Shown here piece by piece: positions 1 through 64,000 of a DNA stretch of 64,000 nt. Every line of letters begins with the position of its first letter. The stretch's first letter is position 1. A program made the translations under genes and the position numbers. The notes under the pieces were generated by a model. That model ran no database searches and was not told where the DNA came from. It saw nothing but the letters and a program-made list of their open reading frames with translations. The DNA is from Natrialbaceae archaeon AArc-T1-2 (lineage in GTDB: Archaea > Halobacteriota > Halobacteria > Halobacteriales > Natrialbaceae). Location: contig NZ_CP127174.1 of assembly GCF_030273315.1 (NCBI RefSeq), forward strand, positions 434,001-498,000. The letters run 5' to 3'.

Positions 1-59
1 TCGGCCTTCTCGGGGTTGCTGCTGGTGGCTACTACGCCTACCAGGAGGGATACCTATGA
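1..59 (+). CDS. C-terminal end of a small membrane protein (partial, virus-like block)
   Basis: Only the last 18 residues are in the window, reading GLLGVAAGGYYAYQEGYL and then TGA at 57-59. The frame opens at base 3. The tail is a glycine/alanine helix of membrane type ending in aromatic and charged residues. Its stop overlaps the ATG of the next gene (ATGA at 56-59), so it belongs to the same translationally coupled block. A similar glycine-zipper motif (VGGVYGGAYYW) occurs in the next protein. In SH1-type viruses this position is held by a small membrane protein (VP5); that match is inference from gene order only. Confidence 0.6.
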   Translation, partial: GLLGVAAGGYYAYQEGYL

Positions 60-559
60 GCCGGATCAGGCTCGCGAAAGAGATCGCAGAACAGACCGGC
101 AAGTCGGTTACCGATGCACTGCGGTACATCCGCGAAGTCGGTCCCCGAAAGGCCCGAGCATCGCTCCGAACGGCCAAAGAGGGTGGAAAGCGGTACTGGA
201 AGCCGACTGCCATCGTCGGTGGGGTGTACGGCGGTGCCTACTACTGGCGCGAGCAGAACATCCGCAAGGCCGAACACCTGGCAGAAACCGCCGAATCCGA
301 CCAGGAAGCCCTCGAGAGCCTGATCGATTCCGATCTTCCGCCGGAAGCAAAACGGGATCTCATCGATCAGTGGGTCGACGAAGGAGTGTCCGATAGTGAT
401 GACGATGACGGCCCGCTCGACGGTCTGCTTGACGGGTTGATGGACGACGTCGTCACGATGGTCGTCGTCGTCATGGTCGTCGGAGCCATCTTGAACTACG
501 CGCTTTCACAGACGTCGGTAGGTCCAAACTCGGTCAACGCTGGAGGTGCATCGACGTGA
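56..559 (+). CDS. Virion-type membrane protein, VP10-like by position
   Basis: A 167-aa protein. Residues 1-50 are a basic amphipathic region (KEIAEQTGKS, RYIREVGPRKARASLRTAKEGGKRYW). Residues 53-66 form a short glycine-rich hydrophobic stretch. Residues 70-112 are acidic and helical, followed by a DSDDDDG linker. A strongly hydrophobic segment rich in Val and Met at about 129-150 is a likely transmembrane helix. The start overlaps the previous stop (ATGA) and the stop overlaps the next GTG start (GTGA), so translation is coupled on both sides. The function is not recognised from sequence. The membrane topology and the place before a soluble beta-type protein and a spike-like gene fit the VP10 slot of halosphaeroviruses. 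Coding potential is clear; the viral role is inferred. Confidence 0.7.
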   Translation: MSRIRLAKEIAEQTGKSVTDALRYIREVGPRKARASLRTAKEGGKRYWKPTAIVGGVYGGAYYWREQNIRKAEHLAETAESDQEALESLIDSDLPPEAKRDLIDQWVDEGVSDSDDDDGPLDGLLDGLMDDVVTMVVVVMVVGAILNYALSQTSVGPNSVNAGGAST

Positions 560-1056
560 TTCCGTCTGCGAGAGACAACGTTGACCGGATGGTCCAGCTG
601 CTCGAGGACATCGCTCGGAATACCGGAAACATCGACGTTGACGTCGACAATGACAATCAGTCGGCTCAAGAATCGCTCCCGATTTCGATCGATCCACGAG
701 ATTTCCTCGTCATCGAAACGCCACAACTCGAGGGTTCCAACCCCGATGGTACGATCACGATCGAGCCGGGTGAGGTGGTCGAGATCGCACGGTTCGATAC
801 CGTCCCCTGCCATCTGATCGGCGTCGGAGCAAAAAATCAGCTGGACGTCGTTTACCGCCTCGAGGTCGACCATCAGAAAAGCCTCGCTGGTGGGTGGCGA
901 AGTATGCCACTTGGCACGATGGGGTCGCCGTACTCGTTCGTCAAAGAGCTCGGCGTCACGTTTCCGGTTGAAGATCAGATCGTCTATAAGGCGAAATTAT
1001 CCGAAGCAGCCGAGTCAACGGTCGACGTCAGCGGTAAAATCCTACTCAGACTATGA
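556..1056 (+). CDS. Probable virion protein, VP9-like by position
   Basis: A 166-aa soluble protein with no membrane segment. Residues 4-30 look helical (RDNVDRMVQLLEDIARNTGN), followed by an Asp/Asn-rich linker. From about residue 45 onward the pattern is beta-rich (DGTITIEPGEVVEIARFDTV, NQLDVVYRLEVDHQ), as in a capsid-associated or receptor-facing beta-sandwich. The start is GTG at 556, overlapping the upstream TGA. The end overlaps the ATG of the next gene (ATGA at 1053-1056). No enzymatic motif is visible. It is assigned to a virion-structural block by size (about 18 kDa), coupling and neighbours only. Confidence 0.65.
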   Translation: MIPSARDNVDRMVQLLEDIARNTGNIDVDVDNDNQSAQESLPISIDPRDFLVIETPQLEGSNPDGTITIEPGEVVEIARFDTVPCHLIGVGAKNQLDVVYRLEVDHQKSLAGGWRSMPLGTMGSPYSFVKELGVTFPVEDQIVYKAKLSEAAESTVDVSGKILLRL

Positions 1057-1484
1057 CCACGGAAATATCGGACTGGTACGACTTGGATAGCATTAGAGAC
1101 GATCTGAGCGGTGACTACGTGCTTGTCAACGATCTGGACGAGGATACTGACGGGTACAGTGAAGTCTCTGGCCTCGAGTGGGAGCCGTTGGGTGGCCCAG
1201 ACGACCCGTTCACGGGAGACTTCGAGGGGCAGGGCCACGCCATCGAGGGGATGACGGTCAGCGGAGACTACGACGCGGCAGGCCTGTTCTCGGTGCTGGC
1301 TGGAGCCGAGATAACGGGTCTGGTACTAAAGGACGTCGACGTCGAGGCCGAGGGAACGGCTGGCGCACTCGCAGGAGGCGGGACCGCAGCGATCCAAGCC
1401 GTCCACGTCACCGGCTCGGTCGAATCGACAGACGGCACAGCAGGCGGCATAATCGGCAAACTAACCAACCACGAGGAGGTTTAA
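1053..1484 (+). CDS. Short GLUG-repeat spike-like protein (duplicated 5' end of the 876-aa gene)
   Basis: A 143-aa protein. Its first ~40 residues (EISDWYDLDSIRDD, GDYVLVNDLDEDTDGY) nearly match the start of the gene at 3023, and the DNA is also very similar there. The rest contains GLUG-type repeat units (AAGLFSVLAGAEITGLVLKD, GTAGGIIGKL), which build beta-helix-like adhesins. The protein stops after little more than one repeat set, so it may be a truncated spike, a short spike variant or a residual donor copy. A strong Shine-Dalgarno follows its stop at 1473-1480 and originally served the next gene, now separated by an IS element. The ATGA overlap with the preceding gene places it in the same transcript. 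Confidence 0.65.
   Translation: MTTEISDWYDLDSIRDDLSGDYVLVNDLDEDTDGYSEVSGLEWEPLGGPDDPFTGDFEGQGHAIEGMTVSGDYDAAGLFSVLAGAEITGLVLKDVDVEAEGTAGALAGGGTAAIQAVHVTGSVESTDGTAGGIIGKLTNHEEV
1473..1480 (+). promoter_or_regulatory. Orphaned Shine-Dalgarno sequence
   Basis: GAGGAGGT lies just before the left target-site copy AAAAAATG. Without the insertion it would be 8 bases upstream of the ATG of the 876-aa spike-like gene. The ATG now adjacent to it (1489) reads into the left end of the insertion sequence, and the true gene restarts at 3023 without a comparable signal. Confidence 0.6.
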
Positions 1485-1490
1485 AAAATG
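1483..1490. repeat. Left target-site duplication of the ISH6-type element
   Basis: AAAAAATG, identical to 3018-3025 on the other side of the element. The last three bases are an ATG that lies at good distance from the upstream Shine-Dalgarno. Confidence 0.9.
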
Positions 1491-1572
1491 GGTCGTGTCC
1501 CAAACTCGTCTAGAGTCGTAACTGACTCCTGTGGAAACAGGGTCACCTCTGGTACCTACCCCGAAGTGACCC

Positions 1573-2998
1573 ATGCACGCCACAATCGACGCGCAAGTCA
1601 CGGTTAGCATCGACTTAGACAAAACGCTACCGCTTGCCACTCTCGCTGAATCTCTCACAGAGCTTCACCTCGAGGCGACGATCCTCGAGGAGCTTGTCAA
1701 AAGCCTCGACGAGCGCCTCGTCGAGGCGTACTGTGGGGAGAAACACGCGCGCGGAAACGGCGATCGCCGTTTCCAGCGCGCCGGAACCACAACACGAACA
1801 GCTGTGACAACCGCAGGAGAGCACGAATTTTCCCTTCATCACGTCAAAGACACCGCTGCCACCGGTGACGATCCTACCTACTTCCGCCCTCTCGAAGATC
1901 TCATCAAATTCGACGGGCAGCGCATCTATCAAGAGGATATTTCGCTCCAGAGTACCGAACTCGCTACGTCGCTCAGCTTTCGTGATGCCGTTGCCCACGG
2001 CGACGGCTTCACTCCGATGCCTTCGAGAACCACGATCAACCGCCGAGTCCGTGAGTACGGCAGCAAACTCGGTGACTTCGTTCGTGATCGGCTTCCTGGG
2101 ACGAATGCAGACACTGTCGTTCCTGACGGAACGAAGTGTCATAGCCAGGACGATCACTGCACGTACCACGACGTCAACGTCACTCTCGGACAGATCACCG
2201 AAGACAACGCGGAAACCACGCTCTTAGACGTCAATGTCAACGAACCGTGGGACGATACAGCAGAAGATCTCGAAGAGAACGAGGCGATCACTGACGACGC
2301 GACGGTCGTCAGTGACGCCGAGGAATCCCTCGTCGACGCCTTCGAGACCAGCTATCGATCTCATCAGCTCGATCTCGTTCATGTCGGTCGAACGCTTGGA
2401 TACAAGCTGTGGAAGGACGGTACCTTTTCGCTCGAAACGCGGAAAGCGATCGCCTCAGACGTCACAAACGACTTGTTCCATCTGAAAAACTCGGTTGCGC
2501 TCCATGCACCGAGGAATGAGCGTTTGGCGATCCGCGAGCGGATCGACCAAACGCTCGAGAACCTCACGAAGGAGGCGTGGCGCTTAGTGGCGTTCAAAGC
2601 CTGAACTGATGGGTGAAACCGAGTGCGGTTGACCGGTTTCACTCATCAGTCGACGCTTGGAACGGTACTTAGAGCAACAGGACTCTCCAAAAGCAGCGGC
2701 GTACCTCCGAAAATGGGCACAAGCAACCGTCACATTCGCCGAACTCGCACTCGAGGGACAAGAGGTTCTGTGGACATCGAACGTGGTTGAACGAGCCATG
2801 GGCGAAATCTCGAAGCGGTGTAAAAACCAGTGGATGAGATGGACAGAGTCCGGCTTAGAATCGCTCCTCTGGCTCAATCTCGTGAGATATGCCGATTCCG
2901 AGCAGTTCGCGGCGTTCGCCGACGAACTGCTCGAGCGTTCAGCCAAAACAGCCATGACATTGGAGGTGTCAGTTGACGCTACCAGAGGCGAACTCTAG
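1573..2998 (+). pseudogene. ISH6-type transposase, disrupted by an 80-bp palindromic element
   Basis: The N-terminal part runs from ATG 1573 to a TGA at 2602-2604. The C-terminal part resumes in another frame and ends at TAG 2998, with family-typical blocks AAAYLRKWAQATVTFAELAL, VLWTSNVVERAMGEISKRCK and QWMRWTESGLESLLWLNLVR. Deleting 2588-2672 in silico (80-bp insert plus one 5-bp copy of CTTAG) joins EAWRL directly to EQQDSPKAAAY. That gives a single frame of 446 residues, so the gene was intact before the insertion. As it stands the product should be inactive unless the insert is removed or bypassed. The catalytic DDE residues were not mapped. Confidence 0.88.
2588..2667. mobile_element. 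80-bp palindromic MITE-like insertion inside the transposase
   Basis: Left arm 2588-2621 and right arm 2634-2667 are inverted copies matching at 27 of 34 positions, around a 12-base centre at 2622-2633. The inner arm segment GTGAAACCG is perfect. The element is flanked by CTTAG at 2583-2587 and 2668-2672, a likely 5-bp target duplication. Excision of insert plus one CTTAG restores the transposase frame exactly, which is strong evidence for a discrete insertion. It has no coding capacity and must depend on a transposase in trans. It resembles in length and tips the palindromes at 30760-30837 and 47787-47865. Confidence 0.85.
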
Positions 2999-3017
2999 AC
3001 GAGTTTGTGACGGGACC

Positions 3018-3025
3018 AAAAAATG
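3018..3025. repeat. Right target-site duplication of the ISH6-type element
   Basis: AAAAAATG, identical to 1483-1490. The ATG at 3023-3025 is the start codon of the 876-aa spike-like gene. Confidence 0.9.
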
Positions 3026-5653
3026 GCAACTGAAATCGAAGACTGGTACGACTTGGACAGCATTAGAGACGACGTTGAGGGAGACTACGTTCTCGTGAAC
3101 GATCTGGACGAAGACACTGACGGCTACGACGAGCTTGCTGGACCTGATGCAAATGATGGAAGCGGATGGGAACCCATCGGGGACTTCGATGATTGGTTCA
3201 GTGGGTCACTTGACGGGGGTGGGAACACTATTTCAGGTCTAACTATAGAAAGGGGGGACGAGCATGACATCGGATTGTTTTCCGTGTCTGAACTGGCAAC
3301 ATTCAAGGATATAAACATAAAGGATGCGTATGTCGAGGGTGACCAAGTGGTCTCCATCATTTCAAGTACGGGATCACTGTGCAACTTTATAGGTATAAAT
3401 ATAGAAAGTTCTACTTTAATAGGGTCCACGGTTGCGGGAACGATATATGGGCGCACGAACGTCCAGAGTGGTGAAACAGATGTTAGATACAAGCATAAAC
3501 ACATTCGTGTCGGACCGGACGTTGATGTTATAGCAAGTGGTAGTGGATGGGTATATACAGGCGGATTGTTTGGCGAACATTCCCTGGATGATGGAGAAGG
3601 GTCAGGAGGGGATATAGAAAATTGCGTTTTCGAGGGGACGGTTGAGGCTGATTTCCACACAGGTGGTATTTTCGGTGGTTTCGCGAGTAACGATGGGGAG
3701 GGAACAGACTACAACATAAGGGACTGCCACTTCAGAGGGGAGATTAAATCGACAGACGGGAGTGTTGGTGGCATCTTTGGATCTATACGCGTTTGGGACT
3801 CGGTTAATGTCGAGAATTGTTCGTCTACTGGTCGCATCGAGTTCGAAGGTGAAGATGAAGCCGATGGTTTAGGTGGAATTGTTGGTAGCACATCATTCGT
3901 AGATGAAGACGCTGATGGGGAGATGCAAAAATGCCACTCTGAAGTTGAGATAGAGGTGCCCGAAGATGTAGATGTATCTCATGTGGGTGGGATACATGGT
4001 ACGAGTGATACATTCAATCCAAATCTTCAGATTAGAGACTGTAAATTCACAGGGCTGGTGGAAGGGCACAGCCAGGTTGGGGGAATATCCGGAAATATAT
4101 CTGAAGGGGAAGAGGTGATTGAAAAATGCTTTGTCACCAACGAAGCGTCCATCACGGTATTCGAGGATGATGGAGAGTCCGGGGTAATATTAGGTGTAGA
4201 TAAAGAAGGCGACGGGTCAGAAGTTGACGAAGTATACTCCGATCTTGACACAGATTTGCCCTTGATAGGAGAGTTAGAAGAAGGTGACAATACAGGTACG
4301 ACGGAGTTCCTAACTACCGACCAGATGACCGGCAACGACGCGCCGGGGTACATGGACGGGTTCGACTTCGACGAGACGTGGGATACCACGGACGAGTACC
4401 CAATCCTCGCGGCCCTCGTCACCACGCCCTACGGCTATCTGTCGCTGGTGTCTGCAGACGTCACCGTTTCAGCGTCGGAGTCGGCGGGTGGCCTGGTCGG
4501 AGAGGTCGAGGCACAAGCGCCAGATGGGGCCGATGGTGTCGTTGTCGACAGTCGGACGGTCGGATATGTCACAGGCGACTCTGGCGGGACGGGTGGCCTA
4601 GTGGGAGTATCGTCAGCATCCCTCACTCGAGCAATCACGGGTGCCTCGGTCTCGGGGGAGACGGAGGGGGCAGCAATCGGGGTTCTCGATGGGGAAGCAA
4701 CACACGTCTACGCGGGAGTCGAGGACCCAGATGACGAGCAACTGGTCGGAGATGATGAGGGGGCGGCCCTGGAGGAGTCGGAGGTACACGATCTCTCGGA
4801 TGTGACGGATCACGACGCCCTCGAGACGCTGGACGAGTTCGACTTCGATGACGTCTGGGTTCGGGAGGCGTACGAAATCCCGCATCTGCAATTGTTCTCT
4901 CCGGGTTCGACCTTGTATTACGGCACCGTCACCGACGTCGATGGACAATTGGTTGAGGGGGCCGCTATCGAGACGCCGTACGGCTGGGTTCGGACAGACG
5001 TAAATGGCCGCTACGAGTTCGGTGGGCCGATCGAATCGTTCGAGATCACGGGACTATCCGGCACCGTCGACAAGGATTCACAGCCGGACGTTGACGAGCC
5101 GATCGACTTTCAGTTTGGCGGTCTCGAGGTTGTCCTCGAGGACCCATCCTCGGGCCGGCCTCTCGAGGACGTAATCATCGAGATCGGCCACGGGGACTTC
5201 TACGTCCAAACAGACGAAAACGGCGAGGTCAGGATTCCAACAATGCCGATCGAGCAGAAACGAGTCCTCGCCTTCGACACCTTCGAGCGGTACGCGAACG
5301 TGCTCACGGAAGGCCGATTAGTCGAGATCGACTTTACCGACGATCTGCCGGAACCCGATCCCGAGGAACCCTCCTTTGAGGACATAGCGATCCTCGAGTT
5401 CGAGGTCATTGACGAGCGAAGCAATCCGATCAACGAGACGACGGCAGTGGTCGACATCTTCGGCGCGATCACCGTAAGCAATCGAGACGGCGAGCTGCTC
5501 GTTCCGGTTCCGACCCACTCCATAGAGCCGACGATCATCTTCGCAGACGATGATCCGAGATACCGAACGCGGCGACTTGAACTCGATCCGGCTGACGACC
5601 CTGACGTCGGCGAGTTCATCCTCACAGAAGCAACCCACTCGGTGAATTACTGA
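3023..5653 (+). CDS. Large GLUG-repeat spike or tail-fibre-like protein (VP3-like by position)
   Basis: An 876-aa acidic protein. Residues 1-40 nearly repeat the start of the gene at 1053. Residues ~45-475 are repeated GLUG-type units (IGLFSV, TGGLFGE, TGGIFGG, VGGIFGS, LGGIVGS, VGGISGN), a fold expected to be beta-helical. After a second GLUG stretch (~490-570), the C-terminus (~630-876) has at least two carboxypeptidase-regulatory or Cna-B-like beta-sandwich units (YYGTVTDVDGQLVEGAAIET, GLEVVLEDPSSGRPLEDVII). No signal peptide is seen. A virion receptor-binding spike or a cell-surface adhesin would both fit. Bases ~3170-4300 are far richer in A+T and in ATA/AAA codons than the rest, so the gene looks mosaic. 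The IS insertion removed its Shine-Dalgarno, leaving expression uncertain. Confidence 0.8.
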   Translation: MATEIEDWYDLDSIRDDVEGDYVLVNDLDEDTDGYDELAGPDANDGSGWEPIGDFDDWFSGSLDGGGNTISGLTIERGDEHDIGLFSVSELATFKDINIKDAYVEGDQVVSIISSTGSLCNFIGINIESSTLIGSTVAGTIYGRTNVQSGETDVRYKHKHIRVGPDVDVIASGSGWVYTGGLFGEHSLDDGEGSGGDIENCVFEGTVEADFHTGGIFGGFASNDGEGTDYNIRDCHFRGEIKSTDGSVGGIFGSIRVWDSVNVENCSSTGRIEFEGEDEADGLGGIVGSTSFVDEDADGEMQKCHSEVEIEVPEDVDVSHVGGIHGTSDTFNPNLQIRDCKFTGLVEGHSQVGGISGNISEGEEVIEKCFVTNEASITVFEDDGESGVILGVDKEGDGSEVDEVYSDLDTDLPLIGELEEGDNTGTTEFLTTDQMTGNDAPGYMDGFDFDETWDTTDEYPILAALVTTPYGYLSLVSADVTVSASESAGGLVGEVEAQAPDGADGVVVDSRTVGYVTGDSGGTGGLVGVSSASLTRAITGASVSGETEGAAIGVLDGEATHVYAGVEDPDDEQLVGDDEGAALEESEVHDLSDVTDHDALETLDEFDFDDVWVREAYEIPHLQLFSPGSTLYYGTVTDVDGQLVEGAAIETPYGWVRTDVNGRYEFGGPIESFEITGLSGTVDKDSQPDVDEPIDFQFGGLEVVLEDPSSGRPLEDVIIEIGHGDFYVQTDENGEVRIPTMPIEQKRVLAFDTFERYANVLTEGRLVEIDFTDDLPEPDPEEPSFEDIAILEFEVIDERSNPINETTAVVDIFGAITVSNRDGELLVPVPTHSIEPTIIFADDDPRYRTRRLELDPADDPDVGEFILTEATHSVNY

Positions 5654-5654
5654 C

Positions 5655-6326
5655 ATGGAACGAAAACAATCCGATCAGTTTGCTGGATCGTCTCCGATCT
5701 CGTACCTGGCCGACTTCCCAGGCGCGAATCCGGCAGAGGACACAGTCGAGGTAACGATCACGGGAAGTGATGACCTAATCGAGATCACGCCATCAGAGGA
5801 TATAACGGTCGACGAGATCGCCGAAACCGTTGATGTGCTGGTCTCTGGAGACGTCTCCGTCTCGTCGATCAGCGAAACGGTGACGGTCCAAGAGGACACT
5901 CCTCTGGACGTGTCTGGATCGACAGTCACGGTTCAGGAGGACACGCCTATTTCCGTCTCAAGTGACGAGACGCGAGAAATCGGAAAGGCTCGAGTCCAGG
6001 ACTCGAGCGGCGTTCTCGTCGACCCGCTCGACGCAGACGACATGACTCCTGTTTCATCGATGACGTCAATGGTTGGGAAGGCTGACGCCGCTTCAATTGA
6101 TCTGGGACCCCATCGCAAGGACGTCGACGTTTACTATGACGTCACGGGAGCGGCCACCGTCACGATCGAGGTGTCGGCCGACGGCGACACGTGGCGTGAG
6201 CTCAGGGAGATATCGACGGACGATGCCGAGACGTCGGTCGTCTCCGTTTCGACGTCGTACCAACACGTCCGAGCCTACGCCGATGAGAACCTGGAAACGA
6301 TCGAAATAGCCTCAAAAGGATCCTAA
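5655..6326 (+). CDS. Beta-rich spike-associated protein, VP6-like by position
   Basis: A 223-aa acidic protein starting one base after the stop of the spike-like gene. Residues 30-105 contain repeated short beta strands, including the internal repeat TVTVQEDTPLDVSG / TVTVQEDTPISVSS. Residues ~150-223 resemble a small beta-sandwich (DVDVYYDVTGAATVTIEVS, then SADGDTWRELREIS), a pattern common in phage and virus appendage proteins. There is no signal peptide or membrane helix. In SH1-type viruses VP3 and VP6 are adjacent and jointly form the spikes; this pair has the right order and sizes, but homology was not tested. Confidence 0.72.
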   Translation: MERKQSDQFAGSSPISYLADFPGANPAEDTVEVTITGSDDLIEITPSEDITVDEIAETVDVLVSGDVSVSSISETVTVQEDTPLDVSGSTVTVQEDTPISVSSDETREIGKARVQDSSGVLVDPLDADDMTPVSSMTSMVGKADAASIDLGPHRKDVDVYYDVTGAATVTIEVSADGDTWRELREISTDDAETSVVSVSTSYQHVRAYADENLETIEIASKGS

Positions 6327-6344
6327 TACGGTGCACGATCTGAT

Positions 6345-6614
6345 ATGAGCACTGACTCGTCTAACGACGTCCCCTCGAATCACGAGCTGTCGGAACGTAT
6401 GACCCGGATCGAGCAGAAACTCGATCACGTAGCCGACCTCCTCGAGCGGATGGAGGGTGACGTCGAAGAAGATCTCGAGGACGTCGAAGACGAACTCGAG
6501 GATATCAAGCCGAAGACCTCCCGGCTGTGGCTCCTCTACCGAGCAGGCAAGTGGACGACGGGCCTGCTGGTTGGCTCGGGGATTGCGGCAGCGGCGGTGA
6601 CGACTGTCTTCTAA
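6345..6614 (+). CDS. Small coiled-coil plus single-TM protein at the end of the virus-like block
   Basis: An 89-aa protein. Residues 12-58 are a predicted coiled coil rich in Glu, Asp, Leu and Arg (RIEQKLDHVADLLERMEGD, EEDLEDVEDELEDI). Residues 68-89 form one membrane helix (TTGLLVGSGIAAAAVTTVF). This tail-anchored layout is common for small virion-membrane or holin-like proteins, but nothing specific identifies it. It follows the spike-like genes by 18 bases and is the last rightward gene of the block. The next 170 bases hold no gene. Confidence 0.65.
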   Translation: MSTDSSNDVPSNHELSERMTRIEQKLDHVADLLERMEGDVEEDLEDVEDELEDIKPKTSRLWLLYRAGKWTTGLLVGSGIAAAAVTTVF

Positions 6615-6787
6615 AACCGGCTCTTGCCTAACTTAGCGAAACAACCATCTATCTGCTGACATTGATACAGATTAGCGTGCAAGATATAGAGCATGAAGTC
6701 AGCAGAAGACTATAGTTCATTTCGAATCGTCAGCAGCGAAACAGCCGTTGGTACGTGTACATATCCCTCACAGAAGAGAACTCGAAA
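6615..6787. other. AT-rich intergenic stretch between convergent genes
   Basis: No coding signal. It includes GTGCAAGATATAGAGCATGA near 6677-6696, whose first 10 bases match the core of the inverted-repeat pair at 7273-7303 and 7890-7919. No tRNA or clear attachment site is visible. Confidence 0.4.
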
Positions 6788-7120
6788 TCAGAGCCACCCA
6801 TCGGGAAGTTCATCTTGATGGTTATCAATTAGTTCAAGCAACGGTTCAATCTCGTCCCACTTTGGTCCTTTACTGATTTCGTTTGTGTTTCGGTCCCACG
6901 TGATGTAGCCCATCTCAGCAAGTTTCGGGAGATGGCTATGCACCAGTTCCGTTTTCAGAACCGTTGCTTCCTCGTTCTCTGAAAACTGATTGAGTGGGTC
7001 GCGGTCGTCATCATCCTGTGGATTATGCTCCAAGAGTGCCACAAGCAACTGTCGTCGGTACGGATTCGAGAGTGCGGATACCGCAGCGTCAAACGCTGTC
7101 TCTCGATTCACCACAGTCAT
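6788..7120 (-). CDS. DUF7344-type winged-helix transcriptional regulator
   Basis: A 110-aa protein starting at ATG 7120. Residues 8-30 (FDAAVSALSNPYRRQLLVAL) are the typical opening of haloarchaeal ArsR-like winged-helix regulators, and KTELVHSHLPKLAEMGYITWD at ~57-77 is the recognition helix plus wing. There is no sensor domain or Cys/His metal site. Such genes are abundant in haloarchaeal genomes and on their viruses and plasmids. The region upstream of the start (7121-7165) contains short inverted repeats (GTAGCTAC, CATG-TAAC-CATG) that could be an autoregulatory operator. It stands alone, convergent with the virus-like block, so it may be the regulator of that element. Confidence 0.75.
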   Translation of the reverse strand: MTVVNRETAFDAAVSALSNPYRRQLLVALLEHNPQDDDDRDPLNQFSENEEATVLKTELVHSHLPKLAEMGYITWDRNTNEISKGPKWDEIEPLLELIDNHQDELPDGWL

Positions 7121-7451
7121 ACAACTACTAACGTAGCTACATGGTTACATGTGGGGCATGGTGTGCCAATGTTCCCGTCTCGAAGACTCCTAATACTGCA
7201 AGCGATTGCTCAGAGACCGTTCTGTGAACTCCTCTGTATTGGTCGTTTCAGCACCCTATCAGAGTTGTCTCTCCGTGCAAGATACGCGCGTTGTATTCAT
7301 CACTCTACTCGTGATGGCTTGCTTATATGATTTCGGGGGGGGGGCGACCGACACAGAGACCGAATTCAGCACGACTGGGACATTCTATTCAGTCCCAAGG
7401 GGAACACCGAGGAGCGACCACACCGTTATCTGATTTGGTCGCCTACTGAGA
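7121..7451. other. Gene-free stretch with G10 tract and one inverted-repeat arm
   Basis: About 330 bases with irregular composition. It contains the left arm of an inverted-repeat pair (7273-7303) and an uninterrupted run of ten G at 7335-7344. Short open frames cross it, but none has a good start signal or haloarchaeal codon use. Confidence 0.45.
7273..7303. repeat. Left arm of an inverted-repeat pair flanking the DUF5789 gene
   Basis: CCGTGCAAGATACGCGCG at 7273-7290, followed by TTGTATTCATCA. The reverse complement of 7890-7919 reads CCGTGCAAGATAACGCGCG followed by TATTCATCA. The two arms differ by small gaps only. Confidence 0.6.
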
Positions 7452-7787
7452 ATGATGCCAGATGACAAACAGGGCCGAGACGAGAAAGCAGAGGACGAAG
7501 AGCGACGCCAGCCAGAGCGGAAGCGAGAGGAAGTACGTGACCGCGTCCATGAAGAGCGAGCAATGGCCGGCGACCCTGATGGGCGGCTTGGTGAACTTGA
7601 TAAAGCACTCGAAACCCAGAATTATCCAACCACGACAAACGAATTGGTTGAGGCCTATGGCGACTACGATATCGAAACACAGCGCGGGACGGAATCCCTC
7701 GAAGAAGTACTTGCCTCGACTGATGACCAAACGTTCGTCTCCGCCGATGACGTTCGAAGTCGGATACTGGGATTGATCCACCGTTAG
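7452..7787 (+). CDS. DUF5789 family protein
   Basis: A 111-aa very hydrophilic protein. Residues 1-45 are charged and helical (DDKQGRDEKAEDEERRQPER), a hallmark of the family's N-terminus. Residues 48-111 contain the conserved LGELDKALETQNYPTTTNEL and the C-terminal block DDVRSRILGLIHR. The function is unknown. The start is taken at the first of two tandem ATGs; 7455 is equally possible. Unlike most haloarchaeal copies, it sits between inverted repeats (7273-7303 and 7890-7919) in a low-GC accessory stretch, so it may have travelled as a cassette. Confidence 0.8.
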   Translation: MMPDDKQGRDEKAEDEERRQPERKREEVRDRVHEERAMAGDPDGRLGELDKALETQNYPTTTNELVEAYGDYDIETQRGTESLEEVLASTDDQTFVSADDVRSRILGLIHR

Positions 7788-7889
7788 GGAATGCAGCCCA
7801 ATAGCCTCCGTCTCGCTAGTCGTTCCCCCTCCTGAATTAGAAACGTGTCTCCTCTGCATCCACCGATTGGGGCCGAACTGGAGTTCCTC

Positions 7890-7919
7890 GTTGATGAATA
7901 CGCGCGTTATCTTGCACGG
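7890..7919. repeat. Right arm of the inverted-repeat pair flanking the DUF5789 gene
   Basis: CGCGCGTTATCTTGCACGG at 7901-7919, preceded by TGATGAATA, is the inverted counterpart of 7273-7303. The pair spans about 647 bp in total. No transposase lies between the arms. Confidence 0.6.
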
Positions 7920-7990
7920 TAGGTTATGACAAATTTCGGGCATAACTGTTTCACTCAGTTCGGTAAGAGCCCTAAAAACGGAAGAAGGGA

Positions 7991-8452
7991 CTATGCTGAC
8001 GCTTTCTCTGCCGACATGACGACGTCTTCACCGTCGGTGTACCGCATTGGTGGGACGACGACCCACACGTTCTGGTTTCCGGGCCAGACGGACAGGAACC
8101 CGAGCTTCTCGAGCGGCTTGATCACGTCGTCGAGGACGGCCGACTTCGGCGTGTCGTTGTCGTAGAGCTTGTTCTTCGCAGTCTCGAGTTTCACACGTGG
8201 CTTGTCCTTGTACGGAGCATGGGCCCGCTCGTGGAGCGTCCGGTAGGCGTCGGCGAGCTGTTCGTCGTCGGGGAGCACTGGCTGTGGTCCCTCGAGGTCG
8301 CCTTTCGCTTCGACCTCCTTGCGAACCAGCTCGCGGAGCTTCTCGCTGCGGCTCTTCTCTTCGCGATCGGCGATCTCGTCGAGCTGCTCGAGCAACCCGT
8401 CGGGACAGCCGAACGACACCCGGCTCGAGGGGTTGTGATCCATCCGGCCCAT
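7991..8452 (-). CDS. Ribbon-helix-helix DNA-binding protein with C-terminal winged-helix-like domain
   Basis: A 153-aa protein. The open frame extends further upstream, but the real start is judged to be ATG 8452, preceded by GGTGA at proper spacing (8443 is an alternative). Residues 8-50 form a ribbon-helix-helix fold (SSRVSFGCPDGLLEQLDEIA, KSRSEKLRELVRKEVEA). Residues 70-145 look like a small helical or winged domain (PKSAVLDDVIKPLEKLGFLS, VWVVVPP). Likely a local repressor. It sits head to tail downstream of the SWIM-domain gene on the same strand. Both are in the accessory zone next to the virus-like block. Confidence 0.72.
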   Translation of the reverse strand: MGRMDHNPSSRVSFGCPDGLLEQLDEIADREEKSRSEKLRELVRKEVEAKGDLEGPQPVLPDDEQLADAYRTLHERAHAPYKDKPRVKLETAKNKLYDNDTPKSAVLDDVIKPLEKLGFLSVWPGNQNVWVVVPPMRYTDGEDVVMSAEKASA

Positions 8453-8573
8453 CAGCGATTCACCCCGATTTGCATAAGCCGTGAATACGCAGACGGCGTC
8501 GACTTTCGCAGTTCGTATGCAAGGGGGGTATGGGTTCCTTCGGAGGCCTCTATCTCGCGGGTGTGCGTGCGCG

Positions 8574-8996
8574 TCATGGCTGGACCTCCCGGTCCTGCTG
8601 GACCCGTTCGATGTCGGTGTCGTGTGGGTTCCCCTCGAGTGCCTCGCCGGTCGCCTGGCGCATCTCGAGCTCGTCGTCGGGGCTGCCATCGGTCTCGGCG
8701 ACGTCGATCCGGCCCAGGAACGTGGCCTTGCGAAGCGTACAGAGGTGGGCACAGGGACCGTCGTGGTACTGCCAGCCCTTGCAGTCACACCGACCGACGT
8801 ACTCGCTGTCGTCGATCCCGAGCGCACAGTAGTGGACGTCCTCACCGTCCCGGAGCGTGACCTTGTACCCGAACCGGCCGAACGGTTCGATCAGGGCGTC
8901 GTCCGGGTGCGCTCGAGCCCACGACTCGGTCCGGTCGTCTCGTTCGGCCTGAAAGTCGACCGGTTCGACGTCCGACGGCTGCGGGAAGGTACTCAC
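8574..8996 (-). CDS. SWIM zinc-finger protein
   Basis: A 140-aa protein with a canonical SWIM motif: Cys-Asp-Cys, ten residues, then Cys-Ala-His (GRCDCKGWQYHDGPCAHL), at residues ~69-86. SWIM domains bind DNA or proteins and in archaea are often found on mobile elements and near recombination genes. Residues 40-68 provide the usual beta hairpin before the motif (FGRFGYKVTLRDGEDVHYCA). The acidic C-terminus (100-140) has no assigned role. The start is GTG 8996; its stop codon neighbour upstream (TGA at 8995-8993) overlaps it, suggesting coupling to a preceding frame (8993-9331). Confidence 0.78.
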   Translation of the reverse strand: MSTFPQPSDVEPVDFQAERDDRTESWARAHPDDALIEPFGRFGYKVTLRDGEDVHYCALGIDDSEYVGRCDCKGWQYHDGPCAHLCTLRKATFLGRIDVAETDGSPDDELEMRQATGEALEGNPHDTDIERVQQDREVQP

Positions 8997-9331
8997 TGTT
9001 CGACACCTCCGCCGTACCGCGATTGATCACGGCCGAGGAAACCAAGTGCCCGCCCGGCGAGTCCATGATTCTTGCGCCGCGAACGAACTCGCGAGCGGCG
9101 CGAATCGTCGTCGGTGTCGTGAAATCTTTCGTCGGCCCCGGTTCGCTCGAGGGTGCGGTTTCCAAACGGCGTCTCGACGGGTCCAGGTTCGAGGGCCACG
9201 CTGTCGACGCATGACTGGACGTGGCCCTGCCTTAGCCTCGGTGATACTGTCGGCAATATGAGACCTCGTTCTCGCATATCGAAGAGCGCGTTGAAATGTG
9301 CAGTCGTATCCTGCATACGCACGCGGTGCAA
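8993..9331 (-). CDS. Uncertain small ORF coupled to the SWIM gene
   Basis: A 112-aa open frame whose TGA overlaps the GTG start of the SWIM protein (GTGA), the arrangement used for coupled genes elsewhere in this window. Third-position G+C in the C-terminal half is about 60 percent, lower than in clear genes, and the sequence (TPFGNRTLERTGADERFHD) matches no family I recognise. The start may be internal. It could be a real accessory gene or chance. Confidence 0.3.
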   Translation of the reverse strand: MHRVRMQDTTAHFNALFDMRERGLILPTVSPRLRQGHVQSCVDSVALEPGPVETPFGNRTLERTGADERFHDTDDDSRRSRVRSRRKNHGLAGRALGFLGRDQSRYGGGVEQ

Positions 9332-9449
9332 CTAAGACGCTTTTTCTGGTGTATTGTCCCGTGCTATCGCCACGTTCTCGAACAGCTGGGACGTCCCTCG
9401 AGTCTCGAACCGATGCGCGATCACCGACTGCACCGACGCTAATCCATTC

Positions 9450-10409
9450 ATGACTGACATCGGCTATCACGTCTCACACGAGCAGTTTGCACCGAGCGAT
9501 CTCCTCGAGTGGATCCAACGTGCACAAACACAGGGATTCGATCACGCGCTCGCGTCGGATCACTTCCATCCCTGGAGCGAGCAACAGGGCGAGTCGGGGT
9601 TCGTCTGGTCCTGGCTCGGCTCGGCGATGGAAGCGACCGACATGACCTTTGGCACGGTCAACGCGCCCGGCTACCGCTATCACCCCGCCATCGTCGCACA
9701 GGGCGCGGCGACGTTGCGGGAGATCTATCCCGGGCGATTCTGGCTCGCTGTCGGCAGCGGTCAGATTCTCAACGAGGGGATCGTCGGGACCGACTGGCCG
9801 GTCAAACGCGACCGGAACGCTCGCCTCGAGGAGTGTGCCGAGATCATGCGCCGACTCTGGGACGGCGAGGAAGTGACCCACCACGGTCGCGTCGACGTCG
9901 AGCAGGCGAAACTGTACTCGCGTCCCGAGACGCCACCGCCATTGATCGGTGCGGCACTTTCCGAGGAAACCGCCTCGTGGCTTGCCGAGTGGGCCGACGG
10001 GATGATCACGATCGCCACGCCGGATCACGAAGACGACGCCAGCCGCGTCGAGGCGTTCCGGGAGAACGCACCGGAGAAACCGGTCTACCTCAAGGCCCAA
10101 CACTCCTACGACGAGACTGACGAGGCCGCACTCGGGGGCGCATACGAGCAGTGGCGCAACCAGTGCGTGCCGGGAACGGTGACACAAGAGCTCCGGACGC
10201 CCGAAGAGTACGACGCCCTCGGTGCCCAACTCTCCGAGGAACACGTCGAAGAACACGTTCGCGTCTCGGCAGATCCCAAAGAGCACGTCGACTGGATCGA
10301 GGCGGACCTCGAACTCGACGTCGACAAAGTGTTCCTCCACAACGTCAACACGAACCAGCCGGAGTTCATCGATACGTTCGGAGAGGAGGTGTTGCCCGCA
10401 CTCGAGTGA
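9450..10409 (+). CDS. F420-dependent LLM-class oxidoreductase
   Basis: A 319-aa luciferase-like monooxygenase-superfamily protein of the TIM-barrel, coenzyme F420-using type. Features are the early motif HALASDHFHPWSEQQG (residues ~30-45), which resembles the F420-dependent glucose-6-phosphate dehydrogenase group, and the block REIYPGRFWLAVGSGQILNE at ~92-111. The length is normal. The start at ATG 9450 gives a proper N-terminus (TDIGYHVSHEQFAPSDLL). The substrate cannot be told from sequence; glucose-6-phosphate or another hydride donor is possible. It is the first clearly chromosomal gene after the accessory region and stands as a single gene. Confidence 0.88.
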   Translation: MTDIGYHVSHEQFAPSDLLEWIQRAQTQGFDHALASDHFHPWSEQQGESGFVWSWLGSAMEATDMTFGTVNAPGYRYHPAIVAQGAATLREIYPGRFWLAVGSGQILNEGIVGTDWPVKRDRNARLEECAEIMRRLWDGEEVTHHGRVDVEQAKLYSRPETPPPLIGAALSEETASWLAEWADGMITIATPDHEDDASRVEAFRENAPEKPVYLKAQHSYDETDEAALGGAYEQWRNQCVPGTVTQELRTPEEYDALGAQLSEEHVEEHVRVSADPKEHVDWIEADLELDVDKVFLHNVNTNQPEFIDTFGEEVLPALE

Positions 10410-10544
10410 CGGCTCCGTCACGTGCCGATCCGCTCGACGTCTGCCACCTCGTCGGAATCGTCCTCGGTGGCGTAGCCTTCTGGTCGTGTTTGCGAGCCGT
10501 CCCGAACGGTACGTCTTTCACGCCAGCCTGGAAAGGGACGGTCG

Positions 10545-10907
10545 ATGACGGACACGGTCGACGTCCAGGCGGTGACGATCGGCGTCGGAACGGTGGTTGC
10601 GATCCTCGCACTCGCCTACGGAACGCTGATCAGCGAGACGCTTCTGGGTGTCGCAACGATGACGATCGCGGCGGTGGCGTTTGCGGCCACGTTCGCGGCG
10701 GTCGCCGTCCTCCACGGGGCTTACGGCCGGTCGGATATGGCACTCGCACACGGGGGTGCGGCCGTCGGCTGGCTGCTCGTGGTGTTCGCCTCGAGGGCAC
10801 TCGGCGTCGTCGCTGGCCTCCTCGTGCTCGCCGCCTGTGGGTCGTACATCGCCGTGGTGACGATCCGTGCCCGAAACGAACAGTCGGGCGACGTCTCCGG
10901 AACCTGA
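10545..10907 (+). CDS. Small membrane protein with four predicted helices
   Basis: A 120-aa protein, hydrophobic throughout: helices at ~10-28, 33-55, 67-85 and 88-106, with a short charged C-terminal tail (RARNEQSGDVSGT). No motif points to transport or enzymatic activity. It lies between the F420 oxidoreductase and the SppA peptidase on the same strand, at 135 and 100 bases from them. It is not placed in a named family. Confidence 0.72.
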   Translation: MTDTVDVQAVTIGVGTVVAILALAYGTLISETLLGVATMTIAAVAFAATFAAVAVLHGAYGRSDMALAHGGAAVGWLLVVFASRALGVVAGLLVLAACGSYIAVVTIRARNEQSGDVSGT

Positions 10908-11007
10908 TATTGGGTAGGGGAACGGCGGTCGGCCGACCGCGATCGAGCGAGGTCAATTCTTAACACGGTTGCACTCCCATCCTACGGTATGCATCGAGGT
11001 GTCTCCG

Positions 11008-12003
11008 GTGGTGAGTAGTCGTGGCATCGGTCGGTTCGCGGTCGTCGTCGTCGGGGCCGCACTGTTCGCTACGGTCGGTGTCGTGCTGTTCGTCGTCTTT
11101 CCCGACACGCTCGCGGATCTGTTCGGCGTGATCGTCGCGCTCGTCGTCGTCCTCCTGGGGATCAAGTTCGCGGGCAACGTCGCTGGCTCGCTGTTTCCCT
11201 CCTACGACGTCGCCGAAGTCGCCGTCGAGGGACCGATCACCCGTAGCGGGAGCGGCGGACCGTTGCCCTCGAGTCCACGGTCGACGCCGGCAGACGCCAT
11301 CGTCGAGCAGATCGACCGGGCGGACGACGACGATAGCGTCGAGGCACTGCTGGTGAAGCTGAACACACCCGGTGGTGAGGTCGTCCCGAGTGACGACATC
11401 AAGCTCGCGGCAGAACGGTTCGACGGACCGACGATCGCCTACACGACCGACGTCTGTGCGAGCGGGGGATACTGGATCGCAAGCGGCTGTGAGGAACTCT
11501 GGGCTCGCGACGCGAGCATCGTCGGCTCGATCGGCGTTATGGGCTCGCGCGTGAACGCGAGCGATCTCGCAGAGAAGGTCGGCCTCTCCTACGAGGGGTT
11601 TACCGCAGGCGAGTACAAAGACGCCGGGATGCCCCTCAAAGAGATTGACGACGAGGAGCGCGAGTACCTCCAAGGGCTGGTCGACGACTACTACGATCGC
11701 TTCGTCGAACGCGTCAGCGACGGCCGCGAACTCGAGCCGGCCGAAATCCGCGAGACGGAAGCCCGGGTGTTCCTCGGTGAGAAGGCCCACGAGATCGGTC
11801 TCGTCGACGAACTGGGAACCCGCGAGGAACTCGAGGACGCCGTCGCCGACCGCCTCGAGCGAGACGAGGTCGCTGTCGAGGCGTTCGAGCCGACACGGCC
11901 GTTGATGCAACGCGTCGGGACGGGTGCCCAGCGCGTCGCGTACGCTTTCGGTGCGGGAATCGCGAGCATCGCGGACGACCGCGGGTTTCGGCTGCGGACC
12001 TGA
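11008..12003 (+). CDS. sppA: Signal peptide peptidase SppA, archaeal membrane form
   Basis: A protein of about 331 aa in the ClpP/crotonase-like S49 family. Two N-terminal membrane helices (VVVVGAALFATVGVVLFVVF and LADLFGVIVALVVVLLGI) anchor a single protease domain. The nucleophile serine lies in DVCASGGYWIAS and the general-base lysine in GEYKDAGMP; the oxyanion block LVKLNTPGGEVV is also present. It should cleave leftover signal peptides or membrane proteins, facing outside. The frame is open further upstream. GTG 11008 (or 11011) was chosen because GAGGTG lies 6-9 bases before it. Confidence 0.88.
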   Translation: MVSSRGIGRFAVVVVGAALFATVGVVLFVVFPDTLADLFGVIVALVVVLLGIKFAGNVAGSLFPSYDVAEVAVEGPITRSGSGGPLPSSPRSTPADAIVEQIDRADDDDSVEALLVKLNTPGGEVVPSDDIKLAAERFDGPTIAYTTDVCASGGYWIASGCEELWARDASIVGSIGVMGSRVNASDLAEKVGLSYEGFTAGEYKDAGMPLKEIDDEEREYLQGLVDDYYDRFVERVSDGRELEPAEIRETEARVFLGEKAHEIGLVDELGTREELEDAVADRLERDEVAVEAFEPTRPLMQRVGTGAQRVAYAFGAGIASIADDRGFRLRT

Positions 12004-12071
12004 CGTCGGACCGGAAACGAGCCGAAAAACGAGTGAGTGGTTTTATCGTCGCGGGGAACCCATCGGAAACC

Positions 12072-13310
12072 GTGACTACGCTGGTCGTCTGCCTCGATCG
12101 GACCGACGACGTCGGCCGCAAGACTGGCCTGCGGACGCCGATCGTCGGCTGGGAGGCAGTCCGTGCGCTGGTGACCGACGTCGGTCTCGCAGACCCCGAG
12201 GACTCGAGTGTCAACTCGTTGCTCGAGACCTTACACGTCGCAAAGCGACTGCGCGACGACGACGAGGATCCGGTCGTCGCCGTCGTCTCGGGGGATCGCG
12301 ACTCGATGGTGAGCGCAGACCGCGCGGTGGCGACCCAGCTCGACGACCTCATCGCGGAGTACGATCCCGACTCCGCGATCGTCGTCATCGACAGTGCCGA
12401 AGACGAACGACTCGTTCCGATCGTCGAGAGCCGCGTGCAGGTCGACTCGGTCGATCGCGTCGTCGTCCGGCAGGCCCGTGACATCGAGTCGACGTACTAC
12501 CTGCTCAAGCAGTTTCTCGCCGACGAGGAGCTTCGACAGACGGTGCTGGTTCCGATCGGGCTCGCACTCTTGGTCTTTCCGTTGCTCGCGACGCTCGTCG
12601 GTCCCGCCGAGGGGGCGGCAGCGATCACGACCGTCATCGGGCTGTTCCTGCTGTACAAGGGCTTCAGCGTCGACGAGATCGTGACCGGACTCGCACGCCG
12701 GGTCCAGGAGTCGCTGTACACGGGGCAGGTGTCGGTCGTCACCTACGTCGTCGCCGGCGGACTCACGCTCGTCGGGCTGTTCGTGGGCGCACTCGGCATC
12801 TCCGGCCTCGAGGCGACCTCGGGCGTGTTCCTTCCGGCGATGAAGTTCGCCTTCGACAGCGTGCCGTGGCTGGCGATGGCAGCACTCACCGCGAGTGCCG
12901 GTCGACTGCTCGACGAGCTCATCGGCGACGAACCCATCAAGGGATCGTACCTCAACCTGCCCTTTATCGTCGTCTCGGTCGGGCTCGTCGTCCGCGGGTT
13001 CTCCGCGTACTTCCTCGAGCGTGGCGGGATAATCGAGCCGTTCGTCGTGCCGCCGATCGACGTCGGCGCACTCACCGTCGATAGCTTTGCGATCACGGCC
13101 GGCGAGCGTCTCGCCATGTTCGTCGTCGCCGCGTTCGTCCTCAGTCTCGTCGGCGTCCGCGTCGCGGCTTCCTTCGGCGGCACCGGCTCCGAGGACGTAC
13201 GCGACGGAACTGACGTCTCGGACGCCGAACTGGTCGATGGGACTCCCGACTCGGGACTGACCGACGGCGGCGCGGCGTCTGACGTCGATCGCGAGGACGA
13301 CGCCGGGTAG
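12072..13310 (+). CDS. DUF373 family membrane protein
   Basis: A 412-aa protein starting at GTG (TTLVVCLDRTDDVGRKTGLR), the family's signature opening. Residues 1-150 form a soluble Rossmann-like domain (VVAVVSGDRDSM, SAIVVIDSAEDERLVPIV, RVVVRQARDIESTYY). From ~165 onward there are about six membrane helices, then an acidic C-terminal tail (~380-412) likely in the cytoplasm. The function is unknown; the family is universal in haloarchaea and many methanogens. It is next to sppA on the same strand with a 68-base gap. Confidence 0.88.
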   Translation: MTTLVVCLDRTDDVGRKTGLRTPIVGWEAVRALVTDVGLADPEDSSVNSLLETLHVAKRLRDDDEDPVVAVVSGDRDSMVSADRAVATQLDDLIAEYDPDSAIVVIDSAEDERLVPIVESRVQVDSVDRVVVRQARDIESTYYLLKQFLADEELRQTVLVPIGLALLVFPLLATLVGPAEGAAAITTVIGLFLLYKGFSVDEIVTGLARRVQESLYTGQVSVVTYVVAGGLTLVGLFVGALGISGLEATSGVFLPAMKFAFDSVPWLAMAALTASAGRLLDELIGDEPIKGSYLNLPFIVVSVGLVVRGFSAYFLERGGIIEPFVVPPIDVGALTVDSFAITAGERLAMFVVAAFVLSLVGVRVAASFGGTGSEDVRDGTDVSDAELVDGTPDSGLTDGGAASDVDREDDAG

Positions 13311-13356
13311 TCGTCGTCATCGTCATCCATTTCCTTTCACCGCGCTAGGTTCGGCC

Positions 13357-14085
13357 ATGAGCGACGCGACCGGGGCGTGGATTGGCCTCTTTTCGGGCGG
13401 AAAAGACTCCTCGTGGGCGGTGTATCGGGCACTCGAGCGCGGATTCGACGTTCGGCGGTTGGTCACCGTCCACCCCTCCTCGGAGTCGTACCTCTATCAC
13501 GTCCCCGAGACCGAACTGGCTACGCTCGCGGCCGAGAGCATCGGCATTCCGATCGTCGAGGTCGATCCCGAGGACTTCGACGCCGACGTTGCCACCGACT
13601 CGAGTTCGCAGGGCGACGCCGAACTCGAACCGCTCGAGGCCGCTCTCTGCGAACTCGACGACGAACTCGAGGGCGGCGTCGCCGGCGTCATCGCGGGAGC
13701 CGTCGAGAGCGAGTACCAGACGAGCCGCATCGAAGGGATGTGCGACCGCCTCGAGTGTGACCTGTTCGCTCCGCTGTGGCGCGAAGATCCCCTCGAGCTC
13801 GCCGAGGCGATGCTCGAGGCGGGCTTCGAGACGAAAATCGTCCAGGTCGCAGCCTACGGACTCGACGAGTCCTGGCTCGGTCGCACACTCGATCGGGAAG
13901 CGATTGGCGAACTCGAGGAGCTCAACGAGGAGTACGGCGTTCACGTCCTCGGAGAGGGTGGCGAGTTCGAGACCCTGGTGGTCGATGCGCCGCATATGGA
14001 CCGGCGGATCGATCTCGAGTACGAGACCGAGTGGGACGGTACCCGGGGTCGGATTCGAGTGACCGATGCTCGGCTGTCCGGCTAA
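13357..14085 (+). CDS. dph6: Diphthine--ammonia ligase
   Basis: A 242-aa PP-loop ATPase. The P-loop-like motif FSGGKDSSWA is at residues 12-21, and the later block GEGGEFETLVVDAPHM (~203-218) is characteristic of the Dph6/MJ0570 family. It performs the last step of diphthamide formation on elongation factor 2, amidating diphthine with ammonia and ATP. The middle contains an Asp/Glu-rich insertion (~65-90), common in haloarchaea. Its stop overlaps the end of the convergent cetZ gene by four bases. Confidence 0.9.
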   Translation: MSDATGAWIGLFSGGKDSSWAVYRALERGFDVRRLVTVHPSSESYLYHVPETELATLAAESIGIPIVEVDPEDFDADVATDSSSQGDAELEPLEAALCELDDELEGGVAGVIAGAVESEYQTSRIEGMCDRLECDLFAPLWREDPLELAEAMLEAGFETKIVQVAAYGLDESWLGRTLDREAIGELEELNEEYGVHVLGEGGEFETLVVDAPHMDRRIDLEYETEWDGTRGRIRVTDARLSG

Positions 14086-15260
14086 AAGAGCGGTTCGAGT
14101 TCGTCCTCGTCGTCCTCGACGAGGCTCTCTAGGTTCTCTTCGCTTTCGGCCTGGATCTCGTCGATGTTGTCCTGGGCTTCGATCGCGACCTGCTGGAGGC
14201 GTTTGATCCGTGGCACCTGGGTCACGCCCGACAGCAGGATCGACGCGGAGACTTCTGGGATCTCACGCGGGTAGTCGCCACCGCGAACCTCCATGCTGCC
14301 GGTTTCCTCCTCGAGCCACTTGCGACCGCGCTCGATCCCTTTTCGGTTGAGATACTCGCTGGGGCCGGAGAGAACGAGCAGGGCGCGCTCTGCACCCTCT
14401 ATCTCACAGGGGAGGGTGAGTCGGCCGAGTGCGGCCTTGCGGACGAGACTGGTGATGCGGTTCGTCGTGTTCGCGGCGTCGAGTTCGGTTCCGTCAGTGC
14501 CGCTGTCCGTAAAGCGTGAGAGGAGTCCGCCGCCGGTGTTGAGTTCGACCTCCTCGGAGGCGTAGCCGACGGTCGAAACGCCACCCCCTGAAAGCGTGTT
14601 GATGATCTCGCTGGAGTCGACGACGCTCTCGGCGACATCTTCACCGCTGCCGACCTCGCCGGCACCGAAGAGGACGCCGAACCGGCGGACGATCTCGCCG
14701 TTGATCTGTTCGTAGCCCCCCTCGACGGACTCGCCAGCCGTCCGCCAGGAATCGTTGTCGAAGACGAGCAGGTTGTCGACCTCGCGAACGAACGTCTGAA
14801 ACGAGCGGGCGGCGTTTAACGTGTAGATGCCGCCCTCGTCGGTGCCGGGCAACACGCCGAGACCGTAGACGGGAACCGTGTAGATCCGTTTCAAGTGTTT
14901 CGCGAGGACGGGAGCGCCACCGGAGCCGGTCCCACCACCCATCCCGGAGACGATCAGAAACGCGTCGACCTCGTGTGTCGGAATCGTGTCGATCGCGTTC
15001 TGGATCTCGTCGATGTCCTCCTCGGCGATCTCCGCGCCGAGTTCGTTGTCCGCGCCGACGCCGTGGCCTTTCACGCGGGCCTGGCCGATGAGAACCTGGT
15101 TCTCTTTCGGGATACGTTCGAGTCCCATCAGATCAGCCTTCGCGCTGTTTACCGCGACGGCTGCCCGGACGAATCCGCCGTCCGTTCGTTCGTCGAACTC
15201 GAGGAACCTATCGACGATTTTCCCACCTGCCTGTCCGAATCCGATCATCGCCAGCTTCAT
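14082..15260 (-). CDS. cetZ: CetZ tubulin-superfamily cytoskeletal GTPase
   Basis: A 392-aa protein. The tubulin/FtsZ GTP-binding signature is SGMGGGTGSGGAP at ~105-117. The N-terminus KLAMIGFGQAGGKIVDRFLE is typical of CetZ rather than FtsZ. The T7-region, the long helix and an acidic C-terminal tail (EDDEDELEPLF) are present. CetZ proteins are found across haloarchaea and control cell shape, including rod formation and motility in the CetZ1 group; which paralogue this is cannot be settled here. It is a monocistronic leftward gene with a 236-base upstream region free of genes. Confidence 0.92.
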   Translation of the reverse strand: MKLAMIGFGQAGGKIVDRFLEFDERTDGGFVRAAVAVNSAKADLMGLERIPKENQVLIGQARVKGHGVGADNELGAEIAEEDIDEIQNAIDTIPTHEVDAFLIVSGMGGGTGSGGAPVLAKHLKRIYTVPVYGLGVLPGTDEGGIYTLNAARSFQTFVREVDNLLVFDNDSWRTAGESVEGGYEQINGEIVRRFGVLFGAGEVGSGEDVAESVVDSSEIINTLSGGGVSTVGYASEEVELNTGGGLLSRFTDSGTDGTELDAANTTNRITSLVRKAALGRLTLPCEIEGAERALLVLSGPSEYLNRKGIERGRKWLEEETGSMEVRGGDYPREIPEVSASILLSGVTQVPRIKRLQQVAIEAQDNIDEIQAESEENLESLVEDDEDELEPLF

Positions 15261-15495
15261 TGTTTGTCAGGGGGCTCCGTTGCCTTGAGAACAGAGTGAT
15301 CGGAAACATAAACCTTGTGATGGCGTGAATGTCATCACGAATGGTGTATTTCGAGATCCGCCTCGAACCGGCTCACGAGAGGGTGACGACGCCGATCGTG
15401 ATGATAGATGTATCAGACGATATCGTTAACTCAAGTCAGTATTTTTACAACAGCGTGCGACCGACCGAGTTCGGTCCGTCGGCGTCTGCTGCGGG
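15261..15495. other. Intergenic region upstream of cetZ
   Basis: About 235 bases with the cetZ promoter region. A stretch rich in A+T at 15410-15455 (GATAGATGTATCAGACGATATC) separates it from the downstream acetyltransferase gene. No further gene is visible. Confidence 0.4.
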
Positions 15496-15972
15496 TCAGC
15501 GCCGAACGAGATCGGAGATGCGATCAGTGAGACCGCCGTCGGCACCGAGTTTAAGATAGTAGGCGTCGCCGTCGTCTTCGTAGTAGTCGTCGATTCGGCG
15601 TTTGATCTCGAACCCGAGGTGTTCGTAGAACTGGAGCGCGTTCTCGTTCGTCGTCCGGGCGTGGCAGGTGACCGTGCTGTTGTCTTCGGCGACGCGGGCG
15701 ACCAGTCGCTTGCCGACCCCCTCGCCGCGACGGTCCGGCGAGACGGCAAGAAAGAGGATGTAGCCGTCACGTCGGACGGCAGCGAAGCCGACCAGCTCGT
15801 CGTCTTCGGCGTAACAGTATACCGTTGCGCGTCGGAAGGCGTCGGTAAAGAACCCACGTCGCTGTTTCAGCACACCCTCTCGTTGGTGGATGTGCTCTTT
15901 CAGCTCCCAGGCGTCCTCGACGAGATCGTCATTACCCGGGCCGACGACGTGGATGTCGATCTCGACGCTCAC
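15496..15972 (-). CDS. GNAT-family N-acetyltransferase
   Basis: A 158-aa protein with the acetyl-CoA binding motif A (LAVSPDRRGEGVGKRLVARV, residues ~74-93) and the motif-B block TTNENALQFYEHLGFEIKRR typical of RimI-like enzymes. Residues 40-70 form the central beta strands (ATVYCYAEDDELVGFAAVRR). The substrate could be a protein N-terminus or a small amine. It stands alone, divergent from archease with a ~98-base gap. Confidence 0.86.
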   Translation of the reverse strand: MSVEIDIHVVGPGNDDLVEDAWELKEHIHQREGVLKQRRGFFTDAFRRATVYCYAEDDELVGFAAVRRDGYILFLAVSPDRRGEGVGKRLVARVAEDNSTVTCHARTTNENALQFYEHLGFEIKRRIDDYYEDDGDAYYLKLGADGGLTDRISDLVRR

Positions 15973-16070
15973 TACATAGCATTAGCAGGGACGCAACTAT
16001 AACTCCACCGGCACCGGACGGTGTCGGGAAGCGACGGACATACGGTTCGGGCCGTCGAATCCATCAAAGC

Positions 16071-16493
16071 ATGGGTTTCGAACTGCGCGATCACACGGCC
16101 GACGTCGCCGTCGCCGCGACCGGCGACACCCTCGAAAAGACCGTCGCCGCGTTCGCGGACGGACTCGCGGCGGCCTGTGCCGAAGACGTACCCGACGTCG
16201 GCGATCGATTCGAACTCGCCGTACACGCCGAGAGTCGCGAGGCGCTGTTGTTCGATTACCTCGACGAACTGATCTACCTGCGAGACGTCCGTCGGGAGCT
16301 TCCCGTCGACAACCGCGTCGAGCACCTCGATGGTCCCGACGACGAGGACGGAACGTGGCGACTCGAGGCGACCGCCCGCGGCGTTCCGCTCGAGGAGGTA
16401 AGCGCCCGCGAGGTGAAGGCAGTGACGTATTCGGAGATGCGCCTCGAGGAGACCGCCGAGGGGTGGGAGGGGTACGTCGTGCTCGACGTCTGA
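16071..16493 (+). CDS. Archease, RtcB activator
   Basis: A 140-aa protein with the archease signature ELRDHTADVAVAATGDTLEK at residues 4-23, including the metal-binding Asp in DHTADV, the central motif LLFDYLDELIYLRDV (~63-77), and the acidic C-terminal end VVLDV. Archease speeds guanylylation of the tRNA ligase RtcB and allows multiple turnover. rtcB itself lies 1.3 kb downstream on the same strand, separated by one membrane-protein gene. Confidence 0.93.
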   Translation: MGFELRDHTADVAVAATGDTLEKTVAAFADGLAAACAEDVPDVGDRFELAVHAESREALLFDYLDELIYLRDVRRELPVDNRVEHLDGPDDEDGTWRLEATARGVPLEEVSAREVKAVTYSEMRLEETAEGWEGYVVLDV

Positions 16494-16605
16494 CACTCTG
16501 ATGGCTGTGCCTGTGTTCCGGCGGGACCACTAAGACGTTCGCGGGCGACGATGCGCCGGCCGGACCGTTTTGAGGAGGGGAGACGTATCGCGTACACGTT
16601 CGACC

Positions 16606-17694
16606 ATGTCACTTCGTTCGCGCTCAAGCACGCTCGCGTCGTTCGTCCTGATCTCTCTCGGATTGCTCGTCGCCGTCGATCCCGTAGCCGCCCACGAGGA
16701 GTACGTCGTCGAGGAGGAACGGAACGTCGGCGTCGCGGAGTTTTTCGCCGACGCGGTCGCCGATCCGCTCGTCGTCGGTCCGCTACTCGCCGGCGCGGTC
16801 ATCGTCGCCGGCGTCGTCGCCGCCTACCTCGCGTTCGATCCAGCACCCCAGGACGTCGCTGCCTTCCGGTACGCTATGCGGGAGTACGTCGAGTACGTCC
16901 CGTGGCTGCTCCGGATCTCGGTCGGGATTCCGCTGATCGGCGCCGGGTTCGAGGGCTACTTCTTCAGCCCCGCCGTCGAGATTCAGATGCGCCTGCTGCA
17001 AGTTGCGCTTGGCTTTCTGTTGCTTTTCGGTCTGGCGACGCGAGCCGTCGCGCTCGTGACGCTCGCGGTCTATCTCGCAGGAGCCGTCGTCTGGCCGACG
17101 CTTCTGTTACAACTCGAGTTCGTCGGTGCGACGGTCGCGATCGCGATCGTCGGCAGCGGGAAACCCAGTGCCGATCACGTCCTCGCGCGGCTGGCGGGCG
17201 GCCCGGGAACGATCTACGGACGCATCGACGTAGTCTACGAGCGAGCGCGGCGGACCAAAGACCGTCTCGCACCGTCGGAAGCCACCGCTCCGACGGTCGT
17301 CCGCGTCGGACTGGGGGCAACGTTTGTCTTTCTCGGGGCGACCCAGAAACTCCTCCAGCCCGGACTCGCGCTGGCGGTCGTCGACCGGTACGATCTGACG
17401 GCAGTCGTCCCCGCCAGCCCCGAACTCTGGGTGCTCGGTGCGGGACTGGCCGAAGTGACGCTGGGACTCGCGTTGATCGTCGGGGCGTTCACCCGCGCCG
17501 GCGCGGCCGTCGCGATCGCGATGTTTTCGCTCACGCTGTTTGCCCTTCCGGACGACCCCGTCCTCGCACACGTCGTCCTCTTCGGGATGGCGTCCGTGTT
17601 GCTCATCACCGGCGGCGGGCCCTACTCCGTCGACAACCGGATGGAACGCCTCGAGGACGACCTCGAAGCGACCGTCCCGTCCACGGTGACGTAG
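16606..17694 (+). CDS. DoxX-like multi-spanning membrane protein with signal-like N-terminus
   Basis: A 362-aa protein starting at ATG 16606. Residues 10-30 form a signal-like hydrophobic segment ending VAAHEEYV, followed by a short external loop and then about eight membrane helices. Repeated motifs such as WLLRISVGIPLIGAGFEGYF and VVRVGLGATFVFLGATQKLL resemble duplicated DoxX-type helices. The family has suggested links to quinone or sulfur redox, but no cofactor residue is visible. It is placed between archease and rtcB, yet membrane topology gives no obvious link to RNA ligation. Confidence 0.78.
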   Translation: MSLRSRSSTLASFVLISLGLLVAVDPVAAHEEYVVEEERNVGVAEFFADAVADPLVVGPLLAGAVIVAGVVAAYLAFDPAPQDVAAFRYAMREYVEYVPWLLRISVGIPLIGAGFEGYFFSPAVEIQMRLLQVALGFLLLFGLATRAVALVTLAVYLAGAVVWPTLLLQLEFVGATVAIAIVGSGKPSADHVLARLAGGPGTIYGRIDVVYERARRTKDRLAPSEATAPTVVRVGLGATFVFLGATQKLLQPGLALAVVDRYDLTAVVPASPELWVLGAGLAEVTLGLALIVGAFTRAGAAVAIAMFSLTLFALPDDPVLAHVVLFGMASVLLITGGGPYSVDNRMERLEDDLEATVPSTVT

Positions 17695-17763
17695 ATCTGG
17701 GAGCGACCTTCCAGCCGTCCGGACAGACGAACTTCTTTCACCGTCGGTGTCCGACGTAGACGT

Positions 17764-19224
17764 ATGACCACGTTCGAAACAGACGGCATCACGCTCCACC
17801 AGGTAGAGGAGTACATCTGGGAGATCCCACAGGAGGGCGGGATGCGCGCTCCAGCCCGGGTGTTCGCGAGCGAGCGACTGCTCGAGGAGATCGCCGACGA
17901 CAAGACCCTCGAGCAGTTGCAGAACGCGACGCACCTGCCGGGGATCGCCAAGTACGGCATCTGCATGCCCGACGGCCACCAGGGCTACGGCTTCCCCGTC
18001 GGCGGCGTCGGCGCGTTCGACGCCGAGGAAGGCTGTATTTCGCCCGGCTCAGTCGGCTATGACATAAATTGCGGAGTTAGAATGATGGAAACGAACCTCT
18101 CCTACGACGACCTGCAGGGTCGCGAGGAGGAACTCGTCGACTCCCTGTTCGCGAACGTGCCGTCGGGACTGGGAGCCGGCGGCATCGTCGAGACGGACGT
18201 CGAGACCATCGAGGAGATCTTAGAGGGTGGCGTCGAGTGGGCCCTCGAGAACGGCTACGCCGTCGAGGACGACCTGCGCTGCTGTGAGGACGAGGGCCAC
18301 CGCGAGGAGGCAGACGCCTCGAAGATCACCCAGAAGGCCAAGGATCGGGGGAAGAACCAGGTCGGCTCGCTGGGGTCGGGGAATCACTTCCTCGAGGTCC
18401 AGCGGGTCACCGACGTCTTCGACGACGAGATCGGCTCGGCCTACGGCCTCTCCGAGGACCAGATCGTCGTGCTCATCCACTGTGGCTCGCGGGGACTGGG
18501 TCACCAGACCTGTAACGACTACTTGCGAAAGATCGAGCAACAACACCAGGGACTGTTGAACCAGCTGCCGGACAAGGAACTCGCAGCCGCACCCGCGGGC
18601 TCGCAACTCGCCGAGGACTACTACGGGGCGATGAACGCCGCGATCAACTTCGCGTGGGTCAACCGCCAGCTAATCATGCACCGCACCCGGAAGGTCTTCG
18701 AGCGGGTCTTCGAGCGCTCGTGGGAGGCCATGGAGATGGAACTGCTGTACGACGTGGCTCACAACATCGCCAAGAAGGAGACCCACGAGGTCGACGATGA
18801 GAAGCGAGAGTACTTCGTCCACCGCAAGGGTGCGACGCGGGCGTTCCCCGCTGGTCATTCCGAGGTGCCCGAGGTCTACCGCGACGTCGGCCAGCCCGTC
18901 ATCATCCCCGGCAGCATGGGCACGGGAAGCTACGTCCTCTCGGGAGGCGACCGGTCGATGGAGCTCACCTTCGGCTCGACGGCCCACGGCGCGGGCAGAG
19001 TGATGAGCCGAACCCAGGCGAAAAGCGACTACTGGGGTGAGGACGTCCGGGACGAACTGCGTGACCAGCAACAGATCTACGTCAAGGCCGACTCCGGCGC
19101 GACCGTCGCCGAGGAGGCCCCCGGCGTCTACAAGGACGTCGACGAGGTCGTCCGCGTCTCCGACGAACTCGGCATTGGCGACAAGGTGGCACGGACTTAC
19201 CCCGTCTGTAACATCAAAGGCTGA
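17764..19224 (+). CDS. rtcB: RtcB tRNA-splicing RNA ligase
   Basis: A 486-aa protein that joins 2',3'-cyclic phosphate and 5'-OH RNA ends using GTP and Mn2+. Visible family motifs are MPDGHQGYGFPVGG at 68-81, the metal-binding Cys in DINCGVR (Cys103), NQVGSLGSGNHFLEVQ, HCGSRGLGH, and the histidine guanylylation region near VMSRTQA (HGAGR). No intein is present and the length is normal. It acts in ligation of spliced tRNA halves, with archease as partner. ATG 17764 is followed directly by the conserved N-terminus. Confidence 0.95.
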   Translation: MTTFETDGITLHQVEEYIWEIPQEGGMRAPARVFASERLLEEIADDKTLEQLQNATHLPGIAKYGICMPDGHQGYGFPVGGVGAFDAEEGCISPGSVGYDINCGVRMMETNLSYDDLQGREEELVDSLFANVPSGLGAGGIVETDVETIEEILEGGVEWALENGYAVEDDLRCCEDEGHREEADASKITQKAKDRGKNQVGSLGSGNHFLEVQRVTDVFDDEIGSAYGLSEDQIVVLIHCGSRGLGHQTCNDYLRKIEQQHQGLLNQLPDKELAAAPAGSQLAEDYYGAMNAAINFAWVNRQLIMHRTRKVFERVFERSWEAMEMELLYDVAHNIAKKETHEVDDEKREYFVHRKGATRAFPAGHSEVPEVYRDVGQPVIIPGSMGTGSYVLSGGDRSMELTFGSTAHGAGRVMSRTQAKSDYWGEDVRDELRDQQQIYVKADSGATVAEEAPGVYKDVDEVVRVSDELGIGDKVARTYPVCNIKG

Positions 19225-19348
19225 ACGGCGACGAACCGAGCTCGGACTCGCTCCTCCGGCAGTACGCTATAGTTCCTGCCCGCCGATAGTACGATCCGAT
19301 GTTCGAGACCGACGCCGATCGTCGAACCAGGCAAGCGGGTGAGCTGCC

Positions 19349-21004
19349 GTGACCGTCGAACTCGATGGCGAGACGCTCACGCCGGAGGACGTCGCCGCGG
19401 TCGCCCGAGACGACGAGGACGTTTCGGTCCCCGAACCCGCTCGCGAACGGGTTCGAAAATCGCGCGAGCGGATCGCGGACGTCCTCGAGCGCGACGAACC
19501 CGTCTACGGGGTGAACACGGGCTTTGGCGAGCTCGTCGACCAGCAGATCCCGGGAAACCGACTCGAGACGCTCCAGACGAATCTGCTGCGAAGCCACGCG
19601 GCCGGGACGGGCCGAGAGCTCACTCGCGAGGAGGTTCGAGCGACCCTCGCCGCACGGGTCAACGCCCTGGTGACGGGCCACTCCGGCGTGCGCGAGGTCG
19701 TGGTCGACCACCTCGTGGCGATGCTCAACGGTGGCGTCCACCCCGTCGTGAAATCCCGTGGGAGTCTCGGGGCGAGTGGTGACCTGGCACCGCTTGCACA
19801 CGCCTCGCTCGTGTTGATCGGCGAAGGCGAGGCGGACGTCGACGCCCCGACGGACGACGACCCCGAGCGAACCCGTCGCCTCGAGGGCGCGGCTGCGCTC
19901 GAGGCGATCGACCGCGAGCCCCTGACGCTCGCCCCAAAAGAGGGGCTGGCGCTCATAAATGGCACCCAGCTGACGACCGGACTCGCCGCGCTGGCCGTCG
20001 TCGACGCCGAATCGCTCGCATCGACGGCCGACGTCGCGGGCGCGCTAACGACGGAGGTGACGCTGGGGACGACGGCGTCGGCGGAGCCGACGATCCACGA
20101 CGTCCGGCCCCACGATGGCCAGCGAGCGAGCGCGGCGACCGTTCGACGGCTCACCGCAGGAAGCGACGTCGTCGAGGCCCATCGCAACTGCGATCGGGTC
20201 CAGGATGCGTACTCGCTTCGGTGTCTCCCACAGGTCCACGGCGCCGTCCGGGACGCGGTCTCCCACCTCCGCGAGGCCGTCGAGATCGAACTCAACAGCG
20301 CGACCGACAACCCGCTCGTCTTCGACGCGACGGGGATCGACGACCGCGCGTCGGGAACCGACCGGGCGGCGGTGCTTTCGGGCGGGAACTTCCACGGCGA
20401 ACCGCTCGCGCTTCGACTCGAGTACGTCCGGCTCGCACTGACCGAACTCGCGACGATCTCGGAGCGACGGATCGACCGCCTGGTGAACCCGAACCTGCAG
20501 GAGCCACACCTGCCACCGTTTCTCGCCCCCGACAGCGGCGTTCAGTCGGGGTACATGATCGCCCAGTACACCGCCGCTGCGGCGGTCAACGAGCTGCGAG
20601 CAACGGGAACGGCCGTGACCGACAACACGCCCGTCAGCGGTGGCCAGGAAGATCACGTCAGCATGAGCGCCACGGCCGCGTTCGCCGTTCGTTCGTCGCT
20701 CGAGTCCGCTCGAACGGTCCTCGCGACGGAGCTCGTCTGTGGAGCGCAGGCTCGTGAGTACGTCGGAGACGCGTTCGACGACGTCGACGACCTCGAACTC
20801 GGCGCGGGCACCGACGCGGCCTACGACCTCGTTCGCGAACTCGTCGCGCCGCTCGAGACGGACCGTCCCGTCCACGCGGACGTCGAGGCAGTCGTCGAGG
20901 CGCTCGAGGCCGGCCTGCTCGAGGACGCAGTCACGGCGGCGTGTCCGGACTGGCTCGAGCGATCGCCGATCGACGCTGGTGGACCGACCGGGACGCGACG
21001 CTGA
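19349..21004 (+). CDS. hutH: Histidine ammonia-lyase
   Basis: A 551-aa protein converting L-histidine to urocanate and ammonia. The Ala-Ser-Gly triad that forms the MIO cofactor is at 142-144 (GSLGASGDLAPLAHAS). Other family blocks are VYGVNTGFGEL (52-62), LINGTQLTTG, EIELNSATDNPL, GGNFHGEP and SGGQEDHVSM. The start is GTG 19349 after a GAGCTG. The rest of the urocanate pathway (hutU, hutI, hutG) is absent on both sides: rtcB precedes it and a Bat-type regulator follows. An orphan location is unusual if this gene is to support histidine breakdown; see findings. Confidence 0.94.
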   Translation: MTVELDGETLTPEDVAAVARDDEDVSVPEPARERVRKSRERIADVLERDEPVYGVNTGFGELVDQQIPGNRLETLQTNLLRSHAAGTGRELTREEVRATLAARVNALVTGHSGVREVVVDHLVAMLNGGVHPVVKSRGSLGASGDLAPLAHASLVLIGEGEADVDAPTDDDPERTRRLEGAAALEAIDREPLTLAPKEGLALINGTQLTTGLAALAVVDAESLASTADVAGALTTEVTLGTTASAEPTIHDVRPHDGQRASAATVRRLTAGSDVVEAHRNCDRVQDAYSLRCLPQVHGAVRDAVSHLREAVEIELNSATDNPLVFDATGIDDRASGTDRAAVLSGGNFHGEPLALRLEYVRLALTELATISERRIDRLVNPNLQEPHLPPFLAPDSGVQSGYMIAQYTAAAAVNELRATGTAVTDNTPVSGGQEDHVSMSATAAFAVRSSLESARTVLATELVCGAQAREYVGDAFDDVDDLELGAGTDAAYDLVRELVAPLETDRPVHADVEAVVEALEAGLLEDAVTAACPDWLERSPIDAGGPTGTRR

Positions 21005-21129
21005 CGACCGGATAACGTTATACCGTTCGGGGGCGTAGAACCGTTCGCCTCGAACAGAGGCAGTCCGGTACGAGGGGAACCGGAGCCTTGCTGTCACCAC
21101 CACCTACCGCCTCTCGCCGGACAGTTGTG

Positions 21130-21147
21130 CGCTACGTGCGTGTAGCG
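21130..21147. terminator. Hairpin between convergent hutH and the Bat-like gene
   Basis: CGCTAC, a 6-base loop, then GTAGCG. It lies in the 205-base gap where the two genes end toward each other. No U-run follows, so it may aid transcript ends or be neutral. Confidence 0.3.
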
Positions 21148-21209
21148 ACAATCGGTACGTCTCTTCCCTACTCAACGGTACACCCTAAACAGTTAGGCTA
21201 ACAGTGCGT

Positions 21210-23231
21210 TCACTCGACGTCGGTTCCGGATTCCTCGAAAAACTCCGCCAACACTTCGTTCAGCGCCTTCCGGAGGTGTTGGTGCATCGTCGGCGGCGAG
21301 ACGTCCATCGCCTCCGCGAGTTCCTCGCCGGTACTTGCCCGCGGCCAATCGAAGTAGCCGCCGTGATACGCAAACCGGAGGGCGGTGAGCTGTCGGTCGG
21401 TGAGCCTGTCGACGATTCGTTCCCGTCGCTCTTCGGCCGTGTGCACCGGCCGACCGACCTCCCGTCGTGCGGTAAGCGTCACGTCGTCGTACACCGACCG
21501 CAACGCGTCGATCAGTTCCCGGACGTCGGCGTCGTGGGGGACCTCGAGGAGGACCATCGCGATGCCGTCTTCGACGGTGATGTCCCGAATCGTCGCCCCG
21601 TAGTTCGCAAGCGTCCGCGCCCCCGATTCGTGAAGCCGGAGTTCGATCGTACACTGGTCGGCCCCGTCGTGGACGAGCCGACACTCGGCGACGGAGTCGT
21701 GGTCGGACGCTTCGGCCATCACCGTCTCCCCGTCGAGACCCTCGACCGTCACGTACTGGTAGATCTTCCCGCGTGCGGTCTCGCCGATCCACTCGAGCGA
21801 GCAGGTGCAATCGTACTCCTCGGAGAGATAAAAGGAAAGCGAGTCGCCGTGCTCGACGCGGACCTCGAGTTCGACGACGGTGTCGGCAAAGAGCAGCCGC
21901 CGATTTTTCACGGCGGTGATCGCGAAGCCGATCGTCTCGCCGAGCAGCCGAAAGGCGTCTTCCTCACGCGGGCTGAACGCATCGTCGCGACTCGCGTAGA
22001 CGACGAGTGCACCGTAGCTCGTCGTATCGTGTTCGATCGGAATGGTAATCGCAGACCTGACGTCGTCCTCGCGAGCGGCACGACGGACCCGCTCCGAAAT
22101 CCGCGGTTCGTCGGCCATCCGGTTGCTGGTCCGAACGACACCCGTCTCGAGCGTCTCGAGTACCGGCTCTCCGTCCCAACTCGACTGCTCACGGGCGAAC
22201 TCGAACAGCGCCGTCGTTTCGCCCGCGGCGGTGCGAACGACGATATCGTCGCCGTCTAACTCGCCGATCCACGAGCCGGTGTACAGCTCTGATTCGACGA
22301 GCTGTCGACAGGCCTCCCGTTCGATGGCCTCCCGCGTCGGCGCTTCCACGAGCGTGTGAATGACCTGTCGGACGACCCGGTTAATGTCGTTGAGCGTCAC
22401 GAACTGGTCGCGCTGGCGACGCAGCGTCCGCTCTCGTTCGACGCGTTCGGTGATGTCCCGACCCAGCCAGACGACCACTCGTCGGCCGTCGATCGTCTCG
22501 TCGAACGGGACGACGCGTGCCTCGTACCACCGCCGCCCCTCGGTCGTCTCGACCTCGTACTCGATCGACTGGACCTCCTCGGTCTCGAGGGTACGATCGA
22601 GACACGCCTGTAAGTCGGCGGCGACGTCGGCGGGGAACGCGTCCGAGAGGTGATGGTCGACCAGCTCGTCGGCCGAGACAGTGTACAGGTCGTCGGATTC
22701 GGGACGGACCGTCGCCTCGAGGTAGTAGCCGTCCTCGTCGATGAGAAACGCCTCGTCCGGCAGTCGTTCTGCGAGCAAGTCGCGAAACCGACTGCGCTCG
22801 TCGTCGGCCGCGTCGTCGTGTTCGTCGGCGACGGTCACGATCCGATCCGCGAGCGTCGCCTCGTCCGACGGCGGGACGTAGTCGGCCGCCCCGCGTCTGA
22901 TCGCGACGGCCGCGAGCTGTTCGCTTCCCTCCCCGGGTGCGACCACGACCGGCGAGTCGACTGCGTCGTCGTCCTCGACCGCCTCGACGTCCTCGAGGAG
23001 CTCGCGTGCGACGGTTGGACAGTCGGCAGCGACGACGAGACAGTCCGTTTCAGGCGCGACCGTTCGATCGATCGCGTCCGGGTCGGGGCGGTGAACGTCG
23101 AACCGTGGGCTGTCGGTCAGCCGGTCGACCGACTCGACGTCGCAGTCGCTGGGCGCGAGAACGGCGACCACGATCTCGCGGTCGTCGGACGTCTGCCACG
23201 TTCGGTCCCCCTTATTTTCTGCGTCGGTCAT
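21210..23231 (-). CDS. Bat-like sensor-regulator (receiver-like, PAS, GAF, HTH_10)
   Basis: A 673-aa cytoplasmic protein. Residues 15-130 are a receiver-like domain that lacks a clear phospho-acceptor. Residues ~150-270 are a PAS domain (DEAFLIDEDGYYLEATVRPE, ending VVVWLGRDITER). Residues ~285-445 are a GAF domain (LVESELYTGSWIGELDGDDI). A bacterio-opsin activator N-terminal-type beta domain follows, then the C-terminal HTH_10 (LTDRQLTALRFAYHGGYFDW, STGEELAEAMDVSPPTMHQH). Haloarchaeal Bat-type regulators answer oxygen or light; the signal here is unknown. It is convergent with hutH and has its own upstream region of ~200 bases. Confidence 0.9.
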   Translation of the reverse strand: MTDAENKGDRTWQTSDDREIVVAVLAPSDCDVESVDRLTDSPRFDVHRPDPDAIDRTVAPETDCLVVAADCPTVARELLEDVEAVEDDDAVDSPVVVAPGEGSEQLAAVAIRRGAADYVPPSDEATLADRIVTVADEHDDAADDERSRFRDLLAERLPDEAFLIDEDGYYLEATVRPESDDLYTVSADELVDHHLSDAFPADVAADLQACLDRTLETEEVQSIEYEVETTEGRRWYEARVVPFDETIDGRRVVVWLGRDITERVERERTLRRQRDQFVTLNDINRVVRQVIHTLVEAPTREAIEREACRQLVESELYTGSWIGELDGDDIVVRTAAGETTALFEFAREQSSWDGEPVLETLETGVVRTSNRMADEPRISERVRRAAREDDVRSAITIPIEHDTTSYGALVVYASRDDAFSPREEDAFRLLGETIGFAITAVKNRRLLFADTVVELEVRVEHGDSLSFYLSEEYDCTCSLEWIGETARGKIYQYVTVEGLDGETVMAEASDHDSVAECRLVHDGADQCTIELRLHESGARTLANYGATIRDITVEDGIAMVLLEVPHDADVRELIDALRSVYDDVTLTARREVGRPVHTAEERRERIVDRLTDRQLTALRFAYHGGYFDWPRASTGEELAEAMDVSPPTMHQHLRKALNEVLAEFFEESGTDVE

Positions 23232-23438
23232 TCATTCGAAAGGTCACTGTGGTTCCGACGGCACAGCGACGGTGTCAGCCGTGACAATCGCCGTCTAGAC
23301 ACGATCGAGCTCGATTCCGATATGGTTGGCGGCTATATGTAACGATACCTACTGCCATCAATTTCTCCACCGAGGAGCCGTCGAACTCCGTTCACCCCGT
23401 TCGAGTTGCTACCCCCGACGCAGGCGGCTCCGTGACCA

Positions 23439-23693
23439 CTACAGGTGACCGTTCGATTTCAGCTCCGCGATGACGTCGTCGACGAGCTCGTCGGCGGTCT
23501 CGTAGGGAAAGTCCTCCCCGCCGGAGAGTTCGGCGTTTAGCTCCATCGCCGTCATCGAAAACTCGCCGGACTCGAAGGTCGTTCCCGGTCCGGCAGGCAG
23601 CGCGGGGACCAGTTCCATCGGACTCGAGACGGGATACTCCGCCCCGTCGAACGCGTCGGTTAGCTGCTCGCGAAGGTCTGTTTCGTCTACCAT
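23439..23693 (-). CDS. MTH865-like family protein
   Basis: An 84-aa protein starting at ATG 23693 inside a longer open frame. It matches the MTH865 family pattern: DLREQLTDAFDGAEYPVSSP at the N-terminus, FSMTAMELNAELSGGEDFPY in the middle, and a C-terminal helix. The family has an EF-hand-like helical fold but no known function. It is divergently paired with the RHH regulator at 23805 across 111 bases, so the two may share a promoter region. Confidence 0.85.
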   Translation of the reverse strand: MVDETDLREQLTDAFDGAEYPVSSPMELVPALPAGPGTTFESGEFSMTAMELNAELSGGEDFPYETADELVDDVIAELKSNGHL

Positions 23694-23804
23694 CGTATGC
23701 GTCGATTCCGGCCGACGGTAAAAAGAGGCGACGAATCGATCCGGAAGCAACGTGACCGCCGGATTCCCACAACAGTAATTATCACGGAGCGTCGTTATCG
23801 AAAC

Positions 23805-24203
23805 ATGGCAAAAGATACCGTCAGGTACCCCGACGAGGTCGTCGACGAGATCGACGCGCTCGTCGAAGACGGTATGTTCGAGAGCAAATCCGAGTTCTAT
23901 CGCTTCTCCGCGGAGTACGTCCTCACGCTGATCAACCCCGACCACGACGTCGAGACGTTCAACTTCGAGGAGATCAGGGACGAACTCGAGATCGACGTCG
24001 GCGATCACGCCGCAGCACTCGGGGCAGACGGCGGCACCCTCTTTCTCGAGGCCGTGATCACCGTCCGCAAACACGGCCTGCGTGGCGATTACGAGGCCGC
24101 CGAACGGTTCATCGACACCCACTACGACGCGACCGACCAGGAGTGTCTCATTCTCGAGGAACTGCTCGGCACCTACCGAAACGGGACCGGAGAGCCGGCC
24201 TGA
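23805..24203 (+). CDS. Ribbon-helix-helix regulator resembling CdrL
   Basis: A 132-aa protein. Residues 3-45 are a ribbon-helix-helix domain (DTVRYPDEVVDEIDALVEDG, ESKSEFYRFSAEYVL). Residues 50-132 form a conserved helical C-terminal domain (TLFLEAVITVRKHGLRGDYE). The sequence agrees with what I recall of CdrL, the cell-division regulator that binds the cdrS-ftsZ2 promoter in haloarchaea; this is from memory. ATG 23805 was chosen rather than an upstream start. The divergent MTH865-family gene shares its upstream region. Confidence 0.82.
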   Translation: MAKDTVRYPDEVVDEIDALVEDGMFESKSEFYRFSAEYVLTLINPDHDVETFNFEEIRDELEIDVGDHAAALGADGGTLFLEAVITVRKHGLRGDYEAAERFIDTHYDATDQECLILEELLGTYRNGTGEPA

Positions 24204-24213
24204 CGGCCTCGCG

Positions 24214-25755
24214 TTATAGGAACGGCTCGCCGAGTGCCTCGAGGTCGACGTGGTCACGAACGAGCGAGGCGGCGCGGTCGTACGGCGACGTGGCCTCGCC
24301 GACGTCGTCGGTGGGCGGGCGCTCTCGGCCCGCCTCCCGGTAGACGCAGTCGAGAAACGCCTCGCGGACGGGATCCTCGTCGAACAGGCCGTGGAGGTAC
24401 GTCCCCAGCACGGTTTCACGAACGGCGCTGTCGGGATCCAGCGGCGACGGGAGGTCCGCGAGCACGCGGGTGCGGCCGGCGTGGATCTCGTAGCCCGAGA
24501 CGGTCCCGCGCGCACCCGCGATCGGCCCCGCGCCCGAGACCTCGACGGTCACCTGCTCGAGGCGTTTCTCCTCGCCGAACGCGGTCTCGACGGGCAACAG
24601 CCCGAAGCCGGGGACGACCTCGCGGTCGCCGGTCCCCTCGAGGGCGGCGTTCGTGATCCGCTCGCCCAGCAGCTGGTAGCCGCCACAGATCCCGACGACG
24701 GGGCCGTCGAAGCGCTCGAGGGCGTCCGCAAAGCCCGCCGCACGGAGCGCGAGCAGGTCGTCGACGGTGTTTTTCGTCCCCGGCAGGACGACGGCGTCGG
24801 CCTCGGCCAGTGGCTCGTCCACGTCTCCGTCGACGGGAACGTAGGCGACCCGCACGCCCGCCACGGCGGCGAGTGCCTCGAGGTCGGTCGCGTTCGAGAG
24901 CCGGGGCAGGCGCGGGACGGCGATCGTGACGCTGTGTGCGGGGTCGATCCCGTCGTCGTCGCCGTCGACGCGGCGCTGGTCGGTCGCCGGCAACGACACG
25001 CTGTCTTCCTCGGGCAGTCCCGGATCGTCGTAGGGGACCACGCCGAGGATCGGCACGCCCGTCCTGGCCTCGATCTCGTCGATGCCGGGCTCGAGCAGGG
25101 ACGGGTCGCCCCGGAACTTCGTGACGACCGCGCCGACGATTCGCTCGCGGAGGTCCTCGGGGAGCAGTTCGATCGTGCCATAGAGGCTGGCGAAGGCACC
25201 GCCGCGTTCGATGTCCACCAGCAGGAGGATCTCGGCGTCGCCAAAGCGGGCGGTCTCGACGTTCGCGAGGTCTCGCTCGTGGAGGTTGATCTCGGCGATG
25301 CTGCCCGCACCCTCGGCAATTATCACGTCGTGATCGCGTGCGAGTCGCCGGTGGGACCGTTCGGCGGCTGCTCGAGCGCGCTCCCAGTGGCGCTCGTAGT
25401 ACTCGCCAGCGGGAAAGTGGTCGATCGCCCGCCCCTGGAGAACGAACTGGCTCTCGCCGTCGCCGCGTGGTTTGAGCAAGACGGGATTGGCGTCGGTCGT
25501 CGGCGTGACCCCCGCCGCGCGGGCCTGGACGAACTGGGAGACGCCGATCTCGCCCCAGGCGTCGCCGTCGTCGCCGTCGTCGCCGTCGCCACCCTCGTCG
25601 GCCCGGGCGACCACCCGCGCGTTGTTGCTCATGTTCTGGGCCTTGTAGGGAGCGACGTCGACGCCCCGGTCGGCAAGCAGCCGACAGAGGCCGGCCGCGA
25701 TCGTCGACTTGCCGACGTGACTCGCCGTCCCGGCGACCAGGATCGTCCGCGTCAT
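24214..25755 (-). CDS. cobQ: Cobyric acid synthase
   Basis: A 513-aa protein that amidates four side chains of adenosylcobyrinate diamide in cobalamin synthesis. The N-terminal ATPase domain has [10 protein letters not shown] (9-18) and [11 protein letters not shown]; the C-terminal class-I glutamine amidotransferase domain has the cysteine nucleophile in [10 protein letters not shown] and the histidine in GTYLHGLF. An Asp/Gly-rich insertion ([13 protein letters not shown], ~53-65) is unusual and likely disordered. It is leftward, ends ten bases from the convergent RHH gene, and has no other cob/cbi genes in view. Confidence 0.94.
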
Positions 25756-25800
25756 CGGGTAGAGGCGGTCGCTCGAGGCTATTCGACCTGTCGATTCTCC

Positions 25801-27231
25801 TCACTCGCGTCGATACCGGCGACCCCAGCGCGGGCCGGCCCGACTCGAGAGGACGACCCCGACCGCACCGACCGCCAGCCCGGCCACGGCGAGCGCGCCG
25901 GCGACCGGCAGGGTGGGCGGGACGACGACGAAGCCAGCGACGAGCGTCGGCACGAGCGGGACGGCGACGCCGACGGTGAACGCGCCGAATCGGAGCGTGT
26001 CGAACAGGAACTCGTTCGGCGAGAAGCCGGCGATGAAGACGGTCAGCCCGTAGTAGTACAGCGAGTAGCCCGCGAGCACGACCGCGCCGACGGCCGCGTC
26101 GAGGGCGGTCGCGTCGAACCAGACGACGGCGACGAGGTAGGGCAGGGCCATCGTCGGCGCGCCGACCAGCACGAAGGCGGTGCGTTTGGCGTCGAAGACG
26201 GCCTCGAGGGTGACGGGGTGGATGCGGTAGGCCTCGAGCGAGTCGAACTGGGTCAGCCAGTTGTAGGTCGTGAACGCACAGAGCCCGAGCACGCCGCCGA
26301 AGAAGATCCCCGGCGCGGGCGCGACGCCCGTGATCGCGTCGACGACGCCAACGAGGAAGGCGACCAGCGCGAGCAGGATGGCCGCCGAGACGAACGGCTT
26401 GAGCACGCCACCCGAAGAGCGGGCCAGGTCCAGCAGCGTCTTCGCGACGAGTCCGTCCGCCCCGACGGGCAGGGCGTCCTCGAGTCGGCCGAACCGGTCG
26501 CTCGCGGTCCGGGTCGGCTCGCTGTAGGTCGGGTCGTACACCCGCAGCGAGAGTGCGCCGACGGCGACCGTGCCGACGGCGAGCGCGAGTGCCGAGGTGA
26601 TACCGCCGTCGTCGCTCACGAAGATGCGCCAGAGGGTCCCGCCGTAGCCGGCCAGCCACGCGAGGGACACGACACCGCCCAGGGCCGCTCCGATCGCCCA
26701 CGCCGGCACGCCACGCGTTCGCAATGCGATGCCCGCGACGGTGACGGCCATCCCGGCGACGAACGACAGCACGAGCGAGGCCCACAGCGTCCCAACCACG
26801 ACCGGCGTCGTCGCCGAGAGCCCGACCAGCGGGACGATCCCGACCGCCATCGGCAACACGAACAGGACGCCGTAGTAGGCGGCGTCTTTCAGGAGGAAGG
26901 CCCCGAGCAGCCACCGCCGGGACAGCGGCAGCGTCGCCGCACTCGAGAGCACCAGCGTGAGCTCCCCGAAGACGTTCTCGAGCATGTCCGAGCCGGCGAA
27001 GCCGGCCGTCCCGCTGTAGAGGCCGAAGGCGAGCGCGAACGCGTGGAGGCCGGCGACGACCCGCTCCGTTTCCGTCCCGGTCGCCGCGAGTGCGGCCGCC
27101 GCCCCCGCCACGAAGGCCGCGATCAGGACGGGAAACCCGAGAAAGCGCCGGCCGCCGAACAGCCGCGCGTGGAGTCGCCACTCCTCGCGAACCAGCGCGG
27201 CGAACACCGTCCAGTCGGTCCGGCGGCTCAT
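25801..27231 (-). CDS. ABC transporter permease, multi-spanning
   Basis: A 476-aa membrane protein starting at ATG 27231 (a longer open frame exists upstream). About twelve hydrophobic helices are visible, for example RFLGFPVLIAAFVAGAAAAL and PFVSAAILLALVAFLVGVVD. The start overlaps the end of the ATP-binding subunit by four bases, so the pair makes one exporter. The substrate is unknown. The high density of Ala, Val and Gly and the ABC-2-like layout suggest an exporter rather than an uptake system. Confidence 0.85.
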   Translation of the reverse strand: MSRRTDWTVFAALVREEWRLHARLFGGRRFLGFPVLIAAFVAGAAAALAATGTETERVVAGLHAFALAFGLYSGTAGFAGSDMLENVFGELTLVLSSAATLPLSRRWLLGAFLLKDAAYYGVLFVLPMAVGIVPLVGLSATTPVVVGTLWASLVLSFVAGMAVTVAGIALRTRGVPAWAIGAALGGVVSLAWLAGYGGTLWRIFVSDDGGITSALALAVGTVAVGALSLRVYDPTYSEPTRTASDRFGRLEDALPVGADGLVAKTLLDLARSSGGVLKPFVSAAILLALVAFLVGVVDAITGVAPAPGIFFGGVLGLCAFTTYNWLTQFDSLEAYRIHPVTLEAVFDAKRTAFVLVGAPTMALPYLVAVVWFDATALDAAVGAVVLAGYSLYYYGLTVFIAGFSPNEFLFDTLRFGAFTVGVAVPLVPTLVAGFVVVPPTLPVAGALAVAGLAVGAVGVVLSSRAGPRWGRRYRRE

Positions 27232-27971
27232 TCGACGACGGCCTCCGGGACGTCCCGCGTCGTCCCGTCGACGTGGGAGAGAAACGTCTCGAGCAGCGGC
27301 TCCTCGCGCCCCTCCGCGAGGTCGCGTTCGGCGACCAGCCGGCCGTCGGCGACGATGCCGACCCGGGTGCAGATCTCCTCGGCGACGTCGATGTTGTGCG
27401 TCGAGACGACGACGGCGTTGCCCGCCTCGGCGTACTCCCGGAGGAACTCCTTGACCTGCTCCTGGACGAGCGGATCGAGGTTCGCGAGCGGCTCGTCGAT
27501 GAAGACGGCCTCGGGTTCGTGGAGGAACGCGGCCGTGATCATCACCTTCTGTTGTTGCCCCCGCGAGAGATCGGTGTGTAACGTCTCGAGTTTGCTCGCG
27601 AACCCGAGCCGGGCTGCCCACCGTTCGGTCCGTTCGCGAACCGTCTCGGTGGGGAGGTCACGGACCGTCCCGACGAACGCGAAGTACTCCCGCGGGGTGA
27701 GAAAGCTCGGCGGCGTCCCCTGCTCGGGGAGGATGCCGACGCGACGGCGGGTCTCGATCGGCTCGGCGACCGGATCGGTATCCAGCACCGTCGCCGTCCC
27801 GCTGTCGGGTCGGATCTGTCCCGTCAGCACCCGGATCGTCGTCGTCTTCCCGGCCCCGTTCGGGCCGAGAAAGCCAAAGAGCTCCCCACGTGCTACCTCG
27901 AAACTCAGCTCGACCAGCGCGTCGACGGACCCGTAGGCTTTCGCGAGCCCGTCTGCACGTATGGCGACCAT
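27228..27971 (-). CDS. ABC transporter ATP-binding protein
   Basis: A 247-aa protein with Walker A GPNGAGKTTT (~37-46), Q-loop LPEQGTP, signature LSRGQQQKV, Walker B AVFIDEPLANLDP and the switch histidine in VVVSTHNIDVAEE. It resembles the CcmA/NatA group of exporters. It is the promoter-proximal gene of a two-gene operon with the permease at 25801-27231. Confidence 0.92.
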   Translation of the reverse strand: MVAIRADGLAKAYGSVDALVELSFEVARGELFGFLGPNGAGKTTTIRVLTGQIRPDSGTATVLDTDPVAEPIETRRRVGILPEQGTPPSFLTPREYFAFVGTVRDLPTETVRERTERWAARLGFASKLETLHTDLSRGQQQKVMITAAFLHEPEAVFIDEPLANLDPLVQEQVKEFLREYAEAGNAVVVSTHNIDVAEEICTRVGIVADGRLVAERDLAEGREEPLLETFLSHVDGTTRDVPEAVVE

Positions 27972-28116
27972 CGAACGGGACGTCGTTTACAGGACGTGCC
28001 AATAACTGTGCTGGCAGCGGCAGACTGGCGACTCGCGCCCGCCTCGCCTCGAGGCCGTCGTTCACCGAGTGCGTCTCGCAGCCGAAGCTTTATCCCTCGA
28101 GTCCGAACCCGACCGT

Positions 28117-28908
28117 ATGCCGACGCTGGGCGAGACGGTGGTCGTCGCCGCGCTCGCCGGCTGTGCGACCGGACTCGGCGCGTTGCCGACCCTGGTCACC
28201 GACCGGGTCAGCCACCGCGTCTACGACGGCGCGATCGGGCTCGCCGCCGGCATCATGGTCGGCGCGGCGGTGTTCGCGCTCGTGGTGCCCGGGCTCGAGC
28301 TCGGCTCCGCCTGGGAGGTCGTCGCCGGCGTCCTCGTCGGCGGCGCGTTCCTGCTCGCGACGAACGCACTCCTGCCACACGTTCACCTCCGGTTCCGGGC
28401 CGACCGCCTCGAGGGAACTGCGGCGCTCGAGGCCAGCGGGACGACGCCTCCGGACGACGACCTCCGGCGGGCACTTTTAGTCGGTGCGGCAGTGACGATC
28501 CACAACGTCCCCGAGGGACTCGCTGTCGGCATCGCCTTCGGAAGCGGCGAGGCGGGGCTTGGATTCCTCATCGCGACGGCGATTGCCGTCCAGAACGTCC
28601 CCGACGGGTTCGCGATGGCCGTCCCGGCGGATCGGGCCGGCGTCTCGTGGCCGAAGACGCTGCTTTACACGACGCTGTCCGGCGGCCTCCCGGAGCCGAT
28701 CGCCGCCGCCGTCGGCTTCTCGCTGGTCGCCCTCGTCACCGGGCTCTTCCCGGCCGCCGCCGGCTTCGCCGCGGGCGCGATGATCGCCGTCGTCTTCCGG
28801 GAACTGGTCCCCTCGAGTCACGGCCACGGCTACGCCGACACTGCCACGGCGACGTTCGTCGCCGGCTTCGCACTCATGCTCGTCGTCGACACCGTCCTCG
28901 CGGTCTGA
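28117..28908 (+). CDS. ZIP-family metal transporter
   Basis: A 263-aa protein starting at ATG 28117. Eight membrane helices are expected. The metal path is marked by HNVPEGLAVGIAFGSG in helix 4 and QNVPDGFAMAVPADR in helix 5, the duplicated ZIP motif. The loop after helix 3 holds few histidines (LLPHVHLRF). It likely imports zinc or another divalent ion. It is a rightward single gene; the ABC operon is divergent from it. Confidence 0.9.
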   Translation: MPTLGETVVVAALAGCATGLGALPTLVTDRVSHRVYDGAIGLAAGIMVGAAVFALVVPGLELGSAWEVVAGVLVGGAFLLATNALLPHVHLRFRADRLEGTAALEASGTTPPDDDLRRALLVGAAVTIHNVPEGLAVGIAFGSGEAGLGFLIATAIAVQNVPDGFAMAVPADRAGVSWPKTLLYTTLSGGLPEPIAAAVGFSLVALVTGLFPAAAGFAAGAMIAVVFRELVPSSHGHGYADTATATFVAGFALMLVVDTVLAV

Positions 28909-28969
28909 TACTCCGTCTCTCGACTATCGAATCGGACGGGGAGACACACGGTGTGACCGACGACACGAG

Positions 28970-29737
28970 TCAGTCCCTGATCCGGACGATCCCCTCTTCG
29001 AAAACCTCCCGGTTCGGGACGATGTACTCCTCGGAGTCGGACTCGATTTTCGTCACGAAGAGGTCGACCTCCTGGACGATCCCCGTCCGGTCGCCGATCC
29101 GGATCCGGTCGCCGATGCTGTAGGGCTGCTCGAGCAGCAGGTAGATGCCGACTGCACTCGAGACGAGAAAGTCCTTGAAGGCGTATCCACCGACGAAGAC
29201 GACGCCGGCGGCGTACACCGTCAGCAGGATGACGAGTGCGAGCACCTGGACGCCGACCTGTGCGAGCGCGATGAGGAAGGTGACGTACAACACCGAGTAC
29301 TTGACGACTTTCGGAACGACCGAGACCTCGGGCAGTTTGACGCTCCGGAGGTACTCGCTGACGACCAGTTCGGCCTTGTCGGCGATGATGAAACCGACGA
29401 TGAGCACGAGCACGGCGATGAAGACCTGCGGGATGAACGCGGTAAGCTGCAGCCAGAACGCGTCGGTGTCGATGAGCCGGGCGATGTGGACGGCGGTGAG
29501 GATGGCGATCCCGTAAATAAACCACGAACTCAATCGGGCGACGATCTCGACGGTCGACGTGCCGAGTGACTGGGCGGTCCGTTCGAACGGGGTTCCCTCG
29601 ACGGCGTCGGGAACGCCAGCGGCGGCGAGCAGTTCCTCGTTGAGCCGACCGACGAGGTAGCCGACGACGAACCCCAACAGGAGCACGATCGCCGCGATGA
29701 CCGCCGGCTCGTCGATGAGCGTCTGCCACTCTACCAT
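28970..29737 (-). CDS. MscS-family mechanosensitive channel
   Basis: A 255-aa protein. Three to five membrane helices cover residues 10-30, 68-85, 95-120 and 135-175, followed by a beta domain of MscS type (QPYSIGDRIRIGDRTGIVQE, VDLFVTKIESDSEEYIVPNR). The gating helix is LVSEYLRSVKLPEVSVVPKV. It releases solutes at low osmolarity. Its ATG lies one base after the stop of dacZ, so the two genes form an operon; c-di-AMP made by DacZ is tied to osmotic balance. Confidence 0.9.
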   Translation of the reverse strand: MVEWQTLIDEPAVIAAIVLLLGFVVGYLVGRLNEELLAAAGVPDAVEGTPFERTAQSLGTSTVEIVARLSSWFIYGIAILTAVHIARLIDTDAFWLQLTAFIPQVFIAVLVLIVGFIIADKAELVVSEYLRSVKLPEVSVVPKVVKYSVLYVTFLIALAQVGVQVLALVILLTVYAAGVVFVGGYAFKDFLVSSAVGIYLLLEQPYSIGDRIRIGDRTGIVQEVDLFVTKIESDSEEYIVPNREVFEEGIVRIRD

Positions 29738-29738
29738 A

Positions 29739-30551
29739 TCAGTACTCCTCCGGGTCGACCTCGAGAACGAGTTCTCCGCCCTTGAACGCCCGTACCAATC
29801 CGTCGCTTTCTGAGAGGACGATCGCCGTCGCGTTCGTGTCCCGGGTGATCGCCCCGCCGGCCATGTGTCTCGCGCCGAGTCCCTTCGGGATGTCGACACC
29901 CTCCGCGGAGGGCTCGAGATAGCGGTAGGCGGAGACGATCTTGCCCGAATCCGAGATGACGAACGCGCCGTCGAGCCGGGAGAACTCCTTGAGCATGACG
30001 TTGACGATCGGATCCCCGACGTGGACGTGGGACTTCTCGAAGGGGTTGTACGACAGCGGCCGGGACTTGTTCATCACCTTCCCGGCGTCGCCGACGACGA
30101 ACAACGCGCCGACGGGTTTGCCCTTCTGGCCCTTCTGACCGAGCTCGATCGCCAGCTCGAGGACGGCCTTGATCACGTCCGGCTCCGCCCGAGATCTGGC
30201 GAACAGGTTGTAGATGCCGGTCTGTTCGTCGGCGTCGGCTCGCACCCGCGAGACCGTGTCGATCTCGTCGCCGAAGACGCCGATCGCACAGGCGAGGACG
30301 TCGCCGTCGTCGATCACGCCGTTGTCGAGTCCGCCCTCGAGTGCGAACCGCACTCGGTCGGTGACGTCGGTGAACTCGATCGGGAGCTCGACGAAGGTAT
30401 CGGCCCCGACCGCGTTCTCGGTGCCGACGACGACCACCTCGAGGTCGTCGGTCTCGGCGACTCGCTCGTGAAACGAACTGCTCGGCGAGAAAAGCGCAAC
30501 GACGTCGGCGTCCGACAGAAGGTCTTCGAACACGTCGTCTAGTCCGGCCAT
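29739..30551 (-). CDS. dacZ: DacZ diadenylate cyclase
   Basis: A 270-aa archaeal c-di-AMP synthase with a C-terminal DisA_N cyclase domain. The catalytic motifs are DGA at 194-196 (RLDGAFVIS) and ARHMAG at 227-232, matching the DGA/RHR pair of diadenylate cyclases. The N-terminal ~110 residues form a PEP-like regulatory domain. The start is ATG 30551 inside a longer frame. It is the first gene of an operon with mscS. DacZ makes c-di-AMP from two ATP; in Haloferax it is essential and its level affects survival under salt stress. Confidence 0.93.
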   Translation of the reverse strand: MAGLDDVFEDLLSDADVVALFSPSSSFHERVAETDDLEVVVVGTENAVGADTFVELPIEFTDVTDRVRFALEGGLDNGVIDDGDVLACAIGVFGDEIDTVSRVRADADEQTGIYNLFARSRAEPDVIKAVLELAIELGQKGQKGKPVGALFVVGDAGKVMNKSRPLSYNPFEKSHVHVGDPIVNVMLKEFSRLDGAFVISDSGKIVSAYRYLEPSAEGVDIPKGLGARHMAGGAITRDTNATAIVLSESDGLVRAFKGGELVLEVDPEEY

Positions 30552-30877
30552 TAAGTAGTACACCTGGCCCTGCTCGAATAAGCGTTGTGGACCGTCTGAC
30601 ACCTGCTATCGACTGTCCCGGAGATCACTCTCCCGCTCGAGGGTGCGACCGTCCGGACTGTTCGATCAGAACGGCTGTCGTTCGGGCGCGAGAACCTATC
30701 GTACAGCCGTTACAAAGGCATATTGGCGCATATCCCCGAGTCGCAGGTGATGGCCGTCATACTGCCGGCTGTACGTCGTGACAGATTCTCACCGCCACGG
30801 GGTGGCGAGAATCGTTACACAGTTACAGCCGATAGTATCAGCCCGTTCTCGAGACGGAGACGGACGGTGAGTCGTCC
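30552..30877. other. Intergenic region with a long palindrome between dacZ and the RND gene
   Basis: About 326 bases between divergent genes. The left part is presumably the dacZ promoter. The right part is dominated by the palindrome at 30760-30837. No coding frame is seen. Confidence 0.5.
30760..30837. repeat. 78-bp imperfect palindrome (copy A)
   Basis: Tips TACTGCCGGCTGTA (left) and TACAGCCGATAGTA (right) are inverted copies. Inside, GATTCTC (30784-30790) pairs with GAGAATC (30807-30813), and GCCAC pairs with GTGGC around a short centre. Length and tips resemble copies at 47787-47865 and 2588-2667. The flanks show TCA on both sides, only three bases. Confidence 0.75.
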
Positions 30878-33800
30878 GTGACCGGTGACCGTGTCGAACG
30901 ATACGCGAACGCGATCGTCTCACACAGTCGTCTCGTCGTCGTCGCCGTGTTGATCGTCACGCTCGTCGTCGCCGCTGGCGCGGCGGTCGGCGAGACCGAA
31001 GACGCCGGCATCGGCGAGTTCGAGACCGACTCCCCCGAGACCGACGCGCTCGAGGAGATCGAAGCGACCTACGGCACCGACGACGCCGTGGTCGCCCAGC
31101 TGGTCGTCCGCGAGGAAGATGGCGACGTCCTCACCCGGGCGTCGTTGCTCGAGGGGCTGTCCCTCCAGCAAGACGTCCGTGACGATCCGGCCCTGAACGC
31201 GACTCTCGAGGACGAGGGCTTTCTCGCCTTCGAGAACGCCGTCGCGACCGCCGGGATCAGAGGCGAGCAGTTCGAGGAGCTGAACGAATCCGCCGCGGAA
31301 CTCGAGGCGGAGTTCGAGGCGTTCAACGAGACCGCCGAAACGCTCGAGGACGATTTCGAAGCGCTGAACGAGACGGCAGACGAACTCGACGAGCAGGAAG
31401 CAGAGATCGCGTCCCGTGAGGCCGCACTGGAGCGCTCGAGCGATCGCCTCGAACGCGACGCCGACCGGCTCGCGGAGGACCGCACACAGCTCGAGGCCGA
31501 CCGGGCCGACCTCGAGGAACGCGTCGAGACGCTGTCGGCAGCGTTACACGAGACCGTCGAGTTGCAGACGGCCTACGACGAGGCCGACGCCGAGACCGAA
31601 CGCGAGGCGATCGACGAGGCGATCGAGCAGACCTGGACCGACGCGGCCGCCGAGGCTGACCTCGATCCACAGCAACGCGAGGCGTTCGAGGCCGTCGGCA
31701 CCGAGGTCCGCGAGCTGACGACCGAGGGCGGCGGGGATCCGCCGGCCGAGGACGCGATCGAGCGCGGGGTCGCAGGCGTCCTCGAGGACGAGTTCGAAGA
31801 CCTCGAACAACGCGGCCAGGAGCTGGACGAACGCGCTCAGGAGATCGAAGAACGCAGCGAACGCATCGACGACCGCTCCCGCGAACTCGCGAGCGACGCC
31901 GGGGAACTCGGCGAGGCACGCGAGGCCTTCGGCGAGCGAGCCGACGACCTCGAGGAGCGCGCGGACGAGCTCGAGGCGTGGGGCGAGGACCTCCAGCAGC
32001 GTGCCGAGGATCTCGAGGCCGAGTTCGAGGCCGCCGAAGAGGCGGACGAACCGTCGCTCGAGGAACAGATCGAGTACCTCGAGGGCCTGACCGAGAGCGA
32101 GTTCGAGGAGCTACTCGCCGACGTCCTCGATCCCGACGCCGACGAGAGCGAGGACGCCTACGAGTTCCTGCCGACCGACTACGACCCCGGTTCGACGACC
32201 GCCGAGTCCCGGATCGCCCTTCTCTTTCAGGTCGACGACAGCGGTCCCGACGACGACCCACAGGCGGCATACGACGCCCAGGTCGAGATCGACGCGCTGG
32301 TCGAGGAGCGCTTCGACGACGCCTTCGTCTTCGGCCAGGGGATCAGTGACGAGGCGTCGGCGAACGCCGTCGGCGACAGCTTCGCGATCATCACGCCCGT
32401 CGCGCTCGTGCTCGTCCTCGTCGTCCTCGCGGTCACCTATCGCGACGTCGTCGACGTCCTCATCGGGCTGGTCGGCATCGGCGTCGTGATGGCCTGGCTC
32501 GCTGGAATCATGGGCTGGCTCGAGATCCCGATGAGCCAGTTGCTCATCGCGGTTCCGTTCCTGTTGATCGGGCTCTCGATCGACTACGCGTTGCACGTGG
32601 TGATGCGATACCGGGAGGCCCGGGCGGGCGTGCTCTCGGCGATCGAGGGCGAATCGACCGACGGCGGAACCGTCGGCGTCGCCGCGGGGATGGGACTCGG
32701 TCTGGGCGGCGTCGTCCTCGCGCTCGGGGCGGCGACGGTCTCGACCAGCGTCGGCTTTCTCTCGAACGTCGTCAGCCCGCTACCGGCGATCCAGGACTTC
32801 GCGGTCCTGAGCGCCGGTGGCATCGTCGCGACGTTCGTCGCCTTCGGCGTGTTCGTCCCTGCGCTCAAAGTCGAGGTCGACGGCGTCCTCGAGAACCGCG
32901 TCGGTCGCGACCGCGCGAAGTCGCCGTTCGGCGTCGACACGGGCGCCGCCAACCGCGCGCTGCGTGGCGTAGCGAGCGTGGCCCGCCGGGCACCGCTCGC
33001 AGTGGTCGCCGTCGCCCTGGTGCTCGCGATCGGTGGGGCCTACGGCGCGACCGGCATCGACACGGAGTTCAACGAGGCCGACTTCCTGCCCGAGGACGCA
33101 CCCGACTGGGCACAGTCCCTGCCCGGCCCGCTTGCTCCCGAGACGTACACGATCGCCGACGACGCGGAGTACATCGGCGAGAACTTCCGCGACGCGGACA
33201 GCCAGACCCAGATACTGATACGCGGGGACGTGACCGACCCCGACACGCTCGCGGCGATCGACGACGCGACGGCCGACGTCGACGGTGACGGCACGATCCT
33301 CGTCGGACCGGACGGCGACCCCGCCATCGAGGGGCCACACACCGTGATCCGCGAGGTCGCCGCCGACAACGAGACCGTCGCGGCCGCCCTCGAGGATCGG
33401 GACGCGACGGGCAACGACCTGCCAGACGAGGACGTCGCCGGCTTCTACGACCGCCTCTTCGAGGTCGATCCGGACCGCGCCGAGGAGGCCCTCTACCGGA
33501 CCGACGACGGCGACTACGAGACGGCCCGCCTGCTCGTCGACGTCCGCGGCGACGCCGCCGCCCAGGACGTCGCAGACGACAGCCGCGACCTCGCCGGGGC
33601 GATCGAGGACGGCGGCTCCGTGACCGCGGTCGCGACCGGCGGTCCCGTGACGACCGCCGTCGTCCAGGACGCCTTACTCGAGACGCTCGTGCAGGCCTTC
33701 GCCGTGACGCTCGTGGTCATCCTCGGGTTCCTGACCGTGCTGTACTGGGTGCGCCACCGGTCGCTCTCGCTCGGCGTCGTCACGCTCGCACCGGTCGTCG

Positions 33801-34222
33801 CAGCGCTCGCCTGGCTGCTCGGGACGATGGCGATACTCGAGGTGCCCTTCAACAGCGAGACCGCAGTGATCACGAGCCTCGCGATCGGGCTCGGCGTCGA
33901 CTACAGCATCCACCTCGGCGAGCGCTTCGTCGCCGAACGGTCCGATCGGGAGCATTCGAGAACCGACGCCGACGCGAGCGACGACCTCGGAGAAGCGATA
34001 ACTGCCACCGTCACGGGCACCGGCGGCGCGTTGCTCGGCAGCGCCGCGACGACGGCGGCCGGCTTCGGCGTCCTCGCGCTCGCACTGGCCCCGCCGCTGC
34101 AGCGGTTCGGCCTGGTGACGGGGCTGAGCATCGTCTTCGCGTTCGTCGCCTGCGTCGTCGTCCTGCCCTGCCTGCTCGTCGTCCGCGAACGACTGCTCGA
34201 GCGCTGGATCCGATACCGGTGA
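30878..34222 (+). CDS. RND-superfamily (HAE3/MmpL-type) exporter with large coiled-coil ectodomain
   Basis: A 1114-aa protein with two halves of six membrane helices. The first external domain, between helix 1 (19-36) and helix 2 (~500), contains a coiled coil at ~130-230 and again at ~305-385, rich in Glu and Leu (LEAEFEAFNETAETLEDDFE and similar). The second domain follows helix 7. GLSIDYALHVVMRYRE and GLGVDYSIHLGERFV are the charged intramembrane motifs of the family and are expected to carry the proton. Likely a lipid or hydrophobe exporter; the cargo is unknown. GTG 30878 was taken as start. Confidence 0.88.
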   Translation: MTGDRVERYANAIVSHSRLVVVAVLIVTLVVAAGAAVGETEDAGIGEFETDSPETDALEEIEATYGTDDAVVAQLVVREEDGDVLTRASLLEGLSLQQDVRDDPALNATLEDEGFLAFENAVATAGIRGEQFEELNESAAELEAEFEAFNETAETLEDDFEALNETADELDEQEAEIASREAALERSSDRLERDADRLAEDRTQLEADRADLEERVETLSAALHETVELQTAYDEADAETEREAIDEAIEQTWTDAAAEADLDPQQREAFEAVGTEVRELTTEGGGDPPAEDAIERGVAGVLEDEFEDLEQRGQELDERAQEIEERSERIDDRSRELASDAGELGEAREAFGERADDLEERADELEAWGEDLQQRAEDLEAEFEAAEEADEPSLEEQIEYLEGLTESEFEELLADVLDPDADESEDAYEFLPTDYDPGSTTAESRIALLFQVDDSGPDDDPQAAYDAQVEIDALVEERFDDAFVFGQGISDEASANAVGDSFAIITPVALVLVLVVLAVTYRDVVDVLIGLVGIGVVMAWLAGIMGWLEIPMSQLLIAVPFLLIGLSIDYALHVVMRYREARAGVLSAIEGESTDGGTVGVAAGMGLGLGGVVLALGAATVSTSVGFLSNVVSPLPAIQDFAVLSAGGIVATFVAFGVFVPALKVEVDGVLENRVGRDRAKSPFGVDTGAANRALRGVASVARRAPLAVVAVALVLAIGGAYGATGIDTEFNEADFLPEDAPDWAQSLPGPLAPETYTIADDAEYIGENFRDADSQTQILIRGDVTDPDTLAAIDDATADVDGDGTILVGPDGDPAIEGPHTVIREVAADNETVAAALEDRDATGNDLPDEDVAGFYDRLFEVDPDRAEEALYRTDDGDYETARLLVDVRGDAAAQDVADDSRDLAGAIEDGGSVTAVATGGPVTTAVVQDALLETLVQAFAVTLVVILGFLTVLYWVRHRSLSLGVVTLAPVVAALAWLLGTMAILEVPFNSETAVITSLAIGLGVDYSIHLGERFVAERSDREHSRTDADASDDLGEAITATVTGTGGALLGSAATTAAGFGVLALALAPPLQRFGLVTGLSIVFAFVACVVVLPCLLVVRERLLERWIRYR

Positions 34223-34337
34223 CCGTCGGTCGGCGTAGGTTCAAGTACGAACGGCGGCCCAGTCTCGCCGATGAAACTCGATACGCCAGTACGACCGCGA
34301 CTGCGATCGATCGCACCGCCACGTGATCTGCGAGCAG

Positions 34338-34904
34338 ATGGGACGTAGAGCCCTCGTCGCCTACCGGCGACCCGACGCCCGGTACGACGTCCACTACAGC
34401 CACTGGGGTGGCGAGAGACTCTCGCTTGTGACCGCGCTGTCAGCCGACGCGCCGCTGGCCGACGGCGCGGTCGACGTCGATCCGCTCGCCGTCGGCGTCT
34501 CTCTCGAGTGCGTCCTCGCGTGCCACCTCGACCCCTGTACGTACGAGGCGCTGTATCTCGTCTCTCCCGACGTCGCCCTCACGCCGTATCGGGTCTGCTG
34601 GCTCGAGTGGGGCGACGGCCGCGACAGCGACCGAAAACGGGATCGAGACCGTGGTGCGATCGTCCCGGTCGAACCGGGCGGACGCGACCACGAGGTCCGC
34701 GCCTGGTTCCGAGCGATCAAGACGACGCTGTCTGACCTGTGTGAGATGGGCGCGATCCGGCGACAGGCGGCGACGGCGTACCTCGAGGCACGGGTGTGCG
34801 AGGACGAGCACGGACACGTCTACACCTACCGGCGAGGACCGTCCAGCGACGACGAGACGTGCGCCAAGGAGGGCGACGACACACCCGACGATCGCTCGAG
34901 GTAA
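34338..34904 (+). CDS. DUF6735 family protein
   Basis: A 188-aa protein whose first residues MGRRALVAYRRPDARYDVHY match the DUF6735 pattern. The middle section carries a Cys/His-containing segment (SLECVLACHLDPCTYEALYL), and the C-terminal half has an acidic, hydrophilic tail (DDETCAKEGDDTPDDRSR). Function unknown. The ATG at 34338 was chosen over an upstream GTG. It sits convergent with the MutS-like gene, whose duplicated 3' end lies only 17 bases away. Confidence 0.78.
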   Translation: MGRRALVAYRRPDARYDVHYSHWGGERLSLVTALSADAPLADGAVDVDPLAVGVSLECVLACHLDPCTYEALYLVSPDVALTPYRVCWLEWGDGRDSDRKRDRDRGAIVPVEPGGRDHEVRAWFRAIKTTLSDLCEMGAIRRQAATAYLEARVCEDEHGHVYTYRRGPSSDDETCAKEGDDTPDDRSR

Positions 34905-34920
34905 CGGACCTATCGTTGCC

Positions 34921-35018
34921 AGCGGGCGTCGGCGAGCGTTCGCTGGACGGTCTCCTGTCCGACGGCCTCAGCGGGCGTCGGCGAGCGTTCGCTGGACGGT
35001 CTCCTGTCCGACGGCCTC
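34921..35018. repeat. 49-bp tandem duplication at the 3' end of the MutS-like gene
   Basis: 34921-34969 and 34970-35018 are identical 49-bp units in tandem. On the minus strand both encode the segment EAVGQETVQRTLADAR. Because 49 is not a multiple of three, the second unit is out of frame: the protein now ends at TGA 34970-34968. Without the duplication it would read on through WQR to the TAG at 34912-34910. Confidence 0.95.
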
Positions 35019-36722
35019 AGCGAGCGTCTCGAAGCCGGCCCGTTCGGTCCGGTCGCTCGCGTTCGCGAGCAGTCGCGAGACGATAAACTCGGGCGTCGAG
35101 CGGCCGACGGTGCCAAAGCGAGGCTGGTAGTCGACCTGCAGCTCGAGGTCGGGATCGAGTCCCTCGGCGAAGATGCCGTCGACGCGAGCCGTCGGCGGGA
35201 GCGGCTCGAGGTCGTCGGCCAGGTGGGTGACGAACACGCCGAGTGCGTCCCGGTCGACGGTGAGCCGGACGAGTCCGTGGAGCAAGTCGGCGGCGCTGCC
35301 CGGCTCGGTGATCGCCTCGAACTCGTCGACGAGCATCAGGGTTCGCCCGCCGTCGGCAAGCGGCGGCACGATCGCTCGCAGCGTCGACTCGAGTACGCCC
35401 GCGTTGAAGCTTGCGTGACGCCGGTGAAAGACGATCCGCTCGACTGGCGTCACCTCGGCGCGGTCGGCGGGGACGGGAAGCCCCATCGAGGCCAGCAGGA
35501 CGACCTGACACAACGTCTCGAGCAGCGTCGTCTTCCCGCCGCTGTTTGCCCCCGTCAGGACGGCGACGCGTTCTTCGCCAGGCATCTGTTTCTGTTCGCC
35601 GCCTGCGAGGCCGTGATCGCCGAGCGCGTAGGTCACTGGCTGAACCGTGAGGTCACCGCGAGCGGCGAGTGCGAGGTTGCGGGCGTTCCGGACGGCGATC
35701 GCCTCCCGGTCACCCTCGAGGTAGGTCGGCCGCGTACAGTCGTACGCGAGGGCGAACCGGGCGAGCGACACCACGAGTGCGGTCTCGTCGACGGCCGAGA
35801 CGGCACGGTCGATCTCCTCGCGTGCGTCGTCGATCGTCGCCTCGAGGTCGCTCGCGACCGTCTGCTCGCGCTCGTCGATCGCCGACCGGAGGTCAGACTG
35901 CAGGTTCCGGAGCGTGGTTCGGACGAAGTCGGTCGCGTCGACGGGATCGGCCGCCATCGCCTCGCGGACTCGGTCGATCGTGACGTCGGTGTCGTTCACG
36001 AGACGATCCTCGAACGCCTCCCGGAACCGGGAGACGTCCCGAGCACCGCCGGCGTGGAGGTCGTCGATCAACTCGCGGGCGTTCGCGTCCAGATCCTCGA
36101 TCGTCTCCAGCGTCTCCCGGAGCCGATCGAGTTTCTCGTCCGCCCCCTCACGAACCCGACCGTCCGCGAGTGCTGACAGCGCGCTCGCCGCGTCCTCGAG
36201 CGTCTCGCGTTCGAGATCGGCGACCGCCTCGAACGGCCCGCCCTCGACGCCAGCCTCCTGCAGGGCGAGAGTGGCCTCGACGGCGGCGCGTTCGCTTCCC
36301 TCGCGGTCGTCGTAGCGTTCGTAGGCCGCGAGGACGGCCTCGCGGTCGCCGTCTGCGAGCGAAACCCAGACGTCGCGGGCGTCGAGAACGGCATCGAGAC
36401 GTTCGGTCATCGCCTCCCGGCTCTCAAGCGGCGTGAGCACGCGGACCCGATCGGCCGCACGCTCGGTGACCGCGTGCTCGACGAGCAACTCGAGTACGTC
36501 CTTGTACGCGTCGCGGGCGTCGCTCGTCGCGAGACGGTCCACCCCGTCGTCGCCGATCGCCCGCCGGAGAATGCGCGTCGCGCGGCCGCGTGGAATCCCC
36601 GCGTCCGTCAGCGCCCGGACGTCGCCGTTCTCGATCGCCGCCACCGCCTGCTGGGTCCCGAGTTCGGCTTCGAGCGTCTCCCGGGTCTTCGGGCCGACCC
36701 CCCAGTACTCCTCGAGGCGCAT
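34968..36722 (-). CDS. MutS-like ATPase with N-terminal helix-hairpin-helix
   Basis: A 584-aa protein. Residues 1-50 contain a helix-hairpin-helix region (EEYWGVGPKTRETLEAELGT, DAGIPRGRATRIL). Residues 70-360 are a helical clamp- or lever-like region. Residues 370-550 are the MutS ATPase with Walker A LTGANSGGKTTL, Walker B TLMLVDEFEA and the motif SFNAGVLESTLRAIV. No mismatch-recognition domain and no Smr endonuclease are visible, so it is more like the archaeal MutS5-type group than MutS1. It likely works on DNA junctions or recombination intermediates. A 49-bp duplication trims the last three codons. Confidence 0.88.
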   Translation of the reverse strand: MRLEEYWGVGPKTRETLEAELGTQQAVAAIENGDVRALTDAGIPRGRATRILRRAIGDDGVDRLATSDARDAYKDVLELLVEHAVTERAADRVRVLTPLESREAMTERLDAVLDARDVWVSLADGDREAVLAAYERYDDREGSERAAVEATLALQEAGVEGGPFEAVADLERETLEDAASALSALADGRVREGADEKLDRLRETLETIEDLDANARELIDDLHAGGARDVSRFREAFEDRLVNDTDVTIDRVREAMAADPVDATDFVRTTLRNLQSDLRSAIDEREQTVASDLEATIDDAREEIDRAVSAVDETALVVSLARFALAYDCTRPTYLEGDREAIAVRNARNLALAARGDLTVQPVTYALGDHGLAGGEQKQMPGEERVAVLTGANSGGKTTLLETLCQVVLLASMGLPVPADRAEVTPVERIVFHRRHASFNAGVLESTLRAIVPPLADGGRTLMLVDEFEAITEPGSAADLLHGLVRLTVDRDALGVFVTHLADDLEPLPPTARVDGIFAEGLDPDLELQVDYQPRFGTVGRSTPEFIVSRLLANASDRTERAGFETLAEAVGQETVQRTLADAR

Positions 36723-37322
36723 ACCCGAGGGATGTAAGTCACGTCTCTTGAAGATACGGTATCGGAGACGTCAGAACGGTTCGCGACGCGGTACCGGGCG
36801 GGGGGTGGGAGCCCCGCCCTGGCGTGAGAGACATGAGCGCACTCGAAGCGGGGGGCGAGTCCATCTTCGAGCGATCCGGGCACGAACGCACGGCAATCAG
36901 CCGGTGAGCGTGTCGTGGTCAGGGGCCGAGCGTGCACCCGACGGGGCTGTGACCCCGCACGTGGATGTGTGACGAGACTCGCCCTTTGTTATGGACCGTC
37001 GGATCGACCGTTAGCGTCCAGACAACCCTACAAACCGCTGCGTACGGACGTATAGCACTCAACTACGGACCGGACGACGGTTTCGTGAGGACGAACTGTC
37101 ACGCGAACCGACGCGGTCGACGCAGACGGCAGATCGTCGACCGTAGGTCGGCAGTAACCGACCGTATCCGATCCATTACGCGAATCGGGACGGTCGATGG
37201 GCTCTGGCTCGTATCCCGTACCGGCCGACCTCGGAGAATCGGGTCGTTAATACCGCCATAGAGCGGTTTCGGCCCGGGTTACAAGCCGGATAACTACGTC
37301 CGGATACGGGGACTGTCCTGCC
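36723..37322. other. 600-bp gene-free region holding a structured candidate
   Basis: No convincing gene on either strand. The part near 36796-36984 is dense in inverted repeats (next entry). The rest (36990-37322) is ordinary and leads to the zinc-finger gene at 37323. The open frames that cross it lack start signals. Confidence 0.5.
36796..36984. ncRNA. Candidate structured non-coding RNA, strand undetermined
   Basis: Hairpins visible by eye: GGGCGGGG 36796-36803 with CCCCGCCC 36812-36819; CTCGAAG 36842-36848 with CTTCGAG 36865-36871; CACGA/ACGC 36881-36889 with GCGT/TCGTG 36908-36917; CGTGC 36931-36935 with GCACG 36957-36961, enclosing GGGG/CCCC. A long-range GGGCGAGT (36853-36860) and ACTCGCCC (36977-36984) pair could close the module. 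It would conflict with, or form a pseudoknot with, the second hairpin. After it comes CTTTGTTA. It shows no match to RNase P, SRP or 5S motifs that I know. GC-rich haloarchaeal DNA forms chance hairpins easily, so confidence is limited. Confidence 0.35.
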
Positions 37323-37535
37323 ATGATCGAGTGCACGAACTGTGAAACTGCCCAGTTCCTGCAAATCACTCAGAGCCGCGTCTACTTCGAAGATGGTGAG
37401 ATGATAAACGAAGTCAGCGAAACCTACACGTGTACGCTCTGTGATGGAACTGGAACGTACATCTACCGGGAGGACGACGAGGAAACCGTTACCGGGGACG
37501 TGGTGGTAACCAAAGAGCGCCCACGGTTTGCCTGA
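37323..37535 (+). CDS. Small zinc-finger protein, DnaJ-like CxxC pairs
   Basis: A 70-aa protein with CTNC at residues 4-7 and CTLC at 37-40 followed by DGTGT. The four cysteines should bind one zinc ion. The pattern TYTCTLCDGTGTYIY recalls DnaJ central-type zinc knuckles and many haloarchaeal micro zinc-finger proteins (DUF7838-like). It stands alone upstream of the gas-vesicle cluster, convergent with gvpM by 57 bases. Confidence 0.78.
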   Translation: MIECTNCETAQFLQITQSRVYFEDGEMINEVSETYTCTLCDGTGTYIYREDDEETVTGDVVVTKERPRFA

Positions 37536-37591
37536 CTCGGACCGGTCCGTCGCCGAGACACGACACGACGCGACGTGACGCAACGTCTCGT

Positions 37592-37876
37592 TCACCGCTC
37601 GATCGTATCCGCCCGATCCTGGCTCGTCTCGCGCTTGTCGTTTCGGGAGCCGTACTGTCGCCTGGCTACCGCGGCCGCTCGTCGATCCGTGTCCCACTCC
37701 TCGAACAACCCGTACTCGGTCATCGTCTCCATGCCGGCGATCACCGCCGTGAGCTTGATGCCGACCAGCGGGATCTCGGCGACGGAGACGATCACGTCCG
37801 CACGGACGACGGCCCCGTCTCGCAACACCACGTCCAGCACGTCGACGATCGCGTCCTCGTCTTTTTCCGGTTTCAT
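37592..37876 (-). CDS. gvpM: Gas vesicle protein GvpM
   Basis: A 94-aa GvpA-related protein starting at ATG 37876; that ATG overlaps the stop of gvpL (ATGA). The GvpA-type core is AIVDVLDVVLRDGAVVRADV at residues 9-28, then IPLVGIKLTAVIAGMETMTE. It lacks the strongly hydrophobic uniform end of the shell protein and carries a basic C-terminal tail, as expected for the minor homologue that nucleates assembly. Last gene of the leftward gvpFGHIJKLM chain. Confidence 0.9.
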   Translation of the reverse strand: MKPEKDEDAIVDVLDVVLRDGAVVRADVIVSVAEIPLVGIKLTAVIAGMETMTEYGLFEEWDTDRRAAAVARRQYGSRNDKRETSQDRADTIER

Positions 37877-38769
37877 CGGTATTCGTCGGTTCCACGTCCG
37901 TCTCTCGGGTCGTCCTCGCTGCCCAGTTCGGGTGCGAACGTGTACGGCGGCCACGGTCCCGTAAACCGGACCTCGCGACCGGGTTCGGCCGCGACGTCGT
38001 CAAGCAACGCGCCGATCTCTCCCGCTTCGTCCTCGGTCGCCAGAAGCGTCATCCGACAGACCGTCTCGCCGTCGTCCGTGCTCCCGTCGGCCGCGGCGTC
38101 GCCGCCTGCAACCCTCGTACTCGCCGTTCGCTCGAGTTCACGAACCTCGCGGGCATGCGGCTCGAGGCGCTCGCGAAGGTCGGTCGAGACCGCATCGCGT
38201 CGGGCTCGCCGTCGTTCCCGTATCCGGTCGTCGAACTGCTTCTCGAGCAGGAACGCCGTCCCGTCGTCCGCGTCGTCGATCCGTTCGCGTAGCTCCGAGA
38301 GTCGGTCGTCGCGCTCGAGCAGCGTCGCCTCGTCGATCGGATCGGTGCGGACGACCTCGATCCGGTACTCCCAGTGGTCGGCGAGCGCGTCGAGCGCCGC
38401 GACGATCCCCTCCCGTTCGTCCCGGAGCCACGTCCGGACGACCTCGTCGTCGCCGCGGACGATCGTGTCGAACTGGAACGGCAACGGGGTGCCGAAAGCG
38501 TCCGCGGCGTCGTCGACGACCGACTGGTGGCGGACGACCCACCGGCGGATCCGCTCGAGGTCGGCCGAATCGTAGAGCTCGTCGCAGGCGTGGACGACGG
38601 CACCGATCCCGTCATCGACGACGACCGAAACTGCCTCGTCGTCGATTCCGGTCGTCTCGAGGCTCGCGTCCGTCTCGTCTGCTCGGACGACACAGTAGAG
38701 GTATCGCCCCTCCTCGAACTCGGGGGGACCGTCGCTTCGGTCCGTCCCGGCCGGATCGCCGCGGCTCAC
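37873..38769 (-). CDS. gvpL: Gas vesicle protein GvpL (GvpL/GvpF family)
   Basis: A 298-aa protein with the GvpL/F N-terminal domain beginning at [12 protein letters not shown] (~20-31) and a coiled-coil stretch (~155-225, [20 protein letters not shown]). The C-terminal block [16 protein letters not shown] is diagnostic. GvpL interacts with most other accessory Gvp proteins in haloarchaea and is needed in small amounts for early vesicle assembly. It overlaps both neighbours (gvpK and gvpM) by four bases. Confidence 0.93.
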
Positions 38770-39095
38770 CGCTTCTCACCCCCGAGGACGGACTCTCCTG
38801 GCTCCCGTCGGTCCCTATCGAGGCGTTCGATCGCGTCCGCGACCAGCCCGTCGAGGTCCTCACGGAGCGTCGCGACGTCGTCTTCGATCCCCTGGTCGCG
38901 TTTCATCGCCTCGAGTTCGTCCTCGATCGATGCGAGCTGGCGACCGAGGCGTTCGATCTCGGCCTCCGAGAGCGATCCCGCCTCCATCCGGCGGACGGCC
39001 TCACGTTCTAAGGCGTCGACGAGCAGCTCGACGACGGTGACGACGAGAGCGACGACGCCGTCTGCACCGCCGTCGCCGACGTCGATCGTCGTCAT
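38766..39095 (-). CDS. gvpK: Gas vesicle protein GvpK
   Basis: A 109-aa protein. Residues 12-60 follow the GvpK pattern [20 protein letters not shown] followed by [21 protein letters not shown] predicted coiled coil at 60-95 completes the domain. It is an accessory protein essential for vesicle formation. ATG overlaps with gvpJ (stop) and gvpL (start). Confidence 0.92.
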
Positions 39096-39568
39096 GGTTC
39101 CTCCGTCGACCCGTCGGTCGCGTTCTCGTCCGATTCATCGTCGTCCCGGAGATCCGTCAGCGACTCGCCGATCCCGCCGCCGTCGTCTCTCGAGTCCGAT
39201 TCTGTTCGCACGCTCTCTGCGGACGCATCGTCGGCGGACTCGTCGTGCGTCGAGCCGTCGTCTGTGGCGGTGACGTTGACGCCTCGGGTGGGGTCGACCG
39301 GGACCCTCGGTCGCTCGGTCTCGGCGAGTGCCGGATCGTCGACGGCGTCGGCGACGCGTCGCATGTCCGTTCCCTCCGGGAACTCGAGACCGTACTTCGC
39401 TGCCGTCTCGAAGGAGGCGATGGCAGCTCGGACCTGAACGCCAAGCAGTTGCGTATCGCCGATGGAGACGGCGATGTCGGCGTTGATGACGACGCCTTTG
39501 TCGAGTAACATCTCGACGACCTCCGCGAGGTCGGCTTTCTGTCTGCTCGGCTGGAACTCATCCACCAT
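39092..39568 (-). CDS. gvpJ: Gas vesicle protein GvpJ
   Basis: A 158-aa GvpA-related protein starting at ATG 39568 (a GTG at 39577 is an in-frame alternative). The GvpA-like core is [20 protein letters not shown] and then [20 protein letters not shown]. From about residue 70 a long acidic, Ser/Thr-rich tail follows. GvpJ is a minor shell component thought to act at the vesicle tips. It overlaps the end of the preceding gvpI-position gene by 11 bases. Confidence 0.92.
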
Positions 39569-40502
39569 CTGACTCACCCCCGTCGCCGCCGCGTCGTTTC
39601 TCGAGTTCGCGCTCGAACCGTCGGCCGTAGATCCGGTCGAAACCGGGTGCCGTCGAGCCCTTCACCTCCCGTGGCACCGTCGATGATCGGGCGGTACTGC
39701 CGACGTCGGCCCGGCCGGTTGCCATCGTCGAGACCGCCGTCGGATTCCGGGAGTTCGTGCTCGTATCTTTCCGACGCGTCCGTTCCCGGTTGTACTCGTA
39801 GAGCTTCTGGAACGTCTCGTGAGTGTATAACAACGCCTCGCGGAACTCCTCGATGCCGGTCATCGCTTTCGTCTGGATCATGGTCTGGTAAGCCTCCGTC
39901 TCTGCGGCGTCCATTCCGATCGAGTCACCGCCGAGGTCGAACGAGCCGAACTCGTCTGTGGCCGCGTCCGTAACGTCGCCCTCGATCAGCTCCTCGTCCT
40001 CGTCGCCTACGAGCGAGTCGTCGTCCGCGACGGTCTCGGCCGCTTCTCCGAGCATGCTGTCGTCGTCGGTTTCGTCGACCAGCTCGTCGGTCGTCTCCTC
40101 GAGATCATCTTTGGCGTCCCACAGCTCGGAGACGTTCGCGGCGTTCCAGGTCTCTACCAGATCGATCGCCTGGATGACCTGCCTGATTTCGATGACGTCG
40201 CTCGCGTCACCCTCTCCGAGTGCGTCGGGGATCTCGCCGGCGTCGATCGCCGCGAGCAACTCGTCGCCGTCGACGGCCTCCGGGAGCTCGGCGAGGTCGA
40301 TCGCCTCGAGGGCGTCCTCGAGTTCGTCGACGAGGGAGACGAGCACGTCGACGGTGTCGCGGAGGTCCTCGAGCTCGTCGGACTCGAGTTCGTCGGCAAT
40401 CGAATCGAGGCTCTCGACGTTCTCGAGGTAGTCGTCGACCGCCGACAGACGCGCGTTCGCATCCTCGAGAATCGACTCGAGGCCGGCCGGCTCGTCACTC
40501 AT
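39558..40502 (-). CDS. gvpI: GvpI-position protein with long acidic coiled-coil N-terminus
   Basis: A 314-aa protein in the slot of gvpI between gvpH and gvpJ. Residues 1-135 are acidic and coiled-coil-like (DDYLENVESLDSIADELESD, VSLVDELEDALEAIDLAELP). Residues ~205-314 are a basic C-terminal region (ETFQKLYEYNRERTRRKDTS ... FDRIYGRRFERELEKRRG) that resembles classical GvpI in charge. Classical haloarchaeal GvpI is, from memory, about 140 aa and basic, so this protein may be a fusion of an extra acidic domain to GvpI. The start overlaps gvpH by eight bases. Confidence 0.7.
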   Translation of the reverse strand: MSDEPAGLESILEDANARLSAVDDYLENVESLDSIADELESDELEDLRDTVDVLVSLVDELEDALEAIDLAELPEAVDGDELLAAIDAGEIPDALGEGDASDVIEIRQVIQAIDLVETWNAANVSELWDAKDDLEETTDELVDETDDDSMLGEAAETVADDDSLVGDEDEELIEGDVTDAATDEFGSFDLGGDSIGMDAAETEAYQTMIQTKAMTGIEEFREALLYTHETFQKLYEYNRERTRRKDTSTNSRNPTAVSTMATGRADVGSTARSSTVPREVKGSTAPGFDRIYGRRFERELEKRRGGDGGESDGG

Positions 40503-41028
40503 GGCGACCCGCCTCCGGTTCGACGGTGACGGTGAGAATCCCGTTGTGGAAGGTGGCCTCCGCCGTCGACGCTGTCCAGGGAACGTGAACACGCTCGAGT
40601 GCGCGATCTTCGACGCCGACGACGAGTTCCGTGTCGTCGTAGCCGACGACGACGTCGTCGGGATCGATCTCTCCGAGATCCGCGGTGACGAGTAGTTCGT
40701 CCTCGCGGGTCCTCGTGGTGACGTGGTACTGACTGGCCGTCGTTCGTTTCCGGCGGGTTCCCGGACGATCGCTGTCCGGTCGTCGACGCTCGAAGTCGTC
40801 TCTGGACGGACGGTTCTCGCTTTCCTCGAGGTCGTCGAGACCGGACCGAACGGCGACGGAGTAGTCGAGCGCCGTCCGACCGGATCGCCGCCGATCGGAT
40901 CGGGACCCCTCCTCTATTCCCTCGAGTGCAGCGAGCAGGTTCGAGAGCCACCCACCGATCGTGGACGGCTCCTCGGGCTGGTCGTCGGCCGGTCCGTCGG
41001 TCGGTCGGTCGGGTGGATCGTCGCTCAT
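40495..41028 (-). CDS. gvpH: Gas vesicle protein GvpH (Hsp20-like)
   Basis: A 177-aa protein with an Hsp20/alpha-crystallin-type domain in the C-terminal half: TREDELLVTADLGEIDPDDV, then VVGVEDRALERVHVPWTAS and ATFHNGILTVTVEP. The N-terminus (1-70) is disordered and charged. It acts as chaperone during vesicle assembly. ATG 41028 is preceded by GGAGG within gvpG, and the ATG overlaps gvpG's TGA. Confidence 0.9.
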   Translation of the reverse strand: MSDDPPDRPTDGPADDQPEEPSTIGGWLSNLLAALEGIEEGSRSDRRRSGRTALDYSVAVRSGLDDLEESENRPSRDDFERRRPDSDRPGTRRKRTTASQYHVTTRTREDELLVTADLGEIDPDDVVVGYDDTELVVGVEDRALERVHVPWTASTAEATFHNGILTVTVEPEAGRHE

Positions 41029-41279
41029 TTTTTTACCTCCACGCGGCCGCTTGCGAGCTCTTCGTGAACGTCGCGGGCGATTTCGAGTTCCGTCTCGAGT
41101 TCGTCCTTGCGTTGTTCGTACTCCGTCTCCGACCGTTCGCCGAGTTCGTACAGCAACTGATTTTCCTTGAGATCGTCTTCGATCTCCTCGATATCGTACA
41201 GTTCGTCGAGCGCGAGCGTGTGAATGGTGTCGACGATGCCGACGAGCGGTCGGATGAGGAGGTCGTCGAGGACGAACAT
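41025..41279 (-). CDS. gvpG: Gas vesicle protein GvpG
   Basis: An 84-aa protein starting at ATG 41279 with the family opening FVLDDLLIRPLVGIVDTIHT, followed by LALDELYDIEEIEDDLKENQ and a coiled-coil C-terminus. A GTG at 41285 overlapping the gvpF stop is an alternative start. GvpG is a conserved accessory protein. Confidence 0.92.
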   Translation of the reverse strand: MFVLDDLLIRPLVGIVDTIHTLALDELYDIEEIEDDLKENQLLYELGERSETEYEQRKDELETELEIARDVHEELASGRVEVKK

Positions 41280-41281
41280 GG

Positions 41282-41905
41282 TCACTCGGCTCCGATCTGG
41301 ATGTCGACGAAGCTGTACGGTGCGAACGGTCCCGTGTACCGAAACTGCAGGTCGTCGTGTGACTCCTCGAGGTCTGCGACGGCCCGATCGAAGGCGTCGC
41401 GCTCCTCGCGGGGGACGAGATACGAGCGGTTCGTGACGAGTCGATCGCTGAACAGACCGTTCTCGACCGACTCGTCGGCGATCGGCTCGAGTTCGTCCCC
41501 GAGGCGGTCGACGATCGACTCGCGTTCGACTCGGGCGTCTTCGTCGCGGACGACCTTCAGCCCGAGTTCGACCGCCCCCTCGACGTCGCGCATGGCTCGC
41601 TTGAACGCCGGCCGCCCGCCGCGCAGGACGTTTTTCAGGGCGCGGTCGCTCTCGAAGACCATGCCAAATCGCATCGGAACGACGGTCCGTCCCCCGTCGG
41701 CTTCCATGATCTCGCGCAACACCTCGTCGTGACGACGCGCGTCTTCGTCGGTCCGTTCGGGCTCTGTCGTTTCGACGTCGGAGACGAGCGCGGCGAGACG
41801 GCGATGTTGGATCGGGTACACCGTCTCCCCACCCGCGACGGCGTCGGTCTCAAACTCGAGGGCGTCGTCGGTCGTGACGACGCCGTAGACGTATCGGTTG
41901 GTCAC
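41282..41905 (-). CDS. gvpF: Gas vesicle protein GvpF
   Basis: A 207-aa GvpL/GvpF family protein, first gene of the leftward operon. Start GTG 41905 is preceded by GAGGTGA at five-base spacing, which decides against GTG 41914. Conserved features are NRYVYGVVTTDDALEF, RTVVPMRFGMVFESDRALKN and the final FRYTGPFAPYSFVDIQI. GvpF binds the shell protein GvpA and prevents its premature aggregation. Confidence 0.93.
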   Translation of the reverse strand: MTNRYVYGVVTTDDALEFETDAVAGGETVYPIQHRRLAALVSDVETTEPERTDEDARRHDEVLREIMEADGGRTVVPMRFGMVFESDRALKNVLRGGRPAFKRAMRDVEGAVELGLKVVRDEDARVERESIVDRLGDELEPIADESVENGLFSDRLVTNRSYLVPREERDAFDRAVADLEESHDDLQFRYTGPFAPYSFVDIQIGAE

Positions 41906-42232
41906 TGTAATCACCTCATAGTCGATCGGGACTGGCGCTGCCGGAAGACCGGATCGCTAGCAGTCCGAGTCTCGTCCGTCGTACGAGAGACTCGCCCCTT
42001 ATCGTGGTGCTTGCACCAGCAGCGTTCCGGGCACCGTTGCCCGTTCTATGGATCATCGTCCCGGTTTTCGACGGCCAGTCCGGCAGTCCAGCCGGTATCC
42101 GGGCGTGTCTACACACGATTTATCCGAGACGGCTCCGACGCGCTAGCAGCCAGTTCCGTGGCGATGGCCGGCGGTCGGTAGCGGTCTCGAATAAGAAAGC
42201 ATATGCGAGTGCAGTCGTCAGCACACGTTGTA
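41906..42232. promoter_or_regulatory. Divergent regulatory region of the gvp cluster
   Basis: About 327 bases between gvpF (leftward) and the zinc-ribbon gene (rightward). It contains the first copy of a 15-bp repeat at 42009-42023. No gvpD/gvpE genes are in view, so regulation may differ from Halobacterium and Haloferax. Confidence 0.5.
42009..42023 (+). repeat. 15-bp motif upstream of gvpF (copy 1)
   Basis: GCTTGCACCAGCAGC, identical to 42453-42467. It is about 105 bases upstream of the gvpF start, on the strand opposite to gvpF. Confidence 0.7.
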
Positions 42233-42439
42233 ATGCGCGAGGACAGGACCGTTGTCGATATACTCGAGCGAGTACGGGAGTCCCGTCGGCGAAAGCGCTG
42301 TCCCGACTGCGAGGCTGTCGCTTCGATCCGTGGGGTCAGAGGGGAGTACTGGTGGGAGTGTCCGAACTGCGATGCGATCGGGATCGGATACAACACCCGT
42401 TCGGCCGCCCTGGAAGGGCTACAGAACCGCCGTAGCTGA
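42233..42439 (+). CDS. Small zinc-ribbon protein inside the gvp cluster
   Basis: A 68-aa protein starting at ATG 42233. Two CxxC pairs, CPDC at ~27-30 and CPNC at ~46-49, form one zinc ribbon. The N-terminus has a helical segment ([19 protein letters not shown]), and the rest ([20 protein letters not shown]) resembles haloarchaeal micro zinc-finger proteins. It lies between the two divergent gvp transcripts, 68 bases before gvpA. It could act on gvp expression, but this is inferred only from location. Confidence 0.75.
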
Positions 42440-42452
42440 TTTTTCCCGTCGG

Positions 42453-42467
42453 GCTTGCACCAGCAGC
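42453..42467 (+). repeat. 15-bp motif upstream of gvpA (copy 2)
   Basis: GCTTGCACCAGCAGC, 40-54 bases before the gvpA ATG, identical to 42009-42023. The position is suitable for a promoter-proximal regulatory site. Confidence 0.7.
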
Positions 42468-42506
42468 CTGAACCGTGATACGCATTCGTGGCTCACGCCA
42501 AACCGT

Positions 42507-42794
42507 ATGGCACAACCACAGCGCCGACCGGATTCCTCGAGTCTCGCGGAAGTCCTCGACCGCATCCTCGACAAGGGTGTCGTCATCGACGTCTGGGCAC
42601 GCATCTCGGTCGTGGGGATCGAGCTGCTCACCGTCGAAGCCCGCGTCGTGGTCGCGTCGGTTGACACGTTCCTCCACTACGCCGAAGAGATCGCCAAGAT
42701 CGAACAGGCGACTGCCGAAGGCGACCTCGACGAACTCGAGGAACTCGAGGTCGAGACCCGGCCCGAATCGTCACCGAAGTCCGCGACGGAGTGA
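42507..42794 (+). CDS. gvpA: Major gas vesicle shell protein GvpA
   Basis: A 95-aa protein. Residues 11-60 show the highly conserved shell core: [52 protein letters not shown]. It forms the ribbed, gas-permeable wall of the vesicle. The charged C-terminal tail ([20 protein letters not shown]) is longer than in Halobacterium GvpA. ATG 42507 is in a long frame that opens further upstream. First gene of gvpA-N-O; gvpN starts at its stop codon (GTGA). Confidence 0.95.
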
Positions 42795-43837
42795 TCGCGG
42801 TCGTGGCCGACCGATCGTCCTCGCGCGAACGGAAGGTCCGCGGAACGAAGATCAGGACCGACCGCCAGGCGAAAGGAAATCGACGCGCGAAAAAGACCGC
42901 GAAACGGATCGGAACGCGGGGTAACGATGGTGGCGGGAGCCGCGCCGAGAACGGGGACGCCCCCCTCACCGATCCCGACGACGTCGAACCCGATCCGTTC
43001 GTCGCCACCGACGAGGTCGCGGCGATCCGCCGTCGAATAACTGGCTGGCTCGCGGCCGACCAGCCGGTTCACCTGATCGGGCCGACCGGCAGCGGGAAGA
43101 CGGCGCTCGCGCTGTCCGCCGCCGCCGAACGCGGCCGACCAGTCGTCCGGGTCGACGGCGACGAGTCGGTCGACACCGCCGCGCTGGTCGGCGACTACGC
43201 CGGCGGGGAACGCTACGAGGAGGACGACCGGTTCGTAAGCGGCGTCCACAAACACACCGAGATCGTCCGACAGCGGTGGGTCGACAACCCGCTGTCGGTC
43301 GCCGTCCGCGAGGGAGCGACGCTCGTCTACAACGAGTTCTCCCGGAGCCCGCCGGCGGCACACAACGTCTTGCTCTCGGTGCTCGAGGAAGGCGTCCTCG
43401 AGCGACCCGGCAAGCGCGGTGCAGACCGGTCGATCGACGTCCATCCCGAATTTCGCGTGCTCGTCACGTCGAACACGGCCGAGTACGCAGGCGTCCACGA
43501 CCAGCAGGACGCGTTGCTCGATCGGTTCGTCGGCGTCGGTCTCGAGTACTACGGTTCCGAGACCGAACGCGAGATTGTCTCGGCACACGTCGGTCTGTCG
43601 GACGAGGACGTCGACCGCGTCGTCTCGAGTACGCGACGACTGCGCGAGGAGGTAGACGTCGTCGTCGGAACGCGAGCGGCAATCACGGCGGCGAACGGAC
43701 TCGCGGTTTTCGGCGGTGAGGACGACGGGACCGAGGACGAACCGCTCGTGGACGTCTTCACGGACGTCCTCGCGCCCAAGGTCGCGGGGAACGGCGACCT
43801 AGCCGACCTCCGGGAAACGATCGAACGCACACTCTGA
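42791..43837 (+). CDS. gvpN: Gas vesicle ATPase GvpN
   Basis: A 348-aa MoxR/AAA-type ATPase. Walker A is [12 protein letters not shown] (~95-106), Walker B is [12 protein letters not shown], and sensor region [11 protein letters not shown] is present. A basic N-terminal extension of about 70 residues ([20 protein letters not shown]) precedes the ATPase. GvpN enhances vesicle growth. The GTG start overlaps the gvpA stop. Confidence 0.94.
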
Positions 43838-43839
43838 CG

Positions 43840-44379
43840 ATGGCAGACGCAGATACGAGCGACACCGAAACCGGAGCCGACGATCGATGCATGGCCCTCA
43901 CCGCGGACGGCGAGCGCTGTTCGCTACCGGCCCAGGAGGACGGCTTCTGCCATCAACACGACGAAAGTGATCCAACAGTGAGCGACACCGAAACCGAACA
44001 GCCACAACAGGAGGAATCGGAACCGGCCGACGAGACGAGTGCAGACGCGGAGACGACTGACCCCGACGCCGTCGACGCGAGCGACGTCGACGTCGACGAC
44101 GACCGGATCGAGGCGGTGTTGTCGATCCGCCAAACGGTCAAGTCGACAGCCGGCCAGCTCATCGGTCGCGAGTTCGACGGCGTCAGCGAGGTCACCGCCG
44201 TCGAGGACGGCTGGCGGGCAGTCGTCGAGGTGGTCGAACGCCGCGCCGTGCCGGACACCCAGGACATCGTCGGCCGGTACGAGATCGACCTCGACGAGGA
44301 CGGCGTCGTCGAGGGCTACCGCCGACTCGACCGGTACCGCCGCGGCGACAGCCTCGAGTTCGACAAACCCGTCGAGTAG
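43840..44379 (+). CDS. gvpO: GvpO with N-terminal zinc-binding extension
   Basis: A 179-aa protein. Residues 12-40 contain CMALTADGERCSLPAQEDGF followed by CHQH, a DUF5763-like C-x8-C-x8-CxxH zinc site. An acidic linker of about 45 residues follows. The C-terminal ~100 residues are the GvpO domain (IEAVLSIRQTVKSTAGQLIG, GWRAVVEVVERRAVPDTQDI, GYRRLDRYRRGDSL). GvpO is needed for vesicle formation and may influence gvpA transcript levels. It starts two bases after gvpN and ends the rightward operon. Confidence 0.9.
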   Translation: MADADTSDTETGADDRCMALTADGERCSLPAQEDGFCHQHDESDPTVSDTETEQPQQEESEPADETSADAETTDPDAVDASDVDVDDDRIEAVLSIRQTVKSTAGQLIGREFDGVSEVTAVEDGWRAVVEVVERRAVPDTQDIVGRYEIDLDEDGVVEGYRRLDRYRRGDSLEFDKPVE

Positions 44380-44426
44380 GGACGACCCACGTTCGTCGCC
44401 AGTCGGCTCCGCGAGCCGTCGCTACC

Positions 44427-45245
44427 CTACAGCGAGAGTCCGGCGTGCCACCGGTCGACGCCGGCCTCGCGTTTGATCTCGTCCATTCGTGCGAGCAGGT
44501 GGACCGCGAGCGAGGCGGTCTCGGCGGCGCGATACGCACCTTCGGTGCGGAACTCCCCCGAGTCGCGGTCGGCGTAGACGGTACAGACCGCGCCCGCACG
44601 GAGCCCATAGAGGTTCGCGAGCGTGAGGATGGCACTCGCTTCCATCTCGACGTTCGCGACGTTCGCTTCTTTCAGCTCCTCGAGCAGTCGCTCCGAGCCG
44701 GCGGCCTCGAAGCCGTCGACGCCGGGTCGGCCCTGGCCGGCGTAGAAGGAGTCGGCGCTCATCGTGATCCCGGTGTGATAGTCGTACCCGAGCCGTTCGG
44801 CCGCGGCGACGAGTGCGCTGACGACCTCGCTGTCGGCGACGGCGGGGTAGTCCTCACGGACGTACTCGTCGCTTGTTCCTTCCTGGCGGAGCGCCCCCGT
44901 CGTGATCACGAGATCGCCGACGGCCATTTCGGGCTGGATCGCGCCACAGGAGCCGACCCGTACGAGCGTGTCAGCGCCGACGCGGGCGAGCTCCTCGACG
45001 GCGATCGCTGCGGAGGGGCTGCCGATCCCCGTCGAAGTGACCGAGATCGGCGTTCCCTCGTACGTTCCCGTCGCCGTCCGGTACTCGCGGTGGTGAGCCC
45101 GGACCTCGCCGTCGTCCCAGCACGCGAGCACCTTCTCGACGCGTTCGGGGTTTCCCGGCAGCAAGACGGCGTCGGCGACGTCGCCGGGCGCGACCTCGAG
45201 GTGGTACTGGACGTCGGCGTTCGGATCTTCGCTATCGGCTGGCAT
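44427..45245 (-). CDS. udp: Uridine phosphorylase (nucleoside phosphorylase family)
   Basis: A 272-aa PNP/UDP-family protein. Motifs: VLLPGNPERVEKVL (phosphate site, ~28-41), VTSTGIGSPSAAIAVEELAR, VRVGSCGAIQP, and ANVEMEASAILTLANLYGL with the ribose-binding Glu-Met-Glu. It splits uridine with phosphate to uracil and ribose-1-phosphate. ATG 45245 starts inside a longer open frame. It is leftward, convergent with gvpO. Confidence 0.9.
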   Translation of the reverse strand: MPADSEDPNADVQYHLEVAPGDVADAVLLPGNPERVEKVLACWDDGEVRAHHREYRTATGTYEGTPISVTSTGIGSPSAAIAVEELARVGADTLVRVGSCGAIQPEMAVGDLVITTGALRQEGTSDEYVREDYPAVADSEVVSALVAAAERLGYDYHTGITMSADSFYAGQGRPGVDGFEAAGSERLLEELKEANVANVEMEASAILTLANLYGLRAGAVCTVYADRDSGEFRTEGAYRAAETASLAVHLLARMDEIKREAGVDRWHAGLSL

Positions 45246-45272
45246 TCGACCGCCGGGTTCGATCCGGCGGCG

Positions 45273-45280
45273 TATATAAA
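45273..45280 (+). promoter_or_regulatory. TATA box for the small gene at 45304
   Basis: TATATAAA centred about 27 bases before the ATG at 45304. Transcription would begin at or next to the start codon, giving a leaderless mRNA as is common in haloarchaea. Confidence 0.6.
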
Positions 45281-45303
45281 TGCGGGGCGGCCAAAGGCCG
45301 AGT

Positions 45304-45507
45304 ATGACACGGGGCGCGCTCGCGGACACCGACGTCGATGCCATCCAGCACGACCTGGTCGCCCTCGAGCCGGAGACGACGCTCGTCGACGGCGAATCGC
45401 TCGCGCTCGTCTGCGACGAGAACACCGAGAAGAAACGATGTCACCGGACGATACTCCGAGACGTACTCGAGGATCGACTCGCCGGCTCGGACTCGAGCGA
45501 CTGCTGA
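45304..45507 (+). CDS. Small haloarchaeal hypothetical protein
   Basis: A 67-aa acidic protein (TRGALADTDVDAIQHDLVAL, then SLALVCDENTEKKRCHRTIL) with three cysteines and no membrane helix. The TATA box at 45273-45280 supports this start. It is divergent from uridine phosphorylase with a 58-base gap. I do not recognise a family. A small DNA- or RNA-associated protein is possible. Confidence 0.65.
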   Translation: MTRGALADTDVDAIQHDLVALEPETTLVDGESLALVCDENTEKKRCHRTILRDVLEDRLAGSDSSDC

Positions 45508-45587
45508 CCGACCGACGAAACGCGTGTCGTACTCGCTCGCCCTAGGCAGCGACAGCGGGTTATCGCTCGAGCGCGTGACGTCTTCAC

Positions 45588-46031
45588 ATGTACCACGTCG
45601 AGGTCTTCACGGAGATCGATGCGCCGCCGGAGGTCGTCTGGGAGGTCTTGCTCGAGTTCGACGCCTATCCCGAGTGGAACCCCTTCATACGCGAGATCGA
45701 CGGGATCCCGATCGAGGGTGAACGGCTCCGGGTGCGGATCGAACCACCCGATTCTCTCGGAGTGACGTTCCGGCCGACTATCGTTATCGCCGAGAAAAAC
45801 CGCCGACTCGCCTGGCTCGGTCGACCGCTGGTGCCGTTCGTGTTCGACGGCTACCACGAGTTTCACCTCGAACCGATCGACGACGGCCGGACCCGGTTGC
45901 TCCAGCGCGAGACGTTCCGCGGTGCGCTCGTTCCGCTGTTGCTCGACGCGGATCGGATCGAACGCGGCTTTCGAACGATGAACGAAGCCCTCAAAGAACG
46001 GACGGAGCGACGGGTTCTTGCCTCCTCGTGA
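45588..46031 (+). CDS. SRPBCC-family (polyketide cyclase/START-like) protein
   Basis: A 147-aa protein with the SRPBCC fold pattern: VFTEIDAPPEVVWEVLLEFD (5-24), YPEWNPFIREIDG, LRVRIEPPDSLGVTFRPTIV, and a long C-terminal helix (DRIERGFRTMNEALKERTER). Such proteins bind small hydrophobic ligands. No catalytic residues are evident. It is a rightward single gene. Confidence 0.85.
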   Translation: MYHVEVFTEIDAPPEVVWEVLLEFDAYPEWNPFIREIDGIPIEGERLRVRIEPPDSLGVTFRPTIVIAEKNRRLAWLGRPLVPFVFDGYHEFHLEPIDDGRTRLLQRETFRGALVPLLLDADRIERGFRTMNEALKERTERRVLASS

Positions 46032-46138
46032 CGCCGCATCGATCTCGCGCTGTGACCTCGGGGGCCCCTCTCGTAACCTCGTACTATTGTGTCAATTCAG
46101 ACCCATAACGAAGGGTATCGGTACTGACCCTCGGACAG

Positions 46139-47227
46139 ATGTCGCTCGAAACAGCGTCCGACTCGGCCGAGTACACCGTCAGGCGATTCGAACCTGGCGA
46201 TCGGGACGGGGTCCTGTCGTTACTCGAGACGCAGTGGGACGAGCGCCCGAGTGCCGACTGGTTCGACTGGAAGTACCGCGAGGATCCGTATCTCGCACAC
46301 GTACCGATCACGCTCGCGGAACGAGAGGGCGACGTCGTCGCCGTCCAGGGCTATCTCCCGTGTCCGATCCGCTGGGGAACGCAGGTCGTTCGTGCGCTCA
46401 AGCCCGTCGACGCCGTGGTCCATCCCGACCACCGACGACAGGGGCTGTACACTCGGATTACGGAAGCGGCAATCGACTATTACACCGACGGAGAGCCGGC
46501 CTTTTTCTTCAACTTTCCGAACGCCGCATCGCTCGCTGCACAGGAGAAACTCGGCTGGCACGAAGTCGACGTCGTCTCGACGTTCCATCGAGTACAACGC
46601 CCCGGTGAACTGCTCCCGTCCGACGGCACGATGCTCCCGCTCGATCGAGCGGCTGACGGCCTCGCACGGGCCTACCTCGGCGTCCGTGATCGGCTGTCGA
46701 CGCCCTCGGACTGGTTCGAGGTGACGCGTCACTCCTCGGTTCCCGCCGACGTCCTCGAGTCCATATACGAATCTCACGTCCCACGGGAGTTACACACCCA
46801 CCGCGAGAAGCGGTTGTACCGGTGGCTACTCGACGCGCCCGGTCACGACCACACCGCCTACGTTGCGCGCCACGACGACCGGCCCGTCGCGAGCATCGTC
46901 ACCCGCACCGTAGACGGGCGAATGGTAGACATCGTAGACGCACTTCCGATGCAAGACGGACACGAGGCGTTCGAGACGCTGCTCGCGGCGGTCGTTACCG
47001 ACAACGTAGACGCCGCCGTCCTGTCGACGGCGGGGCGGACGCTTCCGCGCGAACTCCTCTCGCGGTTCGGGTTCGTCAGCTTCGAAACCGCGCTTCTCTC
47101 GCGTCTGCGAACGCCGACGTACATGGCAGTCCGACCGCTCTGGCAGGACGAGGCGACCTCGCTCTCACGGCGTCCGCTCACGGAGCCGGCAAACTGGCGA
47201 CTCTCGTTTCTCGAGGTGAAAGATTGA
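46139..47227 (+). CDS. GNAT-family acetyltransferase, two-domain
   Basis: A 362-aa protein. The N-terminal GNAT domain (~12-150) includes YTVRRFEPGDRDGVLSLLET and the acetyl-CoA loop VDAVVHPDHRRQGLYTRITE. The C-terminal half looks like a second acyltransferase-like domain (GHDHTAYVARHDDRPVASIV), so the protein may be a tandem GNAT of the Eis-like or FemX-like class. The substrate is unknown. Confidence 0.83.
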   Translation: MSLETASDSAEYTVRRFEPGDRDGVLSLLETQWDERPSADWFDWKYREDPYLAHVPITLAEREGDVVAVQGYLPCPIRWGTQVVRALKPVDAVVHPDHRRQGLYTRITEAAIDYYTDGEPAFFFNFPNAASLAAQEKLGWHEVDVVSTFHRVQRPGELLPSDGTMLPLDRAADGLARAYLGVRDRLSTPSDWFEVTRHSSVPADVLESIYESHVPRELHTHREKRLYRWLLDAPGHDHTAYVARHDDRPVASIVTRTVDGRMVDIVDALPMQDGHEAFETLLAAVVTDNVDAAVLSTAGRTLPRELLSRFGFVSFETALLSRLRTPTYMAVRPLWQDEATSLSRRPLTEPANWRLSFLEVKD

Positions 47228-47294
47228 TCGAACGGGCCGGCCGACGGGTCCCGGACAGAGTTAAGCCCGACGCCGGTGAGAGACGCCAACGTCT

Positions 47295-47699
47295 ATGTCC
47301 ACGATCGAACGCGAATTACCGGCGGACGCGGCCCGGTACGTGTTTCGCATCGAATGTCGACTCGAGCCGACCGTCGACGAGGTTTCGGTCGTACCCGATC
47401 GATTCCAGACGACGATGTACCGAACGGCAGCCCCGCCGGGTGAGGACGGCTGGCTGTTCTTCAGGAACACGCTCTGGCGCGGCGAACTCGAGGATCCGGA
47501 TCACTTTCGGCGCGTGGCAGAAGACGTCCTCGGCGTGTCGGTCACGTCGGTCTCGTTCAGCGAGTTACAGACGGGCGAGAAGTACCTGGCGGAACTCGAG
47601 ACAGCGATCGGGGACTCACTCGAGACGTTCAACGCCGACACCGTCGAGGAAGCGCTGACGAAGTATCTGGGAAGTTCGGTACGCGTCGTTTCGGACTGA
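47295..47699 (+). CDS. LWR-salt protein
   Basis: A 134-aa haloarchaeal protein with the diagnostic segment GWLFFRNTLWRGELEDPDHF (residues ~52-71), which carries the Leu-Trp-Arg motif that names the family. Residues 10-45 form a beta-rich start (AARYVFRIECRLEPTVDEVS). Function unknown. A single rightward gene. Confidence 0.86.
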   Translation: MSTIERELPADAARYVFRIECRLEPTVDEVSVVPDRFQTTMYRTAAPPGEDGWLFFRNTLWRGELEDPDHFRRVAEDVLGVSVTSVSFSELQTGEKYLAELETAIGDSLETFNADTVEEALTKYLGSSVRVVSD

Positions 47700-47786
47700 T
47701 CGTTCGACGGTGTCGAGTGCGCGTTCGGTCTCTCATCGCGGAGCCGAATCGAAACGAGTGGTCGACTCGAGGTCGTCTACGCGCTA

Positions 47787-47865
47787 TACCGCCGGACAGA
47801 ACGGCTGATACATTCACCGGCGGACGTTCCCGGTGATAGTGTATCAAAGCATCTGTCCGACGGTA
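47787..47865. repeat. 79-bp imperfect palindrome (copy B)
   Basis: The left arm TACCGCCGGACAGA and the right arm TCTGTCCGACGGTA are inverted copies. Inner blocks GATACA and TGTATC pair, and CACCGG pairs with CCGGTG. It shares TAC(C/T)GCCGG tips and overall length with copy A at 30760-30837. It lies in the gap between the LWR-salt gene and the zinc-ribbon gene. Confidence 0.75.
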
Positions 47866-47936
47866 TACCGGCTCATCTGGGGACGACAACCGACACGAAC
47901 GACCGAGAACGATCAAAGTGGTTAGGAAGATGTGAT

Positions 47937-48092
47937 ATGTCGCATCGGCTCGTGTTTCAAACTGTGACGATACCGTGTCCCGAGTGTCTGGAGGAGGCGG
48001 GAAAGATAGTAGAACGTGAGATACGAAATCCGGGAGTGAAGCGAACGTACGAATGTGAAAACTGCGAGCACCGCTGGGACGTGGTTTTCTGA
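47937..48092 (+). CDS. Zinc-ribbon microprotein, 51 aa
   Basis: ATG 47937 to TGA 48092. Two CxxC pairs: CPEC at residues 14-17 and CENC at 40-43, followed by EHRWDVVF. The motif YECENCEHRWDVV resembles the zinc ribbons of TFS or small haloarchaeal zinc-finger proteins. Lower third-position GC (GTA, ATA, CGA codons) fits small accessory genes. No Shine-Dalgarno is evident, so it may be leaderless. Confidence 0.72.
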   Translation: MSHRLVFQTVTIPCPECLEEAGKIVEREIRNPGVKRTYECENCEHRWDVVF

Positions 48093-48361
48093 CGGTCCGG
48101 ACGGCCGGCCGCTCGCGTTTCTCGAAATCGATCGTTCGTCGAACCCTGGTTCGGTATCGTCGCATCCCGAACTGGCGTTTACAGCGGACCCGGCCGACAG
48201 TCTCCGGAACTCTCCACAGTGGACGGTCTCGCCGTGCCGTCCTCGAGGAGGTGACGTCACAGGTGACTGGGAAAACAGTCGTAGTATTGCGATTTCGGAT
48301 ATCGGTGCCGTGGTCACAACAGAGAAGTGCCCACCCAAGCGAGAGGGGGATACAACAACTC
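48093..48361. other. Intergenic region upstream of the SLC13 transporter
   Basis: About 270 bases. The last part has GAGAGGGGG at 48342-48350, a possible ribosome site for the ATG at 48362. No other signal was recognised. Confidence 0.35.
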
Positions 48362-49792
48362 ATGGACGACGATTTTTCGGCGCGGTACACTACGTCACGT
48401 CTACAAAAACTTTCAATCGTTGTTGCAGTTGCATTCCTCGTGTGTGGGCTTGTCTTCCCACCGCCAGCGGATCTCTCTCGTGAGGCACTGATTACACTCG
48501 GCGTATTCGGATTCGGGTTAGTGCTCTGGCAGAGCAAAGCTATCCCGCTCGTGGCGACGAGTCTCCTCGTGGTCGGACTGTTGTATGCATTCGGCGTCAC
48601 GGAGTCGTTTCAGGCAGCCACCATCGGGTTCGCATCGACGCTGTTCTTTTTCTTTTTCACAATCCTGCTGCTTGGACACTCGATCTCTAAAGTCGACCTC
48701 GATGCGCACGTGGCCCAACGGCTCCTAGAAACGTCGACTACCCCACAGACGTCGCTTCATCAACTGGGGAAGTATCTGCTCGTGATGGCGTTCGTGGTAC
48801 CGTCAGGGCTGGCGCGGATCGTGTCGTTTACCCCCGTTATAGAGAAGGTCGGCGAGAGATACGGACTCGGCCGAGACGCCGAGTTTACCACCGCTTCCTT
48901 TCTCGTACTCGGGCAGCTGAACCCGATGATGTCCATCATGCTGATGACCGGCGGTGGGATCTCGATCATCGGTTCCCAGCTCATCGATACCGCCGGCTAT
49001 CCGATTACGTGGACTGAGTGGGCACTCTACATGATTCCACCGACGCTCATCGTGTTCGGACTCGGATTCGCCGCGATCACGAAGCTTCATCCGCCACGAA
49101 CGAACGCCTCACAGCTACCCGATACGAATCACCGTGATACCAGTCAGAGTCAACTGAACAGGGATCAACGTATCGTCGCGATCGTAATGGGAGTGACGTT
49201 GCTTCTGTGGGCTGTCGGATCGTTCGTTGGACTTCCAACGGTCCTCCCGGCGATTCTCGCCGTGGCAGCACTGTCGGCCCCTTACGTTCAGGTACTTACA
49301 GTCGAGGACTTTGCCGAAATTAGCTGGGGTATCCTCTTTCTCATCGGTGCGATGCTCTCTCTGATCGAAGTGTTAGAAGAGACCGGAGCGTTCGAGTGGC
49401 TGATCGACGGAATTTCGATGGCGTTCCCGTTCGACGCAGTTGGTTCAGTTGGGGTCGTAGCGTTGTTGATAGCGATCGTCGTCATCGTTCGGTTGCTGTT
49501 TCCAAACGCGTCTACGTCTCTCATCGTTCTCATGCCGATGATCATCAGCTTCGGCCAGCTGTACGACGTGAACGTCCTCTATCTCTCACTCTCTGTCGTC
49601 ATAACGGTCGGGTCCACTGCGCTTCTCCCGATCCACATGCCGCCAGCACTGCTCGCGTACAACGCCGGGTACGTCAGTATACGTGACGTATTCGGCTACG
49701 GGCTCGTGATGATGGCGGCTGCAGTGCTCAGTATTTGTTTTGCATGGACGATATACTGGCCGATACTAGAGCACGCGCTGTTGCAGCCGTAA
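48362..49792 (+). CDS. SLC13/DASS-type sodium-anion symporter
   Basis: A 476-aa protein starting at ATG 48362 inside a longer frame. About 11-12 membrane helices. The SNT-like loops are LVMAFVVPSGLARIVSFTPV in the first half and LFPNASTSLIVLMPMIISFG in the second; these asparagine/serine/threonine regions are the usual sodium and carboxylate sites. A hydrophilic loop (~240-265) splits the halves. Possible cargo: dicarboxylates, sulfate or phosphate. Confidence 0.87.
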   Translation: MDDDFSARYTTSRLQKLSIVVAVAFLVCGLVFPPPADLSREALITLGVFGFGLVLWQSKAIPLVATSLLVVGLLYAFGVTESFQAATIGFASTLFFFFFTILLLGHSISKVDLDAHVAQRLLETSTTPQTSLHQLGKYLLVMAFVVPSGLARIVSFTPVIEKVGERYGLGRDAEFTTASFLVLGQLNPMMSIMLMTGGGISIIGSQLIDTAGYPITWTEWALYMIPPTLIVFGLGFAAITKLHPPRTNASQLPDTNHRDTSQSQLNRDQRIVAIVMGVTLLLWAVGSFVGLPTVLPAILAVAALSAPYVQVLTVEDFAEISWGILFLIGAMLSLIEVLEETGAFEWLIDGISMAFPFDAVGSVGVVALLIAIVVIVRLLFPNASTSLIVLMPMIISFGQLYDVNVLYLSLSVVITVGSTALLPIHMPPALLAYNAGYVSIRDVFGYGLVMMAAAVLSICFAWTIYWPILEHALLQP

Positions 49793-49917
49793 CGACCGAG
49801 TGGCCTCCAAGGGTGTCCCCTGCACTCACGGACTGCCGCTTTTGTCGACGTTTCGATGAACCGACCGAGACAGCGGTTTCCGACCCTTTTTGACACTCAG
49901 GGGTGTCACTCTCTGCT

Positions 49918-50352
49918 ATGGCCGCAACCGGGCGCGAAATCATCTGGGGGAGCCCTACAGCCCCTCGAGTCGAGGTAATCGGCGGGTTTGCGGTACTCGT
50001 TCTGATCACACTGATCACAACGGTAGCGACGAACGGTCTCGGAACCGATCATCCCGTTAGACGGTTTTTCTACGACGTCGGGCTTCCAGTGATCCTCTTT
50101 TATGCGCCCGGAGCAGCCGCCGCCGTCGGCGCCTATCTACGATGTGGCGCAGTAACGTGTTTAGTGGTTGGTCTGATTCCGGCCGCGTTCTTCGTGGTCG
50201 TTGCGGTCGTCGGTTCAACCGTCGGCGCTCCAGGGGTCGGTGGCGGAGACGCGCCGCTTTGGAGTATTACTCTCGCATTCGCTACGATCAGTATGATCAC
50301 CGCTGGCGTTGGATTCGTCGTGGGGGTCGTCGTCGGCACTGTCGGTAGGTAA
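49918..50352 (+). CDS. Membrane protein with four helices, unknown family
   Basis: A 144-aa protein. Helices at ~21-40, 52-70, 77-97 and 115-140; the last is glycine- and valine-rich (ITAGVGFVVGVVVGTVG). No known motif. ATG 49918 has no clear ribosome site. It may be part of a haloarchaeal lineage-specific set. Confidence 0.72.
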   Translation: MAATGREIIWGSPTAPRVEVIGGFAVLVLITLITTVATNGLGTDHPVRRFFYDVGLPVILFYAPGAAAAVGAYLRCGAVTCLVVGLIPAAFFVVVAVVGSTVGAPGVGGGDAPLWSITLAFATISMITAGVGFVVGVVVGTVGR

Positions 50353-50497
50353 CATTTCGATCGCGTTGACGGCCATCCGAATACGACGATCTGTCCCCTA
50401 AACGCTGAAACACGTACGGAATAGCTATGCTATCACATGGCGTGATAAACATGTTCGGCGGAAGTTCCAAGGGACGATACCGAAACATTCCACCGGG

Positions 50498-50860
50498 ATG
50501 AGTCAAGAACCACTCTACGAGCGTCTTGGAGGCGAAGACTCGATTGCAGCGGTCGTCGACGCGTTCTACGAGCGCGTCCTCGAGGACGATCGCGTTGCAC
50601 ACTTTTTCGAAGACACGGACATGCAAAAGCAGCGGGCACACCAAACGCAGTTTCTAAGCGCCGTTGCCGGCGGGCCCGTCGAATACAGCGGGGAAGACAT
50701 GGAATCGGCACACGATGACCTGGAGATCCGCCAAAAACACTTCGATGCAATCGCCGAACTCCTCGAGGAAGCGCTCCTCGAGTTCGACGTCGACGACCGA
50801 GAGCGCACCGACGTGCTCGAGGCGTTCGCGAGCTACGAGGACGACATCGTGACGAGTTGA
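50498..50860 (+). CDS. Group I truncated haemoglobin
   Basis: A 120-aa protein. LYERLGGEDSIAAVVDAFYE is the conserved N-terminal pattern, and the proximal haem histidine is in LEIRQKHFDAIA. The glycine motif GGPVEYSGEDM and the length fit TrHbN-type globins, which bind oxygen or nitric oxide. It is a single gene with its own start at ATG 50498. Confidence 0.9.
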   Translation: MSQEPLYERLGGEDSIAAVVDAFYERVLEDDRVAHFFEDTDMQKQRAHQTQFLSAVAGGPVEYSGEDMESAHDDLEIRQKHFDAIAELLEEALLEFDVDDRERTDVLEAFASYEDDIVTS

Positions 50861-51037
50861 TGCCGTCTCCGTGACTAGCGTTTGAATCAGACTACCGGAC
50901 AAACCGGTCCACACACCGGTCGCACGCGAGACGCAATCGGATGATGATTGACCGGCGGCCAGTAGTATACGGACAGTCTCGTCTCTCGACTCGAGTCGGC
51001 AACGTGCTTATACGCCCACGGCCCCGAGCGTCGAGTA

Positions 51038-51250
51038 ATGACGTCTTACGTCGACCATCACGACCGCCCGCCGGATCGGAAGGCGACCCTGTTCTGCCAG
51101 CAGTGTGGCCACTCGAGCGCACCGTCGGGTGACTGGATCGTTCGTGACGTCGTGGACGGATACGTTTACGACTGCCCTGACTGCGGCCACGAGATCACGC
51201 ACAGAAAACGATTCGATCGAACGTCGTCTTGGGTGCCGGCCGACGACTAA
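51038..51250 (+). CDS. HVO_0649-type small zinc-finger protein
   Basis: A 70-aa protein with CQQC at residues ~20-23 and CPDC at ~46-49, both in a zinc-ribbon setting (LFCQQCGHSSAPSGDW, YDCPDCGHEITHRKR). It belongs to the haloarchaeal one-domain zinc-finger set. Function unknown; DNA or protein binding is likely. Confidence 0.8.
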   Translation: MTSYVDHHDRPPDRKATLFCQQCGHSSAPSGDWIVRDVVDGYVYDCPDCGHEITHRKRFDRTSSWVPADD

Positions 51251-51351
51251 CACAGAGTGCTGGCACCCGGTGTTGCCGTTCGAGATGACCGGTGACGGAA
51301 TCGGTGACTTAGCCTGTAAGAGTTAAGTCATCGTGGTACATAGCGGCCACT

Positions 51352-51990
51352 ATGGCCGCTCACGGCCGCCCCGCACTGCGGGATCTGTTCGACGAGTCGC
51401 CGACGCCGCACATTGCCCATCCTCCTCGGACCCATCATCGTGACTTTTACGTCGCCACTGACGGGTCGTTCCGGGAGGCCGGTGGCGGACTCGGCGCCGT
51501 AATCGAAACGCGCGACGGTACCCGCGTCGCACGCGTCGCGACGACCGATACACCGCCGAACAACAACGTCGCCGAGTACCGGGCGTTACATCTCGGGCTC
51601 GACGTCCTCGCCGCCCGCGCCCCGCCCGACGCGCGGATCGGCGTCCTCGTCGACCACGACGATCTCGCAAGCGACGTCAACAACGCCGTGCTCGCCACTG
51701 ACCGTCCGGACCGGAACCCACCTCGTCCGTTTTCGGTACCACCCGCGAGTGCTAACCACTGGCGTGGCATCCGGGCCCGTCTCACCGGATTCGGCGAGGT
51801 CCGTGCGGCACGCATCGCCAGCGATCAGAACCCTGCCCATCCGCTCGCGAACGCCCCGGATCGGTACGCCCACGTCAACTGCGAGCCCGATCGGTGTGTT
51901 CTTCCCGACCCGCCGGAGCCGGATCCATCCCCGACGGAGTTTCCGCCGCCGTCGCGAGCCGACCGCAACGGCAGCCGCGCCTCCGATTGA
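51352..51990 (+). CDS. rnhA: Ribonuclease HI-like protein
   Basis: A 212-aa protein. The RNase HI pattern is FYVATDGSFREAGGGLGAVI (catalytic Asp in TDGS), then NNNVAEYRALHLGLDVL (catalytic Glu), then VLVDHDDLASDV and NPAHPLAN with the final acid. The C-terminal tail (180-212) is Pro-rich and disordered. It cleaves RNA in RNA-DNA hybrids. Confidence 0.87.
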   Translation: MAAHGRPALRDLFDESPTPHIAHPPRTHHRDFYVATDGSFREAGGGLGAVIETRDGTRVARVATTDTPPNNNVAEYRALHLGLDVLAARAPPDARIGVLVDHDDLASDVNNAVLATDRPDRNPPRPFSVPPASANHWRGIRARLTGFGEVRAARIASDQNPAHPLANAPDRYAHVNCEPDRCVLPDPPEPDPSPTEFPPPSRADRNGSRASD

Positions 51991-52036
51991 GTCGCTACCG
52001 GTACCGTTATCCGCCCGCCTCGAGGAGTCGACGCCG

Positions 52037-52498
52037 ATGAGTCTTCGCGTCGCGGCCGCCGCTCCCTTCGTCCAGAACGGAACCCGTCGGATCCGAGAGA
52101 ACGAGTTCGTCGTCGCTCTCTCGCTCGACCGGGACTGGTTCTCGCCCGATCAAGCAAAGCGGCTGGTCGACGTCGCCACCCAGGAGGGGCTGTTAGAGCG
52201 TGACGGCGACGACCTCGTGGCGACGTTCGACCCCGCGGACGTAACCGTTCCCGAGGAGTTCGTTCCCGACGAAGACGTGCTTCGCGAGCGGTCGGCGTTC
52301 GAACGGGTCCTCGAGGCCCTCGTCGCGGAGGGACTGGAAAAACACGAAGCCGTCGGCGCGATCAACGCCCTCCAGAACGATCTCGAGATCACGATCGAGG
52401 TCGCGGCGGTGGTCTACGCCCGCCGGCAAGGCGTCGACGTCTCCGAGCTCGTCCCCGTAGCGAAGTCGGCGCTGCTCGAGGCGAGAGAGGAAGAGTAG
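52037..52498 (+). CDS. DUF2240 family protein
   Basis: A 153-aa protein with the family pattern LRVAAAAPFVQNGTRRIREN, SLDRDWFSPDQAKRLVDVAT, QEGLLERDGDDLVATFD. It looks like a helical, winged-helix-related domain with a conserved acidic C-terminus. Function unknown. ATG 52037 lies 47 bases after the RNase HI gene, so both may share a transcript. Confidence 0.85.
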   Translation: MSLRVAAAAPFVQNGTRRIRENEFVVALSLDRDWFSPDQAKRLVDVATQEGLLERDGDDLVATFDPADVTVPEEFVPDEDVLRERSAFERVLEALVAEGLEKHEAVGAINALQNDLEITIEVAAVVYARRQGVDVSELVPVAKSALLEAREEE

Positions 52499-52549
52499 AT
52501 CGCACCCTCGAATCGAAGACTGTTAGCCGCACGCGCCTCGAGGTGACGT

Positions 52550-52945
52550 ATGGTCGAGGATCGGGTGACGGACGGTCGACGAATCGCCGAACTGCTCGCC
52601 TCGGAAGTCGACGGTCGCGAAGACGGCGAACTCGCTCGATTCGCGGTCGAAAACGCCGATCGGGACGTCGAACCGACGGACGACGGAGCGCGTGCGTACG
52701 ACGTCTACCGCGACGGTGACCGGATCGGACGGACGTTCGTCCACCCCGATCGGGTCCGTCTCGAGCTCGCGGTCGACGCCGACGCGATCGGAGACGAGGG
52801 AGTCGACGACGCCGACGCCGGGTTGTCCGTGCGGTCTGACGGTCCGTCGACGACCGTCGTCGTCGCACGTGGCGCAGCGGTAAAACGGGCGACGGACGTC
52901 CTCGAGGTGGCGAGTCGGTCTCTCGGTCGGAACGGGCAGTTCTGA
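52550..52945 (+). CDS. Haloarchaeal conserved hypothetical protein
   Basis: A 131-aa acidic soluble protein. The N-terminus (GRRIAELLASEVDGREDGEL) is helical and the rest is beta-rich (VRLELAVDADAIGDEGVDDA, TVVVARGAAVKRATDVLEVA). Family not recognised. It is rightward, 51 bases after DUF2240. Confidence 0.72.
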   Translation: MVEDRVTDGRRIAELLASEVDGREDGELARFAVENADRDVEPTDDGARAYDVYRDGDRIGRTFVHPDRVRLELAVDADAIGDEGVDDADAGLSVRSDGPSTTVVVARGAAVKRATDVLEVASRSLGRNGQF

Positions 52946-53013
52946 CGAGACGTGTCGTTCGATACGTCCGGCCATAGCTTATTGTCAATTGAGATGACAT
53001 CTGACTCCGGAAC

Positions 53014-53226
53014 ATGCTCGGTCACTACGAACTCGGGTTGATAACGCTCGTGCTCGCGGTCGTCGCCACGATAACGGGATTCGTCATCCTCGGGAACCGT
53101 CACGGATACGGACCGACCGGAACGGCCCGGACGTTGAACCGGTGGGCACACATCGTCCTCGGCGTGTTGTTGTTGATCTTCGTGATCCTGACGTATCTCA
53201 TCACGCCGCCGCAGACGATTCCGTAG
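53014..53226 (+). CDS. Small two-helix membrane protein
   Basis: A 70-aa protein with helices at ~7-27 and ~46-63 and a short basic loop between (RHGYGPTGTARTLNRWAHI). The sequence suggests a small integral membrane subunit. It is 124 bases upstream of the first CPA2 antiporter gene on the same strand and could be linked to it, but no evidence beyond position is available. Confidence 0.7.
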   Translation: MLGHYELGLITLVLAVVATITGFVILGNRHGYGPTGTARTLNRWAHIVLGVLLLIFVILTYLITPPQTIP

Positions 53227-53350
53227 CCGCTGGCGTCGTCGGTGATCGAGGTCGCCGTAGCGACGCGCCCGTGCTCGAGCACCGACGACCAGCCGGCCCG
53301 CAGTAGCTTTCGACACCGTTAATTTACCCCAATCAGTTCGTCCGCATATA

Positions 53351-55105
53351 ATGGTCTCCGAGGTGGCACTCACGGTCGATCTCGCTATTATCCTCGTGAG
53401 TGCAACGCTCGTCGGATTTCTGGCGAAGCGGACGGGCCAGCCGACGGTCATCGCCTACATCGTGACGGGAGTCCTGCTGGGTCCGGCCGCCCTCGGACTC
53501 ATCGAGGTCACGGATCTCACGGAAACGCTGTCGGAGCTGGGGCTTGCGTTCTTGCTGTTTTTGCTCGGTATCAAGATGCGACTCGAGGACGTCCAGCACA
53601 TCCTCGCACCGATCGTCAAGATTTCGATTCCCCAGATGATCGCGGTCGCACTCGCGGGTATCGGCGTGTCGCTGGCGCTTGGGTTTGGCGTCTGGGAATC
53701 GGTGTTGATCGGTCTGGCGGTCATGTACAGCTCGACGGCGGTCGTCATCAAGATGCTCACCGACAAGGACGAGGCGACCTCGCTGCACGGCAAGATCGAC
53801 GTCGGCGTGTTGCTCGTCCAGGACATCGTCGTCGTTATTCTGCTCGCGGTGCTCGCAGCTGGCCGCCCGGACGACGCAGCCGAGATCGCGACGACGCTCG
53901 TCGTCGTCCTCGTCCTCGTCACGATCATCACCGCCGCGGCCATCGCCGCGTCACGGTTCGTGTTACCGGTCGTGTTCCGCCGCATCGCCGACAACAAGGA
54001 AGTCTTCTTCCTCATCGCCATCTCGTGGGCGTTCGTGTTCGTGTTCGTCTCCGACAATATCAACCTCTTTCTCGCGCCGCTTGGGGTCGAGGCGTACATG
54101 TCGATCGAGATGGGGGCGTTCCTGGCTGGACTCGCCATCGCACAGTTGCCATACAGCAAGGAGCTGCAAGACCGGGTCAACCCGCTGACCGACCTGTTCG
54201 TCATGGTGTTTTTCGTCACGGTCGCGCTGGATCTTGCACCCGAGCAGCTCTTTGCGTACACCCAGGAGGCGATCGTCGCCGCGCTGGTGTTGATGCCCGT
54301 CAAGTTCGTCATCTTCTTCTACCTGATCGACTGGCAGGAGTTCAGCCTCGAGACGACGTTTCTCGGGAGTGTCAACATGATGCAGATCAGCGAGTTCGGG
54401 ATCATCGTCACGGCTGTCGCCGTCGAGGGTAACTTCGTCGAGCCGGAGGTGCTCGGCTTCGTCACCCTGCTTGCGCTGTTTACGATGAGCGCGTCGGTGT
54501 ACTTCATCGAGTACAACCACCAGCTCTACGACCGTCTCGAGCCTTCGCTCTCGCGGTGGGACACCGACGACGAGTTCGAGGAGGGCAGACGCGAGTATCG
54601 CGACCACGCGATCGTCATCGGCTACGACGAGGTGACCCGAAACGTCGTGCCGCTGCTTGCGGAACATTTCGAGGACGTCGTCGTCATCGACCGGACGGTC
54701 GATCACGTCGAGACGCTCGAGGCGGAGGGCTACGACGCCATCTACGGCGACTTCCGCAACGCGACGATCCGGAAGGACGCGGCCGTCAAGAAGGCGGCGT
54801 TCGCCCTCTCGTCGTCGGTCGAGCCGGCGGTGAACAAGGCGTTGCTCAGAGAGGTGAGCGAGGAGGCGACCGTCTTCGTCGAGGCAGAACGCGTCGAGCA
54901 CGCACGTGAACTATACGACAGAGGTGCCCACTGTGTCGTCATGAGTCCACAGCTCGCTGGCGATCGATTGGCCGACTACCTCGAGGCGTACCTCCACGAG
55001 GACGTCGCGCTCGAGCGGGCTATCGAAGACGACGTCGAGCTGTTGCAGAGTCAAGCGCCATTCCCCGACACGTACGAACGACTCCGAGGTGGTCTCGATG
55101 ACTGA
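53351..55105 (+). CDS. CPA2 cation/proton antiporter with TrkA-N domain (pair 1, first gene)
   Basis: A 584-aa KefB/KefC-type protein. Residues 5-385 have about twelve membrane helices (IILVSATLVGFLAKRTGQPT, YSSTAVVIKMLTDKDEATSL with the ion-binding Asp region, GVLLVQDIVVVILLAVLAAG). Residues 405-584 are a cytoplasmic RCK-like domain (RDHAIVIGYDEVTRNVVPLL, Rossmann GYGR-like motif degenerate to GYDE). Exports K+ or Na+ against protons. Its stop overlaps the ATG of the next gene (ATGACTGA at 55098-55105). Confidence 0.9.
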   Translation: MVSEVALTVDLAIILVSATLVGFLAKRTGQPTVIAYIVTGVLLGPAALGLIEVTDLTETLSELGLAFLLFLLGIKMRLEDVQHILAPIVKISIPQMIAVALAGIGVSLALGFGVWESVLIGLAVMYSSTAVVIKMLTDKDEATSLHGKIDVGVLLVQDIVVVILLAVLAAGRPDDAAEIATTLVVVLVLVTIITAAAIAASRFVLPVVFRRIADNKEVFFLIAISWAFVFVFVSDNINLFLAPLGVEAYMSIEMGAFLAGLAIAQLPYSKELQDRVNPLTDLFVMVFFVTVALDLAPEQLFAYTQEAIVAALVLMPVKFVIFFYLIDWQEFSLETTFLGSVNMMQISEFGIIVTAVAVEGNFVEPEVLGFVTLLALFTMSASVYFIEYNHQLYDRLEPSLSRWDTDDEFEEGRREYRDHAIVIGYDEVTRNVVPLLAEHFEDVVVIDRTVDHVETLEAEGYDAIYGDFRNATIRKDAAVKKAAFALSSSVEPAVNKALLREVSEEATVFVEAERVEHARELYDRGAHCVVMSPQLAGDRLADYLEAYLHEDVALERAIEDDVELLQSQAPFPDTYERLRGGLDD

Positions 55106-56807
55106 TCTGCTCACGACGGTGGCGATCGTCTTCATCGTCGCAGGCCCCTTTCTGCTGGTTGCCAACCGGTTCCAGCTGCCGACGGTCCCGCTTCTCATCC
55201 TCGCAGGCGTCGTCGCCGGTCCGTTCATCGACGAAGAACTCACGCTCGAACTCGCACAGTACGGCATCGCGTTGCTCGTATTCTCCTTCGGGGTCAGCGT
55301 CCAGTTTTCCGGCGTTCGGACGGTTTTTCTCGACAGCGAGGTCGTTGCGCTCGGCCAAATTCTCGTGGTCGGCTCACTGGGCGTCGGGTTCGGACTCGTC
55401 TTCGGTGTTCCGGTTGAGGAGGCGATTTATCTCGGCATCGCCGCAGCCCTCTCGTCGACAATCGTCGGAACGTCACTGTTCCAGACGGAGATCAGACGGG
55501 ATCTCGTTCGCGGACGGCTGGCCGAGGCGATTCACCTGGGCCAGGACCTGCTGGCTATCGTGCTGATACTCGTGCTGGCAGCGGAAACGCTCGCTCTCGG
55601 TCAGGTCGCACCGCTCGTAGCGTACGGTCTCGGGTTGGTCGTCGCCGCCGTCCTCGTCAATCGATACCTGTTCGACGTCATCGGAGAGTTCGCGGGAGAT
55701 TCCGACGAACTCATGATCGTCAGCGTTATCTCGCTGCTTGTGGTGTTCGTCGGTGCGGCCGAGTTCGCTGGCGTCTCGATCGTTGTCGGCGCCTTCGCCG
55801 CCGGACTTGCAGTCCGTCACGATCCCGTCGAGTACCTCGGACTGTTCAACGGCCTCGAGTCGGTCAGGGACTTCTTCGTCGCGATCTTCTTCGTGACGAT
55901 CGGCGCGCTCGTCGTCCTGCCGTTCGTCGAGATCGGGTGGAACGAGTCCGTCGAAAAACTGCTTCTCACCGGCGGTATCGTCCTCCTGACTGCTGTCGTG
56001 AAGCCGGCGATCACGACGGGCATCCTGATCTACCAGGGATACGAGACACGCACGGCGACGCTGACGAGTCTGAACACCGATCAGGTCAGCGAGTTCTCGT
56101 TAATCATCGCGATCGAAGCGGCATTGCTCGGCGTGTTATCGCCGTCGCTGTTCGACGCGATCATTCTCGCCGCCGCCGTGACGATGGTGACCTCGACTAT
56201 CACCGGTAGCTACAACGAGAAAATCTACCGGGTGCTGGCAACTCACGGAGTGCTCGATGGAACGCACCGGAAAATCGACGAGTGGAGCGACGTTCCCCAG
56301 AACACCAGCGATCACGTCATCGTTGTGGGTTACGGTCGGCAGGGACGGCAACTAGTCGAGGCCTGTGAGGATCTCGATCAGCCGTACGTCGTCATCGAGA
56401 ACGATCCAGTCCGCCGAGACGAGGTCGTCTCGGAGTGTGACGCGTTCGTCTTCGGCGACGCGATGGAGCGGTACACCTGGGAGAAAGCGAACGTCGAGAC
56501 GGCCCGGATCGCCGTCTCAACTGTCGACTCCGACCCCGTATCCAGGCGCATCCTGTCGTTCGAGTTCGACGCCGACGTCACGCTTCGTGCCAGTGACGAG
56601 GAGACGGCGCTCGACCTGCTCGAGGAGGGTGCACTGTACGTCACCGTTCCGGAGCTGCTCGCCGGACAGCGACTGACCCAGTACGTTCAAGAGCTGCTCG
56701 AGGGCGATCTAACGCCGGAAGAACTCCGCGAGGAACGGATGGCGGTGCTTGAGGAACGGCCAAGAGTGGGGCATCCTGATAGTACAAACGCGCCCGTGAC
56801 GAGATGA
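55098..56807 (+). CDS. CPA2 antiporter with TrkA-N domain (pair 1, second gene)
   Basis: A 569-aa protein similar in layout to its neighbour but distinct in sequence. About twelve helices cover 1-385 (LLTTVAIVFIVAGPFLLVAN, GIAAALSSTIVGTSLFQTEI, ARGRLAEAIHLGQDLLAIVL-like region). The RCK-like domain at ~400-569 contains a canonical nucleotide-binding motif VIVVGYGRQGRQLVEACEDL. It is translated from ATG 55098, inside the overlap with the first gene, so the two likely form a hetero-oligomer or a paired system. Confidence 0.89.
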   Translation: MTDLLTTVAIVFIVAGPFLLVANRFQLPTVPLLILAGVVAGPFIDEELTLELAQYGIALLVFSFGVSVQFSGVRTVFLDSEVVALGQILVVGSLGVGFGLVFGVPVEEAIYLGIAAALSSTIVGTSLFQTEIRRDLVRGRLAEAIHLGQDLLAIVLILVLAAETLALGQVAPLVAYGLGLVVAAVLVNRYLFDVIGEFAGDSDELMIVSVISLLVVFVGAAEFAGVSIVVGAFAAGLAVRHDPVEYLGLFNGLESVRDFFVAIFFVTIGALVVLPFVEIGWNESVEKLLLTGGIVLLTAVVKPAITTGILIYQGYETRTATLTSLNTDQVSEFSLIIAIEAALLGVLSPSLFDAIILAAAVTMVTSTITGSYNEKIYRVLATHGVLDGTHRKIDEWSDVPQNTSDHVIVVGYGRQGRQLVEACEDLDQPYVVIENDPVRRDEVVSECDAFVFGDAMERYTWEKANVETARIAVSTVDSDPVSRRILSFEFDADVTLRASDEETALDLLEEGALYVTVPELLAGQRLTQYVQELLEGDLTPEELREERMAVLEERPRVGHPDSTNAPVTR

Positions 56808-56904
56808 TGAACGACCGTCGTCCGGTCGTCGACGGGCGGTTCGATCGAGAATCGACTGCCGAACGATCGTCAAGCCTTTCGTCGATCCGCGCGAACCGCA
56901 ACCC

Positions 56905-57099
56905 GTGTTCGAGTCCGCCGCCGCGATACGGATCCTTCGGAACCTCGTCGTCTACGCCGTCGGTGTCGGGCTGCTCGTCGTCGCAGCACTCGGACTCGCG
57001 GAGGCGATCGACGTCTCGGCTGCCGTCGCCGGCGTGTTGTTCACTGTTGGCCTCGCGCTCGTGCTCGTCGTACACGAGTACTTCGGCGGACCCGTGTGA
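56905..57099 (+). CDS. Small two-helix membrane protein between the antiporter pairs
   Basis: A 64-aa protein starting at GTG 56905, with two hydrophobic stretches at ~10-32 (LRNLVVYAVGVGLLVVAALG) and ~38-57 (VSAAVAGVLFTVGLALVLVV). It lies between the two convergent antiporter operons, 34 bases from the end of the second one. Possibly an auxiliary subunit; function unknown. Confidence 0.65.
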   Translation: MFESAAAIRILRNLVVYAVGVGLLVVAALGLAEAIDVSAAVAGVLFTVGLALVLVVHEYFGGPV

Positions 57100-57132
57100 T
57101 TTTATCCCTGTCGGCGAGACTCACGGCGCGTC

Positions 57133-58833
57133 TCAGACGCGTTCGTCCCGCGTCGCGAACCCGTACCGTTCGAGCGCCTGGAAATAGTTCCGGTGCTCAC
57201 GCTCGAGTGTCGACGGGTCCGTTTTCTCGGCGGCGAGAGCGTCGACGGTCACGAGCAGTTGTTCGCCCGCGAGGACGTTCGGCACGGCGACGTGGGTCGC
57301 GCCGGACTCGAGCAGTTCGCTCGCTACCTCGGCGGATTCGGATCGCAACAGGATATCGGCGTTGGTCTCGAGTTCGAGGGCCGCCTCCGACACCGGACGG
57401 TGGTCCACGGTCGAGCAGACTAACGCCGCGTCCGCTACCTGCGCTTTCATCCACGGATACTCGGCTAGCGCGTCACCGAGGACGTAGTTACGACACTCCG
57501 CGTCGAGTTCGTCCCACAGCACCGGATCGTTCTCGAGGACGACGTAGGATCGGCCGAGTTCCTCGAGTGTCTCGACGATGCGGCGGCCGATCCGACCGTA
57601 GCCGACCACGACGACGTGGTCCTCGAGGTCGTCGACGCTGCTTCGCTCGTCTACCTTCCGGGTCCGCTGGCCACGGAAGAGTCTGGCGACGACGGTCTCG
57701 TAGACGGCGTCCTCGATCCGTCGACCGAGAAACGTCAACAGCATCGTCGCCGCGGCGGCGAGGATGATCGCATCGAACAGCATCGGTGCGATCGTCCCCA
57801 TCAACAAGGCCTGGATCGCGATGATCAACGCGAACTCGCTGACCTGGTTCAGACTCGAGCCGGCGAGGAACGCGGTCCGGGCGTCGTACCCCTCGTAGAC
57901 GAACGAGAGGATGTGCACGAGCGGGTTCAGGACGAGCACGAGCGCCGCGAGCGCGAGCGAGATGAGCAGGACCTCGGCCGAGGGGATCGCGACCAGCGCC
58001 CCGACGGTGACGAAGAAGATGGCGACGAAGAAGTCCGTGATCGAGTCGATCCCGTTCTGGACCTCCAGTGCCTGCGTACCGTCGCTTCGGATGGCGACAC
58101 CGGCGGCGAAGGCACCGACGACGATCGAGAGGCCGACGTACTCCGCGGCAGCGAGGAAGGCAATCAGGATCGAGATGCACCCCACGAGCACGAGTTCGCC
58201 GTCGCCGTCGGCCAGCCGTACCAGCAGCCGAAACCCGTGCCGGTAGATGAGCAGGCCGGCGACGACGAACAGGACGCCGTACCCGATCTGTGCCGCGACC
58301 GCGTCGGCCGTGACGACCTCGGTACTCAGGATCAACAACAACGCGATCGCGACGAGGTCGTCGAAGAAGTGCACCGACGACGCCAGGCGGCCGTGGACGA
58401 GGTTCTCCCGGATCTCCGAACCGAGCACGACGCCGCCGACCAGCGAGGAACTCAACACGACGGTCGCGCTGAAGTAGACGGCGTTGCGAACCTGGTGGTC
58501 GAACCCCAAGACGTCGCCGAAGGCGTAGCCAGCGGCGAACGCGAGCGGCGCGACGACGATCAGTTGTGTGAACGCCGCGATCTCCGCGTCGCGAAGGACT
58601 GACTCGAGGTCGCCGAAGTCGATCCGGATGGCGAAGACGAACACGAGGAAGGCGATCCCCCACTGGGCGAGGACGATGATCTCCTCCTGTGTAACCGCCT
58701 CGAACCTGCCCGCGATCAGTCCGGCGATGATGTAAAATGGGATGGGGGAGAGACCGAACTGGTTGGCGATCAGCGACAGTAGTCCCGCGGTCACGAAGAC
58801 GATGGCCAGGGTGACGACGAGCGCTTCAGTCAC
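57133..58833 (-). CDS. CPA2 antiporter with TrkA-N domain (pair 2, second gene)
   Basis: A 566-aa protein. The start is GTG 58833, preceded by GGAGGTGA at five bases; a longer frame continues upstream. Twelve helices (TLAIVFVTAGLLSLIANQFG, YFSATVVLSSSLVGGVVLGS) and a C-terminal RCK domain with VVVVGYGRIGRRIVETLEEL and a paired ENDP motif. It is the closest in layout to the second gene of pair 1 and overlaps the end of the preceding gene by eight bases (GTGACTGA). Confidence 0.89.
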   Translation of the reverse strand: MTEALVVTLAIVFVTAGLLSLIANQFGLSPIPFYIIAGLIAGRFEAVTQEEIIVLAQWGIAFLVFVFAIRIDFGDLESVLRDAEIAAFTQLIVVAPLAFAAGYAFGDVLGFDHQVRNAVYFSATVVLSSSLVGGVVLGSEIRENLVHGRLASSVHFFDDLVAIALLLILSTEVVTADAVAAQIGYGVLFVVAGLLIYRHGFRLLVRLADGDGELVLVGCISILIAFLAAAEYVGLSIVVGAFAAGVAIRSDGTQALEVQNGIDSITDFFVAIFFVTVGALVAIPSAEVLLISLALAALVLVLNPLVHILSFVYEGYDARTAFLAGSSLNQVSEFALIIAIQALLMGTIAPMLFDAIILAAAATMLLTFLGRRIEDAVYETVVARLFRGQRTRKVDERSSVDDLEDHVVVVGYGRIGRRIVETLEELGRSYVVLENDPVLWDELDAECRNYVLGDALAEYPWMKAQVADAALVCSTVDHRPVSEAALELETNADILLRSESAEVASELLESGATHVAVPNVLAGEQLLVTVDALAAEKTDPSTLEREHRNYFQALERYGFATRDERV

Positions 58834-60649
58834 GGAACTCACCTCCGGAGCGTCGATCTTCGAGCGCGTCGGGATCGGGGTCGGCGTCGAGATCGGCCGA
58901 ATCGGTCGGATCAGCGTCGACGCCGGCGCTCGAAGGGGCCTCGTCTTCCCCGAACCGGCGTCTTTCACGTCGCCGCCGCGCCTCAATCGCGTCGACGTCG
59001 CGGGCGACGGCGTCCTCGAACGCCGCTCGGTCTGTGACGTACAGTTCGACGTACTCGCTTACCTTCTCGGCGGCCAGGTGGGTACTCATGATGACGTAGG
59101 TCGCGCTGCGGTCGTACAGCGCGCGGGCGTCGCCGATTCGCTCCGCCTCGACGAACACCGTCGCCTCGTCGTCGACCTCCGCGAGCAACGCCTCGTTGAC
59201 CTCCCGTTCGACGCTCGAGCTCAACACGAAGTCGGCGCCTTTGAGGTTCGCCTCTTTGCGAACTTCGGTGTGGCGGAAGTCGCCGAAGACGTAGTCGTAT
59301 CGCCCCTCTTGCTCGAGTTCCTCGATGTGATCCGTTCGTCGGTCGATGATGACCACGTCACCGAACTCCGCTTCGAGACGCGGCAGGGCGCGCTCGGTGA
59401 TCTCGTCGTACCCGATTGCGATGGCGTGATCCTCGTAGGTACTGATCTCGGCGTCTTTCCCCTCGTCGGACTCGAACCGCCGGAACCAGGGCTCGAGCCG
59501 TTCGTAGATCGTGTGGTTGTACGCGATGATGTAGGTCGAGATCCCCATCGTCAACAGCGCCATCAGGCTCAGGTAGCCGAGCACGTCCGGCCCGATAAGG
59601 CCTTGATCGATCGCGAGCGCACCGACGATCAGCGAGAACTCGCTGACCTGGACCATGTTGATCGAACCGAGGAAGGAGGTTTCGACGCCGAACCCCTCGC
59701 GGTCGATGAGATAGAACATGATCCAGAAGTTGCCGACCATCAGAACGACCGACGCGACGATCGCCTGCCACCAGTAGGCCAGCAGGCTCGAGAGTCCGTC
59801 GATCTGGAGGCCAATGGTGGCGAAGAACACGAGGATGAAAAAGTCCGTGATCGGCGTGATTCGGTCCTCGAGTTCCTTGCTGTAGGGCAGTTGTGCGATG
59901 CTAAGCCCCGCCAGAAACGCGCCAACTTTCGGATCGAGGTCGGCGCCTTCGGCGATGGCGACGAACAGAAACGCCCAGGCGATAGCGACGATGAGGAATA
60001 CGTCCTTGTTGTCCGCGATGCGCCGGAAGAGTCCGGGGAGGATGTATTGGGACGAAAACAGCGAGAAGAGGGCGATAAAGGACATCATCACGAGGATGAC
60101 GCCGAGCGTCGAGGCGACATCGGCCGCGCCGCCGAGTTCGTCGGCGGCGAACAGTGCGAGGACGACCACGAGGTAGATGTCCTGAACGATGAGGACACCG
60201 ACGTCGATCTTCCCCGGAAGACTGGTAATCTCATCTTTATCAGTGAGAATTTTGACGATGATCGGGGTCGCGCCGAAGACGGTAGCAAGCGAGATGACGA
60301 GAATCTCGGTGGTCCCGAATCCGAGCGTCCACGCTACCAGGAACGCCAGTGCCGTCTGGAGGACGGTTTGCCCGATGGCGACGTTCGTCACCGCGGGGAG
60401 GATCTCGCGAATGTCCTCGAACCGCATCTTCAGGCCCAACAGGAAGAGCAGGAACGCGAAGCCGAGATCGGCCATCAACTCGACCAGCCCCTCTTCGGTC
60501 ACGATATCGAGCGCGACCGGTCCGAGGATGATCCCCGTGAGGATGTACGCGATGATCGTCGGCTGTCCGGTTTGACGGGCGATCAACCCGATAATCGTGG
60601 CTACGACGACGATGATCGCGAAGTCGGCGGCGAGTGCGATTTCACTCAT
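58826..60649 (-). CDS. CPA2 antiporter with TrkA-N domain (pair 2, first gene)
   Basis: A 607-aa protein. Start ATG 60649. Membrane part (5-390): ADFAIIVVVATIIGLIARQT, FGATPIIVKILTDKDEITSL, GVLIVQDIYLVVVLALFAAD. RCK-like part from ~410: YEDHAIAIGYDEITERALPR, DVVIIDRRTDHIEELEQEGR. The last ~45 residues are an acidic, low-complexity tail not found in pair 1 (DADPTDSADLDADPDPDALE). Same role as the first gene of pair 1. Confidence 0.89.
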   Translation of the reverse strand: MSEIALAADFAIIVVVATIIGLIARQTGQPTIIAYILTGIILGPVALDIVTEEGLVELMADLGFAFLLFLLGLKMRFEDIREILPAVTNVAIGQTVLQTALAFLVAWTLGFGTTEILVISLATVFGATPIIVKILTDKDEITSLPGKIDVGVLIVQDIYLVVVLALFAADELGGAADVASTLGVILVMMSFIALFSLFSSQYILPGLFRRIADNKDVFLIVAIAWAFLFVAIAEGADLDPKVGAFLAGLSIAQLPYSKELEDRITPITDFFILVFFATIGLQIDGLSSLLAYWWQAIVASVVLMVGNFWIMFYLIDREGFGVETSFLGSINMVQVSEFSLIVGALAIDQGLIGPDVLGYLSLMALLTMGISTYIIAYNHTIYERLEPWFRRFESDEGKDAEISTYEDHAIAIGYDEITERALPRLEAEFGDVVIIDRRTDHIEELEQEGRYDYVFGDFRHTEVRKEANLKGADFVLSSSVEREVNEALLAEVDDEATVFVEAERIGDARALYDRSATYVIMSTHLAAEKVSEYVELYVTDRAAFEDAVARDVDAIEARRRRERRRFGEDEAPSSAGVDADPTDSADLDADPDPDALEDRRSGGEFRD

Positions 60650-60769
60650 CGAGCTATCCGACCCGTTGGTCGGTTTGCTAATCCGGCGGTTATAGGTTGT
60701 CGTTCGGACGCCCGTTTTCACCGTTCGTCCCGGCGTTTCACGGCCGGCGAATGTGAGTAAGAAACAAGT

Positions 60770-60886
60770 ATGAGTACCGATAACACGTGGGGTATGGTTG
60801 GATGGGCGATACTGTTCAGTATGGTCACTGCGTTTTCGGTGATCATCTGGTACATCCGGTCGGAAGACGTTCTGTATACGGCCTGA
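60770..60886 (+). CDS. Single-TM microprotein, 38 aa
   Basis: ATG 60770 to TGA 60886. Sequence: MSTDNTWGMVGWAILFSMVT at residues 1-20 and AFSVIIWYIRSEDVLYTA at 21-38. One membrane helix with Trp at both ends and a short charged C-terminus. It is divergent from the antiporter gene at 60649 (120-base gap). Below usual annotation cut-offs; the compact frame and typical helix support it, but expression is untested. Confidence 0.6.
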   Translation: MSTDNTWGMVGWAILFSMVTAFSVIIWYIRSEDVLYTA

Positions 60887-61018
60887 AATCGCCACGACGC
60901 GTTCCGGCCGTCTACGCGCCAGGACGCATCACCGACCGGAGCCGACGGCCGACTCGGTCGCTCGAGTCCGCTCGAACGGACCGGGCGAATACGACGTGTC
61001 CGTGTGACGTCCTCGTTC

Positions 61019-61636
61019 TCACGCGACGAGATTGTTGATCGTGATCCCGACGAACACCAGGAGCACGACCTCACTTACGATCCACGAATGCGTGTTCATC
61101 CAGGTTCGGACCGCCGGCAGCAACGTTTCCGCACGGTCGCCGATCGTAAGCAAGGCGAGCGACGGAAGGGAGAGGAAAAGAAGCGTCAGCAAGACGAAGC
61201 CGATAGCGTACCACAGCGGGTCGCCGTGGCTCGCGAGGTAGGTCCCGACGGTGATCGACGTGAGGACGTCGGTCGGGAAAAATCCCATCAGCAGGAATCC
61301 GAGCCGAAACGAAAACCGCGGACTCGCAGTCTCCAGTTTCCCCATCCACGCGGGCGGTTCCGACTGTTCGCGTTTCAGATAGGTGTGTGCCATCGCGGCG
61401 AGAAGAAAGACGAGCACGAACAGATGGAGCGGCCGATTCGACCCGGTCTGTCGGGTGACGCCGCCGCCGAAAAAATACGCGAGCGTGACGACGAGACTGA
61501 TCGAGAGGGAGGCACCGAAGACGAACGCGGCCGAATTTCGCCGCCAGTCCTCGCTCGTGGCCAGAAAGATGGCGCTAAGGATCTGTGGTCCCCCGATCAT
61601 GACGAACACCAGCGGCAGGATCACCAGAACGTTCAT
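61019..61636 (-). CDS. GAP-family membrane protein
   Basis: A 205-aa protein with six membrane helices. VLVILPLVFVMIGGPQILSA at the N-terminus matches the GAP/Sap family (related to sulfolipid-addressing protein). Further helices: AAFVFGASLSISLVVTLAYF, RFSFRLGFLLMGFFPTDVLT. It is thought to be a small-molecule or lipid exporter; the cargo is unknown. Confidence 0.8.
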   Translation of the reverse strand: MNVLVILPLVFVMIGGPQILSAIFLATSEDWRRNSAAFVFGASLSISLVVTLAYFFGGGVTRQTGSNRPLHLFVLVFLLAAMAHTYLKREQSEPPAWMGKLETASPRFSFRLGFLLMGFFPTDVLTSITVGTYLASHGDPLWYAIGFVLLTLLFLSLPSLALLTIGDRAETLLPAVRTWMNTHSWIVSEVVLLVFVGITINNLVA

Positions 61637-61878
61637 CGCTCGAGAGCCCCGTGGGAAGACTCGAGCCGTCGATCGCTGCTCGAGTCGCGTCCTTCACGAT
61701 CGGGATCGACGATGGCGGTTCGAAAACCACACCTCGGGCGGTGACCGTCGTCGATCGAGTCCACACGTCTCGCGTTCGAGTGCACTGGCTACCAGTACGA
61801 CGTCTGCCTTCAAAATATTCACCTGTGAGAAGGTGAGTGGGGACCGGAGACAGAGAGTGAGCGCGACCAGCCGATGAA
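61637..61878. other. Intergenic region between two leftward genes
   Basis: About 240 bases. No coding frame with a usable start. It would hold the promoter of the GAP-family gene. Confidence 0.35.
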
Positions 61879-63861
61879 TCACGTGGTCGCCGGCGAGGGT
61901 GTACACATCGTCACGTCCCCGTTCGTGTAGACGGTCGCCTGATCGGGCCGACAGAGCCGCTCTTGCGAGATCTGTTCGGTCCGGCCGTTCCCGTCGTCGT
62001 CGACGAAGTAGACCGCATCGGTCGACTGCGTCGATCGATAAACCACGTAGTCGTGCTCTGCAACGCCATCGTCGGGGACCGTCGCCGTCGTCGTCGACGG
62101 GTACGCGCCGGTTCTGGTGATCAACGTATGGTAGGGATGGTCGGTGTACAGCCGCTGATCGGGACGGATCTCGCTCCCGCTCGGCGACCCGGTCAGCTCG
62201 GCGATCGATTCGGCTGCTGCGAGTTCGGATTCGTCGTACGCCAGTCGTTCGTGTTGATCCGAAAAGACCGGGTTGTCGGCGTTGCTCTCGGCGGCAAAGA
62301 TCATCGCACCCGGGTAGACGAGCACGAACACCACCAGGACGGCGACGACGATCGCAGGTGTGAGTTTCCCGCTAAGCGTTCGGAGCCCGATCGCACCGAG
62401 GATCGCCATCGGCGCGTAGAGGAACGCGAACCACCGCGTCGGGATGAAGTTGTGAATCCCGAACATCGGCAGCCCGAGTACGAACACGAGCATGAACGCC
62501 GTCGCCAACAAGAGCGTAAACACCGACTGTTCGGCACGACGCCTGTGGACGACGTACAGACAGCCGACGAACGTCGCCCCGAGCAAGAACAGAAAGCCGA
62601 GGATGTCGATGTAGGGGACGAGCTGTTCGAGCAGTGTCGGCGTCGCTTGTGCAGCCTCGGCATCGGCTTCGTCGGATGGAGAGTCACTCGCGATGTTGAG
62701 AAAGCCGGCGGACTCCTCGAGCGTCTCGGTGAAAAAGCTCAGCACCGTCGCCAGAAACGAGTCCTGCCGGTACGGCGTCAGCGACCAGACGAAGATCGTC
62801 AGCCCGACGTTGAAGACGACGAGTCCGACGAGGTTGACCGGTTTCTTCACCCGGAAGACGCTCGTGTCGAGTCTCGTCAGTCCGAGTGGGCCGACGACGA
62901 ACACGAGCTGTGCGACGAACGCCGCCAGTAGCAACACGAGCATGATGAACGTCGACACCTGGTGAGTGAGGATGACGGCAACGCTCAGCAGAAGCAACAC
63001 GGAGAAATCCCGGATCGTGTACTCGATTCGCATCACCCGCAACAGCGCATACAGCATCCCGAGGAAAAAGACGAGCCCCAGACTCGTCGGGATGAGGTGG
63101 ATCCCCCACATCGTGACGTGGCTGGCGACGGCATAACACGCCGTTGCCAGGATCGCCCACCGCTGTGAGACGAGCAAGTTCGTGGCTGCATAGACGAGCA
63201 AGACGGAAAGCGGCATCACGACTCCCACCGAAAGGATCACCGCGAGTCGGAGCGGGACGTCGTAAATCAGCGCCGACGCAGCCACCAGGAGGTGATAGAA
63301 CGGCGACGCGTAGTGTTTGTCATCGGAGATCGCACCGAGCGATCGCTCCGTCAGGATCGCGTGTGTGAGCTCCGCGTGAGTCCAGATGTCGATTCCGACG
63401 TACCCCGGCGTCGCATACAGCGCGGTAAACCGGAGGACGAACGCGAAGACGACGATCTGAACGAGCATCATCCCCGGATGGAACTCCCGATCGTCCGCGA
63501 AGACGATCTGGCCGATCAGGAGAGTCCCGACGACGCTCGCCAACCCGAAGAAAAGCGGCGTTCGGGTCCCCTGGATCACGGTTACCGTCACGAGTACCGC
63601 AAGTCCCGTCAGAACGATACTCGGGAGTGCAAGCGTCACCCTCGCCGGAAGCGTCGGCAACGACCGGGTGCCGTCGTCCTGATACAGCGCGAGGAGATAC
63701 AACACACACGCGGTTCCGAGCAGTATCGGAACCGTATTCAGATAGACCTGGGAGGTGAGAAATCGCAGCGGAAAGAGCACTACCGCGACCAGCAGACCAC
63801 AGATCGCCGCGACCGTATCGAGACGCAACGGACGCAGCTCCGACAGCGACCTATACGCCAT
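61879..63861 (-). CDS. Large multi-spanning membrane protein, glycosyltransferase-39/DUF2206-like
   Basis: A 660-aa protein starting at ATG 63861. About 13-14 helices. An early external loop has VGIDIWTHAELTHAILTERS, a block recalling the first-loop acidic site of GT-C enzymes, with DDKHYASPFYHLLVAASALI after it. A central hydrophilic loop (~400-420) is acidic. The C-terminal ~130 residues form an external domain (DQRLYTDHPYHTLITRTGAY). It may move or add sugars on cell-surface lipids. Its start overlaps the 3' end of a glycosyltransferase gene by 11 bases, so both work in one pathway. Confidence 0.8.
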   Translation of the reverse strand: MAYRSLSELRPLRLDTVAAICGLLVAVVLFPLRFLTSQVYLNTVPILLGTACVLYLLALYQDDGTRSLPTLPARVTLALPSIVLTGLAVLVTVTVIQGTRTPLFFGLASVVGTLLIGQIVFADDREFHPGMMLVQIVVFAFVLRFTALYATPGYVGIDIWTHAELTHAILTERSLGAISDDKHYASPFYHLLVAASALIYDVPLRLAVILSVGVVMPLSVLLVYAATNLLVSQRWAILATACYAVASHVTMWGIHLIPTSLGLVFFLGMLYALLRVMRIEYTIRDFSVLLLLSVAVILTHQVSTFIMLVLLLAAFVAQLVFVVGPLGLTRLDTSVFRVKKPVNLVGLVVFNVGLTIFVWSLTPYRQDSFLATVLSFFTETLEESAGFLNIASDSPSDEADAEAAQATPTLLEQLVPYIDILGFLFLLGATFVGCLYVVHRRRAEQSVFTLLLATAFMLVFVLGLPMFGIHNFIPTRWFAFLYAPMAILGAIGLRTLSGKLTPAIVVAVLVVFVLVYPGAMIFAAESNADNPVFSDQHERLAYDESELAAAESIAELTGSPSGSEIRPDQRLYTDHPYHTLITRTGAYPSTTTATVPDDGVAEHDYVVYRSTQSTDAVYFVDDDGNGRTEQISQERLCRPDQATVYTNGDVTMCTPSPATT

Positions 63862-64000
63862 GGCTGACACCCGTTCGATGGTCGAGACCGTCGCCTCGCT
63901 GGAGCACCCGGCGGTAGACGTCGAGGAGACGATCCCCGAGCGACTCGAGTCCGAGCCCATCGATCACGTTCCGACCGTCGGATCGGCCCCCGTCGGCGAG
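63851..64000 (-). CDS. C-terminal end of a probable glycosyltransferase (partial)
   Basis: The last 49 codons, in frame from the window's right edge to TAG at 63853-63851. RNVIDGLGLESLGDRLLDVY and then RRVLQRG is the typical last helix of GT-B (family 4) glycosyltransferases. It overlaps the next gene's start by 11 bases. Only the end is in the window. Confidence 0.55.
   Translation of the reverse strand, partial: LADGGRSDGRNVIDGLGLESLGDRLLDVYRRVLQRGDGLDHRTGVSHGV

Follow-up and report, generated by a model that had tools for sequence, protein, structure and literature searches.

A predicted small RNA gene of the Natrialbaceae with a helically phased upstream array and a small CxxC protein gene as its usual neighbor

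The partners and modes of action of archaeal small RNAs (sRNAs) are, to our knowledge, mostly open. Few of these RNAs are known beyond one genus, according to passages of PMC6560208, from which the closest described systems are also taken. In Haloferax volcanii, sRNA132 is reported there to be exclusive to the genus Haloferax and to act on a phosphate transporter operon through a predicted contact in the 3'-UTR. In Methanosarcina mazei, sRNA162 covers the ribosome-binding site and start codon, and sRNA41, as cited in PMC6560208, has sites within polycistronic mRNAs. Like sRNA132, the RNA described here is intergenic, haloarchaeal, clade restricted, and conserved in its place between two genes; unlike sRNA132, which that account limits to a genus, it is family-wide in another clade, the two being set apart by description and not by sequence. 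The Methanosarcina RNAs belong to another archaeal class, but the mode proposed here, in which the ribosome-binding site and start codon are covered, would resemble theirs as excerpted in the same source. A 70-aa protein encoded beside the RNA invites a second comparison, with the zinc-finger micro-proteins of Haloferax volcanii (PMC6562870). It is likewise small and single domain, with paired cysteines, but it was not seen in any genome sampled from beyond the family Natrialbaceae; the terms searched returned no mention of Natrialbaceae genera in the portions of PMC6562870 covered.

The window, meaning the whole 64,000-nucleotide stretch of DNA that was analyzed, contains a predicted conserved, structured noncoding RNA gene on the minus strand that was previously unlisted. 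The gene is intergenic, between genes starting at 36722 and 37323, and together with its promoter region it reaches about 37069. Its ends can be placed approximately, the 5' end near 36959 (TGCGGGG...), set from the distance between a promoter-like box and the RNA, and the 3' end just past a hairpin at 36794. The match to the covariance model used below, R1, covers 36822-36959 (- strand). The features are as follows.

36794-36959, - strand: small RNA gene of ~166 nt, marked by a conserved core with sharp edges, an R1 match, helices, and strand bias.
36942-36957, - strand: helix 1, the 5' hairpin CGGGG/CCCCG, with 98.7% of cells paired.
36876-36941, - strand: helix 2, with arms 36934-36941 and 36876-36883 around a variable inner domain, 96.7% paired.
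36841-36860, - strand: helix 3, an ACTCG/CGAGT hairpin with a C-rich loop, 99.6% paired and mostly invariant.
36825-36838, - strand: unpaired linker GCTCATGTCTCTCA, its first 13 nt invariant, proposed from its conservation as an interaction site.
36794-36822, - strand: terminator-like, G+C-rich 3' hairpin that copies of differing sequence all rebuild (mean z of -2.03 over 81 distinct copies).
36983-36993, - strand: promoter-like box CATAACAAAGG, near-invariant in 99 copies and at TATA-box distance.
36992-37069, - strand: helically phased array of GTAG, GCTA, TA, CCTG, GGTT, CTAC, and CAAG at 10.5-bp steps, detected by Fourier analysis.
37277-37297, + strand: nearly invariant 21-nt promoter motif GGTTACAAGCCGGATAACTAC of the small-protein gene, recognized by conservation.
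37323-37535, + strand: gene for the small 70-aa CxxC...CxxC protein, the RNA's commonest and usually divergent neighbor.

As a DNA query, the 600-base gap matched in 33 of 61 genomes. The strongest matches fell mostly inside about 36790-36995, many of the weaker ones fell on the promoter of the next gene, and the aligned copies of relatives have sharp edges within differing surroundings. R1, which was built from 28 copies and contains 18 pairs, matched in 112 of the 125 family genomes and 25 of 29 genera, the named members of the family being Natrialbaceae genera. Each matching genome has one strong copy, except G136 (two replicons), and G127 has one weak extra match. Genera g10 (0/6) and g7 (0/2) gave no match, and the best E value in a more sensitive recheck of the 13 match-free genomes was 1.5e-4, from a g4 genome that is incomplete. 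All 68 genomes with R1 matches in a class-wide sample of 292 belong to the one family, with none found in six further family members or in roughly 218 genomes of other families, 204 of the latter being counted together and not itemized. Exact-pattern matches in named genomes numbered 52 and were nearly all in Natrialbaceae; a match in a bacterial MAG (L158) is probably due to chance. Among the carriers of the RNA are several Natrinema and Natrialba species that are named and in culture. The pattern occurred in 0 viral contigs and in two plasmid records, both of which also carry the small-protein gene. In Natronorubrum bangense, the chromosome bears one copy and an 828-kb plasmid another (L171, L180). 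The first-pass annotation had found no likeness to RNase P, SRP, 5S, or tRNA, and this holds: at the family gathering thresholds, Rfam 15, through whose families alone C/D and H/ACA guide RNAs were covered, gave 0 matches in the window and 0 in six related loci, the best subthreshold scores being 16.3 bits (against a gathering threshold of 64) and 13 bits (against one of 50). No description of the RNA was recognized in searches of open-licence PMC papers.

That annotation had suggested that a stretch without a gene, at 36796-36984, could be a new noncoding RNA, and it assumed the plus strand. The noncoding part of the claim stands, with no conserved coding gene in that interval. Distances between fixed anchors in 93 copies are spread over all three frames (31/34/28 modulo 3), with no conserved reading frame, and each RNA-strand frame has stops in 36 to 51 of these copies, which together mark the RNA as noncoding; the frames are partly open yet without conservation, and a coding reading was rejected. 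The strand and boundaries have to be changed. The supported helices, read as the minus strand, contain 156 G-U cells versus 17 A-C cells, so the minus strand pairs better, with standard pairs in 98.1% of cells versus 89.9% on the plus strand. RNAalifold on the aligned copies likewise gave the minus strand 31 pairs (covariation term, -0.46) and the plus strand 17 (+0.29); the 3' hairpin taken alone (26 G-U and 19 A-C) says little on strand. The RNA thus runs on the minus strand over 36794-36959, with its promoter region beyond.

Pairing was tested in 100 of the 114 R1 matches (95 distinct; 1,706 cells). In total, 98.1% of cells were paired and 6 of the 18 pairs changed on both sides (4 of 8 in helix 2), figures that favor the structure because it was derived partly from sequences later scored. 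The pairing and covariation scores were reached by 0 of 500 shuffles, and slid versions of the structure paired at 48.5% or less. The GCGGGG at the 5' end of the RNA, present in 100 of 100 copies, could instead pair with the C-rich helix 3 loop (CCCCGC; 99.3% paired and nearly invariant), and a pseudoknot may form between the two. Two inner helices suggested by folding, H3 and H4, were paired in 82 to 83% of cells, no better than shuffles, and are not included in the structure. Many copies from relatives have TTT after the 3' hairpin, and the copy in the window is without a T tract. At about 10060-10135 of locus L104 (G019), an insertion of roughly 70 nt follows helix 3, and beyond it the linker and the 3' hairpin are both kept. 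Overall, the RNA folds weakly better than shuffles: in 47 of 93 distinct copies, the RNA strand had a mean z of -0.85 and the opposite strand one of -0.23, and the opposite strand had the lower MFE in 32 of the 47. Conservation and covariation in relatives had been named among the checks on the original proposal. Conservation and helices with double changes were found, but no single pair was significant: a custom-made, tree-aware covariation scan, run on 92 of 93 distinct copies aligned by sequence only (without L113, and with L104 and L106 already set aside), gave no pair with an E value below 1, the scan being weak against misaligned hairpins.

The pairing originally drawn at the locus is largely not that of the RNA. 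The region had been called hairpin dense, and many short inverted repeats do occur in 36796-36984; such repeats are to be expected in DNA this rich in G+C, and most are not the helices listed above. The plus strand of 36790-36990 folds at a z of -1.06, no better than dinucleotide shuffles (30 of 200 as stable), and was discarded as a structure; the minus strand folds at -2.06 (7 of 200). With the plus-strand fold and the folds of relatives near shuffle level, it is mainly the G+C content that accounts for the hairpin density. What lies beyond chance, as judged from the aligned copies, is conservation and pairing that persists through sequence change. A long-range pair between GGGCGAGT (36853-36860) and ACTCGCCC (36977-36984) has both arms in the window, but the right arm lies outside the predicted transcript, in the spacer of variable sequence that separates the promoter box from the start of the RNA, and just 2 of 98 copies preserve the 8-nt complement; the pair is therefore a chance one. 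The trailing CTTTGTTA is present at 36984-36991, not as a tail but as the reverse complement of the promoter-like box.

One invariant part of the RNA is unpaired. The linker 13-mer GCTCATGTCTCTC occurs in 100 of 100 copies and the 14-mer in 96, and a minimal copy in G027, located beside the small-protein gene, has lost its middle and kept the box, 5' hairpin, linker, and 3' hairpin; that this shrunken copy retains the linker suggests that the linker is the active element. Its complement, GAGAGACATGAG(C), resembles a ribosome-binding end followed by a start codon, which, along with the Methanosarcina RNAs sRNA162 and sRNA41, favors a trans-acting sRNA directed at Shine-Dalgarno (SD)-bearing, mostly operon-internal starts. 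We consider it reasonably probable, though well short of assured, that 36959-36794 (- strand) is a Natrialbaceae-specific, single-copy regulatory sRNA gene whose linker acts on ribosome-binding sites. The RNA would form a hairpin at its 5' end, then a closed domain, then the C-loop hairpin, leaving the invariant linker GCUCAUGUCUCUC unpaired before the terminator hairpin; the linker would most likely pair in trans with start regions of the form GUGAG...AUGAG (SD end and start codon) and block ribosome loading, as in sRNA162 and sRNA41. None of the targets tried was convincing, whether exact 12-mer complements, neighbor genes, or gvpL starts. Outside the RNA locus, the exact 12-nt complement occurs at about control frequency, with 4 extra sites in 20 genomes. 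Starts of gvpL pair slightly better with the linker than other SD-bearing starts do (P = 0.05; 18 versus 82, with four further loci having no recognized SD and one no result), and gvpL ranks first of 25 neighbor gene groups by duplex score.

The most constant neighbor of the RNA is the 70-aa protein gene, divergent from it in 35 of 39 loci. The gene is present in 116 of the 125 family genomes and, class-wide, in the same 68 of 292 genomes as the RNA. No genome was found with the RNA and without the small-protein gene, and G021, G036, and G103 retain both at separations of 0.2, 0.6, and 1.25 Mb. In four genomes the protein occurs and R1 has no match (G082, G148, G004, and G027); G082 and G148 are 77% and 66% complete, G004 has remnants of the box and hairpin beside the small-protein gene, and G027 has the minimal copy described above. 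Gains and losses of either gene are few, so this co-occurrence supports a link without proving it, and adjacency may contribute. The persistence of a single-copy RNA across the family beside this gene suggests that the two work together in gene control. The protein carries its CxxC pairs at residues 4 to 7 and 37 to 40, has a mean column identity of 88%, and gave no match in Pfam or NCBIfam; its predicted fold (mean pLDDT of 78.4) gave no Foldseek match below an E value of 0.7 and a best VIA Z of 5.2, a result by which no protein family is excluded. In four genomes of genus g6, a second copy, roughly 50% identical, lies elsewhere. The promoter box of the gene is 32 nt from the ATG in 33 of 35 cases, and patches GTAA and ATAG lie further upstream of GGTTACAAGCCGGATAACTAC. 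Co-regulation of the RNA and the small-protein gene is not proposed, the two promoters having no in-register match beyond a shared ATAAC.

Under the favored account, the 70-aa protein would be a partner of the RNA, binding or stabilizing it, or part of the same response. The main rival goes further: the RNA would pair with no mRNA, and the linker and hairpins would bind the 70-aa CxxC protein (or Lsm) in a family-specific ribonucleoprotein. Such a particle would fit the absence of any RNA without the small-protein gene, the high conservation of the protein, and a linker that is invariant though no target is recognizable; yet no recognizable RNA-binding family or clear fold match was found for the protein, four genomes have it without an R1 match, and no RNA marker motifs were found beside the extra g6 copies. 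We regard it as unlikely, if the most serious of the alternatives.

In a special case of the preferred sRNA reading, the RNA would regulate gas vesicles specifically, through gvp mRNAs from the cluster next to it. The first-pass annotation had described the gap as running from a mutS-like gene to gvp genes; the mutS-like start at 36722 is as described, but the gene on the far side is the 70-aa gene, and gvpM begins only at 37592, after it. Gas vesicle genes come after the small-protein gene in many loci, gvp genes lie near the RNA in 27 to 28 of 39 loci, and gvpL, the top gene group by duplex score, is present in 111 of 125 family genomes. The gvp genes are nonetheless less tightly tied to the RNA than the small-protein gene: 106 of the 125 genomes have both the RNA and gvpL, 6 the RNA only, 5 gvpL only, and 8 neither. 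Five genomes that are 99 to 100% complete (G016, G097, G105, G112, and G033) keep the RNA and the protein without gvpL, and G061 and G007 have gvpL without the RNA, which makes a gas vesicle restriction decidedly unlikely.

Upstream of the RNA, the conserved sequence has a different character. The T of the box sits 31 or 32 nt before the first RNA base in all 99 scored copies (L106 left out), and the RNA would be transcribed from this, its own atypical TATA-type promoter; CATAACAAAGG departs from the haloarchaeal TTWT/CGAAA consensus as quoted in PMC4983044. Above the box, conserved patches of 3 to 4 bp extend over about 77 bp, or about eight helical turns, to a sharp outer edge, with a mean information of 0.40 bit versus 0.08 further out (78 sequences). 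A Fourier peak of 19.7 at 10.5 bp was reached by 0 of 2,000 block shuffles (74 sequences), and when 25 genera were represented by a single sequence each, it was 16.7 at the same period (1 of 2,000); no such peak occurs in the outer flank or in the RNA body, and none is clear in the small-protein promoter. The period is that of the B-DNA turn, so one face of the helix is read. DNA wrapping of the Lrp/AsnC or histone-like type involves contacts that keep phase with the helix along an extended upstream region. The array here shares that long, phased layout and is likened to it by layout, not by motif; an oligomeric, wrapping protein may read the array, and the promoter would be controlled by a protein or oligomer touching one DNA face over about eight upstream turns. 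A sequence-only model of the array found nothing comparable elsewhere in 12 RNA-bearing genomes (best other match, E value of 0.035), so that in the genomes tested the RNA gene alone carries it. That 80 bp upstream behave as DNA, with 10.5-bp phasing, could be extended to the idea that the whole locus is an untranscribed regulatory or protein-binding DNA element; this is very unlikely given an RNA body with paired changes, a strong bias of G-U over A-C, and no 10.5-bp peak.

Neighbors vary while the RNA stays, and on the downstream side the mutS-like gene is present in 11 of 39 loci and a convergent alcohol-dehydrogenase-like gene in 15. The MutS-like protein of the window (34968-36722) scores far under the MutS2 and MutS cutoffs and has a partial KamC-like match of 81 bits (cutoff of 300). 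A riboswitch-like, cis-acting leader of the downstream same-strand gene, here the mutS-like 36722-34968, would suit the window, where that gene begins about 70 nt past the 3' hairpin, and the 11 loci with such genes, but with a variable, often convergent neighbor and a terminator-like hairpin at the end of the RNA it is the least credible reading of all.

The regulatory sRNA and the 70-aa CxxC micro-protein may together form a dedicated regulatory module of a single family, with the RNA promoter driven by the eight-turn, one-face array through an oligomeric wrapping regulator and a noncanonical TATA-type element; we put this forward as a speculative combination, possible but on balance doubtful. 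The RNA is single copy and occurs in almost every family genome sampled, including those of cultured species, which makes it directly testable. The phased array is a clean and uncommon example of the reading of long DNA stretches by archaeal regulators. The RNA gene itself would be of a known kind but new, archaeal, and family-wide; its promoter is unusual, and a protein is its likely companion.
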